Assembly (NCBI RefSeq): GCF_025766255.1 | Contig: NW_026516790.1 | Span: 56,511-120,510, forward strand | Direction of reading: 5' to 3' | Source: Zychaea mexicana | Lineage: Eukaryota > Mucoromycota > Mucoromycetes > Mucorales > Lichtheimiaceae | Length of the DNA stretch: 64,000 nucleotides | Part shown: one piece after another, positions 1 to 64,000 of the stretch | Layout: every line of letters begins with the position of its first letter | How positions within the stretch are numbered: the first letter of the stretch is position 1 | Position numbers and translations under genes: made by a program | The notes under the pieces: model-generated | Databases searched by the model: none | The model's input: only the letters and a program-made list of their open reading frames with translations | What the model was told of the DNA's origin: nothing

Positions 1-260
1 GTTATACATCATTGAGCTACACAATTTGGACTAGCATAACTTCGGATGCTGCAAATTGATTGGTTAAAATTAGAACTTTGTACAATCACGTGGGCACAAG
101 ATAAAGGGGGGTACGGTGGGAGTCAGCTTGAAGGGAGTTTTTTTGCAAAAATTATTTCAAATTCAAATACCGCTAGGGTAGTACAAAAAATTTATTCAGG
201 AAAATCAGAGAAGTCAAGGGTTGGAGGTAAGGTGCGATGGCTTTTGTATTTTTTGGTAGC

Positions 261-2598
261 CTACTCAGCATGCTTAAAATCGAGATCCCTGCTGTAAATT
301 TCAATGAATCTCCAGGCACGCTTTTCATAATAAATTATGTACTGTATAGGGATTCGTTGAGGAAGCTGGTCGACGCGTTCTTGAAGGGATTTGAAGAAAT
401 AATCACATTCTTGTCTAGTAATTCTCTTCATCTCTGCCCACACTCTTTCGATCCAGTTACACTCACAATGAAACTTTGGATATTTCTCAAAGATCATGTG
501 GTGTTTAAAGCAGATCTCCTCTAAAAGGGACTTTTGTGCTTGGAAGTCTGGTTGACTTGACATAAGGTGCACTGCTCAGCAATTACTAGAGTTTTCGCGT
601 TGACAATAGCGAATCAAACCTTCAGCTGGCCAAAGCCCTCTCTCCTTGATGACTGCGCTTAGCCCACAGGGAACACCAGCATCATCAACCATACGCTGAA
701 CGAACCATTGACCATCAGGTCCGATATAGCCACCGTTACAGGAAACGATTTGCTTTCCTGCTGGACCCATATTCATTCTATAGGCATTGAGAGCATCATC
801 CAGCATCACAGAGTGATTAGAGCTTTGGTCAAAGCAGAAGACGCCAATGCAGTCACCGTGAAGCACTTTAAACTTCTCGATGACTGATTCAAGCTGCTTC
901 GCCATATGCTCTTTTTTCCAGTACCCGTCTTTTTGGGCACCAAGAATAATTGTTTCGCAACAAAATAAGCCATGGCACGAGCATCCAAACGCGCTGAGCA
1001 TTATTGCTCGACCTTGACCTTTCTTATAAATGATGCTTTCGTCTGTTGCAAGATACAAATTGCGTTTGCTGTCGTTCGAGTAGAAGTATGTCTCGTCATG
1101 AGTAACAAGGACTTTTCTGCAGTCCTATATAATTCATAACAAAGCATTCGTTATAAGAGCATTAATAAATTGTTTCCCTATTCAAGTGTACCCAAATTTG
1201 CATCGCCAGTGCCTCTGGGTCATTGTCATTACTGTAGGAAAGCATGAGCTTATGATGCTCAAGCATTCTTTTCGACCACTCCTTCTGATATTCAACAACG
1301 TCTTGACGTTCGTGACCGTCAATGTAAACGCCTTATGCTTGACTATCACGCACCATAAATCCCCATTTCTTCAGATACCGTCTGACAATGGATTCTGAAA
1401 TCATGGTTTCAAGGCGGTGCTCAGGGTTGCTTTCGTCAACAACAAGCTTTTCTTGAATGATCTCCTGGAGTCCGCGGACCATTCTCTTCTCAGGCTTGAG
1501 AGAGCGAATGAACTCTAAGCACTTCGATTTTAGGTGCTCATCAGTAAGCATACATGCTGTCTTAATGTATGCACCTCGTTTCGACGGAACAAGTGACTTA
1601 TTGACGAGGTACTCGTTGGCCCATTTGTGAATTCGTTGAGCAAAGCGTTTACTGCATTTCCAAGTTCCTTCACTCAGTTGCAAAGACGCATCAACCTTGC
1701 CAGTGCCATTTAACACCTTTGTGAAGAAGTCGTACAGAGTGCCAAAACGGGCTCTTTACAGCTGGTCGACGTCAGGCGTTTTCTTGTATGGATTGGCGTA
1801 CTTTGGTAAGGCTAAAGCAGCCTCCTCCATGGTAAAGCGCTCTTGCTGCTTTTTCGCTTCCTTAGCTCTTTTCAATTCGATTTTCTGAAATCCAAAAGCT
1901 TCTTCGATGCGCTGACAGCCTGCTGCCTTTTCTCGCTCCTTTCGTTCTTTACTCACAATAGTACGTGGATCATGCTTATGATAGATGGTCCCACGCCCTT
2001 TTTTATCAGTACCTTCGCTCCAGACAAGGAAACCACTGGATACCTGATTGGTGACTCTGAAGTATAAACAATATCTATAATATTGTTATAAATAACAATA
2101 CTATAATATCTTACTATACTGTCAAGCGTTCAAATAAAAATCTAACTTCGTTGATTTTTAAATGAACTGGGTGTCGTCGTACCTCCTAGCCTGCTTTTTC
2201 TCAAACATAATGGTTGAAATTAACCATGGGGGTTAAGAATTTTATAGGGGTTGAGAAATTATTTTTTTAAACAAAAAATTAATTTCATGATTTATTATAA
2301 ACACTTAAAAATTATATTACTTATAATTTTTTACATGTTTATAATTTCACCAAAAACATAAAACTAGGGTTTCCCCCCCTCTGACAAGTTCTTCTTCGGT
2401 GAAGTCAAAATAGTCTTCACCAATGATTTCTTCGTCGCTGATATCTTCATCACTAGCGTAGGCTACTTCGTCAGAGGCAGGCGCAGGCTGCTCCTCACGC
2501 GTTTCAACGCGTTCTTCTATTTTGCACTGTAACTTCGCTTTTTTGCTGTTGTAGTAGTTGGCTTTTCCCTTGAGGGATTTTTTGCTTGGTTTAGGCAT
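261..2598 (-). pseudogene. Tc1/mariner-like transposase, interrupted
   Basis: DDE transposase of a fungal IS630-like family. Read from 2598 downward: a basic then acidic N-terminus (2598-2385), a Lys/Glu-rich helical stretch (about 1960-1760), an HTH-like region with the family motif DGHERQDVVEY (about 1310), then the catalytic core. D1 lies in VLVTHDETYFYSND (about 1100-1060), D2 in CFDQSSNHSVML (about 830) and the acidic residue in CNWIERVWAEMKR (about 440). The frame is broken by the 318-bp repeat; removing that repeat and one copy of its 6-bp duplication restores the frame. In-frame TAA stops sit at 1756-1758 and just after the QA at about 1333, and an intron probably precedes the D1 exon at about 1125. 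This copy is not functional. Family assignment is confident, subfamily is not. Confidence 0.85.
2061..2378. repeat. 318-bp AT-rich dispersed repeat, copy 1
   Basis: Starts AGTATAAACAATAT and ends GGGTTTCCCCCC. It is flanked by direct CTCTGA at 2055-2060 and 2379-2384, and its excision restores the Tc1 transposase frame, so the insertion boundaries are well supported. A near-identical length copy is at 53764-54084, and a core-only relative is near 16790-16860. The core (2118-2193) holds a hairpin with arms GTTC..AAAAATC and GATTTTT..GAAC (2128-2167), followed by GTCGTCGTACCTCCTAGCCT. There are no terminal inverted repeats and no TG..CA ends, so it fits neither a normal MITE nor a solo LTR. It encodes no protein. 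Confidence 0.75.
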
Positions 2599-2925
2599 GT
2601 TGAATTACAATAGAGTTGTGATGGGAAGTAATGGTTCGATAGTAAATGGAAGAAGTGCTAATTGCGTTAGTTCAAAGCGAAATGGTGTAGACTTTGAATG
2701 CAAAAAACGATTGTGTCCTAGCCAAATAGGGCCAAATACAGAAACTTTGAGGTGTTATTGCGTAGCGACAAATGGCTCAATCAAAATAAACTTTAGCACA
2801 CTGTGTTCCTCTCATCGAAAGCTGTCGATTGCGCTATATTTTGTGGCATTTGTAGGTGATGGGAAATTTCTATAAAGGCTGAAAATTGGGTCTCAGAAAC
2901 TCCCTTCAAGCTGACTCCCACCATA

Positions 2926-3645
2926 CCTATATTGTACAAGATCTAATGATTATAGATGAAGAAAATAATAATGAGAATATAATTAATAATAATGTAGAGG
3001 TAGATTTTCCTGAATATCAAACTATAAATAGAAAAAAAAGAAAAAAAGGTAAAAGTGAAGTGAAAGAGATTTCAATGAACAACAAATATTAAAAGATCAT
3101 TTTCAAATTAAAAACATTAAGTATTAAAATAAAGATTAAATAGAGGTTTCATTTAAATATGTTTAATATATAAAATGTAGCAGGTTTCTCAGAAATGTAA
3201 TAGGTTTCATAGAAATACTATTAAATCTCTGTATAAGAATTAATCCTCTGAAACTTTTTTCCAGGGGATTAAACTTGAACAATTAAATATACCACATTTA
3301 ATTGTTTCATATTTATCAATGACTTAATAATAATTTTTTATAAATATATATAATATTCAGATTTTGAATTTTTTTAGAGGATGAATATCAATTTTATATA
3401 TAAAACCTATTTACATTTGTTACCATGGAGGAACAATTCTATTTATTTATTGTAGATATAAATCAAAGCAGTTGATAGTTTATAAGGTATAAGTTGTAAA
3501 AAAAACTTGCACTGTAACTCTTTGTAGTTCTTTCTCTCAGAGAAAGGTTCATGAATTTCAATAAAAAAATAACATTTTTTGTCTTTGAAAAATTCAAAAT
3601 AACTTTATACTTATATTAATTATATATAATTATCAGTACTATAAT
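2926..3645 (+). pseudogene. 3' remnant of AT-rich DDE-chromodomain element (G0)
   Basis: The coding remnant at about 2940-3105 matches the C-terminal tail of the G1 protein at 9990-10336: an Asp/Asn-rich stretch, then the basic run NRKKRKKGKSE. The chromodomain is missing. The frame jumps from the basic run straight to the last helix (ISMNNKY..), and a shared GAAAGA at the junction suggests a microhomology-mediated deletion. The 5' part was lost where the Tc1-like element now sits. After about 3105 the sequence is non-coding and AT-rich. It includes a perfect 11-bp stem (AACAATTAAAT at 3278-3288 with ATTTAATTGTT at 3296-3306), possibly near the element end. Confidence 0.65.
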
Positions 3646-4645
3646 GGGCCTCGTCAAGGTTGGTTGGACCTAGGATATCACAGGTTTCACAAAAAAAATA
3701 AATAATTTTAATTGGGTAGCAGAATTTTAAGCCCCCAGCAAAATTCAGCAAAATAGCTAGACCGTCTTTAATGCAGATACGTTTCTGAAGATACCTTCTT
3801 TAGTAGGTTTCTCGGCCCTACGAATATACCGGTTAATGCATTATGGATCAATTATTACACCAGTTAATGCAAAGAAGAGCACAAAACGTCAATGAACAAT
3901 ACACATCAGAATGAAATAAAAGGCATAACACTAGTATATAAGGACATATTGATTAAGGTTACTATAAACCTTTCTTTTTTTCTGCTATATCATATAAAAA
4001 AGTAAAAGAAAAACTCAAAAAATCTTGTTTGACGTTAATTTGTCTCATAGTGCAGCAAAAAATAAAAAAACTTTTGAGGCAGCAGTAAACAAACAACAAC
4101 CTGGGGCTTTTTTTCTACAAACAACATTTCGATTATGCTAATATAAACATTGAATAGAAGATTTTGTATCAGTTAAATAATTTTTGATTTGGAGTTGGAC
4201 AATGATCTTTGTTCGTGTTTAAAATATAATACGTAAATGCCGTTTCTTATACATTCAAGTTCTTCGTCTTTTTACATCAGCTTTGGAAAAAACTTCTCTG
4301 TTCCCAATTTCACTAAAATATATACTAACCAATTGCTTCCTGTTCCTGGCTTCTACCGTAGTCTGACCAATCAATCGCGTATGGCCTTTTCCTTTCTTAT
4401 TAATAAGTGTATGTATATAAGTATATTCCCAGGGTAAACATCTTTTTCCTTTCAAACTAACCACTCATTTTTACTCATTTATGCGCATTTATGACTCTCA
4501 ACCTAATGGACCACTCGTCTTTTCTCCTTCATATACATATACGGCGTGCAATTGAGCCCCGTTTGCACCTAGTTTCACTCGAAGTAGCATATATAATATG
4601 ACCAGGTAAGTGACGGAAGGTAAGTACCAAAAATATCAATCAATT

Positions 4646-6168
4646 ATGGCACAACATCGATTCAGTGTCCCCATTCCAAACAACCCTGAAAATGGTCCCC
4701 AAACCAGTGCCCAAACAAGTTCACAGCAGGACAGCCTCGAGGACAACAGTGTACTGACAAATAGCCCATTGTATGGAGTGATGCATGGTGCTGCATCTTT
4801 TTATCCATCATTCCCATATTCACAAGTGCCTCATTACCCTCCTTCTCCAATGACACAGACACAAACAGGAGGAGTGCCTTTGCTGCCAGCACCGCCTGCG
4901 CAGGCTGAAGAAGCATCGATACCACCTGGTGACCAGCAAATCGCACAGTCTTCAGGATCACAATCGGCAACGCATGTACCAGATTCTATGATGGCTGGCC
5001 ATTCAACAACTTCATCAGTACCTGCTACGGCAGCTACTACACCAGCAGTAGCCTCTTCAAGCGCAGCAGCAACAGTACCTTCTGCAACCGCACCAACTAC
5101 AACTGCGTCAGGTATAGGACATTTCTTTTTGTTTAGTTAATAATTGTTGTCGTCAATACACTTGTTTATCGTTTGAATATGTGTTTTAGGACGAGCCAAT
5201 TGGACGAGTGAAGATATAAAGAAACTTGCCAAGGCAGTAGCAGAAAGGAAGCAGCGGTTTTTTGCAAACAAGTCGTCGACCACTGCAACTATCAGCTGGA
5301 TCATATTTGCCGCATCTTACACACAACAATAAGTACTCACCAAGGTAGATTGGTTGCGAGACAAATGGGAGAAGGACACGAGAGAAAAAAATCTCCAGTC
5401 CAGTCAAGGTGTTCCTAGCGGTCTACACTCACATATAACATGGGAAGGTAAGCTCAGATATAGTGATATTATATCTACAAGGACGCCTATTGCATTGTAT
5501 ATACTAAACTGTATATAAAAAAAGCCTACGTTAAATTTAAGTGGCCTCTATGGGAGGATTGCGAGAATATATTCGGCGACAGCATTGGTGCCAACTCTCA
5601 AATCCAAATGGATAGCTTGAGTGGGCTAGTGGATGAGAGCGATAATCAATCACAGCGAGGCGATGACGCTATTGGTGAAGAAGTTTAAGAAGCTTCGGGA
5701 CCTAGACTTCACGTGGATGATGAAACGTAAGCTTTTGAAATGCTCATTCCGATGGGCTATACGATATACAGATGTTTGTTATTGACCGAATATTTCCTTT
5801 GTTTCTTTCTTTTTTTTAGCATGGATTTTACTGAGAGTTTCATGTCTGAACGTTCGCGTCTTCACGTTGAAATACACAAGACTCGTCAAAAACAGTTGGA
5901 CCTTGCAATCGAAAAAATGCGAGCCCAGACTCGACGCGAAGAAATGGCACATGAAGAATGCATGCAACGGCTGCACCATGAACACGACGCGCGATATATA
6001 AAACGTTTGCGACTGTCAATTGGATTAGAAGAGTTGAAACAAAAAAATGGGGGAGAGTACATATGGAGAGAAGAAAGAGAGGAGAGACGGGAGAGTACAG
6101 AAGAAGCGAGTAGTGTGGCAAGTAGTGTTGGAGGTGGAAGAGAGAGAGTAGGTTTGTTTTGTTTTTGA
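4646..6168 (+). CDS. Harbinger Myb/SANT-like accessory protein (spliced)
   Basis: Harbinger elements need a second, Myb-like protein that binds the element and helps bring transposase to the nucleus. The chosen start is ATG 4646 (MAQHRFSVP). Exon 1 encodes a Pro/Ser/Thr/Gln/Ala-rich region to about 5112. After a short intron ending TTTTAG at 5190, exon 2 carries the trihelix/SANT-like start RANWTSEDIKKLAKAVAERK. A further exon (about 5342-5446) has VDWLRDKWEKD. The last exon (about 5820-6168) is a charged helix rich in Arg/Glu (LHVEIHKTRQKQLDLAIEKM) ending in Ser/Gly-rich sequence. A TAA at 5331 and the exact junctions are unresolved, so the gene may be damaged. It converges with the transposase, with the stops about 40 bp apart. 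Confidence 0.72.
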
Positions 6169-6206
6169 TTTTAGTTTTAAAATATTACAATAAAAAACAA
6201 AAAGGC

Positions 6207-7718
6207 CTATCGAGCTGTGATTACAAGTGCTATCTTCAAGTACACTCGCATCATTTCGCCTGGGGTGATTTGACCTCTGTTACGTCTATTTGTGTCAACG
6301 AACTCGTTACCTTCATCATCATCACCCCAAAAGTCATCATCACCGGTCCGACGAAGCTCTCTTACGTTGCTCATGTCTGCGTCTGGATTGCGGCGCCATT
6401 GGAGGTCGCCAATGACGCTCAAGTAAGAGCCGTCATCTTTCACGTTTTGCACAAAATTGTGCAGCAGACAACAAACAGCAATCCAGTTCATGCATTGCTT
6501 ATAATCACGTTTGCTTCTGATCATGATCGGTAGACATTTTAAGCTTTGCCATCTGTTCTTCAAAAACCCGATCGTACGTTCAACCTCCACTATACACAAA
6601 GTAGATCAAAAGAAAATGGCTCAACACACAAGAATACGTGGACAAATTACAAATTCGTAATAATACAACGTACCTCATACAGACGACAACTTTCGATTGA
6701 ACTGAAGATTTTCCGGGATCTGTCGTGCCTCCCCTTTATATGGTGTGACAAGACGCGGTGACAGAGGGTAAGCTGCATCGCCAAGAATGTATTCAGATTC
6801 ATCAAAGAATAAATCTAAATTCTTTCCTATCATACTTTTACGGAAAGCGCGCGAGTCGTGTACCTTCCCTGTTTCACTAGCAGAGAAGTAACGGATCCGA
6901 TCGTTGATATCACAAACGATCTGCAGATTAAGTGCATATCTTTTCTTTCTCGTAAAGAATTGTTCGCCTTGCCAACTTGGCTTGTATTGCAACACATCAT
7001 CAGTGCCGTCAACAATACCAATGCATTCTTTGAATGCGAGGTCTTTGATATCATGAAGATCAGTCTTCAGTTGGCTGCGCTCGTCCTCATTGGGCCAGAA
7101 TACGAATTCCTTGATATGCTTCAGTAATGCATGAATTACCCTGTCCGTGAAGAGAGCAACTGTGCCCTTGCCGAAACCATATCTTGAAGCCACATCATCA
7201 AGATCGCGCGACAAGTGACTGAATCGGTATAATGCGATTCCCAACTGAATTCGAACAGGTGTCTGTCGCATTTTCCTTTCGTTTTTGTTGAAGACGTGGT
7301 CATCCTTGATGAGATCGTACAGTGCCTCAAACGTGTTCCTGGTCATTCGAAATTTGCGTCGAAATGCGGCGTTGTCGCTCGTTGTAAACAAAAGTTCACG
7401 TAGGTCGACGGCTTTAGGTTTCCTTTTTCTTGATACCAAGTAATGGCTTGACAAGACCTTCTTGACAAATTCTTAGTCAAATTCCGTCAACTCGAGTTCT
7501 TCATCAACGAAGTCACCCAACAAGTCTTCGTCATTGAGAAACGACATGTCAACTTCTTCATGAATGGGCATTGCTTCGTCCGAGATCAAACCCCATTTTC
7601 GGTCGAGATCGTTTAAGAACTTATGCTGACCACACAGCATTTTGTCGGAGACCTTGCTAATATTGACGAAGTGCCGTAAGATACGAGCTTTCTTGGTGAG
7701 GCGAATCTTCTTAGGCAT
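6207..7718 (-). pseudogene. PIF/Harbinger transposase (DDE_Tnp_4)
   Basis: Starts at ATG 7718 (MPKKIRLTKKARILRHF). The first 80 residues end in an acidic patch. An in-frame TAA at 7473-7475 interrupts the reading, which continues in the same frame through 6682. Visible motifs: an HTH-like region (DDVASRYGFGKGTVALF), D1 in CIGIVDGTDDVLQY, then GKVHDSRAF, D2 in ILGDAAYPLSPRLVTPY, and the catalytic Glu in VERTIGFLKNRW, followed by CLLHNF. A roughly 96-bp intron (GTATGAG..AG, about 6585-6680) joins LSS to VERTIGF in phase 0. It ends with an acidic tail (GDDDFWGDDDEGNEF). Apart from the single stop the protein looks complete, so it is either a recent pseudogene or carries one sequencing or assembly error. 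Confidence 0.88.
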
Positions 7719-8535
7719 AGTGGATAAGTGTGATAAACGTGGGTTGTGGATAGATAATAGAGGTTAAATAAAAGACGATATGAAATACAGTGAGAGTCAA
7801 ATATGAGATGATTTTTATTGAATGAATTCACAACCCTTTATATACTGTTGAAGATGGTGTCTAGACTTCCATTTGGATGAACTGACGAATGGATCGTAGA
7901 CATGCTGGATTTCGGATGTTTCAAAGATGAAGAAGGATGGGAGAGTTGAGTTTGTCGGCCATGATAATGATGGATGTTGTCTTCCGATTGTAAAGAGTCA
8001 TCTTTGTCTTGATCTATCAGTGTGTTCTTTGTTTGGTGAAGTCTAATCTTTGTCAAGGCTGGAATTAGTATCCGCTCTTTGACAGGTACACTTCGCTCAA
8101 CTCAGATAAGCTAGATTCACAGGAAGTGCTGACTAACTCGAGAATAGGACAATATGTATACAATGGTTGGTCCTGAGTTATTCTCGATTGTAATCCATGT
8201 TTGAGAGATTATCGATATGGTGCTAATTATGTAATATTTGATTCATCCGTGTGTGTGGTGTTCTCTCTACTACGCTCTAATGGTTATGAAGACGGCGGAG
8301 TAGGTTGAGTTGCCCGGATCAATGTCAAAGTAGTATGGTTTACCACTACAAGAAGCAAAGAAGGAGAAAACAAATTAAAGTGACAGAATTACTTATTTAG
8401 GCAACTTCACATATTGAACTGCTTAGAACTGGGTCGTCAAAGTAAATTTTTCCGGGACTATTTTTTATTAGTTTTTATTTTTTATCAGCGACACCTATAG
8501 ATTTCCAGGTCCAACCAACTTTGACGAGGCCCAAT

Positions 8536-10445
8536 GACCTAATTTTTATCTTATTAAATAATTTTACATACTTTTTTCTATAAAATTGAATTTTATTATA
8601 TTATATGAATTAGATATCAAAATATAAGATAAATAATAATTATATAGATATTTAATTTTGGTATTTAGCTAAGGTTATAAGTTTTTCCTGATTGCTTTGT
8701 AAATAAGTTAAAAGAACGGTTTTTATTATAAATTTTCAAAATGGTATTTGATGAATATAATAGCTCACTAAATAAAGAAGAAGTTTTAAAATATAAAACA
8801 TTATTACCGGAAGAGATAGATAAATTAATTATAAATGAATGGCGATTTATAAATGAAAATTGGAAGAAAAGACAAAATAATTATAAACATTGAACAGAAT
8901 TGAAATATATTAAAGAAATAGATGAAATTAAAAAAGAATTATTACAAAAGTTAGGATATACTTCTGTATTTTTCTTTTTAACTAAATTATATACACATAA
9001 GGATTATCCTTCACCATATTTTGAAATTGAAAAAGGGTTATATTTAATATATCATCTTATATCAGGTATTACATCTAAAGATATGAAACGAAATATACCA
9101 TATACATCATTCTATAAATTTTATAAAGAATTTTGGATAACAAATTATGATAGTTTGAATAAATATGTAGATATATGTCTAAAAAATATGTTTTCTAATA
9201 TTAAAATAAGAATTTAGTCTGCATTAATAAAAAACCCTAAAAATTTTAAAAATATAACATTACTATTAGATGGTCATGATAGTACTATTGAATATGATAA
9301 GCCTGACATTTCTGCACAAAAACCATGGTCATATAAATTAAAAATATCAGGTTTAAGAACACAAGTATTAACAGATATTAATAATTTTATAATTGCAGTT
9401 TCTGATAGTCAACTATGTAGAGTTAGTAGTGATGGTGGTATGTTCTTAAACATGAAATTATATACGAAAATAGATAAAAGAGATGTTTTAGCTATTGATG
9501 GTGGTTACACATTATTTATTAAATAGTTTGAAGACTTATGTAAAAAGAAACATATTTCATTAAGTGATAATAATTTCTTTTATCCTATTAAAAAGATCCT
9601 AATGAAGAATTGAATATACAAGAAAAACATTTTAATGATGTATTTGGAAGTTTTCAGTCAGCTATAGAAAACCAATTTTGTGAATTAGGAAATAAATTTA
9701 AACGATTTTCTAATAATAACTCTACATTAAAAACAGATGATTATAAATATATTAACTTACAAATAAAAGTAGCATTTTTACTTAAAAATATACAATTATT
9801 TATAGATACACTCAATATAATTATACAAGAACACCATAAACTATGGGCTGAAAAAAAACTTTGAATTTCCTACTGATAAAAAACTAATAGATATAGTTTT
9901 AAATAATGAGATAAATTAAATGGAAAAAATTAAAATAATGAGTGAATTACAAAAAGATTTATCAGATTTATCATTAGAAAGTGATAATATGATTATTGAT
10001 GATAATAATAATAATGAAGAGTTTAATAATCATATAATTGATAAAAATGAAGATATAGATTTCCCTGAATATAATAATATTAATAGAAAAAAAAGAAAAA
10101 AAAATAAAAGTGAAAGAAAAATTAATTTAAATTTAATTAGAGAAATTAACAAAAATTATTTTTTTTATAAAGTTGAAACAGTTATAGAACATAAATTAAG
10201 TAAAAATAATGAATATGAATTTCTTGTTAAGTGGAAAGATTATGATGAAACAGATAATTCCTGGGTAAATGAGAAAGATTTCAATGAAAAACAAATATTA
10301 AAGGCTTATTTTAAAACCAAAAACATTAAGTATTAAATTAATTATTTTTGTATATGTAGATTATTATTATAATGTTTCTAATAATTATATTTAAACTATT
10401 AAATGTAGTAGGTTTCATAATTTTGTTATTAAACATAAGGATAAG
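8536..10445 (+). mobile_element. AT-rich DDE-chromodomain element, copy G1
   Basis: Strongly AT-rich block starting right of the Harbinger insertion and ending near the GGATTAATTCTC sequence at about 10445, where base composition changes abruptly. It contains one long, decayed gene (8741-10336). I could not define inverted repeats or a target duplication, partly because the Harbinger element replaced the left boundary. Unlike copy G2 it has no recognisable second gene on the opposite strand. Confidence 0.6.
8741..10336 (+). pseudogene. DDE (PIF/Harbinger-like) transposase fused to a chromodomain, copy G1
   Basis: The start is ATG 8741 (MVFDEYNSS). The protein resembles the G2 product throughout. 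The DDE-like core shows D1 in LLLDGHDSTIEY (about 9270), a GGMFLNMKLY box, D2 in VLAIDGGYTLF (about 9500) and an acidic residue in AIENQFCELGNKFKRF (about 9670). The tail is acidic/Asn-rich, then the basic NRKKRKKNKSERK, then a C-terminal chromodomain (about 10165-10310: YKVETVIEHKL, EYEFLVKWKDYDETDNSWV). It is broken by in-frame stops at about 8892 (TGA), 9216 (TAG), 9524 (TAG) and 9917 (TAA), and by frameshifts near 9590 and 9860. At 8892 and 9524 the G2 paralogue has Arg and Gln. Codons are extremely A/T-biased compared with neighbours. Superfamily assignment rests on motifs only. Confidence 0.7.
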
Positions 10446-10457
10446 GATTAATTCTCC

Positions 10458-11156
10458 ATGGATGAAATGCATTTAATCGGGCAACCCTTAGCACAGCAGT
10501 TATGGAAAATGTTCTCTAGAGAATACACAAATGCAGAAACACCATTTCTCTTGAGTACAGCAGCTCGTGATGCGATTAGGCGGTCTCTACTAGCTTCAAT
10601 ACATACTGTACTGCACAGATTGGATAGATCACTTAGAGGTAATTATTCGTCGTCTTTTATTATTATATTACACTATGTATAAGGCCACATATAGAATTGA
10701 CGGATACATGGTTATTACATATTAAACATATTAAACCGACCAGGATAAGCACATATTGTCGATTGGAGAGATTTTTTGCTGTATATTGTACCCACACTTG
10801 TACAGGAACAGTTAGAACAGACAAACTGTCGAAAGGTGCATCATTTGATATCTTTAGTGATAGCTTGTAGAATCGCTTTGTTATGGGATTTGGACGATGC
10901 AGATATCGAGAAAATAGAGAGGTGAAATACAATCATCTAATGAATCTTTACAAATCAAGTATTCAGTTGTTTGGACGATTGGCATATGTTTATGATTTCG
11001 GAATCAATACCTGCCAATCTGTATACCATCAACCAACATTATCTGACACACTTGTTGATAATAGTGAAGAGTCTTGGAAATTCTCGCTCATTTAGTGTAC
11101 GGCTGATGGAACATGCAGCAGGTATACATCAATTGCCATTTACAGTATTATAACAT
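10458..11156 (+). pseudogene. C-terminal remnant of a Tnp2/CACTA-like transposase
   Basis: An exon at 10458-10637 encodes DEMHLIGQPLAQQLWKMF, the counterpart of the DPMHNLF box of Tnp2-type transposases. After an intron, 10752-10924 reads DWRDFLLYIVPTLV..ACRIALLWDLDDADIEKIE. The last part (about 10970-11156) gives IPANLYTINQHYLTHL and SFSVRLMEHAAGIH, similar in order to the C-terminal His-rich and ER..G boxes of this superfamily. Frame changes and stops between the blocks show decay, and the N-terminal half is absent. It belongs to a different lineage from the Plavaka copies in this window. It follows directly on the end of G1. Confidence 0.55.
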
Positions 11157-11159
11157 TGA

Positions 11160-13150
11160 CTATAGTATAGGAGCCGAAACTCATAAATATCTTTATTATG
11201 TACAGCCTTAATCAAAAGATACATAAAGAGTAGAAAGGAACCTAGAAACAATGCTGGCAATGTAATGTTTAAAATTGCTACTCGTCATTTATCACACATT
11301 GCTAGTTTTTGTTTAGAGGTACATTACATATATAAGGTAAAATTAAATGTTATAAAGGGCAATAATTTCAATAGGATTTTTTTTTTTAAATTAAAAGGAA
11401 TATTGATAAATAATTATAATTTGGAATAAAAATATAATTTTGAATTAATAAAAAATATAAAATTAGTATAAAAATTAAATATAAGAATTAAGGTTATTAT
11501 TTAAGTAAAAATAGAACTTAAAATATAGCTCTTGTTAAATATTAAATTTTGAAAAGCCACACATAAAGAAATTAAAGAAGCCTTGCACAGCAAAAATTAA
11601 TCATATTTAAAGTCCGCTGGTGTAACATAGCTATATATAAAAGAAAGTATAAAATCTTGAGGTCCACCAAAGTCCACCTGGGTCCACCATTTTTTGAAAT
11701 CCCGATAGCAGGACCACAGTGATATCCAGTGATATCATTGGTTATACCAAATGATATCTGCGAATATCAATTGTTGGGGACTGTTTTTATAAGTAGAGCC
11801 GTAGACCTGCTTGCTATTAATAAAAGAAGAGCTTAGTATCTTTAGAATAATTACAGAAAACCTTCAAAATGCTTTAAATGAACCGGGCATTGATTCTATG
11901 TATTCAATGTCATCTGAGATTGCAGAATAAGTTTTTTAAATTGTGCTGTTCTTAATGAATGAGCTGCTCTAGGTCATGTAACGTGTATCATGCTAGCTTC
12001 ATACAGCAACTGTACCACTCAAAGAGCCTACATTTTAGTGATCTCTCCAATACTTTCAATGTTAGATGACAGTGATATGGATGCCATGGTGTAGCAAAAC
12101 TATTACACTCTAACATACACATAGATCCAACATCAGTGTCTACACTTCAGTCTAACCCTATCTTTCTTCTGTCTCATCAGGTACCTTGTTGATAGCTTTC
12201 AAAAAGCATTGGTATAGATGGCACATTGATTCAGTGGATTGGACGGTATACGCTATTCTATCTATGCTTGAGATATTAACAATGTTTTCTCTCCTTTCCT
12301 GTACTTTGAACATGTAACAGACACTAGGTAGAGATAGCTAGTGTTGTGTAGGAACATGTCATATCTTGTTCCTTTCTTTGCCTGACTGATGAATAACAGC
12401 AACTTATTGCTGCCATTGCAACGATTATAAAACCACTTTGTAACCGCTATCGACCGATGAACTAACTATAAGCAGTTCTAATGACTATCCTTCCTTGATA
12501 ACTGCTCAAGATTTATGTATTCACAATGCATTTTGACAGCGGAAGGTGCGAAAAACCAGCGCAACATCTGTAGCAGTACGAACATTTTTGAGAGAAAAAC
12601 TAATCTACATCGCCTTCATTTAAACAACATACTTCTGTTCCCAGTAATACATTATCGCCATGCTGCTAACTATGTATCGTTCGTAATATACATAGTCGTC
12701 TCAAGTGTCCATTATTAAATTACTAAAATTAGAGCCATATCCAGTACTGTGTGTATATATATAGTCTAATTCCTACATCTTAAGCTCTGCATCAAGTGCA
12801 ACTAATTTATCAAATGCATTTCATCATACTTCAGAAAACGTATTATAATAAGCATTTCCTATTCAAAACCATTGACAATCATTTTTAGGACAGGCCTTGT
12901 GAGCCCACGAAACAAAAGTTATCTATTCTTTGAAAAAAAAAGGGCCAAACAAGGCCACGAAACAAGCAAAAGTTAAAAAGAAAAAAAGCGAGGCAAAAAC
13001 CATCATGGCCTACAGACCACAACATGAAAGTAATACAATAAAAGAAATATGGCCCAGCAAGTCCAATGTTAGAAAGTTGAAAAAAAAGTGTGTCAAAGTG
13101 AAAGCTAGTGAGTGAAAAAAAGGACAAGATGGTGAAATGGATATACAAAA
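11160..13150. other. Intergenic region without a recognisable gene
   Basis: 11160-11600 is AT-rich and non-coding. At 11660-11690 GTCCACC occurs three times in about 30 bp. 11715-11770 holds a cluster of GATATC-type words (TGATATCCAGTGATATC, ATGATATC, AATATC). 11800-12880 shows no supported frame. Around 12900-12976 the phrase CCACGAAACAA..AAAGTT appears twice about 50 bp apart, just downstream of the decayed Crypton. I see no RNA gene. Confidence 0.5.
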
Positions 13151-13153
13151 AGT

Positions 13154-14860
13154 TTAAAGTGTATCAAAAAAACATAAGTCTTTCGATAGTGAATCTAATG
13201 AGGTCATGCCGACAGCGAGATAGTGCCTATGTATAGTGTCCAACGCTTCTGGTACTCTCTCTTGCATTCCTTTTCTTTCGATATAATCTTGAACTTTCCG
13301 AATAATCGCTCGTCTTCTACGAAACCATTTGCCGTCTGAATCACTTTTTCGCCATGCAGTTTTGTACACTTCTTCCATTCTAATCATAGACAAGCCGCCA
13401 TTCCAACCGTCAAACCATTCAGTCCATAATTGTGGGACTGTTTGGACGTTTGTGCGGTTCATGGATGGATATATGGGCTATTGTTGTTGGGGGTGATGAT
13501 GATGGTGATGTGTTGGTGCTGATGCTGCTGACGATGTTGGCGCTGGTGCTACTGACGACGACGACGAAGATGATGATGGCACTGGTGCTGCTGATGGCAG
13601 TGCCACAGTTGCTGTTATGGTGGATGTGAGGGAGGAGGACGAAGACGGGAGCGAAACTGAGCCCCAACCTTCCTACTGGTGTTGTTGTTGCTGCTGCTGA
13701 CCTACCAAGTTGAGCGTGACGCTCAAGGACGCTTGTCTGCTGGCGATGCGGTCCCAATGCTGTATAATATCTCCTATGCGATTTATGTTTGGTGCAAGCT
13801 GCGCAAGTGCTTCCAGAGTAGGTATGGTATTAGAGAAAGATTGTACGATGCGATTGGTGTCTTGTTGCTGAGCAGTGATTTGGTGTTGTATTTGTTGTTG
13901 CAAGATGGCAAGTCTATTTTCGATGATCAGCACGGATCAGTGGGCTCTTCGTTGTTTTCAAGTGCATGATTCAAGTTACTATTTTAAAATAATAATTAGT
14001 ATATAAACGAAAGACTGTAGTCCACTAGTACATACCGTTCAAATTCCAATTACAAAAAATCACGGAACAAAGGATCTTGCCACAAATGATGACCTGGATA
14101 GTGCTTTTTCATCAAAACTGAATCTTGCAAAAATACAACACACAAAAACGAATCAGCCGTGCACGAGTCTTCCACTTGTTTGGCATCTAGTAACGCCCGC
14201 CAGCGATCGACTTCAAGAAACACCTTCTTGCAAAGCTCAAGGGGTGGTGTAATAGTAGCTCTAGGTAAGTAGAATTGGCCAGCCTTTCTAGTGAATCCTG
14301 TCATGGTCCACAAGATATCATGAGGCAAATTGATTAGATAACTAGTCGATAAAGCAGAATTATTCCAACGATCTAATCGCTGGATAGACTCTTCGCTCGT
14401 TCCAGATATCTCTGCCATGCGTACTGACGAACCCCCCATAGTGTGACTGACCACTTTACTATGAATACCGACTGATATGAATGCTTCTAAAATACACTCG
14501 CGATGACGATCATACATAATGGGCTGCATATTGCAATCCCTGCCTCTGATGAGGTTGATGTCGAACAAATCTCAATTGCTTTGGAAACAAGGGAATGCCT
14601 CACCAGCAACGTGCCACCGATAAAAGAGATAAAAGGAAAGCATAATCAAAGGACAGATAATAACATTGGCGTTACGCATCGCAGCAGCAAACTCCACACA
14701 GCCCTCTTGGTTTGTTTTCCCCTACTTAAGCACCATCACCAATGCATGACATTCAGTGACACACTCGCGCTCAAGAAGTAATGTTTGTAGATCGGCAAGT
14801 TCCATCATACGAACGCTTTCGCCCCGTAGAAGTACATAGTGTTACAAGGGGCCAGATTAA
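13154..14860 (-). pseudogene. Crypton tyrosine recombinase, decayed copy
   Basis: Paralogue of the Crypton gene at 55.4-57.6 kb. Read from 14860 downward: the first catalytic Arg in LRGESVRMMELADLQT (about 14820), then MRNANVIICPL and FYLFYRWHVAGEAFP (about 14620), then 14568-14050 with GGSSVRMAEISG and the Tyr region STSYLINLPHDIL. The HxxR box is degraded: the second Crypton has HAGRKSG where this copy has HTMGGSSV. A Gln-rich coiled-coil exon (13933-13673) and a Ser/Thr/Val-rich linker precede the C-terminal GCR1_C-like domain (13462-13154: TVPQLWTEWFDGWNGGLS). Stops lie at about 14745 and 14588. The N-terminus beyond 14860 is missing. Confidence 0.78.
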
Positions 14861-15351
14861 ATAAAAAAACAGATATATACCCTATGGCACCTCCAACTGC
14901 CACATTCGGTAGTTCTGTGCAGAAATTTACAAAGCAACCTGGTATGCAATTGGGAAAAAAAAGTTGATGCATGAAATCATATAGTGGATGTCACTGCATC
15001 CTTTGTGAAGGCATTAGCTTCCTCAAGATAGTCCCCCTCAAAAAGATAGTCCCCCTCAAAAATATTTCTTTATACACAGTCCCTTCATCATCCTTTTTCT
15101 GGGGGATGAGGATTGCCATGCATCAATACTACGCGGCTATGCAATGACCATATATGATTTTAATCTATCTCCTTAATTTTTTGCATATACACAAACTATA
15201 GAGACAGCAGAAAAGAAAAGCAAAAAAGCAACTAGATCCCCTGATGCATTGGCGTCCTACTATTAGTTGTCTAGCTGTTAGTTGTTTATTGATTTTGTTA
15301 TAGTTAGTAAGCCTTTCCTAACCGGTATAGCTATTAATGGCCGATATAATT
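14861..15351. other. Non-coding spacer with short tandem duplication
   Basis: No gene is visible. GATAGTCCCCCTCAAAAA is tandemly duplicated at about 15026-15061. The string TTAGTTGTCTAGCTGTTAGTTGTTTATTG at about 15266-15294 is a weak direct repeat. The AT content rises toward the orphan gene at 15352. Confidence 0.4.
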
Positions 15352-16203
15352 TTAATCAGAATCATCACTATCTTCATCTTCACTTCTATTTTCATATGTA
15401 TATATCTGACTATATTCAATGATTAACGTCTGCATTTGCTCTTGACATATTTGCATAATATCATCCCTATTTGTTTCTTTTGCTTTTATTAAATCAATAT
15501 AATATCTAAAGTATGAATTAAAGAACCTTTTATACTTATATTTTTCCTTTTCAAGTTTTAAAATAAGTTCATCAATAAAACTACAATTATAAGTATCATT
15601 TAATTTATCCATACAGGGCTTACATGCAATCATACACATATATTCACCCTCACCTGATTCACATTCATCGTTATCTGAATCACCCTGTGAGAAATCTGCA
15701 CCAGAGGTGTTATCATCTAACATTGCATCGGAAATATGAGGATTTGAGGATTGCTGAGAATTTGATTTTTCAGCATATGTTTCTTTTGTCTGTGTATTTG
15801 AAATATGAGGAATTTCAATTTGCTGAGAATATCGATTTTTGGCAACTATTTCTTTTGGAGGTAATGTATCGGGATTTTCATAGTATTTCTCATATTTATA
15901 TAATTTTTCCTTTAGTTTTACATTCTCCTTTAATGTTTTCTCTTTATTTTTTTTAATAGAAATAGTATCTCTTTCATTATTCGCTTTACTTAAATTATTT
16001 TTAGATGACTCTTTTTGTTTTTTTGATGCTTTATGTTTTATTAATAATTTATTCTTTTTAATATTATAATTTATATCATACTTTTCATAAATCGTTTCTT
16101 CAGCAAATTCTTTAATGTTTATATTATTATTACTTAAGAATATACTTAATTTATTGGTATCAAGGACGATTTTGTCATTGTTGAATGTGATTATGTTGTT
16201 CAT
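15352..16203 (-). CDS. AT-rich orphan gene, probable second gene of the G-type element
   Basis: Uninterrupted 283-residue frame from ATG 16203. The first 25 residues are Asn/Ile-rich, then a long Lys-rich, probably coiled-coil stretch (about 55-105), a Ser/Thr/Gln-rich linker, an acidic patch (DSDNDECESGEGE, about 175) followed by a possible metal site (CMIACKPC), a helical segment (about 210-265) and an acidic end (EDEDSDDSD). I do not recognise the family. The upstream DNA (16204-16283: TTTATTTTTATAT..A-run..TTCAATTTTTAC..GTATGCA) matches the region upstream of the second gene of element G2 (39578-39660). That ties it to the same AT-rich transposon family. No accompanying DDE gene remains beside it. 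Confidence 0.55.
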   Translation of the reverse strand: MNNIITFNNDKIVLDTNKLSIFLSNNNINIKEFAEETIYEKYDINYNIKKNKLLIKHKASKKQKESSKNNLSKANNERDTISIKKNKEKTLKENVKLKEKLYKYEKYYENPDTLPPKEIVAKNRYSQQIEIPHISNTQTKETYAEKSNSQQSSNPHISDAMLDDNTSGADFSQGDSDNDECESGEGEYMCMIACKPCMDKLNDTYNCSFIDELILKLEKEKYKYKRFFNSYFRYYIDLIKAKETNRDDIMQICQEQMQTLIIEYSQIYTYENRSEDEDSDDSD

Positions 16204-16593
16204 GTTTAATATTATGAGGTTTTATTTTTATATAATAAAAAAAATTCAATTTTTACTTTTTCAAAATCTTTAAATGTATGCATGCCAAGACATACACGTA
16301 TAATTTAATTTTATGAAAATTATTTTGGTTACACCAACTTATTGTGGCTATTCGTCCAATTGGTACTAATAAACCAGAGCATAATTATTATAACCTCGAC
16401 TGGTCCCTATTATTGTCGGTGCATTATGTCAAAGATAGCAAACCCACATAGGGAAAAGTGCAGGACAATGACTATAGTAGCAACTAGAAAAAATACTAGG
16501 GAAAAACTTAAGGGTGCACTTGAAAGAATATAAGCGGTTCAGTGCTGGTACTGGCTCCTCGCTAATTTGTCTTCATTTCATTTTTCTTTCATA

Positions 16594-19500
16594 ATGCAGT
16601 GTGATCGCAACGAGCCTTTTATTACGTGTCTTTGCACGCGGTGTTCTTCGGCTGGTGGAGGCTATCTAATGGTGAGCCGCAGAATACGCGAATATCACCG
16701 AAACCGCAATTTTGACCAAGCCAGAGACAGAGTATTGATTCATAATAATAAATTATATGGTAAACCACTAATTTATTTATTATTCTTAATACTGTCAAGC
16801 GTTCTAAAAAAATCTAACTTCATTGATTTTTTATTGAACTGGGCGTCGTCGTACCTCCTAGCCTATGTTAAATTAATTATAAAAGGGTATAACTCTTTAA
16901 AAGGTTTAAAAAGGTTTATACAGAACCTAAACCTTTCAAGGAATTAAAAAAAATAAAAAAGAAACATCTTAAACATTTCAAAAATAAAAAAATTATAATA
17001 TAATTTTTTATTTTTCCTAAATATGTTTAAACAAGGATATAAGTTTAATTAATAAAACCTTTTAAGGATTTACAGTTAAGGATTAAGTCCCATAGGCACT
17101 CGCACAATGGTACTTTAACAGAATCGTCTCATAGTATTGAAATGTCATAAGTCTCATTATTATATACTGTATATACAGTAAGTGCTATTGTTGTTGATAT
17201 TGAGAGCACTTTACTGCAAGAAAATCCATCGTCATCCTCATCACCTCTAGGTGACAATCTCGATATGGATATAGACATGATCGATGATTCTCCCTCCTCC
17301 CCTGGTATGACGATGATGTGTAAATGCAATAAACATGGGGATAGACGATTTACTATCTTTGAGTAAATAGATACCGTTACAGGCTGCCGTTTCACACCTT
17401 TTTCTGCCGAGGACAATGTGTTCTCGCTTTAAGAAACAGACGATTCTGAGAGAGATCTCGACGATGATCTTGTTGTCAATGCTGACGATGTTGAGTATGG
17501 CGATGATGAAGCCAACATTGGAAATGGCAATATCAAACAAGGTTGGTTTTGCAAAGAACGGTTTTATTGTACGAAATGACAGAAATTAATGCCTTTTTTC
17601 CGAAAAAAAGACACTTACCTTGATCTTCCTCCTCCTCCTACCGTCCCTCAGCTTCATACTTATCCGCATCCATTCATCTTTGTCATTCTTTTCCTTGTGT
17701 TGTTCCAATTACACTTCGTCTCGGAGCATCTGTCGTGCATGATCATTGACTTTTGTATTCTACTTCTTAGTGATCTGCAACCCAATGTTTCTATTCCTAG
17801 CTCACTTGCAACTCTCCGTCGCCTTACTGGCTTCTCTGTGCTGACCGACTGATTACGCATTTATGTGTGCTGCTCTCGTTGTCATAGCCTGTACCTTTTA
17901 TCTGACCCTGACTGCCCGACAACATGCACCAACGATGACATCCATTATGGTAATTTGTGCGGCAATGCATTGTTCAAGATCAGTGGCAATCGAAGGGTTC
18001 CCATAAAGGTGAATGCGTACCAGCCCTTATCTGTGAGTATCGAGAGGCTTTTTATGTAACCAGGATTTGAAGCAAAGATCGAAGAATGGCGAGACTGCAG
18101 ATGAGTTGCGGACACATTTTTTGACATCTTTGATGGTGATATATGGTGAGAGTTTTGAGACGGTGATGGCAGACCTTTTGTTGAGCAGCTTCAATCCCTA
18201 TTGTTGACGTTGAATGTAGACTGGTTCGGCCCATTCCTAAACTCAACATACTCATGCGGTGCCATTTACTTATCTGTCAACAATCTTCCCCGGTCCGAGC
18301 GCTTCAAGACTGAAAATGTCATTCTCGTTGGTGTTATACCGGGCTCACGAGAAGCAAGTACCTCGGACATGAATCATTTTCTCCGTCCATTAGTTGATGA
18401 ATTGTTGGAATGGTACAATGGCAAATTGATCAGGACGTGTGAGCACCAACAAGGAACATTGGTCCGCTTGGCCTTGCTCATCAATGCTTGTGATATCCCT
18501 GCTGCACGTAAAACAAGCGGCTTCACGTCTCATGCCAGCCTTTGTGCCTGCTATAAATGCGATTGTCGATTTAATGTTTTTCCGGCCACGACCAACATCA
18601 ATTACTCCGGATTCGACGTCGAAACCTGGGCATTGAGGACGTACGAGGGAAATAGAGCCTGTGCTGAGCAGTGGCGTGCTGCGCCGACGATGACAGCAAG
18701 GCGGTCGCTTGAACGTGAGAATGGTACACGATGGTCCGAGCTGCACCGACTTCACTACTTTGATCCAGTCCGTTGCACGATCATCGATCCAATGCACAAT
18801 CTGTTCCTTGGCACGACAAAGCGGATGACCAAAATATGGATCGATTGAGAACTGCTCACAAGAGCCGACTTAGAGCAAATGCAAGTACTCGCAAACGGCA
18901 TCGTCCTCCCGCCCGATTATGTTACCTTGAAGCGTAAAATCGAAAGTGGTTTCTCATTCATGACCGCTGACGACTAGAAATCGTGGTGCATCGTGTACTC
19001 GCCTTTAGTGCTCGATGGCCATCTTCCGTATATGTATCTGCAAAACTGGTTGATATTCGTGGATGCATGTCGTTTGTTGGTTAAGCCGTCAATAACTATG
19101 GACGAAATTGCAAAAGCAAGCACTCTGCTCCAGCAGTTTTGCACCGGTTTTGAGCGACTGTACGGCGCGGAGGAAGTCACACCTAACGTGCACCTCCACA
19201 TGCATTTGGACGCAACGATTGAAGATTTTGGACCCTTGTATGCGTACTGGCTCTTTTCTTTCGAACGATACAACGGGTATCTAAAGGAGATTGATACCAA
19301 CCAGAAGGATGCTTTTGAGGTGACGTTCATGAAGAAGTTCTTACAGAAGACCGGAGCTCGCGATTTTGTCCGATCGTTTGAAGCCCTCTTCGAAAATCGC
19401 CAACACCATTTCAGCTTTCTGAATGCTTTTCTGGACCTTGTGCAGCCGATCCCACAAGCCGTCAATGTTATGCAGCATCAGTTCGATGTCCATGCGTTTC

Positions 19501-20120
19501 TGGCTTTGTCCACCGATGTTAGAGCTACTTCTGTCACAGGAAGCGAGCCGCTACCGCCAGACGCATATCCTTTGGACTACGGATGGATAGCATATATGCC
19601 TGCTCAACTGTATGATTTCTTATTCGAATTTTACTAAGTAGCATATGGTGTGCCTTTCCGTCGCCATAACCAAGCTGGTGATGGGCAAGGTTTTGTCAGT
19701 GATCAATACTGGAAAATCAAGACGATAACAATGATGGGACAGACTTACCGCAGTACCGAGGCGCGATCGCGACGGGGTGCATATGCGCAGGTTCTCTTCC
19801 ATACTGACGACCATGGGGAAGTAATGGCTTGGCCTTGCGAAATCCAGTTTTTCTTTCGCCATAAGCAGCTTGTTCACGGTCAGCAGACCGAGCATATTTT
19901 TGCGTACGTCCGTTGGTACGGCATCCACGGAGACAACGACGGCCAATGATTCTCAGACTCTTTTATTGAAACTTGGTATAGTCGGTTTCGAGCTCCAGCG
20001 TGGGATTGCATTCTACTAGTTCATCGTTTGTATGGACAAATCGCTGTCGTAAAACTCGGCGCACAGTCAAGCACAAACGCACGAACAGTTGTTATCCCTT
20101 TGCCAAAAAAAATGTTGGTA
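16594..20120 (+). pseudogene. Plavaka (Tnp2/CACTA) transposase, copy A
   Basis: The first exon (ATG 16594) carries a Cys cluster ITCLCTRCSS typical of Plavaka N-termini. Acidic exons follow at about 17215-17305 (DNLDMDIDMIDDSPSSP) and 17395-17540, then a hydrophobic/His segment (about 17660-17840). The core runs from about 17860: LTLNVDWFGPF (18205), KTSGFTSHAS (18510), RWSELHRLHYFDP and IIDPMHNLFLG (18735-18810, the hallmark D box), MHLHMHLDATIEDFGPLYAY (19197-19250), SFERYNGYLKEIDTNQKD. The C-terminal block ends ARTVVIPLPKKM (about 20110). Stops: TGA about 17850, TAA about 18057, TGA 18846-18848, TAG 18975-18977 (Trp in copy D), TAA about 19635, TGA about 19947. It is a decayed copy. It converges with its accessory gene at 20484-21540. 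Confidence 0.85.
16741..17095. repeat. AT-rich insertion with hairpin core, third relative of the 318-bp repeat
   Basis: Lies inside the first intron of Plavaka copy A. The segment 16790-16856 (TTAATACTGTCAAGCGTTC to GTCGTCGTACCTCCTAGCCT) matches the core of the repeats at 2061-2378 and 53764-54084. The hairpin is at 16801-16839. The flanking AT-rich parts are not similar to the other two copies. The right end resembles the AT-rich G-element ends (TTAAGGATTAAGTCCC, about 17075-17090). The borders are uncertain. Confidence 0.5.
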
Positions 20121-20483
20121 TATCATCCCACTCTTTGCTTTTCCTCTTTTTCTCGTCTTTTTCGTTTTAAAAATTCTTCTTGACATACGCTTTCCATACA
20201 AAGTACGATTATGATTTGTTTCTAGGGGCTGCGGTTGGGAAGAGCAAGTAGCCTTTTCACCAGCATTTGCAAGTTATCAGTTTATGGTGCGAATGTGAGT
20301 AAGTGTAAGAAAACAACGCGTGGATAATATGAAAGGTGAAAAGGGAAACCGCGTTTTTTTTTCAAAGTGGCTGAAAAATAAGTTGTGCCATCAGTACCCC
20401 CAATTGCAACATCACTGTGTTTGTGCCCACCCCAAACCCACACGGCATACAGCCATGCGACCATTTTATTCTTTTTATTAATT

Positions 20484-21540
20484 TTAAACATCTTCTACCC
20501 AACCGGCCAGCTTCTCACAAGCGCTGTCAGGCAAGGCGACAGGATCAACACCATCCACTCTCGTCAACTTGTTGGCCTCAGTAGCAGGACTGTTCGCATC
20601 TAGATACTGTAAAAACAAATTGGCCTGCAAACAGTTTGTCAAAATCTCTGCCAAAGAAGCCACGACGAACCATTCCAAAATACATACCCTTTCATTGCGC
20701 CATTGCTGCTTACGGACCACAACGCGCTTCCCTACTTCACCAGTGTATTCACCGTCCGTCTCTTCTTCAGACATAAACTCAACTTGGAGTAATGCCTCCC
20801 CTCCTGGGTAGGACGCCTCCAACTGGACCTGATGCCGTCGAAAGACTGCAAGACGTCGCTTGAACTTCTACTCAACATATATCATGAGACTAATACTAAC
20901 AGCATACATACTATATCTATTACCATATGACGACGACCATTGCGGCGGTTGATCACCTTTCTTCGTGCTGCACGCTCAGCTGACTGACGATTACTCGTGC
21001 GCGTATTGTCAAAGTACATGTACACCTTTTTGGCCAGTTCATCATACGTGATTTCAAACTGACCGAGGCCTAGTACGTACTCGATGATACTGGCATGAAC
21101 GCTACGGTTATGGGTGCTTCGAAAACCTTCGTTCCAATGAAAGCCTTCCTCTTTCAAAACGTTGTGATGATGGCGTATCGCATCCTTTATATAATTATAT
21201 CAGGATATCATGCTAATTACTTCCATTAAGAAGATGTTATCAACTTTCTTACAGAAATATCTGGTGCATGGGTCATTTGCGCTCCTTGGCCATGAGTACT
21301 GACCACAGCTAGGTTATCCGCAACTTGTGTTGCTGCTTGTTGTTGCACCTGCACCTGTCGAGCAACCACGTTTGCCATAGCCTGCAGTTGGTGTATTGTG
21401 TGGCGCGATGTGCCTCCAGCGTTCTTATACGATCTTCCATCACCAACATGGCATTGGCAGAATTTTCCCACTCAACAGCAGCCCGACGTTCTTCGATGCG
21501 TTGCTGTCTGGCAGCATTGCGTTCTCCTATTGTGGGCATC
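20484..21540 (-). CDS. Plavaka accessory gene, copy A
   Basis: Spliced gene convergent with transposase A. Exon 1 (from ATG 21539) is a charged/Gln-rich coiled coil (EERRAAVEWENSANAMLVME) followed, across a frame change or short intron, by ANVVARQVQVQQQAATQ. Exon 2 (about 21157-20930) is a small helical domain (WNEGFRSTHNRSVHASIIEY, DELAKKVYMYFDN) ending in an Arg-rich stretch (AERAARRKVINRRNGRRH). Exon 3 (about 20870-20690) has YPGGEALLQVEFMSEEETD and QQWRNERV. Exon 4 ends ACEKLAGWVEDV. The same order of parts occurs in copies C, D, E and F, so I infer a conserved second Plavaka gene. The function is unknown; DNA binding by the basic domain is plausible. Confidence 0.6.
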
Positions 21541-21659
21541 TACACAGTATTTCAGTATACAGCACTCAATGACTATATGGTCAATGCTACTTATTTACAC
21601 TTACTATGTAGTAGTGTGGATTGAAGGTGTGGATAAGGTAAGTTCTATTGGGATTAATT

Positions 21660-23243
21660 AATTGGGGGACGTTTTTATAGGGATACACAATGATCCTATG
21701 TAGGGTGGTGATGATGGAGTTGTGGACAGCAGGAACTTGTCTAAATGACTTTTTTTTTAGATTGATATTTTCCCTAACTGCATGAATTGGTTATTCTGTC
21801 TCTTCTTTTCCCTTTTTTCTTCTTTTCATACTTCCACGTCGTATTTTATCACCTACCATAAATCTTCTTTTTCTATGATAAGAATCTATGAAACAAGGTC
21901 ATTTTCTATTTTTCACATACTTTGAACTTTGTACTGATGATGTTCTTTTAATCACTAACTGCATTCTTTATGAATCTTCAAAACATCATCACTGAGTTAC
22001 AAGGAAACGGTGTAAGCTCTCTCTCCTCTTTTTATAGTCTTTTCTGATGGTTGAGAGGTTCAGATACTAATAGTCCCTTATATTTTATTTGCCTACGCTT
22101 TCAACTATCTGAAGCTGTTAGCATTTATATCTTCTTATTCAGAGTCTTTGTTTGCACCTGACTGTTGCCACACAAGTAGCGCTATCTGTAAGTATACTTT
22201 CTTTCTATCTTCATTTCTACTTTTTTTCTCTTTATGTATCTCGCCTCTTAGACATTGCTGCTGAGTTCTCCTCTTACGATTTGGCCCTCTTATTTTTGCT
22301 AATCGCCTTGCTGTAGATTAGCAATTCTTTGTTGTCATGCCAATGCCGCCCCAGCACACCAGCCAATATAGCACTTCCCTTTAGAATAGAAATTTTTGCT
22401 TAGTTTCATCTCTATAGTATGTTTTTATTTGTAATAATCGTCAATCAATTTTTAATAATAAAACTGGTTTCGATCAGCCATAACACGTAATTTCACGGTC
22501 TAAAAAATAATTATACAACCAATTGCCTTGCTGCTTTGGTCAGTATGCATGTAAAGAAGTACATTAAAATATGCGATGCAGATCTCTGTTGCGAATTTGA
22601 CTGCACCTAGTACCCAATCCATATGTAATGTGATATAGAACCCAACCACTACTGCATACATGATATCAAAAACCCCCATTTCCACGTACATGCATGAGCA
22701 AATTATCAAGTGGTAAAAAACAGCTTGATAATAACAATTGAAGCTGTTTCTGCATAATTATCAAGCTGTTCAAAAACAATGTGATAACTACATAGCAAGC
22801 TATTATCAAGCTATTATCAAGCTGTTTTTAACCACTTGATAAAAGCCTACACACCCAGTGTGAGGGGATATTGTTGTAGTAAAATTGACCGGCCTTTAAT
22901 TATTCCATTTAGACGGCGCAATACTTTTGCTAGACAACAAACAATCACAACAGAATACCGCCGCGCTAGAATATGTTGACAACATACAAATGAGCACACA
23001 AGCAATGAGTAGAAGGCGGGACGCGACGGCATCGTAATTATATCATATTATAGAGTTGTATCATATGGCAAACACTGAGGCACTTTTTTAGAAAAAGATT
23101 ATAAATAGCCATGCTATCATAAGCAATAAAAAGTATCTTTTAACAACCCTCTATTCTCTGATTACCCTTTTTTCCTATCCTTTCTCATTGGCTACGCATC
23201 CACCCACCAAAAAGTGACTGGACACTCGACAAAATGACGCTAT
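21660..23243. other. Non-coding region between Plavaka A and tRNA-Asp
   Basis: 21740-22480 is T- and C/T-rich with no supported frame. 22703-22842 is a short inverted-repeat element, listed separately. 22843-23243 shows no gene. A run of six A at 23246-23251 lies downstream of the tRNA on its own strand (a T run there) and could be its Pol III terminator. Confidence 0.5.
22703..22842. mobile_element. 140-bp MITE with about 30-bp terminal inverted repeats
   Basis: The left end TTATCAAGTGGTAAAAAACA (22703 onward, continuing GCTTGATAAT) is the inverted repeat of the right end, which finishes AACCACTTGATAA at 22842. Arms are about 30 bp with one or two differences. The interior repeats the word ATTATCAAGCT several times. 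There is no open frame. The target duplication is unclear because the flanks are A-rich. The superfamily cannot be named from this copy. Confidence 0.7.
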
Positions 23244-23289
23244 TCCAAAAAAGGACATATAAATATAAGTTATATATATATAAACTGAA

Positions 23290-23361
23290 CTCTCGGACCG
23301 GGAATTGAACCCGGGTCTCCCGCGTGACAGGCGGGGATACTGACCACTATACTATCCGAGA
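23290..23361 (-). tRNA. tRNA-Asp (GTC)
   Basis: 72-nt cloverleaf on the minus strand. The acceptor stem TCTCGGA pairs with TCCGAGA, with discriminator G at 23290. The anticodon GTC is at 23326-23328 in the loop CTGTCAC. The stem CCCGC/GCGGG and the T-arm CCGGG..TTCAATTC..CCCGG are complete. The internal A box (TAGTATAGTGGTCAG) and B box (GGTTCAATTCC) are typical of eukaryotic Pol III genes. There is no intron. It is the only RNA gene I can support here and the clearest sign of host sequence. Confidence 0.96.
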
Positions 23362-23418
23362 CTCTACTGGCTGACTACACAAATAAATGTACCTAACATG
23401 CAGCGCCTGACACTGTGC

Positions 23419-23530
23419 CACTAGAGTTAAAACCTGATTTCAAAGTGCTTTCAGTGTACTCTGAAACTTTTCTTTCAGTGTGCTTTCAGTGAGAATTTAC
23501 TTTCAGAGCGCTTTCAGTGCGCTTTCAGAG
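23419..23530. repeat. CACTA-type terminus with subterminal repeats
   Basis: The block starts CACTAGAGTTAAAACCTGAT at 23419, close to the terminus of unit F (CACTGGAGTTGGCAAGCGAT at 61503) and of unit E. It then carries repeated words of the type CTTTCAGTGTGC / CTTTCAGAGCGC (at least five to 23525). This is the structure expected of a CACTA end: short CACT terminus plus subterminal transposase-binding repeats. It is probably the left end of the element containing Plavaka B. Confidence 0.65.
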
Positions 23531-23989
23531 CCGTGATGCAGCAAATAAATTAAAATTGGCTCCCCTACTAAAATCCTTCTCCCCCAAAACCATCTGGGAT
23601 GACCCCTTTTTTACACCACCTGGACTGCTATGCTTCTTCCCACTCTGAGACTTTTACCGCCTCTATGCTTGTCTCCACCACTTTGCTTTTTTCTCCTTTT
23701 TTATTTACCTTTTTTTTTTGCCAATTAGTAAATCAAATTCTTCCACATTTCTATTTATTTGACTATCTACAAGTTTCTTGATTCACCATCATATTAGATT
23801 CCTTCAAAATGCTTTTTAATCTGAAGCGATTTCTATAATTCAAAACTTGTTTCTATTTTATTCTCTATTACAACCACAGCTGCATGAAGCCAAAAAATTT
23901 AAAGACCTGACCTGAGGTATTTTGCTTTTAAGAGTAGATTACTTTTATTTTTTGTGGTAAATATGTAAGAGCACAGCTATTGTCTATTT

Positions 23990-26543
23990 GAATAGGGGTA
24001 ACAACAACGCCAGAATGGAGCCTCCCCAAAGGAACGACACACTGCCATGTATACGGTTCGATTTCTTAACAGTAGACGTCCATACCTAGCATCCTAAACG
24101 ACTCAAAGGCTTGCGTATTTGGTCGTAGGTACTCAACAAAAGCAAAAACGAACTAGCAGAAATTACTGTCGGTGGGATTGCACAGGTTGTAGACAAAGAA
24201 ATAGAGAATGCGCCCAGGACGAACGATCGCTTCAGTACGAAATTGAGTACTTGGGCAAACGACTCGGACATAGGTGCTAGTGTTGATGTGGTGAGACATT
24301 TCAGAAATGAACACTTGGCCCAGGTGATCAACTTTTGCAAATTTGTATACGTGATTGCTGACCTAATTACCACTAGTGCTAGCGAGTGACACAAAATTCA
24401 TGTCTGGAAACATCGATTAGTAATACTCGAGAAGACAGTGGTAGTGGCGCGTATCCATGTATACCTTTTTGCCCGTCTTGAGGGGAAGACATGATGGTGG
24501 CAGCGGCTCCCAACCAACTACGCTTACTCCCGCGGCATAGTCGAAATCCGATTGATCCAAGAACGGCCGACAATCGTAATGCTCTTGCATGGCTTCTGAT
24601 TGTGGCAGCAACAGCTCAGCAATCTGTCTGGCAATCGTGCTGTTGCCGCACCACTCGACTACGACTCGTCGGACCATGTCATCAGCGAACACGACACTTA
24701 AGAACTTCTTCATGTACGTAAGTTCGAAACTGTCTTTTTGGTTGGTGTGCTGGTTCTTGATGATCTTGTTGAACCGCTCAAAGCTGAATATTCACATGTT
24801 ATAGCAGCTGCCAAAATTGAGTACCATGTCGCGAAGGTGAACATGCAAATGCATATTTGACGTGACTTGATCTCTGGAGTACAATCTTGAAAAGTCGCGG
24901 CCAAATTTGAGCAGCAGTTAGTGGGCTTCCTCGTTTTCGGCGATGGTGATGTATGGCTTACAGAGGAGACGTGCTGCCTTGATAAAGAGCAACCAGTGTG
25001 TCATCTTTTCTCCAAGCAATCTTCCCTTCAACAACGATGGCGAGAGTGCAACAGTCCACGACCTCTATTTATCCGACGTCATTCCAGCAAATCCAGTCGC
25101 AATACAGCCGTGAGCGATTCTGTATGATGGGGGCACCACCATCTTCTCGAGGCAATCTTCCATATCAGTCAAATGCTCTCTGGTCAAGGTTCCGTCATCT
25201 TTCCATATGGTGGCCATGCGCTCGGCTGTCCCACAGAACATGTTGTGCATACAATCAACTATTGTCTGGGAAATGGGATCAAAGTATAGAAGACGATGCA
25301 ACTCGGACCAGCGTGTTCCATTTGATTTCTCCAACTGTGTCCTTTCAGTAGCCGTTTTTGCTGCCTTCCAAGCTTCTGCGTCTGCCAAGTTCTTTGCCTT
25401 TGTGCGCAATCTCTAGGAAAAGTCAAAGTTAGAGTAATCACGCAGCCTTACATTCTCTGATTGCGATGGCCAGGAAATGTCGCAATGGTTACATCCGTAG
25501 AATGACTGTGGACCTGTAAACCCAGAAGCCTTTCTTGAAGCCAGTATGTCGGATACAACGAGCAATAGAGCTGCTCGCACTTTGACCAAGGAGCCGTCAT
25601 CAATAATCATATCTTTGCCTTGATATAGTTGTAATAGATCGTCGACCATTGGACACAGGAAATTATTGATTTGCTCTATCAATAAAAAAAAGAAAGGAAA
25701 TCAGAACCACACATGCGAGACTCCAGAGTCAACGAGCAAAAAGGTAAGTAACAGTGTAATCAAATTGGTACCTTTGGAACTTTCATAGGGTCCCGGTGCT
25801 ATACGGACTAATATGACATTCGATGACTTGAATCGCTCAGATCTTGGCAGGTTATTAATTGTCATATATAGTGCACTGACAGAATGCGAAGTCTGCTTAT
25901 CAAATGACTGGAACCAATCGACATTGAGCGTCAACATAAGTGGGTGTTGATTTGCCACACGTCCAACGAATGATACAGGGTTTTCTGCCATGGATTCTGG
26001 CGCCATTATCGACCACCATTTGCGACCATCATATACATCATCCAAAGAATCTGGTCATGGGGTTCGCTTCCTCCAGTGCTCGAGTTTTTCGCCGAATCCT
26101 GGTCTACGCATCATAATTGCAAGGCTTGCTGACATAGGATGATACACATACACTTTGGGAGGTACAAGGTTTCTGTTTCTCAAATGAAACAAGTTCATGC
26201 CGCATGGGGCTCGGTGTGCTGTCATTGGATGGTGTGGGAACTTCTGGAACGAGCATTTCAAGCTGGTAGGTATATGTTCATTGGGATAGAGGCAGTGGCA
26301 GCTGGGATATATAACGATTGCTTGACCACAATCCAAGAGCTCGTTAAGACCAGATAAGCGGCGTACAGTAGCTATTGACCATGGGATACTGATTGAAATG
26401 TAGAGACCGGCAAAAACGACAGATAGAAAATGGAGGAGCAGCTCACCACCAGCCCTGCTCAAATAGCGATCTTGGAACAAGGCTAGGAAAAGGTAAAACA
26501 TGATAATGAAGTCGGATGGTCGTGTAATATCTATGTAAAACAT
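23990..26543 (-). pseudogene. Plavaka transposase, copy B (divergent, decayed)
   Basis: Read from 26543 downward: a hydrophobic N-terminal segment, WSIATVRRLSGLNEL, VYVYHPMSASLAIMMRRPGF (about 26130), LTLNVDWFQSF and NNLPRSERFKSSNVILV (about 25930-25800), an intron around 25700, KASGFTGPQSFYGCNHCD (about 25510), RWSELHRLLYFDP and the D box IVDCMHNMFCGTAE (about 25270-25210; the other copies have DPMHNLF), NMHLHVHL (about 24850), SFERFNKIIKNQHTNQKDS (about 24780) and EPLPPSCLPLKT. The C-terminal block, in broken frames, runs to about 23990 (ending VVPLGRLHSGVVVTP). Stops include TAG 25065-25067 and TGA 24792-24794, both at Trp positions of copy D. No accessory gene lies between its 3' end and the terminus at 23419. 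Confidence 0.82.
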
Positions 26544-27706
26544 AGTGTATGAGATACTAATAATTTGAATTTCGTGCTACTATCTTTTATTTAGATGAGA
26601 ACATAAATTTACCATTGGTGTTTTCGTCCTCTTCTCAATGGATTGATTAAAGAACTTAAAACGATAGTACATGCATTGTTTTGTTTTAGAAAAAACGTAT
26701 TCGTATTGTATAGGTGAAAAAAGATTTTTTATTTGATAATTTTCAGCAATGACAATAATCACAACGATACCATTTAAAGATAATGGTGGAACTATTATAA
26801 GAAGGGAAGCAGAGAGGGTGGAAAACGGCGACAGTAGTTCTATATGCAGCTGCATAAAAGGGTGTATAGGGAAAAGAACACGGCCGCTTGGCAACGCTAG
26901 CGGCAATGGCAAAGAAGATTGAGAAGAAGTACTGACCTATAAGAACACAAGAGAAATGGGAAGGGGAGAGTTAATAACTGGAAAAGTGCAAGCAGGAGTA
27001 AAAAAGTAGGAAAGCACAACTATTACCCACCTTATTCGTAAAACTGAGAGGAGACAGGGGTTCCTAAAAAAAGTGAATAAAGCAACCGACATACCCCGCC
27101 CTGGTTAAAAATAGAAAGGAAGAAACCACTTGATGCAGAAAGTACAATGTCGTTGACCTAAATGTAATGTAACGAGAGATGGGGGGAAGAATATTCGTAA
27201 GAGGGATTGTAGAATGACTGGTAGTGAAAAAGAAAAAGAGAGTGGCGATACAAACCTGGTTTTTTGAGGATCATAATACTTGAGAACGGAGTCTCTTGAG
27301 GAGCGGGTTTTTTGAAAGAAGAATAAAATATCCAAAGCAGATCCACATTAAACGTAACCAAGAAAGATTACCCATCCACAATCCATCAGAACGCCTCCGT
27401 TCCCAATAAAAAAGAAACTTACCTTTGGCTGCAAATGTCGTAAAAGTGAAAAGTAAAAGAAAGAGATGGTAGATGCGAAGAATCAGTGGATCCAGTGTTT
27501 ATATAGGCCATGCATAGTATTTGTCCGTAAAAAGATAACAAGATGTGCAGCATACCACCCTATTTAAAAGAAACGTCAGTTAAAATGGATGCTCCTCCAC
27601 TTCATTCATTTCGCCATCCACCACCTTTTGCTCTTACTTAAAGTAATAACATTAAGAAACCTGAGATCGTGTAGCAATAATCAATATCTTACCTTGTTGG
27701 TATTAG
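26544..27706. other. Spacer between Plavaka B and C
   Basis: No frame here has support from the paralogous copies. The Cys-cluster first exon expected upstream of copy B was not found, so copy B is 5' incomplete or that exon is unrecognisable. The region is purine-rich on plus (26890-27480) with several AG-rich tracts. Confidence 0.45.
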
Positions 27707-28759
27707 ATGTCTTCCAACAACAACACCCCTAACAACAGCAACACTGACGCACGAGGTCAGCAACACGCGCAGGATATGGAGATCGGCTGTATCAACGCAA
27801 GCGTCCTCCTCCTCCAGGATAGTTACAATGTCCTACAAGCTGAGAATGTGATGATGCGACAGCAGTTGGCATCAATGTCAACTTACTTGGCACAACAGCA
27901 GCAACAGCCTACGTCTATGGCAGCACCTGATGTTGACAGACGAAGAGTGGAGGAAGTGCTTGTAAGATTGTCGAGTTTTCATCTTACCTGGTTTCTAGGA
28001 CAGTAGAATTAATTCCTTGAGTTGTTAGGCCCAAATCCACGCTCGTCATAGCCGGTTTTCGTCCGAGTCTGGTTATCGTTTGGACGAGGACTTTAGGTCT
28101 GCGCACAATAAGCTGGTCACAAAGATCATCATTGACCACTGCAACGGCGAGGGGGACAGAGGTTGTGTTCTGGGGGACAAGGCCTTACGGGCTAAAGTGC
28201 ACCAGTACTTTTGTGGCCAGAGGGATGTCGCAAAGCGTAGCCCTAAGCAAAGAGCTGCGATTACCCTACGCAGTAAGCGCGGCAAACGAGTATGGCAGGT
28301 CAGTATCAAGAGAATGTGGTTAAGCAAGAAAAAGAGGTTTAAAGTGGTAAGTGTTTAAAAAGTCTTACTTGTATATATCGCATATTATAGAAAGCCAAAG
28401 AGCGCAAGGTCGCTCATACAAGGTATTTGGCCTCTTTGGATGGGCGGTACCTGCATGGTGAGCGCCTTCTGCGTCGTGAGTGTATGTCGCCAGAGCTCTC
28501 GGACGGTGAGGCATCAGGCGTGCTTCGCCTTTGCAAGCCGTCGTTTCGAAACAGCAAGGTACATAAGTCCTGCTTTCACATTTTACAGTCAATGTAATAT
28601 AGATAAATATAGGTCGATGAGTTCTTTCGTGAGTTGGATGTCTTGATCGACAATGGAAAAAAAAAGAAAGTGGAGAAAAAGGAGAGACGCCCTGGCCCGG
28701 TCTTTGAAGCTGTGCTTGAAGAAAAGGTGTTGGATAATTTGCCCGCTTGGGCTAAATAA
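27707..28759 (+). CDS. Plavaka accessory gene, copy C
   Basis: ATG 27707 (MSSNNNTPNNSNTDA). Exon 1 is Asn/Gln-rich with a leucine-rich coiled coil (SVLLLQDSYNVLQAENVMMR, then QQQQQP). Exon 2 (about 28040-28300) encodes the helical domain (DEDFRSAHNKLVTKIIIDHC, GDKALRAKVHQYFCGQRDVA) and the basic KRSPKQRAAITLRSKRGKRVW. Exon 3 (about 28391-28558) has RYLASLDGRYLHGERLLRR and the acidic CMSPELSDGEA. Exon 4 (about 28614-28759) is Lys-rich and ends EEKVLDNLPAWAK. All exons appear open with GT..AG borders, so this is the best-preserved copy. It converges with the internally deleted transposase C. Confidence 0.65.
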
Positions 28760-28839
28760 AAGTTTTGTTTTCTCCTTGACAACTACTGCTTTTATTTTAT
28801 TTTGTGTTTTTACTTTCTACTACTCTTCTACGTGTTAAA

Positions 28840-30432
28840 GGAATCACAACGATTTTCGCGGACTTAGGATCTGTATGGTCACTATATCCAACGATTGACA
28901 CCTGTGAGAATATTCGATGCACCGGCAAGATGGACTGATAATCATCCTGGCCAAAGGTGCTTTTCCATTCCTCGAGACCCTCGTTGGCGAATCGTTGCTC
29001 TGTTGTTTCTGTGCAGTACCAACAGACGTATGCGAAGTAGTGGATGGTAGGGACGCGGTCAATGACAAGTAAATGGCGGATGTAGTATTGGACTTGTCCT
29101 GTCTAGGCAACATCACGGGTACCTTGGATAAAAAGTACCTAGATGTGCGAACCACGGATCGACCTAGCTGTTGCTGATCGATATGTTGACCAACAATTCA
29201 ATGGTACGTATTTTTTCTACCCTATTGTTGGCAAAGATGCGTCTTTGTTCGTGACTGGCACCATGACTAACTCCTTGTGCATAATGGTTGTTGTAGTGTT
29301 CTAACAAGAGCGTGTAATGCTCTTCCACCAGTCTTGTTGATTGACCGCCTTCCAGTGATCAGTATGTATCTCCTGGTAAAGGCTCACAACCGATGACGTT
29401 TTTACTCGTATCTGAGGACAGTTCGCGGAATGCAAGTGGATCGAACGAGGTAGTGCATGGTTGCTGGAAGGGTCTTTGGGATGTGTTGGCGGAGGGTATT
29501 ACCAGCAATGCTGCCAATCAGTACTGAAACAAAGCTGATGAGGTGGACTGCTGCTCGTTCTGATATGTGGTGCAATTGAAACAAGATGAGAAATGCAAAA
29601 GCGAAGATCAGTGGATGGGGGATATGGTCCAATGGATCATTGACAGATATGTCGATTTCTTAATCTATCTATTATTTTTTCGTTATTATCTCTACCTGTA
29701 TTGATAATAACCTTTTCTCCAAGCGCCAATAACAACGTTTTCTTGTACCTTCTAGATCGTCGATCTCGCCGTTGAACTCTATGTCGATTACTGGGTTGAT
29801 GTCGTTCTCGCCTACAGACCCTGTTGCAAGTGGTTCCTCGGGCAGATCAAAATGCTGTATCTCTAGCTCTCCTTCCGGCAGTACCACGCTCTGCGGTTGC
29901 AGTGCCTCGGGATTCTGTGCATTGTTGTCCCCAATGTCGAAATCTCGTTCTCCTTCTCCATTGTTGGAATGGTCAACAGGGCTATCATCTTTTATTTACC
30001 AAAAGTTGTTTGTATATTAGCTGACCGCATGTCTAAACTGGCAACACATACTCATTCAGGTGTCAAATAATATTAACGTACCATCAGTAGCCATTGGAAC
30101 TTGATCGTCAGTCTCGGTAGCACCGTCAGAAGGCTCACCCATTGCTGTATCACCATCTGGTCCGTGCATATCATGTTAGACCCGTGCAATTCCCCTTCCT
30201 TTGAGCATCACGTTAACACCAACACAATTACAGGCGTACCATTATTTACTCATAGACTAAGGGCAGCAGCAAGCGTAGCCTGCTGTAAAGCTGCATTCTG
30301 ATGATCAGTATACTGCCGTGGAGTAAGAAGATCATATCGAAACTGTGGATATCGGCTATGGCACAGGTCGCAAAAACACATCATGCTGCGTTCAGGATTA
30401 CCGGTGTTAGGATGGGGCATGGACATGTTGGA
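28840..30432 (-). pseudogene. Plavaka transposase copy C, internally deleted
   Basis: The first exon (ATG about 30432, MSMPHPNTGNPERSMMCFC) has the Plavaka Cys cluster MCFCDLCHSRYP. An acidic region follows (about 29970-29690: GENDINPVIDIEFNGEIDD) and then the hydrophobic segment 29632-29402 (HPLIFAFAFLILFQLHHISE). At about 29400 the reading jumps directly to GCEPLPGDTY, the start of the C-terminal block, and continues EHYNNHYAQGVSHGA, NNRVEKIRTIELL, then in another frame DDYQSILPVHRIFSQVSIVG and KSAKIVVIPL near 28845. The whole catalytic centre (about 550 residues in copy D) is missing. This is a classic internally deleted, non-autonomous derivative that kept both ends and the accessory gene. 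Confidence 0.8.
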
Positions 30433-31500
30433 TAAAAATTCAAAAACGGTAAGTGTGACAGAGGATGATAAGTTTAAATAATCGTACTTTTTTTCTTCTT
30501 CTATATCCTTCTTTTATACAGTATGTTTTTTTTTCTTTTCATCAATCAAAACAAATATTACACATGATGTATAGTGAGCGATGGATATAAATTGTTGGTT
30601 TCTTTATTGATACAGCTTAGCAATGTATTTTCGAGCTTCTTGGCAATGTGCTTTTCATCCAGCAAATATGTATAACTTCTTCAGCGTAAATGAGCTGCAT
30701 TAAAAAACGTGTCAGATCAAATTTTATTTGAAACCTGTAATATGTTAGAAATAAATGTCGGCACCACCGTTTTGCTTAGTATTAGCTCTTATATTAAGGG
30801 GTTTATTATAGAGAATCATTCACATCATCACTCAACTCAAACTTTTGCAAACCACTGCTTTTCTCTCTTTTAGTAGCTTTTCTTTTTGCCACTGTTTTGT
30901 TATTAAATTCGCTGGCTCATGCTGCACGCTTTGGATGTGTTTTGTAGTATGCGCATAATATAATAACACCCCCAAACTGATTCTCCCCCCAACGAATGAA
31001 GATGCTATTGAACTGCTTTTTTTTGTCTCCACCCCCAAACTACCGTTATACCTGACTATTAACTATTGCTACACTCTTTAAAAGTTGGCTTATATTATAC
31101 TCCTCATTCCACCATCGCTTGCCATTGAGAAAAAGAATGCCATTACAACCCTTAACTCTTTTTTTCTTCCCTCCGATGTCAGCGCCGGCATGTTTGAAAT
31201 AAAGGGAAAGGATTTCTCTTCTTTATTTTTTAGAAACATATAGCAATACATATGCAGCAACGTGCATATACCTACTTTTTTTAACGTCGCGGGTCATTTT
31301 TGCATCCTTATCAGGCGGTGTTCCTCTCCTAAAATTAGTTCTTAAGAATCAGGTACTTTTTACTATCTGACTCTTCTGCAGTTTTGCGTAGTAGATATTC
31401 CACATCCCATTGTGTAATGGTAGCTACATGACGCTGACAGCAGCAAACGAAAAGAATAGGAAATGCACATGCACGAATAAGGCTTTGACCTAGTTGATAT
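30433..31500. other. Intergenic, no gene seen
   Basis: Mostly AT-rich and T-rich sequence upstream of Plavaka C. Poly-T tracts at 30486-30540 and 31010-31025. I found neither a CACT-type terminus for copy C nor a coding frame. Confidence 0.45.
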
Positions 31501-31512
31501 ATATTACAGCAG

Positions 31513-31760
31513 GCAGCATCTGGATTTGGTAACTTTGTCTATGCATATTTTTTTCCCGCATAATGAGATATGTATACTTTTGCCTTCAATATGACGGATG
31601 ATAAATGATGGGTAAAATAAGCGGACAGCATCTCGATTTGGTATTGTATCTTTGTATGTTTTATCGTTGTTCCTACACTAACATATCCTATCTTTCTTAT
31701 GCATGACTTTGGCTTTAGTAATATATAGCGTACAGCGGGCAGCGTCTCTTTTTGGTATAT
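31513..31760. repeat. Degenerate 112-bp tandem repeat
   Basis: The word GCAGC(A/G)TCT..GATTTGGTA recurs at about 31513, 31625 and 31738, a spacing of 112-113 bp. Weaker similarity continues between the units (TTTGTnTATG, CTTTnGcCTT). It is only about two full units. Confidence 0.45.
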
Positions 31761-31769
31761 AAACTGGTC

Positions 31770-31910
31770 CCTCCGCTTCGCTTCCGGACGATGTGAGCCC
31801 CTCCGCTTCGCTGCGTGTCAGCATCTGTCCTCCAGGGACCAGTTTACTGGGGCTCTGCCCCAGACCCCGGGTGGGGGCAATGCCCCCTACCACCCCCCTT
31901 TTACCTTCAA
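31770..31910. repeat. GC-rich palindromic island
   Basis: A sharp GC-rich island in AT-rich surroundings. CCCTCCGCTTCGCTTCCGG is followed by CCCTCCGCTTCGCTGCG (direct repeat, about 31770 and 31799). Then come the self-complementary GGGGCTCTGCCCC and GGGGGCAATGCCCCC (31849-31893). A smaller island of the same style is at about 32500-32535 and another at about 37170-37200 (GGGGGCTGTACCCCC). No coding support; likely a dispersed hairpin-forming repeat. Confidence 0.5.
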
Positions 31911-32091
31911 ACAATGCTGAAAATTTGTTCTGCTTGACAGGAGTGAGAATGGTGTTTTTTATAATTTTGGTCTTGAAGTCATTGTCGTCACTGCACTAAA
32001 AATGCCTAAAGGCTCTTTCAGATTAAGATTATGTAGCTGATTACTGTGTCAGCTACTCGAGTTAATGCACTCCGAACTCTCAGACGATTTA

Positions 32092-32208
32092 TGTCCAATA
32101 CCCGGGCAATCCTCGCAACTGAACAGATCGTGTTCAGTTTCTTCGTAAAATTTACAGGTCAAAATCTTAGAGGTGGAATTCTCTTGCTCTTGAAACGGGT
32201 ATTGGACA
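32092..32208. repeat. Spaced inverted repeat
   Basis: TGTCCAATACCC at 32092-32103 is the perfect inverted repeat of GGGTATTGGACA at 32197-32208, 93 bp apart. It may be the ends of a tiny element or a stem. There is no duplication of flanking bases to prove transposition. Confidence 0.4.
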
Positions 32209-32244
32209 ATTGTTGAGGTGGAAATTCTGGGACATCATGAAAGG

Positions 32245-32405
32245 TGTGATTGTTACACCCTAAAATAAGCACGCTTTGTTCGCTCTATCATACTTACTAA
32301 AAATGTGATTGTTACACCCTAAAATAAGCACGCTTTGTTCGCTCTACCTACTAAAGATGTGACCGTACACCCTAAACAAAGCTCGCTTTGCTCGCCCTAC
32401 TTACT
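32245..32405. repeat. Three-unit tandem repeat of about 54-59 bp
   Basis: Units begin TGTGATTGTTACACCCTAAA at 32245 and 32304, and TGTGACCGTACACCCTAAAC at 32358. Each continues with AAGC(A/T)CGCTTTG(T/C)TCGC(T/C)CTA. The first two units are nearly identical; the third is diverged and shorter. There is no coding frame. Confidence 0.75.
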
Positions 32406-32554
32406 TACCAAAGCAAAGGCCCGAAATTCTATTATTTGTTACGATCTAGATGCTTTTGCTAATATGACATTGATAATTATATTTGCAGGACGTTCCCTCC
32501 CGCTGACCCTCCCGTTAGGGCGCTGCCCCGCTCTAAACCCGAAGCTGTAAAAGG

Positions 32555-32692
32555 TGGGGCAGTGACAGCAGGAGAAGTTGGTGGAGGCGAACTGTTGATG
32601 ATAGGTGCAGGTGATGGTGGCGAGGTAGTAGCTATAGGAAGTGTAGGAGGAGGATTGTCAGTAATCTTCAGCGAAAATTGCATTATCACCAA
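32555..32692 (-). pseudogene. Proline/Thr-rich exon fragment
   Basis: Read from about 32692, the frame gives MQFSLKITDNPPPTLPIATT and continues Pro/Ser/Ala-rich to about 32555, where GC-rich repeat sequence begins. It looks like the truncated start of a low-complexity N-terminal exon. There is no family, downstream domain or partner. It may be chance. Confidence 0.2.
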
Positions 32693-33068
32693 AAAATTAG
32701 TAAGTACACAGTACCGCAGTTGATAGGGTTAAGTGGGCATTCTCTATGATTACGCCTACTGCCTACGATGGGTGCTCGAGCCACAAATACAAAACGTAGG
32801 CGCAAAAGTTTTTACAAAAACGAACTATCTGTAGCTTTGTAAGCAAACAGCTGCAGCAGTAATATTCAAATACACATGGTTAAAATATGCGTTGCCTATT
32901 CTACTGAAACACTGCGAGAATGCACTGGACATGGCTCATTGCGATCCGAGCCACAGTGACAGACATGATCGGTCGACTGCTTTGTCGAGAAATGTGCAGA
33001 AAAAAAATAGTTAGTAAATTTGTAGCTCATCTAGAGCAGTCTGTCAGAATCCCGGCTAACGGTGCAAA

Positions 33069-33300
33069 ATGCTCAACGATTTTTACAGAAAGACATCAAA
33101 TGTCGTTGATGGCAAATGAAATCAAGTAGCACACCTCTTCGGAGCTCATATTGAGAAATGCAATGTGGTAATAGTCTAGGAAGACGGCACAAAGTTGAAG
33201 TTTACCCAAGTCTCCCAGGAACGTGCAACGTTAAAAAAGCATGGCCGTTACAAAGTGAAATTTCCAAATCTGGATTTTACGCTGGGATTGAAATCGTAAG
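33069..33300 (+). pseudogene. Unrecognised coding remnant with two stops
   Basis: From ATG 33069 one frame reads MLNDFYRKTSNVVDGK, stop, NQVAHLFGAHIEKCNVVIV, stop, EDGTKLKFTQVSQERATLKK and on to FPNLDFTLGLK, ending at a GT donor (GTAAGC, about 33297). The stops are TGA (33117-33119) and TAG (33177-33179). Both sit where Trp would be natural, one transition from TGG. The sequence is clearly protein-like (mixed hydrophobic/charged periodicity) but I do not recognise the family. It lies left of the E/F duplicated segment as far as can be seen. Confidence 0.45.
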
Positions 33301-33404
33301 CACCCTTCCCTATTTAATAGAAGATATAATTTTCTCTCTTTCTTTCCAAGCATCCATGTATTCTGTCATGTACTACGCACTCATGGATGTTATACAACAA
33401 ACAT

Positions 33405-35883
33405 GCCCCGGACCTGACAATGCTGTCTCACTTACTCTCAGAGCAAAACTATATCTGCATCACTTAGCTAAGAAAGAGAAACAACAAATACTATCCGCGT
33501 GCGATTAGATGCATCCCTGTTTATAATATGTATCAACTTTTTCTGAGACTTGTTTACAGATTTTGCACATCACGCATATCATGCAAAAGTGTTCCAGATA
33601 GCCTGTACCGAATAGCTCATTCAGAGAACGGACATCTCAACTTATTTGGCCAAGACTTTTATCTAGTAGAGAGCTCGGTAACTTGGTATCTGAATCTTCC
33701 ATTCCAATTAAAGTATAAATAGATGGGCCATTTTCTAGCATAGTAGCCATTATAGCATTACTATACCATCACTACTTCTTCTACTACCATGTTTCCAGCA
33801 GGTCAATTCCACCAACAAAGCTTTTCTCCAGTCAATAACAATGAAATCCAATCACTACGCCAGCAAGTACGACAGCTAGAACAGAAAGTTGCGGCATATG
33901 TTCAGAGCCACAATACAAGCAGTGCTAGAAGTGATACCAAGAACAATAGCAGTAGTAGTATGATGGTACAAATTTGTAGAAGCTTTACAAATCGACAGCT
34001 ATTTCGTATGGGCTATTATAAACATTTCATCACTTATGATACACAGGGCCTTCTGTAAGAAGCCTATTCCTCTGTATCCAAGCACCAAGGTCTCGCCTAG
34101 GATTATAGCCTACGCATTAATGATGAGCCAAACTCTACAATCATGAGTCAAGTTCTTAGGACAGTGACGGAGAGTCGTGATTATCAGCTTTTTAACTGGA
34201 GCACCCAGGCTATGAAGAGGGCGCTCAGGGTTTCTTTTTACAACAAGAAAAATTGGGAAACACAGCTGGACCACATAAAAGAAGCTCGCCGACAAAAAAG
34301 CAAGAAACGAGCTGCGCGTGCAAGTGTAAGTTTATTTTCAGTTTCTTCTTACAGCGTGGATTCACAGTAACATATGATATGTATTCGGTTGACAGTTGGC
34401 GAACAAGCGTAAGAAAACGTACAGTGCAAACAAGACCCATCCGGTACTGTCCTTGTATCAAGATCCTGGAGACATCTTTGTTGCAGCATGCATGTCCGAT
34501 ATTGAGGATAGTGAAGTGATCTCTCGTCCAGCTTGGAGATCCGATAATGTAAGGACTAGCATGAGATCACTTGTACTCTATTCATCTTGATATACGCAGC
34601 ATAGTCTAACATCAGCTTTATAGGCAACACGCTTTCTACATGAGATAGACAGAATCCGCGAACCCGGCCACACATCCTCCCGTGAACGACCTACAATAGA
34701 ACTTAACGATCGAACATTAGATGAAAAGGTTCGTCATAGCCTTGCGCTCTGGACATATAAGAATTGAATAAAGCAGTTTCTTTTATATGAAAGATGTATT
34801 TCTTCGAAAGCTTCTTCTGTGTGTATCTTTTTTTTATGACTCTTCTGGGTGTATCTTCTTGCCCCTCTTTTAATTATTTAGTATTCCGCTCTGCTCAACT
34901 CAATTTCGTCACCTTTTTCTCTTCTACCCACTTTTTTTTACATTTGCTGTGCATCTCCAACTTATACTTTGAGCTTTTTACTTGAACGGCCTCATCAGAT
35001 TGTCACATCTTCGTGCTGAATGTGTCTTCCTTGAAGTCCTTCATACTAACACCGTCGCCTGAGCACCGTCACTTGAGCAACTTCACTTTCTTTCACTTCT
35101 GCCAATGAGATTGAGTTCACTTCACCAGCTATTCCTTCAACCTCTTTCATGTTACTAACCAGCTCGCTATAACCTCATCTATCTCATCCTTCCTTAGGCT
35201 ACAGTGGTCCATGAAAACGAAACAAGATGAGGTACTATAAGGTAAGTTTAAGGGTAGGGGTTATAACAGCGTGGAGTAATAGAGTATAGGACGTATTTTA
35301 ATGGTTATACTTTTTCTCTTTTTTTTTATTAGGAAATCTCTATGTACATCGCTGTAACAAGAATCCCTTAGTACTGCTGCTTTTTGAATACTATCAGCAT
35401 GTGTAGTTTATTGAATAGTTTCTATATGGCTTTTCTTTTGTATTTTTCCCCCTACTATTTTTGTATACTATTATTCCATCCTTTTTTTTACTACCTGTAC
35501 TGACGCGTCACCGTCAGTGCCGTGTGGTCTAATAAAGCACTATCATTGGCTATATGCACATATGAGAAATATATTCTATGCATGTCTGAGCAATTTTGAG
35601 CAAGTGAAAAGGCGTGTATGAGTGGTATTTGAGCGAATGGAATTGGATAAAGGGAATGGAAGTTTGTTTCTCCCAATGAATCATTAGTAAGCCTTAATGC
35701 ACAGGAAGCCACGAACTCGCCAATGTCACTGTGCCGCTTAAACATCTCCCCAGCCAGTAAGAAGCTATGAATGACATGCAGGAGACGTGCATTACCTGTA
35801 AACAAAACAGTCACTCAGTGTACTCTGAAAGTACTCTGAAAGCCATCATGAAAGCACTCTGAAATCGCTTGCCAACTCCAATG
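33405..35883 (+). mobile_element. Transposase-less Plavaka/CACTA-like unit E
   Basis: The segment is an inverted near-copy of 61503-64000 (unit F), collinear over its whole visible length. Its right end is CATTGGAGTTGGCAAGCG on the minus strand (35883 inward), a one-base variant of the CACTGGAG terminus of unit F. Subterminal CTTTCAGAGTAC words sit at 35815-35865. It carries an accessory-type gene (33789-34767) but no transposase core. The left end is not defined because homology continues to where unit F runs off the window. Confidence 0.6.
33789..34767 (+). CDS. Plavaka accessory gene, copy E
   Basis: ATG 33789 (MFPAGQFHQQSFSPVNNNEI). Exon 1 carries a short coiled coil (IQSLRQQVRQLEQKVAAYVQ) and a Ser/Asn-rich tail. 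A middle exon near 34060-34138 encodes KPIPLYPSTKVSPRIIAYAL. The next (about 34143-34325) has LFNWSTQAMKRALRVSFYN and the basic ARRQKSKKRAARAS. The next (about 34397-34547) has the acidic MSDIEDSEV and RPAWRSDN. The last ends DEKVRHSLALWTYKN at 34767. The order coiled coil, basic domain, acidic D/E-S motif, xWR, terminal LxxW matches copies A, C and D. The similarity in sequence to those is low, so homology is inferred. Confidence 0.5.
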
Positions 35884-35914
35884 TGCTACGGCAGGAAATG
35901 TGGTGTATAAGATG

Positions 35915-36015
35915 GTATAAGTAAATCTTATACCATTGGTATAAGATTAGTATAAGACTAGTATGAGAGCGAAATTGGTATAAGATTAGTATAAGAATAG
36001 TATAAGATTTGAAGC
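35915..36015. repeat. TATAAGATTA-type repeat cluster
   Basis: Words of the form GTATAAGATTAGTATAAGA occur about eight times in 100 bp immediately outside the end of unit E, in both orientations (CTTATACC at about 35928). The pattern looks like subterminal repeats of a further element whose terminus is not visible. No coding frame is meaningful here. Confidence 0.55.
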
Positions 36016-36039
36016 TGGGTTGGTCCCCCAATTTTTATC

Positions 36040-37295
36040 CCCCAAAAGTCCAAAAAAAATTTACAGCCTCTTCTCCATCTTTTAAGGAGTGGCCCCCTTC
36101 TTACTTTCATTAGGATTATCCTCATCAGGATACATGGAGTTCAACTTAGCCTTTACTACCTGCTTCTCTACTACATAAGTCTTCCAAATTCATTATGCAG
36201 TATCTACTGAGCGTAACAATGATGCTTTTATCAATAATAATACTCCATCTATTAAATATAGCGACACATCATTCACTCAATACTAGTGTTCCTCATCTTA
36301 TCCAGTATCTGCACATCCGATCCATATCCAATCCGATATCCATAGATTCGGATCAACCTTGTAGCTCTCAGATGTAGATACAGATAGGTATCATATCTGA
36401 TCCAATATCCAGTCATTCGATAGATAAACTTTGATTTTCGAATTAACCATCAACGTTTTTAGAATCAATGAAGTTTTGTATATGTAAATGAAGCTAACAA
36501 TAATTTTTGCTATGGCATAAAAAGATGAATTATGATTTAGAAAATATAGGACAATTTTGAATGAAAAGCATGCTGTGTAGTATCTAGTAGAGAATACTAA
36601 AGATAGGTGATCATCAATTTATTTCAATGGTTTGCTAGTCGTAGATACAGAGTAAAAGGAAAATATACAGCGTTTTGGGTATAGAAAAGGAACATTGCTG
36701 TCAGTCATATTCGCAAAAAGTGGAAGTAAAGAAAAGACATATAGAGTGTAGTGTGTCAATGCTGAGTCGTGGCCATTGTGGGTTGCTATAGTAAAGTAAG
36801 AGCAAAAAAATAAAATAGTCATAAACGAAGAATGTTGCTGTCAGGCATATTCCCAAAAGATCAGTGTTGGATATTCATGGGGCGAAAAAAAATAAGAAAT
36901 AATTTTCATGATCGAAAAATCACGGAAGTGCACAACACCGAACGAAAAACCAAATATCCAGTAGTTTAAAAGAGCTTTATAGTTGGATGTCAAGCTTTGG
37001 GGGTATGAGCTAGAAAAAACATCAGAGTGCATATACTAAATGTAGTAGATATGCACCAGGTAGCTCATGTGCATCTACGATTGTACTCTCTACCAGTGTA
37101 CTGATGCAGAGGGCATTCAACGAGTTGCTCTATGATCGTACAAACGTTACTCCTATGAAAACGGACAGCACCAGAGGCGGGGGGCTGTACCCCCACCCAC
37201 TTTTCTTTACTTTCTCATCTTGCTCTTTGGAGGATGTTTACTAATTGAAGTTTTTCATCTAAACTAAGGTCAATAAAATATTTAAGGTTCACAAA
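36040..37295. other. Intergenic region, no gene
   Basis: 36295-36415 is a cluster of ATCCGATCCATATCC-like words in both orientations (ATCCAATCCGATATCC, ATTCGGATC), possibly a subterminal array. TTGCTGTCAG(T/G)CATATTC occurs at about 36697 and 36837. 37165-37200 is a GC-rich palindrome. No protein-coding frame is supported. Confidence 0.45.
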
Positions 37296-37365
37296 AATTC
37301 CTCATGTTTACAAAATTATTATATTTTTAAAATTGAATATAAAAAAAATTGAATTTTAATTAAAT

Positions 37366-38934
37366 ATAAAAATATATTACAATAGATAACCAACAAATAG
37401 ATGAAAAGATTAATAATGAAGTTAACAAAATTATTGTTAATAAGTGGGAATTTTTGGAATATAACTGGCCAATTGTTAATTATAATTACAAGCATCGTAC
37501 AGAATTAAAACATATTAAAGGTATTGATGATATTAGAAATATTTTAGTAGATAAACTTAGTCATATAGCTGTTTTTTTCTTTTTGGTTGTTTTATATACT
37601 AGCTGTGAATATCCTGGCCCTTATTTTGAAGTTGAAAAAGGTTTATTTTTATTATATCATTTAGTTTCTAGTGTTTCTGGTATTGAAATTCATAAGTTTA
37701 TCCCACAAACATCATTTCACAAATACTATAAAAGGTTTTGGATAGATGAAGATAACTATAAAAGGCTAAATAAAATTATTAATGATTCTATAGAGAATAT
37801 GTTTTCTTCTTTAACCTTAAGAATTTTATCTTCTTATAAATATAATCCACCACTTTTTAAACATATAACTTTTATAATAGATGGTCATGATTCAAGAATT
37901 AACTATGTTAATACTGATATAAAACATGAAAGATTATGGTCATATAAATTTAAAAAAAATAAAGTTCGTACACAAATTGTTAGCGATATTAACGATATGA
38001 TTTTATATGCTTCCAAAAGCGATTATTGTTCCGATAGTTCTGACGGAAGTATGTTTTTGAACATGAAATTATATAAAAAAATATCTAAACAAGATGTATT
38101 GGCAACAGATGGTGGTTATACTTTATTTATTAATCAGCTTATAGAACTTGGTGCGGAAAAAGGATATGATTTATCTTTAAATAATTTTGTTTATCCTATA
38201 CGCAAAGAAAAGAATGTAGATTTAACAGCAGAAGAAAGGCATTATAATGATGTTTTTGGTAGCTTCCGTTCAAAAATAGAAGACCAATTTGCTGCAATAG
38301 GTAATAAATTTTATAGATTTAATAATAATAAATCTATTGTTAAGATGGACAACATAAAGTTTTATAATCTTCAATTTCGTGTTGCTTGTTTATTAAAAAA
38401 TATAAAAATATTTAGTGAAAAGTTTAATATTAATACACAAGCACATCATAAATTGTGGGAATCAGATAATTTTGAATTTCCATACAAAGCTAAATTAATA
38501 GATATAGTTATTAGCAATTCATCTGAGGCAAAAAATAAATTAGATGAAATGGTTAAATTACAGGAACAGTTTTTAAATAATTTAAGTATAGATAATACTG
38601 ATATGATTATTGATAATGAATACAGCGATGAAAATGATAATGATAAAGATGTTTCCAGCGAAGAAGATGTACCTAAATTCAATGAGAAAAAAGAAAAAGA
38701 AAAGGTAAAGGCAAAGGAACATTAATGGATATAAATAAAATTAGAAATAATTCAACTTCTAATATTTCTTATGAAATAGAATCCATAATAAATCATAAAT
38801 TTGCAAATGACTCCTATATATTCCTAATTAAATGGAAAGGTTATAGTGAATCCCAAAATAGCTAGATATCAATGAAAGATTTTAATGAAACCGATATGTT
38901 AAATAACTATATGAAAGTTAATAAATTAACTTAG
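37366..38934 (+). pseudogene. DDE (PIF/Harbinger-like) transposase fused to a chromodomain, copy G2
   Basis: The longest intact copy. The frame is open from 37366 without an ATG in the first 30 codons; copy G1 suggests the true start has been lost upstream. The core shows FIIDGHDSRINY (D1, about 37880), DGSMFLNMKLYKK (about 38045), VLATDGGYTLFINQL (D2, about 38100), HYNDVFGSFRSKIEDQFAAI (acidic residue, about 38260). The tail is acidic, then Lys/Glu-rich. At 38723-38725 it stops in TAATG, where the chromodomain frame begins (ATG 38725): ISYEIESIINHKF, SYIFLIKWKGYSESQNS. One base lost or gained in the A-rich run at about 38685-38702 explains the split, because G1 has both parts in one frame. 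A second lesion turns the conserved chromodomain Trp into TAG (38863-38865). Confidence 0.72.
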
Positions 38935-39044
38935 ATAACTCGATACTCTACCCTTCCTAATAAAATATCATAACTATGTATAGTTATTTTATTTTATGTA
39001 AGATATATTATTTGAGTGTGTATAGTAGATAACGTCGGTTCCTA

Positions 39045-39577
39045 TTATTGTAATAATCCTTTAAGTACATTTGCTAGGTTAAAACTTCCACTGTTGCATA
39101 TATATATTTTTCTAGATTTTCTTTTTTTTATTCTTTTGTTATTAGTTTTATGTATAAAATCACCATCATTAACAATTATGCATGGTAAATTAGGATTTTC
39201 TATTTTTTTTGTAGATTTTTTATTTTTTTTCTTTGGAACATAAAGTTTACTATGTATAGTACAAAGGTAATCAGGTTTAGGTTTATCTCCATTAAGATTA
39301 GTATTAATTTTTCTGTGACACATATGGCCATTTTTCTTACCTCTTTTATGTATGTAAGTGCACACATTATCGCTTGTATTAACATACCAAAAATAATTAT
39401 CTTTAACTTTATTAATTTCTTCATTAATTTTTTTTTCATAATCATCTTCTTACTTTCAATATCTTTAACTAACATTTCATCTTCAACATAATTATGCATA
39501 ACTTGCTCCATTAAATCTTTAATAGAACAAATCATACTATTCTTATTAATAAGAAGCTCAGTATTTAATATAACCAT
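39045..39577 (-). pseudogene. Small zinc-binding protein gene, second gene of element G2
   Basis: ATG 39577. The first 55 residues (MVILNTELLINKNSMICSIK..) end in an A-rich run at about 39428-39436, where one base shifts the frame. The shifted frame continues INEEINKVKDNYFWYVNTSD and then a compact Cys/His cluster: CTYIHKRGKKNGHMCHRK, then YLCTIHSK (about 39370-39240). A basic tail KKKNKKSTKK follows. The C..H..GK..GH.C..C..H spacing resembles a short zinc-binding module that I recall from large DNA virus and some fungal proteins; this is a motif resemblance only. The upstream region is shared with the orphan gene at 15352-16203. Confidence 0.5.
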
Positions 39578-39660
39578 TTAAATTTTTTATGCCAAGTAAT
39601 ATTGGAGGTATTTATTTTTATATTAAAAAAAATTCAGTTTTTGTTTTAAATAAAATTTAA

Positions 39661-40090
39661 CAGTATGCACGATTTCAAACTCCGAGAATAAAAAAAATTG
39701 TCAGTTAAGAAAAAATTTAAAGAAAATTTATTAACATCGTGTTAATGTTTATTCCTCTTTTATGAGCGCCCCTATATCCTAGGTTTACAGGAATCGAATT
39801 TATGCATTATGATGCAGCACACCTACTTGTTTCTCTAACAACAATAAAGACCCATATACCTAAATACTCTATATATGCGTTTTCTCTATTCCACTCCTTG
39901 TGTTGTGTAGCTTGTACTAGAGCAATGCATCAATGTGTTTGATGCAGAAACATACATCGTTCGTTTTATCATGTGTAATAAGAGGAAAAGATAAAGAAAT
40001 GCAGGAATAATTTAGAAGAAAGGACACGTGCACTCTTACAAAAGAAAAGAAAAGAGAGAGCGATCGTCTTAATCATTGTTCTTTTTTTTA
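39661..40090. other. Spacer between G2 and Plavaka D
   Basis: AT-rich to about 39740, then mixed sequence. No gene, tRNA or CACT-type terminus could be supported. The left end of Plavaka D must lie here. Confidence 0.4.
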
Positions 40091-40094
40091 ATTC

Positions 40095-43000
40095 CCATCT
40101 CGTCATAGAGAATAATCCGGAGCTAGTTGCATGCTTTTGCCCAGAATGTAGCAGAAGCACTGTTATTGGCTTCTGTGAGGTTACCCGCGTGCAAAGAGAA
40201 CAGCATACTTAACGTTCTGTGAATGCTGCAAGATCTAGAATGTCGCACAATAGTTTAGCTGCTGATGTAGGATATCAAGTGTTGGTACTGTATTAATAAA
40301 ATATTTCGTATTACAGTGAGTGCAATTATAGCTACATTTGAAGGTGAGTAGGCTTCACCCTCCCAACTGTCACCGTCGGCATCAGCGAATAATATGGATA
40401 TCGATGCTATGGATATTGACGATAGCGTTTTGAATGAGCCTTCTCCCTCCCGTTCTCCTGGTATGCTGAGATAAGCGATCGAAAAGTAGTAAAGAGTAAA
40501 AAATAAGTATAGTTGAACGTATATAGCTGTTGCTGCCGTTCGCTGGTTATCGTTCTCTGCTGAGGACACTGTCTTTGGGGTTGAGGGAGAAGAGGAATCA
40601 ATAGCAAGCGACGATCGCTTGCTTGATGCAGACGATGTCGAATGGGAGATCGATGGTGACAATGGCAATGTAATTGAGACAGCCAGCATTGACGAGGAAG
40701 GAGGTGTGTATGTGCTAATATGTGTCCAAGGCAACCCATTTTATTACAATCGTTTAAAACTTCTCATACCTTCCAAAAGATGCTACTACAAGTTCTCCTG
40801 CACGCACATCATTGCTTTCAGGATATTCGCATCCCTATGTCCTTGTCATTGTTTTCATTGTCCTCTTCCAGCTGCACCTTATGTCTGAGCATATGTCAAT
40901 GGCGCTTATTGAGTTTTGTGGACTCCTCCTCGAAGATCTTCCGCTCCTGTCCACCGACCGCCTTTCTCTCTCTCTTGCTACCTTGCGTCGAATCACTGGC
41001 ATCTCTGCCCAGATCGATTCCCTGCGTCGTTATGTATCTTGCCCTAAATGCCATAGCATTTACCTTTTGACTCCAGATTGCCCGCGCACATGCACGAATG
41101 ACGATATCCGTTACAACCGCCTCTGTGGTCAAGCACTGTTTCAATCCACAGGTAATAGCCTGTTACTGATTAAAGAATTTGCTTACCAGCCCTTGTCTGC
41201 GAGTATTGAGCGACTGTTCAAGCGACCGGGATTCGAAGCAATGATCGAAGCAATGATCGAAGCATGGCACGATCGCAGAAGTATGGCAAATGCTTTTTTT
41301 GACGTTTATGATGGTGACATGTGGCGAGATCTTGTTGATCGTGCTGGTCGTCGATTCGTCGAAGAGATTCGATCGCTTTTGCTTACACTCAACGTTGACT
41401 GGTTTGGCCCGTTCATAAATTCGACTAACTCCTGTGGTACAATTTACCTAACTGTCAACAATCTCCCCTGATCTAAGCACTACAAAACCGAGAACGTTAT
41501 ACTCGTTGGAGTAATGCCAGGTCCTCGAGAACCCAGCACATCTGACATGAATCATTACCTGCGCCCATTGGTTGATGATTTGCTTCAGTGGTATGACTGG
41601 AAAACGATCAGGACGAATGAGTGTCCAGACGGAGCGCAAGTACGTTTGGCACTCCTACTCAATGCTTGTGATATACCTGCTACCAGAAAAACAAGTGGAT
41701 TCACCTCGCACGCAAGTACTTGTGCTTGCCATAAGTGCGCTCGCCAATTTCCCGTTTTCCCTGGCACATCAGACATCAACTACTCGGGATTCAATTTGTA
41801 CGAATGGGAATTGCGGATACGCGAAGACAATCGAGAGAACGCCCAGCAATGGCGACAAGCCGAGACACTTGCTGCTCGCCGACAGATCGAACGTGACACT
41901 GGAACACGATGGTCTGAATTGCACCGCCTTGAATACTTCGATCCCGTTCGCTGCACGATCATCGATCCAATGCACAACTTGTTTCTTGGCACGGCAAGAC
42001 GTATGACCAAGATGTGGATCGAAAACGGCGACCTTACCAGGCAGGACCTTTGTGAAATACAGGTTTTGGCAGACAGCATCGTGCTCCCTCCCGACTACGT
42101 TTCCTTGAAGCGGAAGATCGGAGCTGGCTTCTCTTTTATGACTGCTGATGATTGGAAATCGTGGTGTATCGTATACTCGCCCTTCGTCTTGCAAAACCAT
42201 CTGCCCCGCCATCTTCTCGCTCACTGGCTGAGCTTCGTAAACGCCTGTCGATTGCTGGTCAAGCCTTCCGTCACCATGAACGATATAGAAGGAGCCAACA
42301 CGTTTTTGCTCGTGATGTCGAACGCATGTATAGCAGAGAGCAAATCACGCCAAATATGCATCTGCATATGCACTTGGACGTAACGATCGAGGATTTTGGA
42401 CCTTTATATGCTTTCTGGCTCTTTAGTTTTGAGAGATATAATGGATATTTAAAGGAGATCGATACGAACCAGAAGGATTCATTCGAGATGACGTTCATGA
42501 AGAAGTTCTTGCAAAAGACAGGTGCTCTCGACTTTGTCCGGTCGTTTGAGGACCGCTTCATGGACAAGCCAAGCCATTTCGCCTTCTTGAATCGCTTTTT
42601 GGACATCGTGCAGCCGATGAAGCAAACTGGTGACACTACGAGTGGTGCGTTCGATCCACACAGATTTTTTGCGCTGTCGACCAGTACTGAACAGGCCACT
42701 GGAGGCGAGCCGCTACCACCAGATGCATACCCGTTAGATTTTGCACCAGCAACGTTTATGCCTGACTAGGGATCCGCACGGTTCGGTTCGGTTCGGTTCT
42801 TAAAGGGAACCGAACCGAACCGTCTAAAGCAAGAACCGAACCGACTAGAACCGACGAGAACCGTAGAACCGAAGAATCGAACCGAAGAACCGAACCCATC
42901 ATGTATATAAAAAAGGCAAGATTCGGTATCTTTAAATGAAAGCTGATGTGTGTGTTCAAATGTCGCGGTATACTTGAATACTGCAGTAAAAAAGAATAAT

Positions 43001-44326
43001 TTATTATTGTACGTTGAACAGCGATCTCAAAATGAATAAGAGAAACAGAATGTAAACATTCTCATACGATGTGGGTCATTGCATGGTTAAAAGATTGAAG
43101 CACAGTTTTTACAAAAAAATGTGGAGCTTATAGTACTTACTTAGAGCGACTTAGTATTACTAGTACAATATGTTATCGTAAAATTGGAGGAATTGAACCA
43201 CAACCGGCAGTACATACAGCTGCTGTGTCTCTACGTGTGTATAGTGTATAGTGTCTCATAAAAGGCAAAGGGTGAATGGGTAAGATAATTCTGTTATGAG
43301 CCCCAGAATGCGCAATCTCAAACGGAATGCACAAACTTGATAAAACTGATCGAGAAGCCATGATAAATCTAGTTAAGTAGTACGTCATGGAGAAAAATGC
43401 ATTGTGGGTAGCAAAGTAGAGGAACAAGTAATGATGTGCGTCATGGGCGGAGAAAGCAAGCTGCCGTCAGAAGAAGTGTTTTTTTTATTTTTTTCTCTTA
43501 TCTTCTTTACTATTTTTTACTCCCTTCTGCTTTTGCAGGTTTTGTTAAGTTTTTCAATAAAGTATGGCTTGCAAATACACTACTTCGTGGTCTTTTCGGA
43601 ATAACATTGTTCGTAACTTCCATTATAGCCTACTTTATACTAATTACCAAAATCGCTGATTGCAATCTTCTGCCTCTCGGTTCTTCGGTTCTACTTATAC
43701 AGAACCGGTTCGGTTCCGGTTCGGTTCTTGACAGGAACTGAACCGTATTTTCTCGGTTTCGGTTCGGTTCAGTTCCGGTTCTACGGTTCTGATACGGATC
43801 CCTATGCCTGACCCAGTGTATAATTTCCTTCTTGCCTTTTATCGATCCGTTTATGGCACCCATCTGGACCATTACAGAGATGCGCAGGGTAGCCGGGTGT
43901 TTGTGAACAATCGTTATAACAAGATGAAGACAATCACCATTATGGGTCAGCTCTATAGGAGCAAAGAAGCAAGATCGCGGCGTGGTGTGCACGCACAGGT
44001 GCTGTATGAAGCAGAAGATCGAGGGGAACCGATCGCTTGGCTGTGCGAAATCCAGTACTTCTTCCGCCACGAGTTAAAGATCGACGCCCAGCTCAAAGAA
44101 CATGTTTTTGCCTTTGTTCGCTGGCATAGCATTTACAGCAGTAATGAGTCGTTGTTCGTGGATGAATATCTGAAGACATGGCGTAGCCACTTCCTTGCTG
44201 AGGACATGCACTGCATCGTGCCCATTCATCGTCTGTATAGTCAAGTGGCAGTTGTAAAATACGGCGATCAAACGCACGCAAATGGTAGAACAGTCGTTAT
44301 TCCGTTGCCTAAAAAGATGTTGGCGT
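40095..44326 (+). pseudogene. Plavaka transposase, copy D (best preserved, split by hAT element)
   Basis: The Cys cluster VACFCPECSRSTVIGF lies at about 40112-40165. Acidic exons follow (about 40380-40460 with MDIDAMDIDDSVLNEPSPS; 40545-40700). From about 40812 the main frame is nearly open: LVIVFIVLFQLHLMSEHMSM, CPKCHSIYLLTPDCPRTCTN, LTLNVDWFGPF (41390), RWSELHRLEYFDP and IIDPMHNLFLGTARR (41905-42005), DDWKSWCIVYSP, MHLHMHLDVTIEDFGPLYAF (42350), SFERYNGYLKEIDTNQKDS. Lesions: TGA 41469-41471 (Arg codon CGN in copy A), a frameshift at about 42300, and a 1038-bp hAT insertion at 42767. After it the frame resumes PDPVYNFLLAFYRSVYGT and ends VVIPLPKKMLA at 44326. The gene converges with accessory copy D. 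Confidence 0.87.
42767..43804. mobile_element. Non-autonomous hAT element with ACCGAA subterminal repeats
   Basis: Perfect 8-bp target duplication TGCCTGAC at 42759-42766 and 43805-43812. Terminal inverted repeats TAGGGATCCGCA (left) and TAGGGATCCGTA (right, read inward). Both ends are packed with the hexamer ACCGAA/TTCGGT: about ten copies within the first 130 bp and a similar number in the last 120 bp. The interior (about 43000-43660) is AT-rich and has no transposase frame. The 8-bp duplication and TAGGG start are diagnostic of the hAT superfamily, and dense subterminal hexamers are typical transposase-binding sites. It cuts transposase D exactly between residues of a conserved C-terminal block. 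Confidence 0.93.
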
Positions 44327-44540
44327 AAAACAAAGAGAAGCAATTTTTTCTCCTCCCCCTCCTCAAAATTATCTTTCTCTTATTTCTTTCTCCCCCCATC
44401 AACTATACTCAAAACGAGCGGCCTCTTGCTTCTTCCTCCCCCAACCAAATAAATAGCACACTCACACACGCATATTATACAGACGTTTTTTTGCCCACCC
44501 CTAACCCGTACAGCATAAGCCAGCAACCGCTTTATTTACT

Positions 44541-45645
44541 TTAAGCAAACATCCAGTCTTGCAGCTGCTCATGCACAGCCGAGCGCAAGGTAACTGCCTT
44601 TCGTGCTACTGATCGTTCAAGCACGTTCGGCTGCGAGTCAACATCCACAGCCGGTCTGAAATCGTCAAGTCTTTTCAGAAAGACGTTTGCCTACAAACAA
44701 CATCTCTGTCAAGATTCACGCGTAAAGAAATCTACTTTGAAAGTAATTACCCGCTCACTACGCCATTCGGGCACGAAGACCGAGACATGCTTGCCACTGC
44801 GCAGGACACCAGTGCTGCTGCTTTCGTTGTCGGTCTCCTCTTCCGACATACATCCGTCCTGGAGCAACGACTTTCCACCGGGGTACTGTTCCTCCAGTTC
44901 GATCGCATGTTGCTAGAAAACATTGAGCCGTCATACTAATTTCTGTTTCAGATGTTAAGACAATACTCTTACAAAACCTCCTATTACTTTACTTACGCTA
45001 TGTCTGCGCTGATAGCGTCTTCTCATCACTTTTTTGCGCGCTTTCGTCTTGGGCGACTCGTTCCCCTTCGTCCTTAAATTATCAAAATGGGTGTAGACCA
45101 TTTTTTTGATCTGCTTCTTGTCCAAGTTGAAGCAGCCTTGGCCTTCAATGTAGTCGACAAGGCGCTTTACGGCATCCTTGTTGGCCTGGTTTGTGAAGGG
45201 AGGTCGAGCCTGAGACCAGCGTCGCCCAGTCGCTCATTCTGTGTACGTATACAATCCTTCAACACATTTATTGTAACAATAGAATTCCTTTTAGTAATCA
45301 TCACTGTTCTAATATTCACCACTTTCTTTTTTTTACAATTGTCTCTCTGTTCTCTAGTATGGCACTTACAGACACAAGTGGAACACGACGACCACGCGCT
45401 TCAGCTTGACGGCCAACGCCAACGCCACCACCTTGACCTTCGCTGAGGGCCCCACTACCAACTAATGCAGTACGATATGCCATATTGGCAACTGTTTGGC
45501 CAATTCTATCGACCTTTTCGTGCAGTGCCTGGTTCTCGGCCTTCAAATTACGGACAGTATCCAAGAGCGCGTTATGCTGTTGTTGTTGCTGCTGCCGATC
45601 TAGGACACTGTTCTGCTGTTGGGCATCATTTTTATGCTGCGCCAT
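44541..45645 (-). pseudogene. Plavaka accessory gene, copy D
   Basis: ATG 45645 (MAQHKNDAQQQNSVLDRQQQ). Exon 1 is a Gln-rich coiled coil (LLDTVRNLKAENQALHEKVD) with a Gly-rich tail. The second exon (about 45240-45010), partly out of frame with stops, corresponds to the helical/basic domain. The third (about 44915-44755) has LEEQYPGGKSLLQDGCMSEE and VPEWRSERV, near-identical in kind to copy A. The fourth (about 44695-44541) ends VHEQLQDWMFA. The shared YPGG..LLQ..MSEEETD block with copy A is the strongest evidence that these convergent genes are one family. Confidence 0.6.
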
Positions 45646-45689
45646 GACCGGTGTCGCTGGGCTGGGAGATCGCTTACAGTAGGCATCTA

Positions 45690-47037
45690 TACAGTATTAT
45701 CATCTCTCAATATACAACATTAACTAACAGCTGCAGTGGTTATTATAATTTACGTTCGTTTTGTTATTTTATCGTGTAGGCACAAGAAGTATTGGAGGAA
45801 AGAGGTTTGATAAAATGCAAGTACCTGGATCTATAGGGGATCATTTTATTGTGGGGGATCTGGTTTTTTTTGGTACTCTTTTAATGCATGGTCAGCATGA
45901 CTTTAACAGTATTGCAGGTTAGTTATATTTCGCATCGATCGTTCCTTCGTATTTTACGCCTTTCTTTCTGTTTCTTTCTCTTCCTTTTCTCTTCTTTCCT
46001 GGCTGCTACGATACACTATTCTCTCAAGGACCCAATACCGTAGGTTTGTAAGGCACTCTTTACTTTTATCGCTCTTTAACTACCTCTAAGTCTCTGCAGC
46101 TTTTATTAAGGATATTTTATTTCGTGTGTACATGTAGCTCATGATTCGACCGGGTTTCCTATCCAAAATCATAGGCATGATCCACACGAGTTGAAGCTTG
46201 TAAGTATTCCCTTTGTAATGTTTACTTACTTTCTTTCTACAGTTTTCTTTCACTAAAAGCCTTCTTTCCTCATTCATAGCTTGTTTGTACTTTGCATGGT
46301 CTTCCATCCTGGACATCCGCGTAGATCCTCATTTGCACTGCTGCATGCATGTTGCCCACTGTCCGATCGCTGTTGGCACTGTCCAAGCGGAACTTTTCAG
46401 GTACGGTAAAGCTACCCATATTTTTGCTTCTGTCTAGCTGCAGTATAGGTTACCTTCGTTCTTCTTAAGTGAATCGCGGACTCATTAGCACACACAGCAT
46501 GATTCACCCTTTTGCCTTTGCCCCATCCCCATCTAGAGATTTTATGCACCACATTCACACACATATACATAGAAGACTCCTTTCACCCTTCGCATTTACT
46601 CTTTACCACCCCTTTAATGCTTTTTACTGCTCTGTAAATGTTTTCCGAAACTTTAATAATGGAATAAATAAATTCGGTTGTATATGACCATACTATGATA
46701 ATCATCACTGCTATACAATAATCAAAACCTGCTGCGATTATTTCATCCATTTAGTATATGCCCAAAATCGATCGCGCTAAATTATGCTATGCAGACCTTG
46801 GTATGCACGATGAAGCTTCAGTACCCAGTCCGTATGTAAAGCAATTAAGGGATCCCTTTCTATGCATATGCACTACCCATTATCAAAATTGGAAACCAAC
46901 TATAAAGCTGTTGAAAACAGCTGAATATGTGATAAAAAAAGCTGCCTTTTGTAGGAACTATAAAGCGGTTATAAAATAACTTTATATTTGGATGACAAGC
47001 AGTATATTCAGCTTATATTCAGTAGTTTTTTGCCCCT
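45690..47037. other. Region between Plavaka D and the MULE
   Basis: 45690-46080: no gene. On minus, 46400-46240 has two overlapping protein-like frames (SRMEDHAKYKQAMNEERRLL; KFRLDSANSDRTVGNMHAAV), possibly a small exon of a lost gene, but with no family and no intact continuation. 46450-47037 shows only low-complexity and His/Pro-coding chance frames. Confidence 0.35.
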
Positions 47038-47812
47038 TTATATTAGGGCAGATCTATTTGCACCCCCCCTCATGCAACCCCCCCAGTCACTGCCCAGCCT
47101 GGATTTTTAATTTGCACCCCCCTTCCACCCGAACCATTTCATACACCCCCCTTCCACCGAACCATTTCGTGCACACCACTTCATCCACATTCGTCAATCG
47201 CAAATCGAATTGAAGTAAAGTCATTTCAAGATTGAAGAGCGAAGCATTAGCATCAGACTAAGTAAAATAAAACGAGAAGCTATAAACTAAGTGTACGCCT
47301 TTTTCTACATGTGCCTTTTCAAAAGTAGATTGCCAGAAAGGAGACACACACACACGCACAATATAGCACTGGCAACTGCTACTTGCTTGTATAAAGAAGA
47401 GTCTTCTGGAGCATAGACAGGAAATGCGAGTAATATGCTAATGATGGAACTGAAAAATGATGTAGAACAGAAAGGGAGGCCACGAGGATTATGAAACAAA
47501 CAAAAGAAAATAAACTTTTTGATTTGACACGTCTTACATAATGCACATGAAACTGAGACTGCATTAATGCAAAATTATTTGAATAGCAGAACATTTGCCT
47601 ATATAGATAGTCCATAGACACATAGTCCGTATATACATGGTCCATATACACATCGACCTGTACGTTATCATGGTCTTTCGCATCATCTTTAGTACTATAT
47701 GGTACTCAGGAAGTGAAAATGGAAATTGGAGCGTATCTTAAAAAATTGCTTCTTTTACTTCCCATAAACAAACAAGCATATTTTTCTAATCTCTCAACTC
47801 ATTTCCATCGCA

Positions 47813-50800
47813 ATGTCGAAAACAACAAGCACAATTCCTGAAGAACTTCGAGTTACTTATGTCGACTTTGACTCTGCTAAGCAAGCTTGCGTCGACTGGG
47901 GGAAAAAGAACAAGGTTTCCCTCTGTACCTTGAAAAGTACGCGTATAGGAGAGAAAAGAGTCCTCCGTCTTGTTTGCAAGCACTTTGGACAACCTACCAA
48001 TCAGGAGGTATATGATGATGGCAAAAATACGACAGTAGAAACCATCTTGGCGAACGACAAAGGTGATGTCATTCGATCAAACAGCAAGGACAGCAAGAAA
48101 CGGCGCGAGAAAGACTCCCAGAGAATTGGATGCGAGTTTGAGATCAAGCTGCAGCCATTGAGCAAGGCTAGCCAGCAATGGCACTTTGTCTCTTTTTACG
48201 ACGGTGAACACAATCATGAGATTGCAAAGGAGCTCTCGTCGTATCCAATGCTTCGTCAGTTCGATGGAAAGCAGCACGACATTGTTCTTAGCATGATCAA
48301 AGGGCACGCCAGTAATACTGCAATTGTGTCATACCTTGCTGCTAATAAAACGGTTGTCAACCCGAAGGATATCACGAATATGCGACAGATGGTATTCAAC
48401 AACGATCCCGATCATACCATGTTCAAGCTTATCAGCAAGCTACAGGACAAGGATTACGTCGTTGAATGGGAATCGAAGCAAGATGGAGAAAAACGGTTCT
48501 TGCACTCTCTTTTTTTTGCCCATCATTCTGCAATTTCTCTTGCTCGCCAATTCCCCGAAACCATCATCATGGATGCCACGTACAAGACAAACAGACATCG
48601 GCTCCCCTTTGTAAATGTCGTCGGTACAGGCAATGTTGGTTATCCAGACTTGAAAACGTTCTGTATTGCTGGCGGATGGGTGTCTGAAGAAACGAATGAC
48701 AGCTACGACTGGTTTGTCAAAAAGCTTGAGCAAGTTGTTTGGCCAGCTGAGCAGCCAATCTCCCCGAAAGTATTTGTGACCGACAGCGAATCTGTGTTGA
48801 TGAAAGCCTTGGATCACGTCTTCCCCAACTCGAAAAAATTGCTCTGCACCAACCACATCAGACGCAATTTTCAAGTCAAGCTCCAAAAGCTTTTTGAAGT
48901 TAAAGAGGACTTTGAGGCGCTTCTGAAAGCCATCAACTACTTGATGGCTGATGAATATAATGATAAGTTCCAAAACAAGCAACTGGTTCCAGATGAGGAT
49001 TTTGAGCAAAAGGCGATCGGCATGTACAATGAGGCTGCAATGAAAGCCAAAAAGCCGGAAGAAGTGAAAGCATACCTCGAGAGGTAACTATATATTGGAT
49101 TCTTATCAGAGATCGTTTGCTTGGAAACTATGCTTATGTGTATACTTTCGCTTGCAGTAAGCTTTTCAATAAAGATTAGTGGGTCGGCCGATACCTCGCA
49201 GATGTCAAGCATCTTGGGAATAGTACCACCAATAGAGTTGAAGGAACGCACGCCAATATGAAGAAGGCCATACAGTCCGCCAGTGGTAACCTATACCTTG
49301 CTTTTGAGCAAATCGATGAATTTTACAGATCAAAGGTACATATAATCATATATATACATTAGTTGATATTTACCTACAATCTTGCTCTACGCACATTAAT
49401 TGCTAATCGTGTTCGCTGTGTGTTGCTTTTGCCTGTACAGAATCTAAGTTGGGATCGTCAATTGGATAGCGAACACTTCGGTGTAAACTCCCATATCCCG
49501 CCAAGCCAAAAGGAAAGGCTGGTAGATTTACAGCGCCACATATCGAAGTTCGCATTCAATGCAATTCGCAAGGAGCTTGTATATCCAAATCCGCTAAGAA
49601 CCGACAACTGTCGATGTGCAATCAAAGCTCATTACGGAATTCCTTGCTGTCACATGATACCGTCTAAAGGAAAAATTCCCTTGAGCGTTATCCCTAGACG
49701 GTGGCATCTCCATCCTGAAAAAACAGCTCCTGAAGGTATAGATAGTTTAATACCACTCTTACTCGCTATACTAAGCTGTAGTAGCTTTATGTAGAGGAAA
49801 CACTCCACAGTAGCAGAAACATTCTAGCGATCTCGGAATCATATTCTGCTCCCACCATGGAGAGTCAAATCGAGGCTGAGCTCACGCGTATCACCACTAT
49901 GTTGCATCGATTTCCTGACCAAAAGCAACGTTCAACTCTTCTACGTCATTTGCAAGCCATCAGCGATGATCTTTTTATCGACATCAAGACACTGGAGCAG
50001 CCAAAATCTCTACCAACGAAAGGCAAACCTAAGCGCAGCTCAAAGCGCGATCTTATTGCTTTGGAACACCAACAGAACGAAAGCAACAAGAAAGCCAAAC
50101 AAACGCGGGTCGCGAAGCAGCCGATATTTAGTAAGTAACAGTATAAAAATTGCTGTAATTGATCTTCTATTGTTATTAGATATACAGTACTGACTAGGTT
50201 TACTAAGGGAGGGCAAGCATATAGCTAAAGCTGACATCACTACTATACCACTACCGCCACCACAGCAACAGCAACAACAACAACTTACAATGCCACCTTT
50301 TTGGTCATCCTTTTTGCCCGCTTCTTTACCATCACCTTTTCCGTCTGCTGATCCACTTATTGTGCCAAACCTCGACATGGTCTGCGATGCAATTCCATGC
50401 TCTGCTGTGAATTTAGTGCATAATCCGAAGCCAGATGAAAATTGTGGTTTCCGTTCATTGGCTGTTGCTTTACTTAGAGATGAGAAACGATATATTGATA
50501 TCAAGGCCGGAATGTGCGAGTTCTTTATCAAAAATCGCGGAAAAAGTATTTATGAGAGTTTCGACGCTAAAAGAATGCTAAGTGTTCTTTATCCAAATGC
50601 GCATCATTGGTTTTACTATCCAGAGTGTGCTCAGCTTGCCTCGGATGCGTTCAACACGCCTATAGCCTTCTTTGGCACTGAATCCTCGTTATTTTGCCCC
50701 TTACTAAGCACGCCATCCCAAGCAATACATACAATTCCAATCGTCATGTAGCTTACTCACAACCACATAATTTTCATCCAGCTCAGGCTGGGTACGTTGA

Positions 50801-51030
50801 TTGAATGGCCTGCCTGCTACCCTTATGCTCGAGGTAAAGGCCGCAAAGATGGTGGTGCTAGAATCCGAGGTGATCAATGGTATCCCTTATTCCAAGACGC
50901 ATTCGAAAGCATGATCCATGTAGATATTCCCCTTCCAGAAAACTTAAATGCACATTCTCTTTCATCTGGATCTGAAGCAGAACACTCTGATTCTGAGCGA
51001 GTTGACCTAACTGGACCTTATCATTTTTAG
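47813..51030 (+). pseudogene. MULE transposase: FAR1 zinc finger, MULE, SWIM and OTU protease in one spliced gene
   Basis: ATG 47813. Residues about 15-140 form a FAR1/WRKY-GCM1-like DNA-binding domain (RLVCKHFG, RIGCEFEI, EHNHEI). The MULE core shows IIMDATYKTNRHRLPF (D1, about 48565), VFVTDSESVLMKALDHVFP (D2, about 48775) and TNRVEGTHANMKK (E, about 49230). The SWIM zinc finger CRCAIKAHYGIPCCHMI is at about 49610-49660. Exons join at AG|GTAACT (49084), near 49330-49440 and near 49735-49800. A phase-1 junction at 50131/50200 links IFS to LLREGKHIAKAD, then poly-Q, then the OTU segment NPKPDENCGFRSLAVALL (Asp/Cys, about 50440). The OTU His region THNHIIFIQ follows an in-frame TAG (50749-50751). 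Another TAG is at 49177-49179. It is nearly intact but inactivated. Confidence 0.85.
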
Positions 51031-51034
51031 TAGC

Positions 51035-52189
51035 ACAATGTCTCTTCTTACCCACTCTTTCTTTTCTCTCTCTTCTCTTCCTTTACTTTTCTTCCTCTCT
51101 CTTTTTTTGATATTCATATAATTAATCCGATATACACATGTTTAAATAGATAGATACATTGACCAGGAATAGGTGAGTCTATGAGGCTGCAAAGTACTAG
51201 TTCATTCAATAGGATGGATAGTCTGATGATACCACTTCCTTTATTATTTTTGTAATTTTTGTTTACAAACCCTTTTTTATCAGCATGAGCAGTAGTCTGC
51301 CAGTGTGTGTGTGTGTATGCAAAAAAGATTAACCCCTTGCGCATTTTACTGGACTCTTTAGTTCCTTAAATATGTCGGACCATCCATATGGTGTCTGTTC
51401 AATGTTGGAGTTCATCTTGCCGTCTAGGTAATAGCCAAGGGAAAAACAGAGATACACTCGCATAGTTCGTCAAATGTACAGTATTTAGTGTGTACACAAT
51501 GTTTCGAGTGTAATGACATTTAATACCAGTTGCAGTCATCAGTTTCATCATCGATATTTGCTTCGTCGTTTTAAGATGAAAAAATGAGAAACGACGATCA
51601 CATGAAAGATGCTCCTCTTCACACATAGTCCGTTACTGCACCAGCGAACATATAAAGCCCACCCACACAATGGTCAATCGCCTTCAAATCACACCACTCT
51701 GGCTACTTTTTTTCGTCCAACACAATGTTTATTAGTCTGTAAGGGAGCTGCCGTAATACTGGCCAAAGAAGCCAAAGTGCACGAAAAATAAACAGGAATC
51801 AGGTTTCTTTTGTTAACTTACCATCTCTAGACTTTACATAGTGACTTCCGATTGCCTCTTTGTCAGCCACGATGAAATCATTGAATACTTGTAGTCTTGT
51901 CAACTATGAACCTTTTGAGCAAAAGAAAGCAAAACAAGTTTCCTTTTGTTCTTTCTAGTTGAAATCGTTGCTAAGACTATTAGTCTCGTTGCATAAAAAT
52001 TACCTACCCGCCCACACACGGCCTATTTTAGAGCTGTTTTTTAAAAGGAATCACTCGATGAGTGTCTTGAATGTTCCTGTCGTTGCTTGGAATGATTAAT
52101 AGTACGGGCTTTATGAATGAAAAAGACTCGTCAAAAATAGCAATGATTTTTTCATAACTCCTTCTCTGCATAATAAAGTGTTCCGGTAG
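51035..52189. other. 3' non-coding part of the MULE
   Basis: Pyrimidine-rich stretch at 51040-51115, a (GT)n run at 51301-51316, and no frame with protein-like character. It ends at the right inverted repeat. Confidence 0.5.
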
Positions 52190-52432
52190 GAGGGTGGGTG
52201 CAAATTATAAATCCAGGCTGGGCAGTGACTTGGGGGGTGCACGAGGGGGGGGTGCAAATAGATCTGCCCTTATATTACCCCTCCTGCCCAGTACAAAGAA
52301 AGTTAATATACTTTATTTGTCTTTGCTTTTATGCTTTGCAGTTGCTTTTATCCTTTATACTTGCAGTAGAGCTCCAGAGACTAATGATGAAATTTTATAT
52401 TTGAACCTTTTATCATTTGCAGGATGAATTGC

Positions 52433-52798
52433 TCAGCTGGTGACGACAATGTCTTCTACATATTCCAGATCGTCATCACTTTCAGCTATAAAATCATTGA
52501 ACCATTCATCGACGAAGTCAATCCACGTTTCCACTGTCAGTTCTTCGTTGTTATTGTTCAACTTGTCACTATACGTATCCATGCCTAACATTGATAATGC
52601 TTGTGTTTCTGGAGTCGATGTACTATCTGGTGCTGATAATGGAGTTGATGTTGATGTTGATGACAATGCTGAGGTTGTTGACAGTACTGGCAATGATACT
52701 AACAATACTACAGATAAAGCTGGTGCTAATTGCTTATTTCGGTTTTTATTACTGCCACCCCTCTTTCTTTTCTTTAATTGAGATTTGACTTTTGCCAT
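52433..52798 (-). CDS. Hypothetical 121-residue protein, basic N-terminus and acidic C-terminus
   Basis: Open frame from ATG 52798 (MAKVKSQLKKRKRGGSNKNR) to a stop at 52433. Residues 1-25 are strongly basic (KKRKRGG, a likely nuclear localisation signal). Residues 30-75 are Ser/Thr/Ala/Pro low complexity, and 80-121 are acidic and aromatic (TWIDFVDEWFNDFIAESDDD). The bipartite charge pattern resembles N-termini of Tc1-like and Harbinger transposases here, but no catalytic domain follows. It may be a lone exon of a lost element or a small host gene. It begins 155 bp beyond the MULE target duplication, just outside the element. Confidence 0.35.
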   Translation of the reverse strand: MAKVKSQLKKRKRGGSNKNRNKQLAPALSVVLLVSLPVLSTTSALSSTSTSTPLSAPDSTSTPETQALSMLGMDTYSDKLNNNNEELTVETWIDFVDEWFNDFIAESDDDLEYVEDIVVTS

Positions 52799-52825
52799 CT
52801 CAAGTACTACTGCGTAGGAAGGGGC

Positions 52826-53062
52826 ATTTCACCAAGTAAAATACAAGGTGAAAACAGGGTGAATCGTATATTTTACCCTATTTTTCAATAGGTGAAACCT
52901 CTATGAAAAGTGTGTATTTATCTGATTTCACCCTATTAAGAAGAGGGTAAAACATAGCTCACATATGCATGGAGGAATGGGGGTGCCAACATATGTTGTG
53001 CATGCAGGGGTGACTATAAGAATTTACCCGGTGGCTTGGTGGCTTAGCAAGTGGCTTAGATC
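52826..53062. repeat. GGTGAAA / GGGTAAAA word cluster and GTGGCTTRG tandem
   Basis: 52826-52950 contains TTTCACC, GGTGAAA, GGGTGAA, TTTACCC, GGTGAAA, TTTCACCC and GGGTAAAA in both orientations. 53031-53058 is GTGGCTTGGTGGCTTAGCAAGTGGCTTAG, three near-copies of a 9-mer. These look like subterminal repeats of an unidentified element. Confidence 0.45.
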
Positions 53063-53099
53063 ACGTGACTTTCTAAAAAGGAAATAAGAGGGTAAATGG

Positions 53100-53763
53100 T
53101 TTTCCCAGCGGCTAAACGTTTTACTGCACAACTCCCTTATGGAGTCCACATTAAGCTGCCCCTCCCCCAATTTTTTTCAAAGCTAGTAGAGTGGCCTCCA
53201 CATTAACAAGGGCGGCCTACAACAACAGCTAAGGGACTTTGTGCTTTTTTTATTAAATAGCGTTGGCATTCAATTATTAATGGCGGCAGGCAGATGGAAA
53301 AAAGACAGTAACATAAAAAGTAAGTTTTTATTATGTAGTGTATTAAAAAGAACAGTAGCGTTGAAAAGGAGGGAAAAAAGTATGAGTTTCTTATAACTGC
53401 GATTTCTTTTGGCTTTTGAATCTTTATTAGATTAATGAAAATGGCAGTAAAGAAAAAGTCAATGGCAAACTCAGAAATAGTATACACGTTGAAGATAGGC
53501 TTTTATTGAAAGATTAATGAAGGTAACAATAAGAGCTTGCTTCTTTTTAAAGGGAGGGAGGGATGGTGGATCTTTTTGACTTTGAATGGTTTTGTAATTT
53601 AACATACAGCATTTTAAAAAGGGATCCATTCAACAATCATCAACGAATCTATATGCTCGCCTTCACTGCATATCAATGAAAAGAAGAAGAAATGTACAAC
53701 ACACGTTGATGGAAACTAGAAACATAACAAACGAACAAGTAATGTTGCTTTTTCAATAATCGA
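53100..53763. other. Intergenic, no gene
   Basis: CCACATTAA occurs twice (53147, 53188) beside GC-rich words. The remainder is AT-rich without protein-like frames. Confidence 0.4.
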
Positions 53764-54084
53764 AGTATAAACAATATTAATAATATTGTTATAAATAACA
53801 ATATTATGATATCTTATTATACTGTCAAGCGTTCTAATAAAAATCTAACTTCGTTGATTTTTAATTGAACTGGGCGTCGTCGTTCCTCCTAGCCTGGTTT
53901 TTTCTAAACATAATGATTAAAGATAATTATATTAGTTAAGAATTATTTAGGGTTTGAGAAATTATTTTTTTTAATTAAAAGAATTGATTTCATCATTTAT
54001 GATAATCATGTTAAAATTATAGTATCTATAATTTTTTAGCTAATCATCATTTTGCTAAAATTATAATGCTAAGGTTTACCCCCC
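53764..54084. repeat. 318-bp family dispersed repeat, copy 2
   Basis: 321 bp from AGTATAAACAATATTAATAA to GGTTTACCCCCC, alignable end to end with 2061-2378. The hairpin core is at 53831-53870 with GTCGTCG..CTCCTAGCCT after it. No obvious target duplication surrounds this copy (flanks TCGA and ATTG), so it is older than copy 1 or one flank was lost. Confidence 0.75.
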
Positions 54085-54914
54085 ATTGCCGCAACTTATA
54101 TGATGATTTGCTTCTAACTGCTATCCTAAGATTTTAAATCGTATATCTTATCAAACAATGCTGATGCTTGCCATTAATAATGTACTCGACACCTATATGA
54201 GAAACGATTTTTTTTTAGGATTTTTTTTTCATCCTTTAATTATATAAAATCTTCATTTTTCTATATCTTTTTGGTTATAATAATAATTTGTTAAATTCAA
54301 ACTATAATACACATTTACAGTAATAAGATATAGAGAAGTATAAATAGTATATACACTATTTTAAAAAAGGATGTATATGTATACAAATAGTTATATATTA
54401 GTAAATAGTTTCTATTTATAGGCATTGAATATAATTAGAGAAACTGTAACTATATTGGGAAAAAGATTATATTTTAAGAAATAGAGTTATAATTTAAAAT
54501 AATTTTAGTTAATGAAGTAATGAAACATCTATCTGTTTTTTCAAAACTTCTATTTTTTTTAAAATCATAAAATTTAATTTTTTCTTACTTTTTTTTTAAC
54601 TTTCATAAATATATAAAATAATTTATTTATTTAATATTAATGTAATAGTAAAATAATCATTATTTTAATTAATCTTAAACATTTCCCTATATAATATAGG
54701 ATCGGTAATCACACATAACACAATACGAACGCAGGGGAGACATATGTACAGTAGTATTACGAGTTTTTACTTATGGTGGCCTATCCTTTTCATGCATATA
54801 TTTAATCTACTTACTAAACAACAGCAGTACACAACAATAATATTATAGCGGTTGTTTCTTACGGACGAGGAAAACGAGCAAGAAAGGGATGCCAAAATGC
54901 GTTTTTAAAGGGAG
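54085..54914. other. AT-rich intergenic region
   Basis: Very AT-rich and non-coding (54180-54680 has long T and A tracts), in composition like the G-type elements. I found no DDE or chromodomain remnant in it. Confidence 0.45.
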
Positions 54915-54916
54915 TA

Positions 54917-55103
54917 CAGTCGACCCCCATTAATGTCACCCCTTAGGGTACTAGCAAAAGTATTGACTATATTGAGGTTGACGATCACAGGGGGTAGAGA
55001 ATAGGCAGAATCTTTAACTGCTAACTTTGAAAGGATACCAGCAAATCTGTTGACGCTATCGGGGGTTGACGTTATCGGGGTTGACGTTAATGGGGGTTGA
55101 CTG
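54917..55103. mobile_element. 187-bp pogo/Tigger-type MITE with internal iterated end motif
   Basis: Ends read CAGTCGACCCCCATTAATGTC (left, 54917) and, inward from 55103, CAGTCAACCCCCATTAACGTC. Both are flanked by TA (54915-54916, 55104-55105), the Tc1/mariner/pogo target site. Near the right end the motif GTTGACG(T/C)TA..GGGG is repeated three times (about 55045-55100), i.e. multiple copies of the terminal sequence. There is no coding capacity. Confidence 0.85.
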
Positions 55104-55105
55104 TA

Positions 55106-55415
55106 TATCTTTTCATTGCTGTAGAATAGTGGGATCAGTAAGATGAGCAGGTATACAGAAACCATGTTCCTTTTCTCTTAATTGATAGTAAAAACCATCC
55201 TTTACTAGTATAATATTGCTATTATGCATGTTTGTCTATTGAGGCAATAATACATATGCTTGCGATATCAAGCACAGCATTCTTACCAAAGTATTAGAGA
55301 ACATGGAAGTGGTGGTACAATAAGTAGCTGAGTACTTTAACACGAAGACAGAGACGGAGTAGCTTGTTGACTTCATTACCAGTTTTTTTATTCATTTCGA
55401 AATCTCGCAATTAAC
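55106..55415. other. Region upstream of the second Crypton
   Basis: No gene. Presumed promoter and 5' end of the Crypton at 55416. Cryptons lack inverted repeats, so the border cannot be read directly. Confidence 0.4.
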
Positions 55416-57580
55416 ATGTCTCGTTTGCCTTTGAATTCCGAATCACTTCGTTGTGAAGAAGTTGAGCTACATGCCACGTACTTAGAGGCTATTGCACGCT
55501 ATCCAGAGGAAACAGGGGAACGCTAGCTGAGTAAGGAAAAACGTTACACTAATGGATGGTCCGAAAACAGACGCGTTTTCAATGAAGATGGCAGTAAGTT
55601 TATTACAGTAAGGTTTTATATGAGCTATAAGGGATGATAACTCAGGTCCTCGGCAGAGCAAGTCGTGCCCTAGGAAACAAGCGATCAGCGGGCGAGGTCG
55701 AAAATGAAGAAGAAGCAATCCATCGTGATGGCTATTCCACTGTCAAGCAATATGTCAACGCTATTATTAAACTGTACAAGGAACAAGTCGAATTTGGTAC
55801 GAACACTGCCACCAACAATCCACGAACGAATGCAGTCAAGCAGCTTTTGAAAAACGCAAGAAAAATGGAAGTTCGAAAGCGACGCGATAACTATGAGGAC
55901 CGTGCCGCAGGAACACTCTTGGACGGCTACTCGACCCTCACGGAACTAGGAACGGTTGTCGACTACTGTTTTCGGAAGGACAGGAGTGAACACTACAGAA
56001 ACGCATTGATGCTACTGATTTCCCACTTTGCCTTGATGCGTGGCGAGAACGTCCGAGATCTAGAGTTGGCTGATGTCCAGACCATCCCTTTACAACGAGA
56101 AGGACCGACACCGGATATCGAGTGCCCTGCCTTAGTTCTCCTTTTGGATCATGGTAAAAAAAATCAGTTCGGCAACAGTCAGCATGGATCTGCTATTCGT
56201 AATGCAAATGTCGAAGTATGTCCTTAGATCGCATTGGGCATGTATCTCTTCTACCGTTGGCACGTCGAAGGCGAACGATTTCCGGACATGACTGAGCCCA
56301 AGACTTGGTATGATATCAAGCTATGCAAGTCCAAACCTAACGATTTGACCTCAGCGATCACCCCTGCTGCGCACTATAAGGCCATTGACAATGCTTTTAA
56401 GCATGCCGATATTCGTAGCAAAGCCAAGACACACGCTGGACGAAAATCGGGTGCGAAAATGGCGGATATTGGAGGTGCTGGTGACTCGGATATCCGTCGA
56501 GCTGGTCGCTGGACAGGTGATTCCATGGAAGGATCATATCTGACAAACCTCCCTCAAAGATTGCTACGAACTATGGCTGATTTTTCTCCGGATGGTGGTC
56601 GCTTTTACCTCCTGCGTGACATTGTGAAGCCTTCGCCAGAACTCTGCCGCAGAATTTTCCCTTGGATTGAACAATGGCAAGAAAGGATAGATCAGAACGA
56701 AGGCGATCGTACGATGGCGGCAGATGGATTTCTGAAAATGTTGCGTGTTTTGTGTGTCACATTTCTACAAGATTCAGTTTTAATGCAACAACGCCATCCA
56801 GGTCTTTCCATTTGGAACGCTTCCATGTTCAATGATACACATTACTTGGAATTTAAAGGGTTAGTGATTTATAAAGCTGGTCGATATTGCTCGTGTTGCG
56901 TTAAAGTATACTTATTGATTTGTTTGCCTATCGTATCTAGAGCTGTGACAAGTGCTGTCAGCGAGGCGCCTAGACCCCAAGAGCTGATACTCCAAATAGC
57001 TATGCCCCATTTACATGATTCTGTCCGTACCATGCATACTGATGTATCAGCGAAGATTGCTGCACTTACTTTGGCTGTTGAGCAACAATCCCAAGCTACT
57101 CAACAGTACTTACGGGATTTGACATCTGGGCAGATTCCTTTAACTGTGCAATTCCACGCACACCAGCCGCCATATACATCTACTGGTCCTTCTGCTTCTG
57201 CTCCCACTGATGCATCTACTGCAGTTATCATAGGCCCTTCCGCTGCAACACCGTTTTCTCCCGCACAGCAACAACTGGATACACCGCCAAACTACCGCAT
57301 GAGCCGTGGCATCCATACCATCCACAACTTGTGGCGTGAATGGCATGAAGGTTTAGGTGGTGCCCCATCTGTTGAGAGCCTCGAGTTACAGTGGGGCACG
57401 CAATGGCGCAGGGATGATTCCAAGTTCGTCAACCGTTGCAAAATAATCATCCAAGGCATCAAGCGATATGTACAGGAGAAAGACATCACCGAGGACGAGG
57501 CCAAGTACAGAATCGAACAAGAGAGAGTTAATTTGAACAACAAATCGTTGGATTGGATGAGCAAACACGTTGAAAAATAG
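55416..57580 (+). pseudogene. Crypton tyrosine recombinase with GCR1_C domain
   Basis: ATG 55416 (MSRLPLNSESLRCEEVELHA). Exon 1 has an in-frame TAG at 55524-55526. After an intron near 55594-55645 the main frame begins VLGRASRALGNKR. The N-terminal helical region runs to about 55990. The recombinase box I Arg lies in HFALMRGENVRDLELADVQT (about 56020-56080). A TAG at 56225-56227 follows NANVEVCP, and the frame continues unchanged. Box II is HAGRKSGAKMADIGG with RRAGRW (about 56430-56510), and the probable nucleophile is the Tyr in MEGSYLTNLP (about 56535). A retained or spliced intron (about 56860-56940) precedes a Gln/Thr/Pro-rich linker. The C-terminal GCR1_C-like domain is HTIHNLWREWHEGLGG..WGTQWRRDDSKF (57310-57425). 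Two stops apart, it is full length. Confidence 0.87.
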
Positions 57581-57584
57581 ATGG

Positions 57585-59170
57585 AAGCAGAACTATAGCA
57601 CTTTTTTTATATATATTTAGTTGTCATATTTAATCACCATATTGCTATATTGATATTGGAAATAAAGAGATTAAAACGGTAGTAAACGTATTGTAAAACC
57701 CGGAAAGAGACATTACTACATGCGATTTATAGTGATTTGTTTTTAATTGGAGAACCTTAAAGGTTAAATGTACTCGTCACCGACATCATTGAACATGTCA
57801 TTTAGATCTTGACAGACAAGCAATACAGAATAAAGCAACCACCGCCAACTAACAGTTAGTGGGACCCCGCAATCCCAAATATGCACATATTTGCTCCTCG
57901 ACCAGGGGTATTATACTCACATAAGCGTGTATAAATTTAGGACCCGCTGGTCCTGGTGAGACTTGGCGGGACCTCAGGTTGAGATAAGTATATGTAAGCA
58001 TAGTTATATGGATCAGTGTACACATGGTTAAAAATCTTTCTGAGTGATGATATACTCGCATTGTTTTTGCTTAGTTTCGAAGATCTTATCAAAGTATAGC
58101 ATAAGTGATGTCGTGCACTCTATTACAGACAGTGGATTAAAGAAGTAGCGCCCCTTTGACGTAGGTGACTTCAGATGCTGACTTCAGGAGTGAGACCTTT
58201 CGTACTATACAAGCCAGTGGACATCTTCGTGCGGGGAGAGGAAGTAGCTGCACCTTGCAGAATCGACTTGGCAAAAAAAAAAGAGAGGTGAGCTAATGAC
58301 GCAACATTACTAGGTCGAAGTGAATTCGCGTACCTTCACCCGCATAAGGAAGGAGCGTTTCACGAAAAGAGCGGCTTGCAAAAACAAAACAGAAAAATCA
58401 AAAACTATCCACAAAAGTGCCCTTTTGCAGACGATAAGACTCGGGTAAAGCATTGTGGTTGGTATCATCGTGTTCGTCTCGTCGTTCTTTACACACTTGG
58501 CTAGAAACATGAAAATCTGCCGGAAATATTGTCGAAACGACCCGTTTTTTAGCAAATACTACAGGTTAACAAATAACAACCACTTTGCTTTTTTTCAAAA
58601 ATCGCCTCATCTTTCACCTATACCTTTCAGCTTTTTCTCCACAGAAAATGATCGTATAGCTCATCAGTTGGCACCATTCATATGCTGAAACGCTACTCTA
58701 CAGCATATTAAAAACTCAATTCAATCTATTACTTTTGTGCTGATGTGCTGGAGGTGGCAGAGCAGTGGTAGTGATTGATGATGAAAAAAGATAACCCCGC
58801 CTTAGCAGCAGATGGATAATGAATTAGGCAAGTTAACAAGGAGTGAATTAATGGACAGAAAACTGCTTGTGTATTATTATATGACACCTTTGGTGTACTT
58901 CATAGATAGAAATAGCTTATGATACATTGTTGTCTGCTGAACAATACAAATGTGATTTCAAGGTTATGTACAAACAGCTTGCCGTAGCTAATAAGAACAG
59001 AAGTTCACGGTCAAAACATAAAACTTACCATCTACTGCGTGCAGCTTGAATCTAATACTATCCCATCAAGAAAAAGAAACTGTATATAGGTTAGAATTGA
59101 GTATTCGTTTGAAGTAGAAATATATGTAGTATATAAAAAAGAAATAAGATAAGGGAGAGGATCGGATTTA
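57585..59170. other. Intergenic region, no supported gene
   Basis: AT-rich 3' flank of the Crypton to about 57720. Mixed sequence follows without a protein-like frame longer than 80 codons. No RNA gene, no inverted termini recognised. A polypurine run sits at 58275-58288. Confidence 0.4.
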
Positions 59171-59176
59171 AGGACT

Positions 59177-59267
59177 TCATTGTTGCTGTTGATCTTGCAA
59201 CTGCTGCAACCGTTGCAATTGCTGCTGTAGAAGCTCTATTTGCTGTTGTTGTTGCTGTTGCTGTTGT

Positions 59268-59299
<32 letters not shown>

Positions 59300-60996
59300 A
59301 CTCTGTTCTTGTTGGTGTTGTTGTTGCTGCTGCTGGGATACTAGCGTGTAGAGGAAAGTGATTCCGTCTAACACAGCTGTCATTCTACGCCTGTATTCAA
59401 CAGCGTCCTCTTTCTAGTGGCTGGGTGTTGCTAAAGGGACGTCATCAGGCCAGCCAACTAACGAAATGCTGTACTTTTTTCCATTGATGACACCATTTCC
59501 ATTGTCAAACTTTTTCCACGGAAAATTCGAAATCTTTTTGAAGCCTTCAACTTTACCAAGCAGAGTCTCATCTAGTAAGGCACACATCGCAACTGAGTGG
59601 CTGAACCATTAGATATCAAGCCTTTTTAGTTACTTACTGTACGAATTGATGATTTTGTTGACAATTGTACTTTCGACCTGCTACTTGGAAGCACTCGAAA
59701 ATGAGCTGCAGAGTCGGGGTCGCTTGACTCCACGGGAAGAAGAGGAACGATTGTCGGCTGCAATAGTTGTCGGAGAGGATGATGATGGAGATGGAGGGGT
59801 TTCGGTGGCATTGTTGGTTTCAGGATCAATTGGGACGGTCTCAGTAGCGGCTAAATAGGAAAGTCAGAGCTACTTCTACATCTTTACTTAATACATTCAT
59901 ATACATACCCTTCCTGTTGAAGTCATAGCATTCACTTTTGAATATTTCCTTCAATCTGAAGGAAACGTCTTCAACCTGGTCTGCTTCTACCTTCTCTAAG
60001 AAGGCGATTCCTGCGTCTAAATCGAGTTTTTAATTTGTTGATCTTCATGACGAAAGGAAAATGAAACTCACCTGATCCAGCTGCATCAACGGGAACCACC
60101 TTACTCGTGAGCTTGTCCGGCAAGAAAAGACACAAGGTTTCAACACCACATTCTCGTTTCAGCTGGACAAGGTTGCGGCCCATGCAGTCGATGAGCAACT
60201 TCAGCTTCAACTTTGCTGACTGAACGGTCTTTTGTTCAGTGGCGCCAATGCTTTCGTTGTGCTCGGTTGTTGCTCGGATCAGGTCTGCCTTCAGTTCCGG
60301 ATCGTTCATCAAAGCTTTGTATTCGTCAGACTTTTGCTGAACGATATATCCAGCGTGACGATTATCGTCCTTCAGTATTCCCCTATCTAAGCGTACAGAA
60401 AAATACTGATTAATACGAGTGTTGTATCATGCCTGCATTCTTGTATTTGCTATTATTAAGATGATATAACCTTCTGCATCGTAATGAAGGGACAGGAAAT
60501 GCTGCCAGGTGTTTCATTTGCTGGCGTGCTTGCAAAGCAATGGCAATCTCACCGGCAGGAGCTCCTCGACGCGCTTTCCATACTTGGCGGCAATTTGGGC
60601 TTGACCTGCCTTCATGCAGTCAAGCAACTCTTTTTCAAGAGCTGCCAGATCAGCCTCCATTTCCTCATCGGCTTCGGCCACAGCGGATGCAACTGCTTCG
60701 TCAGCTGCAGCATCTACTACGTTACTGGAGGCAGACTCGAGTTCCATCTGCTCAATAGCAGTCGCCACGTCAGCAGTTGCATCAGTTGTCATTAGAGCTT
60801 GGTCGAATGAAGCTTTTGTAGCTTCAAATCTTTCCTTCATTACTGCTGCTTCGTAATTGCAATCGGAAACGAAATCAATGAAATCATCATTATTAAATAT
60901 TTCCGTCTCTTCTTCTGTTGTTCTATTCTCTTTGACAAAAAGTCGGTAGAGTTTAAAAGCGGTTTCAATATGGTCTTTTGTCAATAAGGGATTCAT
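59177..60996 (-). pseudogene. Spliced polyQ-tailed gene of unknown function
   Basis: Start ATG 60996 (MNPLLTKDHIETAFKLYRLF). Exon 1 (to 60553) is helical and acidic, Ala/Glu-rich (EADEEMEADLAALEKELLDC). Exon 2 (60386-60072) has NDPELKADLIRATTEHNESI and LLIDCMGRNLVQLKRECGVE. Exon 3 (60016-59909) has GIAFLEKVEADQVEDVSF. Exon 4 (59850-59638) is Pro/Ser-rich with VKRPRL. Exon 5 (59592-59177) carries the conserved-looking KKYSISLVGWPDDVPLATPSH, then DAVEYRRRMTAVLDG and a long polyQ tail. Junctions are good GT..AG sites. In-frame TAGs at 59681-59683 and 59414-59416 break it unless further introns exist. I recall a large uncharacterised fungal family with a GWPxDxPF..PS block; assignment is tentative. 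Its genomic role is unknown. Confidence 0.5.
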
Positions 60997-61173
60997 TTTA
61001 AAATTGCAGAAAAAGGGAGGTAAGAAGTAGTAAGGAAGAAGTTGGTGTCTCAACATCTGGCTTCTCTCTGTTCTATTATCAAGCGTTTCACAAACTTTCG
61101 CATCATTCACTACAGAGTCACATTTCACAAGGTTCTCGACAATTACACTTTTTTGAGCAATTATGGCAGAGTT

Positions 61174-61362
61174 CTATTTGAGTTTGCGGCGTAATTTATT
61201 TTTGCGGCCGTTATGAATATACTGGGGCTGCAAAAATTTGCTCAGTATAAGTATTACTGCGGTGGCGGTAATACTAGCTGCCATCACCCATGGAAAAGAA
61301 GGAAGTAAGCCATTAGATGCCCTTAATTTCTCACCAGGGAGAGTCTGTTTATCATGAATCAT
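61174..61362 (-). CDS. Possible small single-pass membrane protein
   Basis: 62 residues from ATG 61362 (MIHDKQTLPGEKLRASNGLL). Residues about 24-42 (FPWVMAASITATAVILIL) form one convincing transmembrane helix, followed by a strongly basic tail (GRKNKLRRKLK). The shape fits a small tail-anchored or mitochondrial/ER protein. No paralogue in the window and no recognised family; a chance frame is possible. It lies between the polyQ gene and the terminus of unit F. Confidence 0.35.
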   Translation of the reverse strand: MIHDKQTLPGEKLRASNGLLPSFPWVMAASITATAVILILSKFLQPQYIHNGRKNKLRRKLK

Positions 61363-61502
61363 TTTCTATTCTCCAACCAATCAAATACAGTATTTCGCAC
61401 CAGTGTTCATCTCTATATTACACCCCCTAGAAATTTTATAGTTTCAAACGCAAAACGCTCTATACTTATATCATCTTATATACCACTTTTCCCGCCATGT
61501 AT

Positions 61503-64000
61503 CACTGGAGTTGGCAAGCGATTTCAGAGGCACTGAATGCACACTGAAAGCGGTACTTTCAGAGTGCTTTCAGAGTGCTTTCATGATGGCTTTCAGAGTA
61601 CTTTCAGAGTACACTGAATGACCGTTTTGTTTACGGGTGATACACGTCTCCTGCATGCCATTCATAACTTCTTACTGGTTGGGGAGATGCTTAAGCGGCA
61701 CAGTGACATTGGCGAGTTCGTGTCTTCCTGTGCATTAAGGCTTGCTAATGATTCGTTGGGAGAAACAAACTTCCATTCCCTTTATCCAATTCTATTTGCT
61801 CAAAAACCACTCATACACCCCTTTTCATTTGCTCAAATTGCTCACACATGCATATAGTATATTGCTCATACGTGCATATAGCCAATGATAGTGCTTTATT
61901 AGACCACACGGCACTGACGGTGACGCGTCAGCACAGGTAGTAAAAAAAGGATGGAATAATAGTATACAAAAAATAGGAGGGGAAAAAAATACAAAAGAAA
62001 AGCCATATAGAAACTATTCAATAAACTACACATGCTGATGGTATTCAAAAAGCAGCAGTACTAAGGGATTCTTGTTACAGCGATGTACATAGAGATTTCC
62101 TAATAAAAAAAAGAGAAAAAGTATAACCATTAAAATACGTCCTATACTCTATTGCTCCACGCTGTTATAACCCCCACCCTCAAACTTACCTTATAGTACA
62201 TCATCTTGTCTCGTTTTCATGAACCACTGTAGCCTAAGGAGGGATGAGATAGATGAGGTTATAGCGAGCTGGTTAGTAACATGAAAGAGGTTGAAGGAAT
62301 AGCTGGTGAAGTGAACTCAATCTCATTGGCAGAAGTGAAAGAAAGTGAAGTTGCTCAAGTGACGGTGCTCAGGCGACGGTGTTAGTATGAAGGACTTCAA
62401 GGAAGACACATTCAGCACGAAGATGTGACAATCTGATGAGGCCGTTCAAGTAAAAAGCTCAAAGTATAAGTTGGAGATGCACAGCAAACGTAAAAAAAAG
62501 TAGGTAGAAGAGAAAAAGGTGACGAAATTGAATTGAGCAGAGCGGAATACTAAATAATTAAAAAGAGCGGCAAAAAAATACACGTAGAAGCTTTTGAAGA
62601 AACACGTCTTTCATATAAAAAAAACTGCTTTATTCAATTTTTATATGTCCAGAGCGCAAGGCCATGACGAACTTTTTCATCTAATGTTCGATCGTTAAGT
62701 TCTATCGTAGGTAGTTCACGGGAGGATGTGTGGCCGGGTTCGCGGATTCTGTCTATCTCATGTAGAAAGCGTGTTGCCTATAAAGCTGATGTTAGACTAT
62801 GCTGCGTATATCAAGATGAATAGAGTACAAGTGATCTCATGCTAGTCCTTACATTATCGGATCTCCAAGCTGGACGAGAGATCACTTCACTATCCTCAAT
62901 ATCGGACATGCATGCTGCAACAAAGATGTCTCCAGGATCTTGATACAAGGACAGTGCCGGATGGGTCTTGTTTGCATTGTACGTTTTCTTACGCTTGTTC
63001 GCCAACTGTCAACCGAATACATATCATATGTTACTGTGAATCCACGCTGTAAGAAGAAACTGAAAATAAACTTACACTTGCACGCGCAGCTCGTTTCTTG
63101 CTTTTTTGTCGGCGAGCTTCTTTTATGTGGTCCGGCTGTGTTTCCCAATTTTTCTTATTGTAAAAAGAAACCCTGAGCGCCCTCTTCATAGCCTGGGTGC
63201 TCCAGTTAAAAAGCTGGTAATCTCGACTCTCCGTCACTGTCCTAAGAACTTGATTTATGATGGTACAGTTTGGTTCATCATTGATGCGTAGGCTGTAATC
63301 CCACGCGAGACCTTGGTGTCTGGATACAGAGGAATAGGCTTCTTGCAGAAGACTCTATATATCATAATTGATGATATGTTTATAATAGCCCATGCAAAAT
63401 AACTGTCGATTTGTAAAGCTTCTACAAATACGTACCATCATACTAATACTGCTGTTGCTCTTGGTATCACTTCTAGCACTGCTTGTATTGTGGCTCTGAA
63501 TATATGCCGCAACTCTCTGTTCTAGCTGCCCTACTTGCCGGCGTAGTGACTGGATTTCATTCTTATTGATTGGAGATAAGCTTTGTTGGTGGAATTGACC
63601 TGCTGGGAACATGGTAGTAGGGAAAGTAGTGACGATATAGATTGCTATGATGCCCATCAATGCTAGAGAATGGCCCATCTATTTATACTTTAGTTAAAAT
63701 GGATGATTCAGACACCAAGTTACCGAGCTCTCTACTAGATAAAAGTCTTGGCCAAATAAGTTGAGATATCCGTTCTCTGAATGAGCTATTCGGTACAGGC
63801 CATCCGGAACACTTTTGCATGATATGCCTTGATGTGTAAGATCTGTAAACAAGTCTCAGGAAAAGTAGACATATATTATAGACAGGGATGCACCTAATCG
63901 CGCGAGGATGGTATTTGTTGTTTCTCTTTCTTAGCTATATGATGCAGATATAGTTTTGCTTTGAAGTAAGTGAGACAGCATTGTCGATTCGGGCATGTCT
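61503..64000 (-). mobile_element. Transposase-less Plavaka/CACTA-like unit F (runs off window)
   Basis: Starts CACTGGAGTTGGCAAGCGAT at 61503, a CACTA-type terminus. Subterminal words CTTTCAGAGTGC/GTAC occur at least five times to 61615. The rest is an inverted near-copy of 33405-35883, including the accessory gene. Unit F has about 45 bp of subterminal repeats that unit E lacks. Its other end is beyond the window. Long stretches match closely, so duplication is fairly recent. Confidence 0.65.
62634..63612 (-). CDS. Plavaka accessory gene, copy F
   Basis: ATG 63612 (MFPAGQFHQQSLSPINKNEI). Exon order as in copy E: coiled coil (IQSLRRQVGQLEQRVAAYIQ), KPIPLYPDTKVSRGITAYAS (about 63340-63270), LFNWSTQAMKRALRVSFYN with a basic end (63220-63080), DIEDSEVISRPAWRSDN (about 62900-62860), and a last exon ending LALWTYKN at 62634. 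Several differences from copy E are silent or conservative, and all four exons stay open, suggesting constraint until recently. There is no transposase in the visible part of the unit. Confidence 0.5.

What the first reader, a model, noticed from the sequence alone, without database searches (positions are those of the whole stretch)
8741..10336. A DDE transposase fused to a C-terminal chromodomain
Copy G1 shows both parts in one reading direction: a PIF/Harbinger-like DDE core (LLLDGHDS, VLAIDGGYTLF, AIENQFCELGNKF), an acidic/basic linker, then a clear chromodomain (EFLVKWKDYDETDNSWV). G2 shows the same order, split by a single-base slip. Chromodomains are well known in Ty3/Gypsy chromoviruses, where they steer integration toward heterochromatin. 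A cut-and-paste transposase carrying one suggests chromatin-targeted DNA transposition.
Basis: partly seen in the sequence, partly recalled or inferred. Interest (0 to 1): 0.75.

Follow-up and report, generated by a model that had tools for sequence, protein, structure and literature searches.

The report
Chromodomain-tailed DNA transposase in lower fungi
The window holds two decayed copies of a fungal cut-and-paste jumping gene whose transposase carries, as part of the same protein, a chromatin-reading chromodomain; this suggests, but does not yet show, that the element reads histone marks when it moves.

Summary
The window copy (G1) is a pseudogene, but intact single-ORF relatives in the same genome carry DDE_Tnp_4 and Chromo together, both over Pfam cut-offs. 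The chromodomain lies inside the element, between short terminal inverted repeats. G1 is a whole element (3265-3645 + 8536-10456) split by a 4.9-kb ordinary PHIS transposon in its 5' leader. Many members carry a second, convergent gene with a Cys/His motif. AlphaFold gives an RNase-H transposase core, a disordered linker and an HP1-like chromodomain. Cage aromatics are kept in 74 of 81 domains; pN/pS is 0.51 for the chromodomain against 0.87 for the linker. On a tree of 123 transposases 75 have the chromodomain, with 10 changes, most simply losses. It is not PIF/Harbinger proper: target duplications are often 4 bp (identical in 10 of 18 copies), and no Myb/SANT partner was found. Chromatin-directed insertion is the best reading but is not shown: copies lie near retroelements no more often than chromodomain-less PHIS elements do. 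I found no description in the papers held.

The parts
3265..3645 (+). 5' terminal part of element G1 (begins GGGATTAAAC), separated from the rest by a nested transposon; the last 3 bases (AAT) are the target copy of the nested insertion
   Evidence: blastn of full-length copy L012 and reading of the letters
3646..8532 (-). nested ordinary PHIS transposon: inverted ends GGGCCTCGTCAA, 3-bp duplication AAT; DDE_Tnp_4 ORFs 6675-7472 and 6207-6605 (-), further ORFs 4610-5137 and 5731-6165 (+); no chromodomain found in the ORFs scanned
8536..10456 (+). rest of element G1, ending GGATTAATTCTC
8741..9523 (+). start codon, N-terminal helical part and first half of the DDE core (LLLDGHDS, LAIDGGY), with in-frame stops
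9601..9864 (+). second half of the DDE core in another frame (AIENQFCELGNKF)
9920..10165 (+). acidic then basic linker, predicted disordered in the family model
10166..10315 (+). chromodomain, Pfam Chromo 41.2 bits
2944..3248 (+). relic of an older member of the same family (3' part)
37230..39757 (+). G2: copy of another subfamily (as L063); 4-bp flanks TTTG / TTTT
37370..38725 (+). G2 transposase ORF, 451 aa, up to the frame slip
38686..38931 (+). G2 linker end and chromodomain in the next frame, one in-frame stop
39045..39577 (-). G2 relic of the second, convergent gene (ORF2) with Cys/His motif, in two frames
   Evidence: family

Best explanation
G1 and G2 are decayed copies of a large family of DDE cut-and-paste transposons whose transposase ends, after a disordered linker, in an HP1-type chromodomain. 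Shown here: one protein, inside terminal repeats; short target duplications; DDE core and chromodomain under purifying selection; cage residues kept. Inferred: the N-terminal helical part binds the terminal repeats, the RNase-H core cuts and joins, and the chromodomain docks the protein-DNA complex on nucleosomes methylated at H3K9 (or H3K27), so that the element preferentially leaves from or lands in heterochromatin. The convergent ORF2 product, in members that have one, may be an accessory DNA-binding factor in place of the Myb/SANT partner of PIF/Harbinger.
Against: No binding or transposition data. Copies are near integrase markers (11 of 91 within 10 kb; 4.4% expected for uniform positions) and seldom near kinase genes (1 of 91; 4.3% expected), but PHIS elements without a chromodomain behave alike (6 of 61; 2 of 61). 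48 of 123 tree rows lack a chromodomain, so it seems dispensable, though some of these may be truncated gene models. Synonymous differences are high (pS mostly 0.3-0.7), the pairs overlap and several copies carry stops. 8 of 18 copies lack identical 4-bp flanks, G1 among them. ORF2's model is poor (pLDDT 56).
Confidence: 0.55

Rival explanations
1. The chromodomain acts on the donor side or against silencing: it keeps transposase on, or gives it access to, heterochromatic copies, without choosing target sites.
For: Cage conserved and domain constrained, yet positions show no chromodomain-specific bias.
Against: No direct evidence; the positional test is weak because selection after insertion shapes both families.
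Confidence: 0.25
2. The chromodomain has another role: protein-protein or nucleic-acid contact, or a structural end-piece; methyl-lysine reading is incidental.
For: 7 of 81 domains lack one or more cage aromatics, gaps included; many family members do without the domain.
Against: Nearest relatives in sequence and fold are methyl-lysine readers; cage positions are almost fixed.
Confidence: 0.18
3. The fusion is an artefact: the chromodomain belongs to a neighbouring retroelement or gene and was merged by decay or misassembly.
For: G1 itself is broken, and the genome has many other chromodomains in long retroelement-like frames.
Against: Single ORFs without stops in three subfamilies, relatives in other species and sources, element termini outside the chromodomain.
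Confidence: 0.01

Closest known systems
PIF/Harbinger and the wider PHIS superfamily (Han et al. 2015, PMC4482050; section 0 part 1 of 4 and 12 passages seen)
   Same: DDE_Tnp_4 catalytic domain over the whole profile; short terminal inverted repeats; in many members a second, tail-to-tail gene
   Different: C-terminal chromodomain; target duplications often 4 bp (3 bp in C/D) of mixed sequence instead of TWA, ANT, CWG, TNA or AT; second gene without Myb/SANT; some members have one gene only (F, 1.84 kb)
Ty3/Gypsy chromoviruses
   Same: C-terminal chromodomain behind an RNase-H-fold recombinase (recalled; also PMC10799480 passages)
   Different: the recombinase is DDE_Tnp_4, not the rve integrase; no reverse transcriptase seen in the elements examined
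Maverick/Polinton elements with chromodomain (named in PMC10799480; passages seen)
   Same: DNA elements with a chromodomain
   Different: giant elements with a retroviral-type integrase and many genes (recalled); here a 1.8-2.5 kb element with one or two genes
HP1/Swi6/Chp1/CDYL chromodomains
   Same: fold and the three cage positions
   Different: here part of a transposase

Membership tests
PHIS superfamily | DDE transposase of the PIF/Harbinger-ISL2EU-Spy type over the whole catalytic region (E under 1e-4) | tested here: met
   Pfam DDE_Tnp_4, E 2.9e-10, profile 2-158 of 158 in L063. A BLASTP of L047 against the nested PHIS DDE gives only E 5e-4 over 96 columns, short of that limit
PIF/Harbinger group | 3-bp TWA target duplication | tested here: not met
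   Identical 4-bp flanks in 10 of 18 copies (A, A2, B, G, window); C/D 3-bp GAA, AAG, ATA, TGG, CTT
PIF/Harbinger group | second ORF with Myb/SANT domain | tested here: not met
   ORF2 of L063 reaches no Pfam cut-off; L053 is taken up by the transposase. ORF2 of other copies was not scanned
Pangu, NuwaI, NuwaII, ISL2EU, Spy | ANT, CWG, C|TNA|G, AT or no target duplication | tested here: not met
   flanks against the definitions; no consistent motif of these kinds
Cut-and-paste transposon | terminal inverted repeats and target duplication | tested here: met
   Short imperfect repeats, e.g. GGAATC.../GGGAAC..., GAGGATG.../GAGGAAT...
Cut-and-paste transposon | excision and reinsertion | not testable with these tools
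   needs an assay
Ty3/Gypsy chromovirus | reverse transcriptase and LTRs around the chromodomain ORF | tested here: not met
   ORF lists of six delimited elements of A2, B, C, F and G, 1.8-2.5 kb, show the transposase, ORF2 in G, and otherwise only short frames; A and D were not listed there and E was not delimited
Methyl-lysine-reading chromodomain | three-residue aromatic cage | tested here: met
   74 of 81 domains
Methyl-lysine-reading chromodomain | binding to methylated histone tail | not testable with these tools
   needs peptide binding

The most novel reading that the evidence does not exclude
Probability: 0.45. Interest if true: 0.78.

Novelty: new variant of a known kind. Interest (0 to 1): 0.6.

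Why it matters
Chromodomain targeting is known from LTR retrotransposons (recalled; Gao et al. 2008 was seen only as a title in the reference lists), where it is tied to a copy-and-paste cycle. A small DNA transposon with the same reader, in many subfamilies and with likely losses, would let one ask whether reading heterochromatin steers insertion, helps excision from silenced copies, or both. It would also be a natural counterpart to engineered transposase-reader fusions (recalled).

Tried and rejected
Replaced by distances between family markers: 91 element positions, 61 of 64 PHIS rows (3 second pieces dropped), 125 of 125 integrase rows, 110 kinase positions from the listed rows of a list that was cut (second exons dropped). 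Result: no difference between chromodomain and chromodomain-less elements.

A SUMO-interaction-like tail on chromodomain-less relatives (for example KKPIVVVENLDR): 20 of 48 against a shuffle mean of 14.8, maximum 23; not supported.

ORF2 fold: model too poor (pLDDT 56), not searched further. The first terminal-repeat scan failed because the 5' ends lay further upstream; solved. NCBIfam gave nothing for three proteins. Foldseek alone gave E no lower than 0.002 and only chromodomains among the 50 rows shown; the transposase core was seen. Subfamily E ends were not found; in F, L053 has AAT(G) on both sides and L055 a mismatch; C copies L034, L037 and L059 lacked a shared 5' end. The origin of the chromodomain was not resolved: the eight retroelement-like chromodomain loci are 40% identical to that of L047 over 40 residues. 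A second count on 50 chromodomain hits (26 with ORF2) is not used, because I picked those hits by hand.

Full report
What is there. The window is contig 32 (56511-120510) of a 50.3-Mb genome in 305 contigs. Pfam gives Chromo at 41.2 bits for 9920-10333 and only 16.7 bits of DDE_Tnp_4 for the broken piece 9218-9523.

Other copies. A DNA search of the own genome gave 41 match rows with 40 of 354 candidates scored; a protein search with the 526-aa ORF of L020 gave 85 match rows with 82 of 779 candidates scored, so copy numbers are lower bounds. 58 of the 85 rows reach residue 506 or beyond, inside the chromodomain; some copies appear as two rows. L047, L053 and L063 are ORFs without a stop of 550, 540 and 521 aa (stop to stop) with both domains over Pfam cut-off; L020 also passes both, with a chromodomain cut by a stop.

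Element structure. Comparing copies showed that similarity goes on about 380 bases 5' of the window match. In the window that 5' part lies at 3265-3645: a 4,887-bp ordinary PHIS transposon (3646-8532) with inverted ends GGGCCTCGTCAA, a 3-bp AAT duplication and its own DDE_Tnp_4 ORFs sits in the 5' leader. Ends of eight groups (A, A2, B-G) were looked at. Of 18 copies with both ends visible in A, A2, B and G (16 loci and the two window copies), 10 have identical 4-bp flanks; 3 have one mismatch (L027, L064 and window G2) and 5 no clear match (L014, L016, L030, L067 and window G1). In C/D 5 of 5 assessable copies have identical 3-bp flanks. Element ends were set from termini shared between copies, but the exact last base was settled with the flanks in view, so a base more or less is possible. 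L014 sits in a minisatellite whose unit suggests a 4-5 bp duplication. The delimited elements listed are 1.84 to 2.5 kb.

Second gene. Subfamily G, to which window G2 belongs, has a convergent ORF of 178 aa (L063:3121-3654, -) with nine relatives, no Pfam family over cut-off, and a conserved motif with invariant Cys, Cys and His and a further Cys missing in one of ten. In the genome 23 of 81 transposase places have it 112-402 bp downstream of the match on the opposite strand, 3 on the same strand, and 2 have it upstream. The plan recalls Harbinger: one paper states two tail-to-tail genes for brown-algal Harbinger elements (PMC12477816, passages seen). Members such as L053 have the transposase alone.

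Distribution. Searches gave 128 proteins (120 listed) and 191 with a profile (120 listed). Named hosts in the lists include Circinella, Lichtheimia, Mucor, Thamnidium, Apophysomyces and Phascolomyces on one side, and Mortierella, Linnemannia, Entomortierella, Dissophora and Gamsiella on the other; Circinella minor is Mucoromycotina and Dissophora ornata Mortierellomycotina (the other placements are recalled). On both sides there are named proteins with Chromo and DDE_Tnp_4 (Circinella, Apophysomyces; Dissophora, Entomortierella). The window's own host was not identified. Of 121 proteins of 400 aa or more, 71 have the chromodomain by a local profile built from this family. On a tree of 123 rows from the DDE part (119 proteins of 400-600 aa and 4 of this genome; short search, SH-aLRT support only) the label changes 10 times, 9 of them forced by well-supported branches, and the chromodomain occurs on both sides of the midpoint root. 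An old gain with several losses is the simplest reading. By eye one Linnemannia protein ends in what looks like a worn chromodomain (P0087), which the profile does not find; some rows without it, such as P0009, look like truncated or frame-shifted models. The root is not inferred, so independent gains are not excluded.

Chromatin test. Element positions compared with 125 integrase rows: 11 of 91 within 10 kb and 24 of 91 within 25 kb, against 4.4% and 9.1% for uniform positions; PHIS elements without a chromodomain 6 of 61 and 14 of 61 (Fisher p 0.80 and 0.70). Near kinase genes: 1 of 91 and 2 of 61 within 10 kb (4.3% expected), 5 of 91 and 4 of 61 within 25 kb (10.2% expected). Both families lie in retroelement-rich regions; nothing is specific to the chromodomain. 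The PHIS set is mixed: six close relatives of the nested element and otherwise mostly distant ones (25-48% identity).

Literature. Searches of the held library (of, 20 of 107 papers were listed, 20 of 184) showed no title or abstract start that describes a DDE_Tnp_4/Harbinger-type transposase with a chromodomain. Seen: PHIS paper PMC4482050 (section 0 part 1 of 4 and passages; no word beginning 'chromo' in the text), PMC12730594 (section 14 and passages), PMC12477816, PMC10799480, PMC3441728, PMC7175516, PMC4112212 (passages). PMC10799480 names Mavericks and chromoviruses as carriers of chromodomains. A 2017 survey of fungal cut-and-paste transposons (10.1093/gbe/evx261, recalled) is not held, nor is Repbase, so prior mention there is possible. 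Databases already show the pair automatically: one JGI protein is named for both domains (P0124).

Verdict. A real, widespread and constrained fusion, best read as a chromatin-reading DNA transposon of a PHIS-related lineage that fits none of the named PHIS groups I could check; how the chromodomain is used is still inference.

Noticed in passing
window 3646-8532: A full ordinary PHIS transposon (inverted ends GGGCCTCGTCAA, duplication AAT, as in the ANT duplications of Pangu) is nested in the 5' leader of G1.
   Followed up: partly
window 39045-39577 (-); L063:3121-3654 (-): Conserved ORF2 family with a Cys/His motif, convergent with the chromodomain transposase; 150 match rows in the genome with 150 of 274 candidates scored, many away from any listed transposase.
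   Followed up: partly
L010 and L011 (contig 13, 252.7-261.1 kb): Two nearly identical copies in opposite orientation about 4.6 kb apart, with 1500 bases of 5' flank also 99.9% alike: a large inverted duplication.
   Followed up: no
L014 and L023: Copies inserted in a roughly 33-bp minisatellite; shared 5' flanks 98.8% alike.
   Followed up: no
L021, L024: By eye, the flank of L021 holds a Ty3/Gypsy-like reverse transcriptase/integrase ORF, and that of L024 a Pif1/Helitron-like helicase ORF: insertions into or beside other transposons.
   Followed up: no
P0049, P0050, P0122 and others: Chromodomain-less relatives end in a short hydrophobic tail after an acidic-basic stretch (PIVVVENLDR type); the loose motif was not above shuffles.
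   Followed up: partly
L020 and window G2: The same tryptophan codon of the chromodomain (NSW) is a stop in both copies.
   Followed up: no
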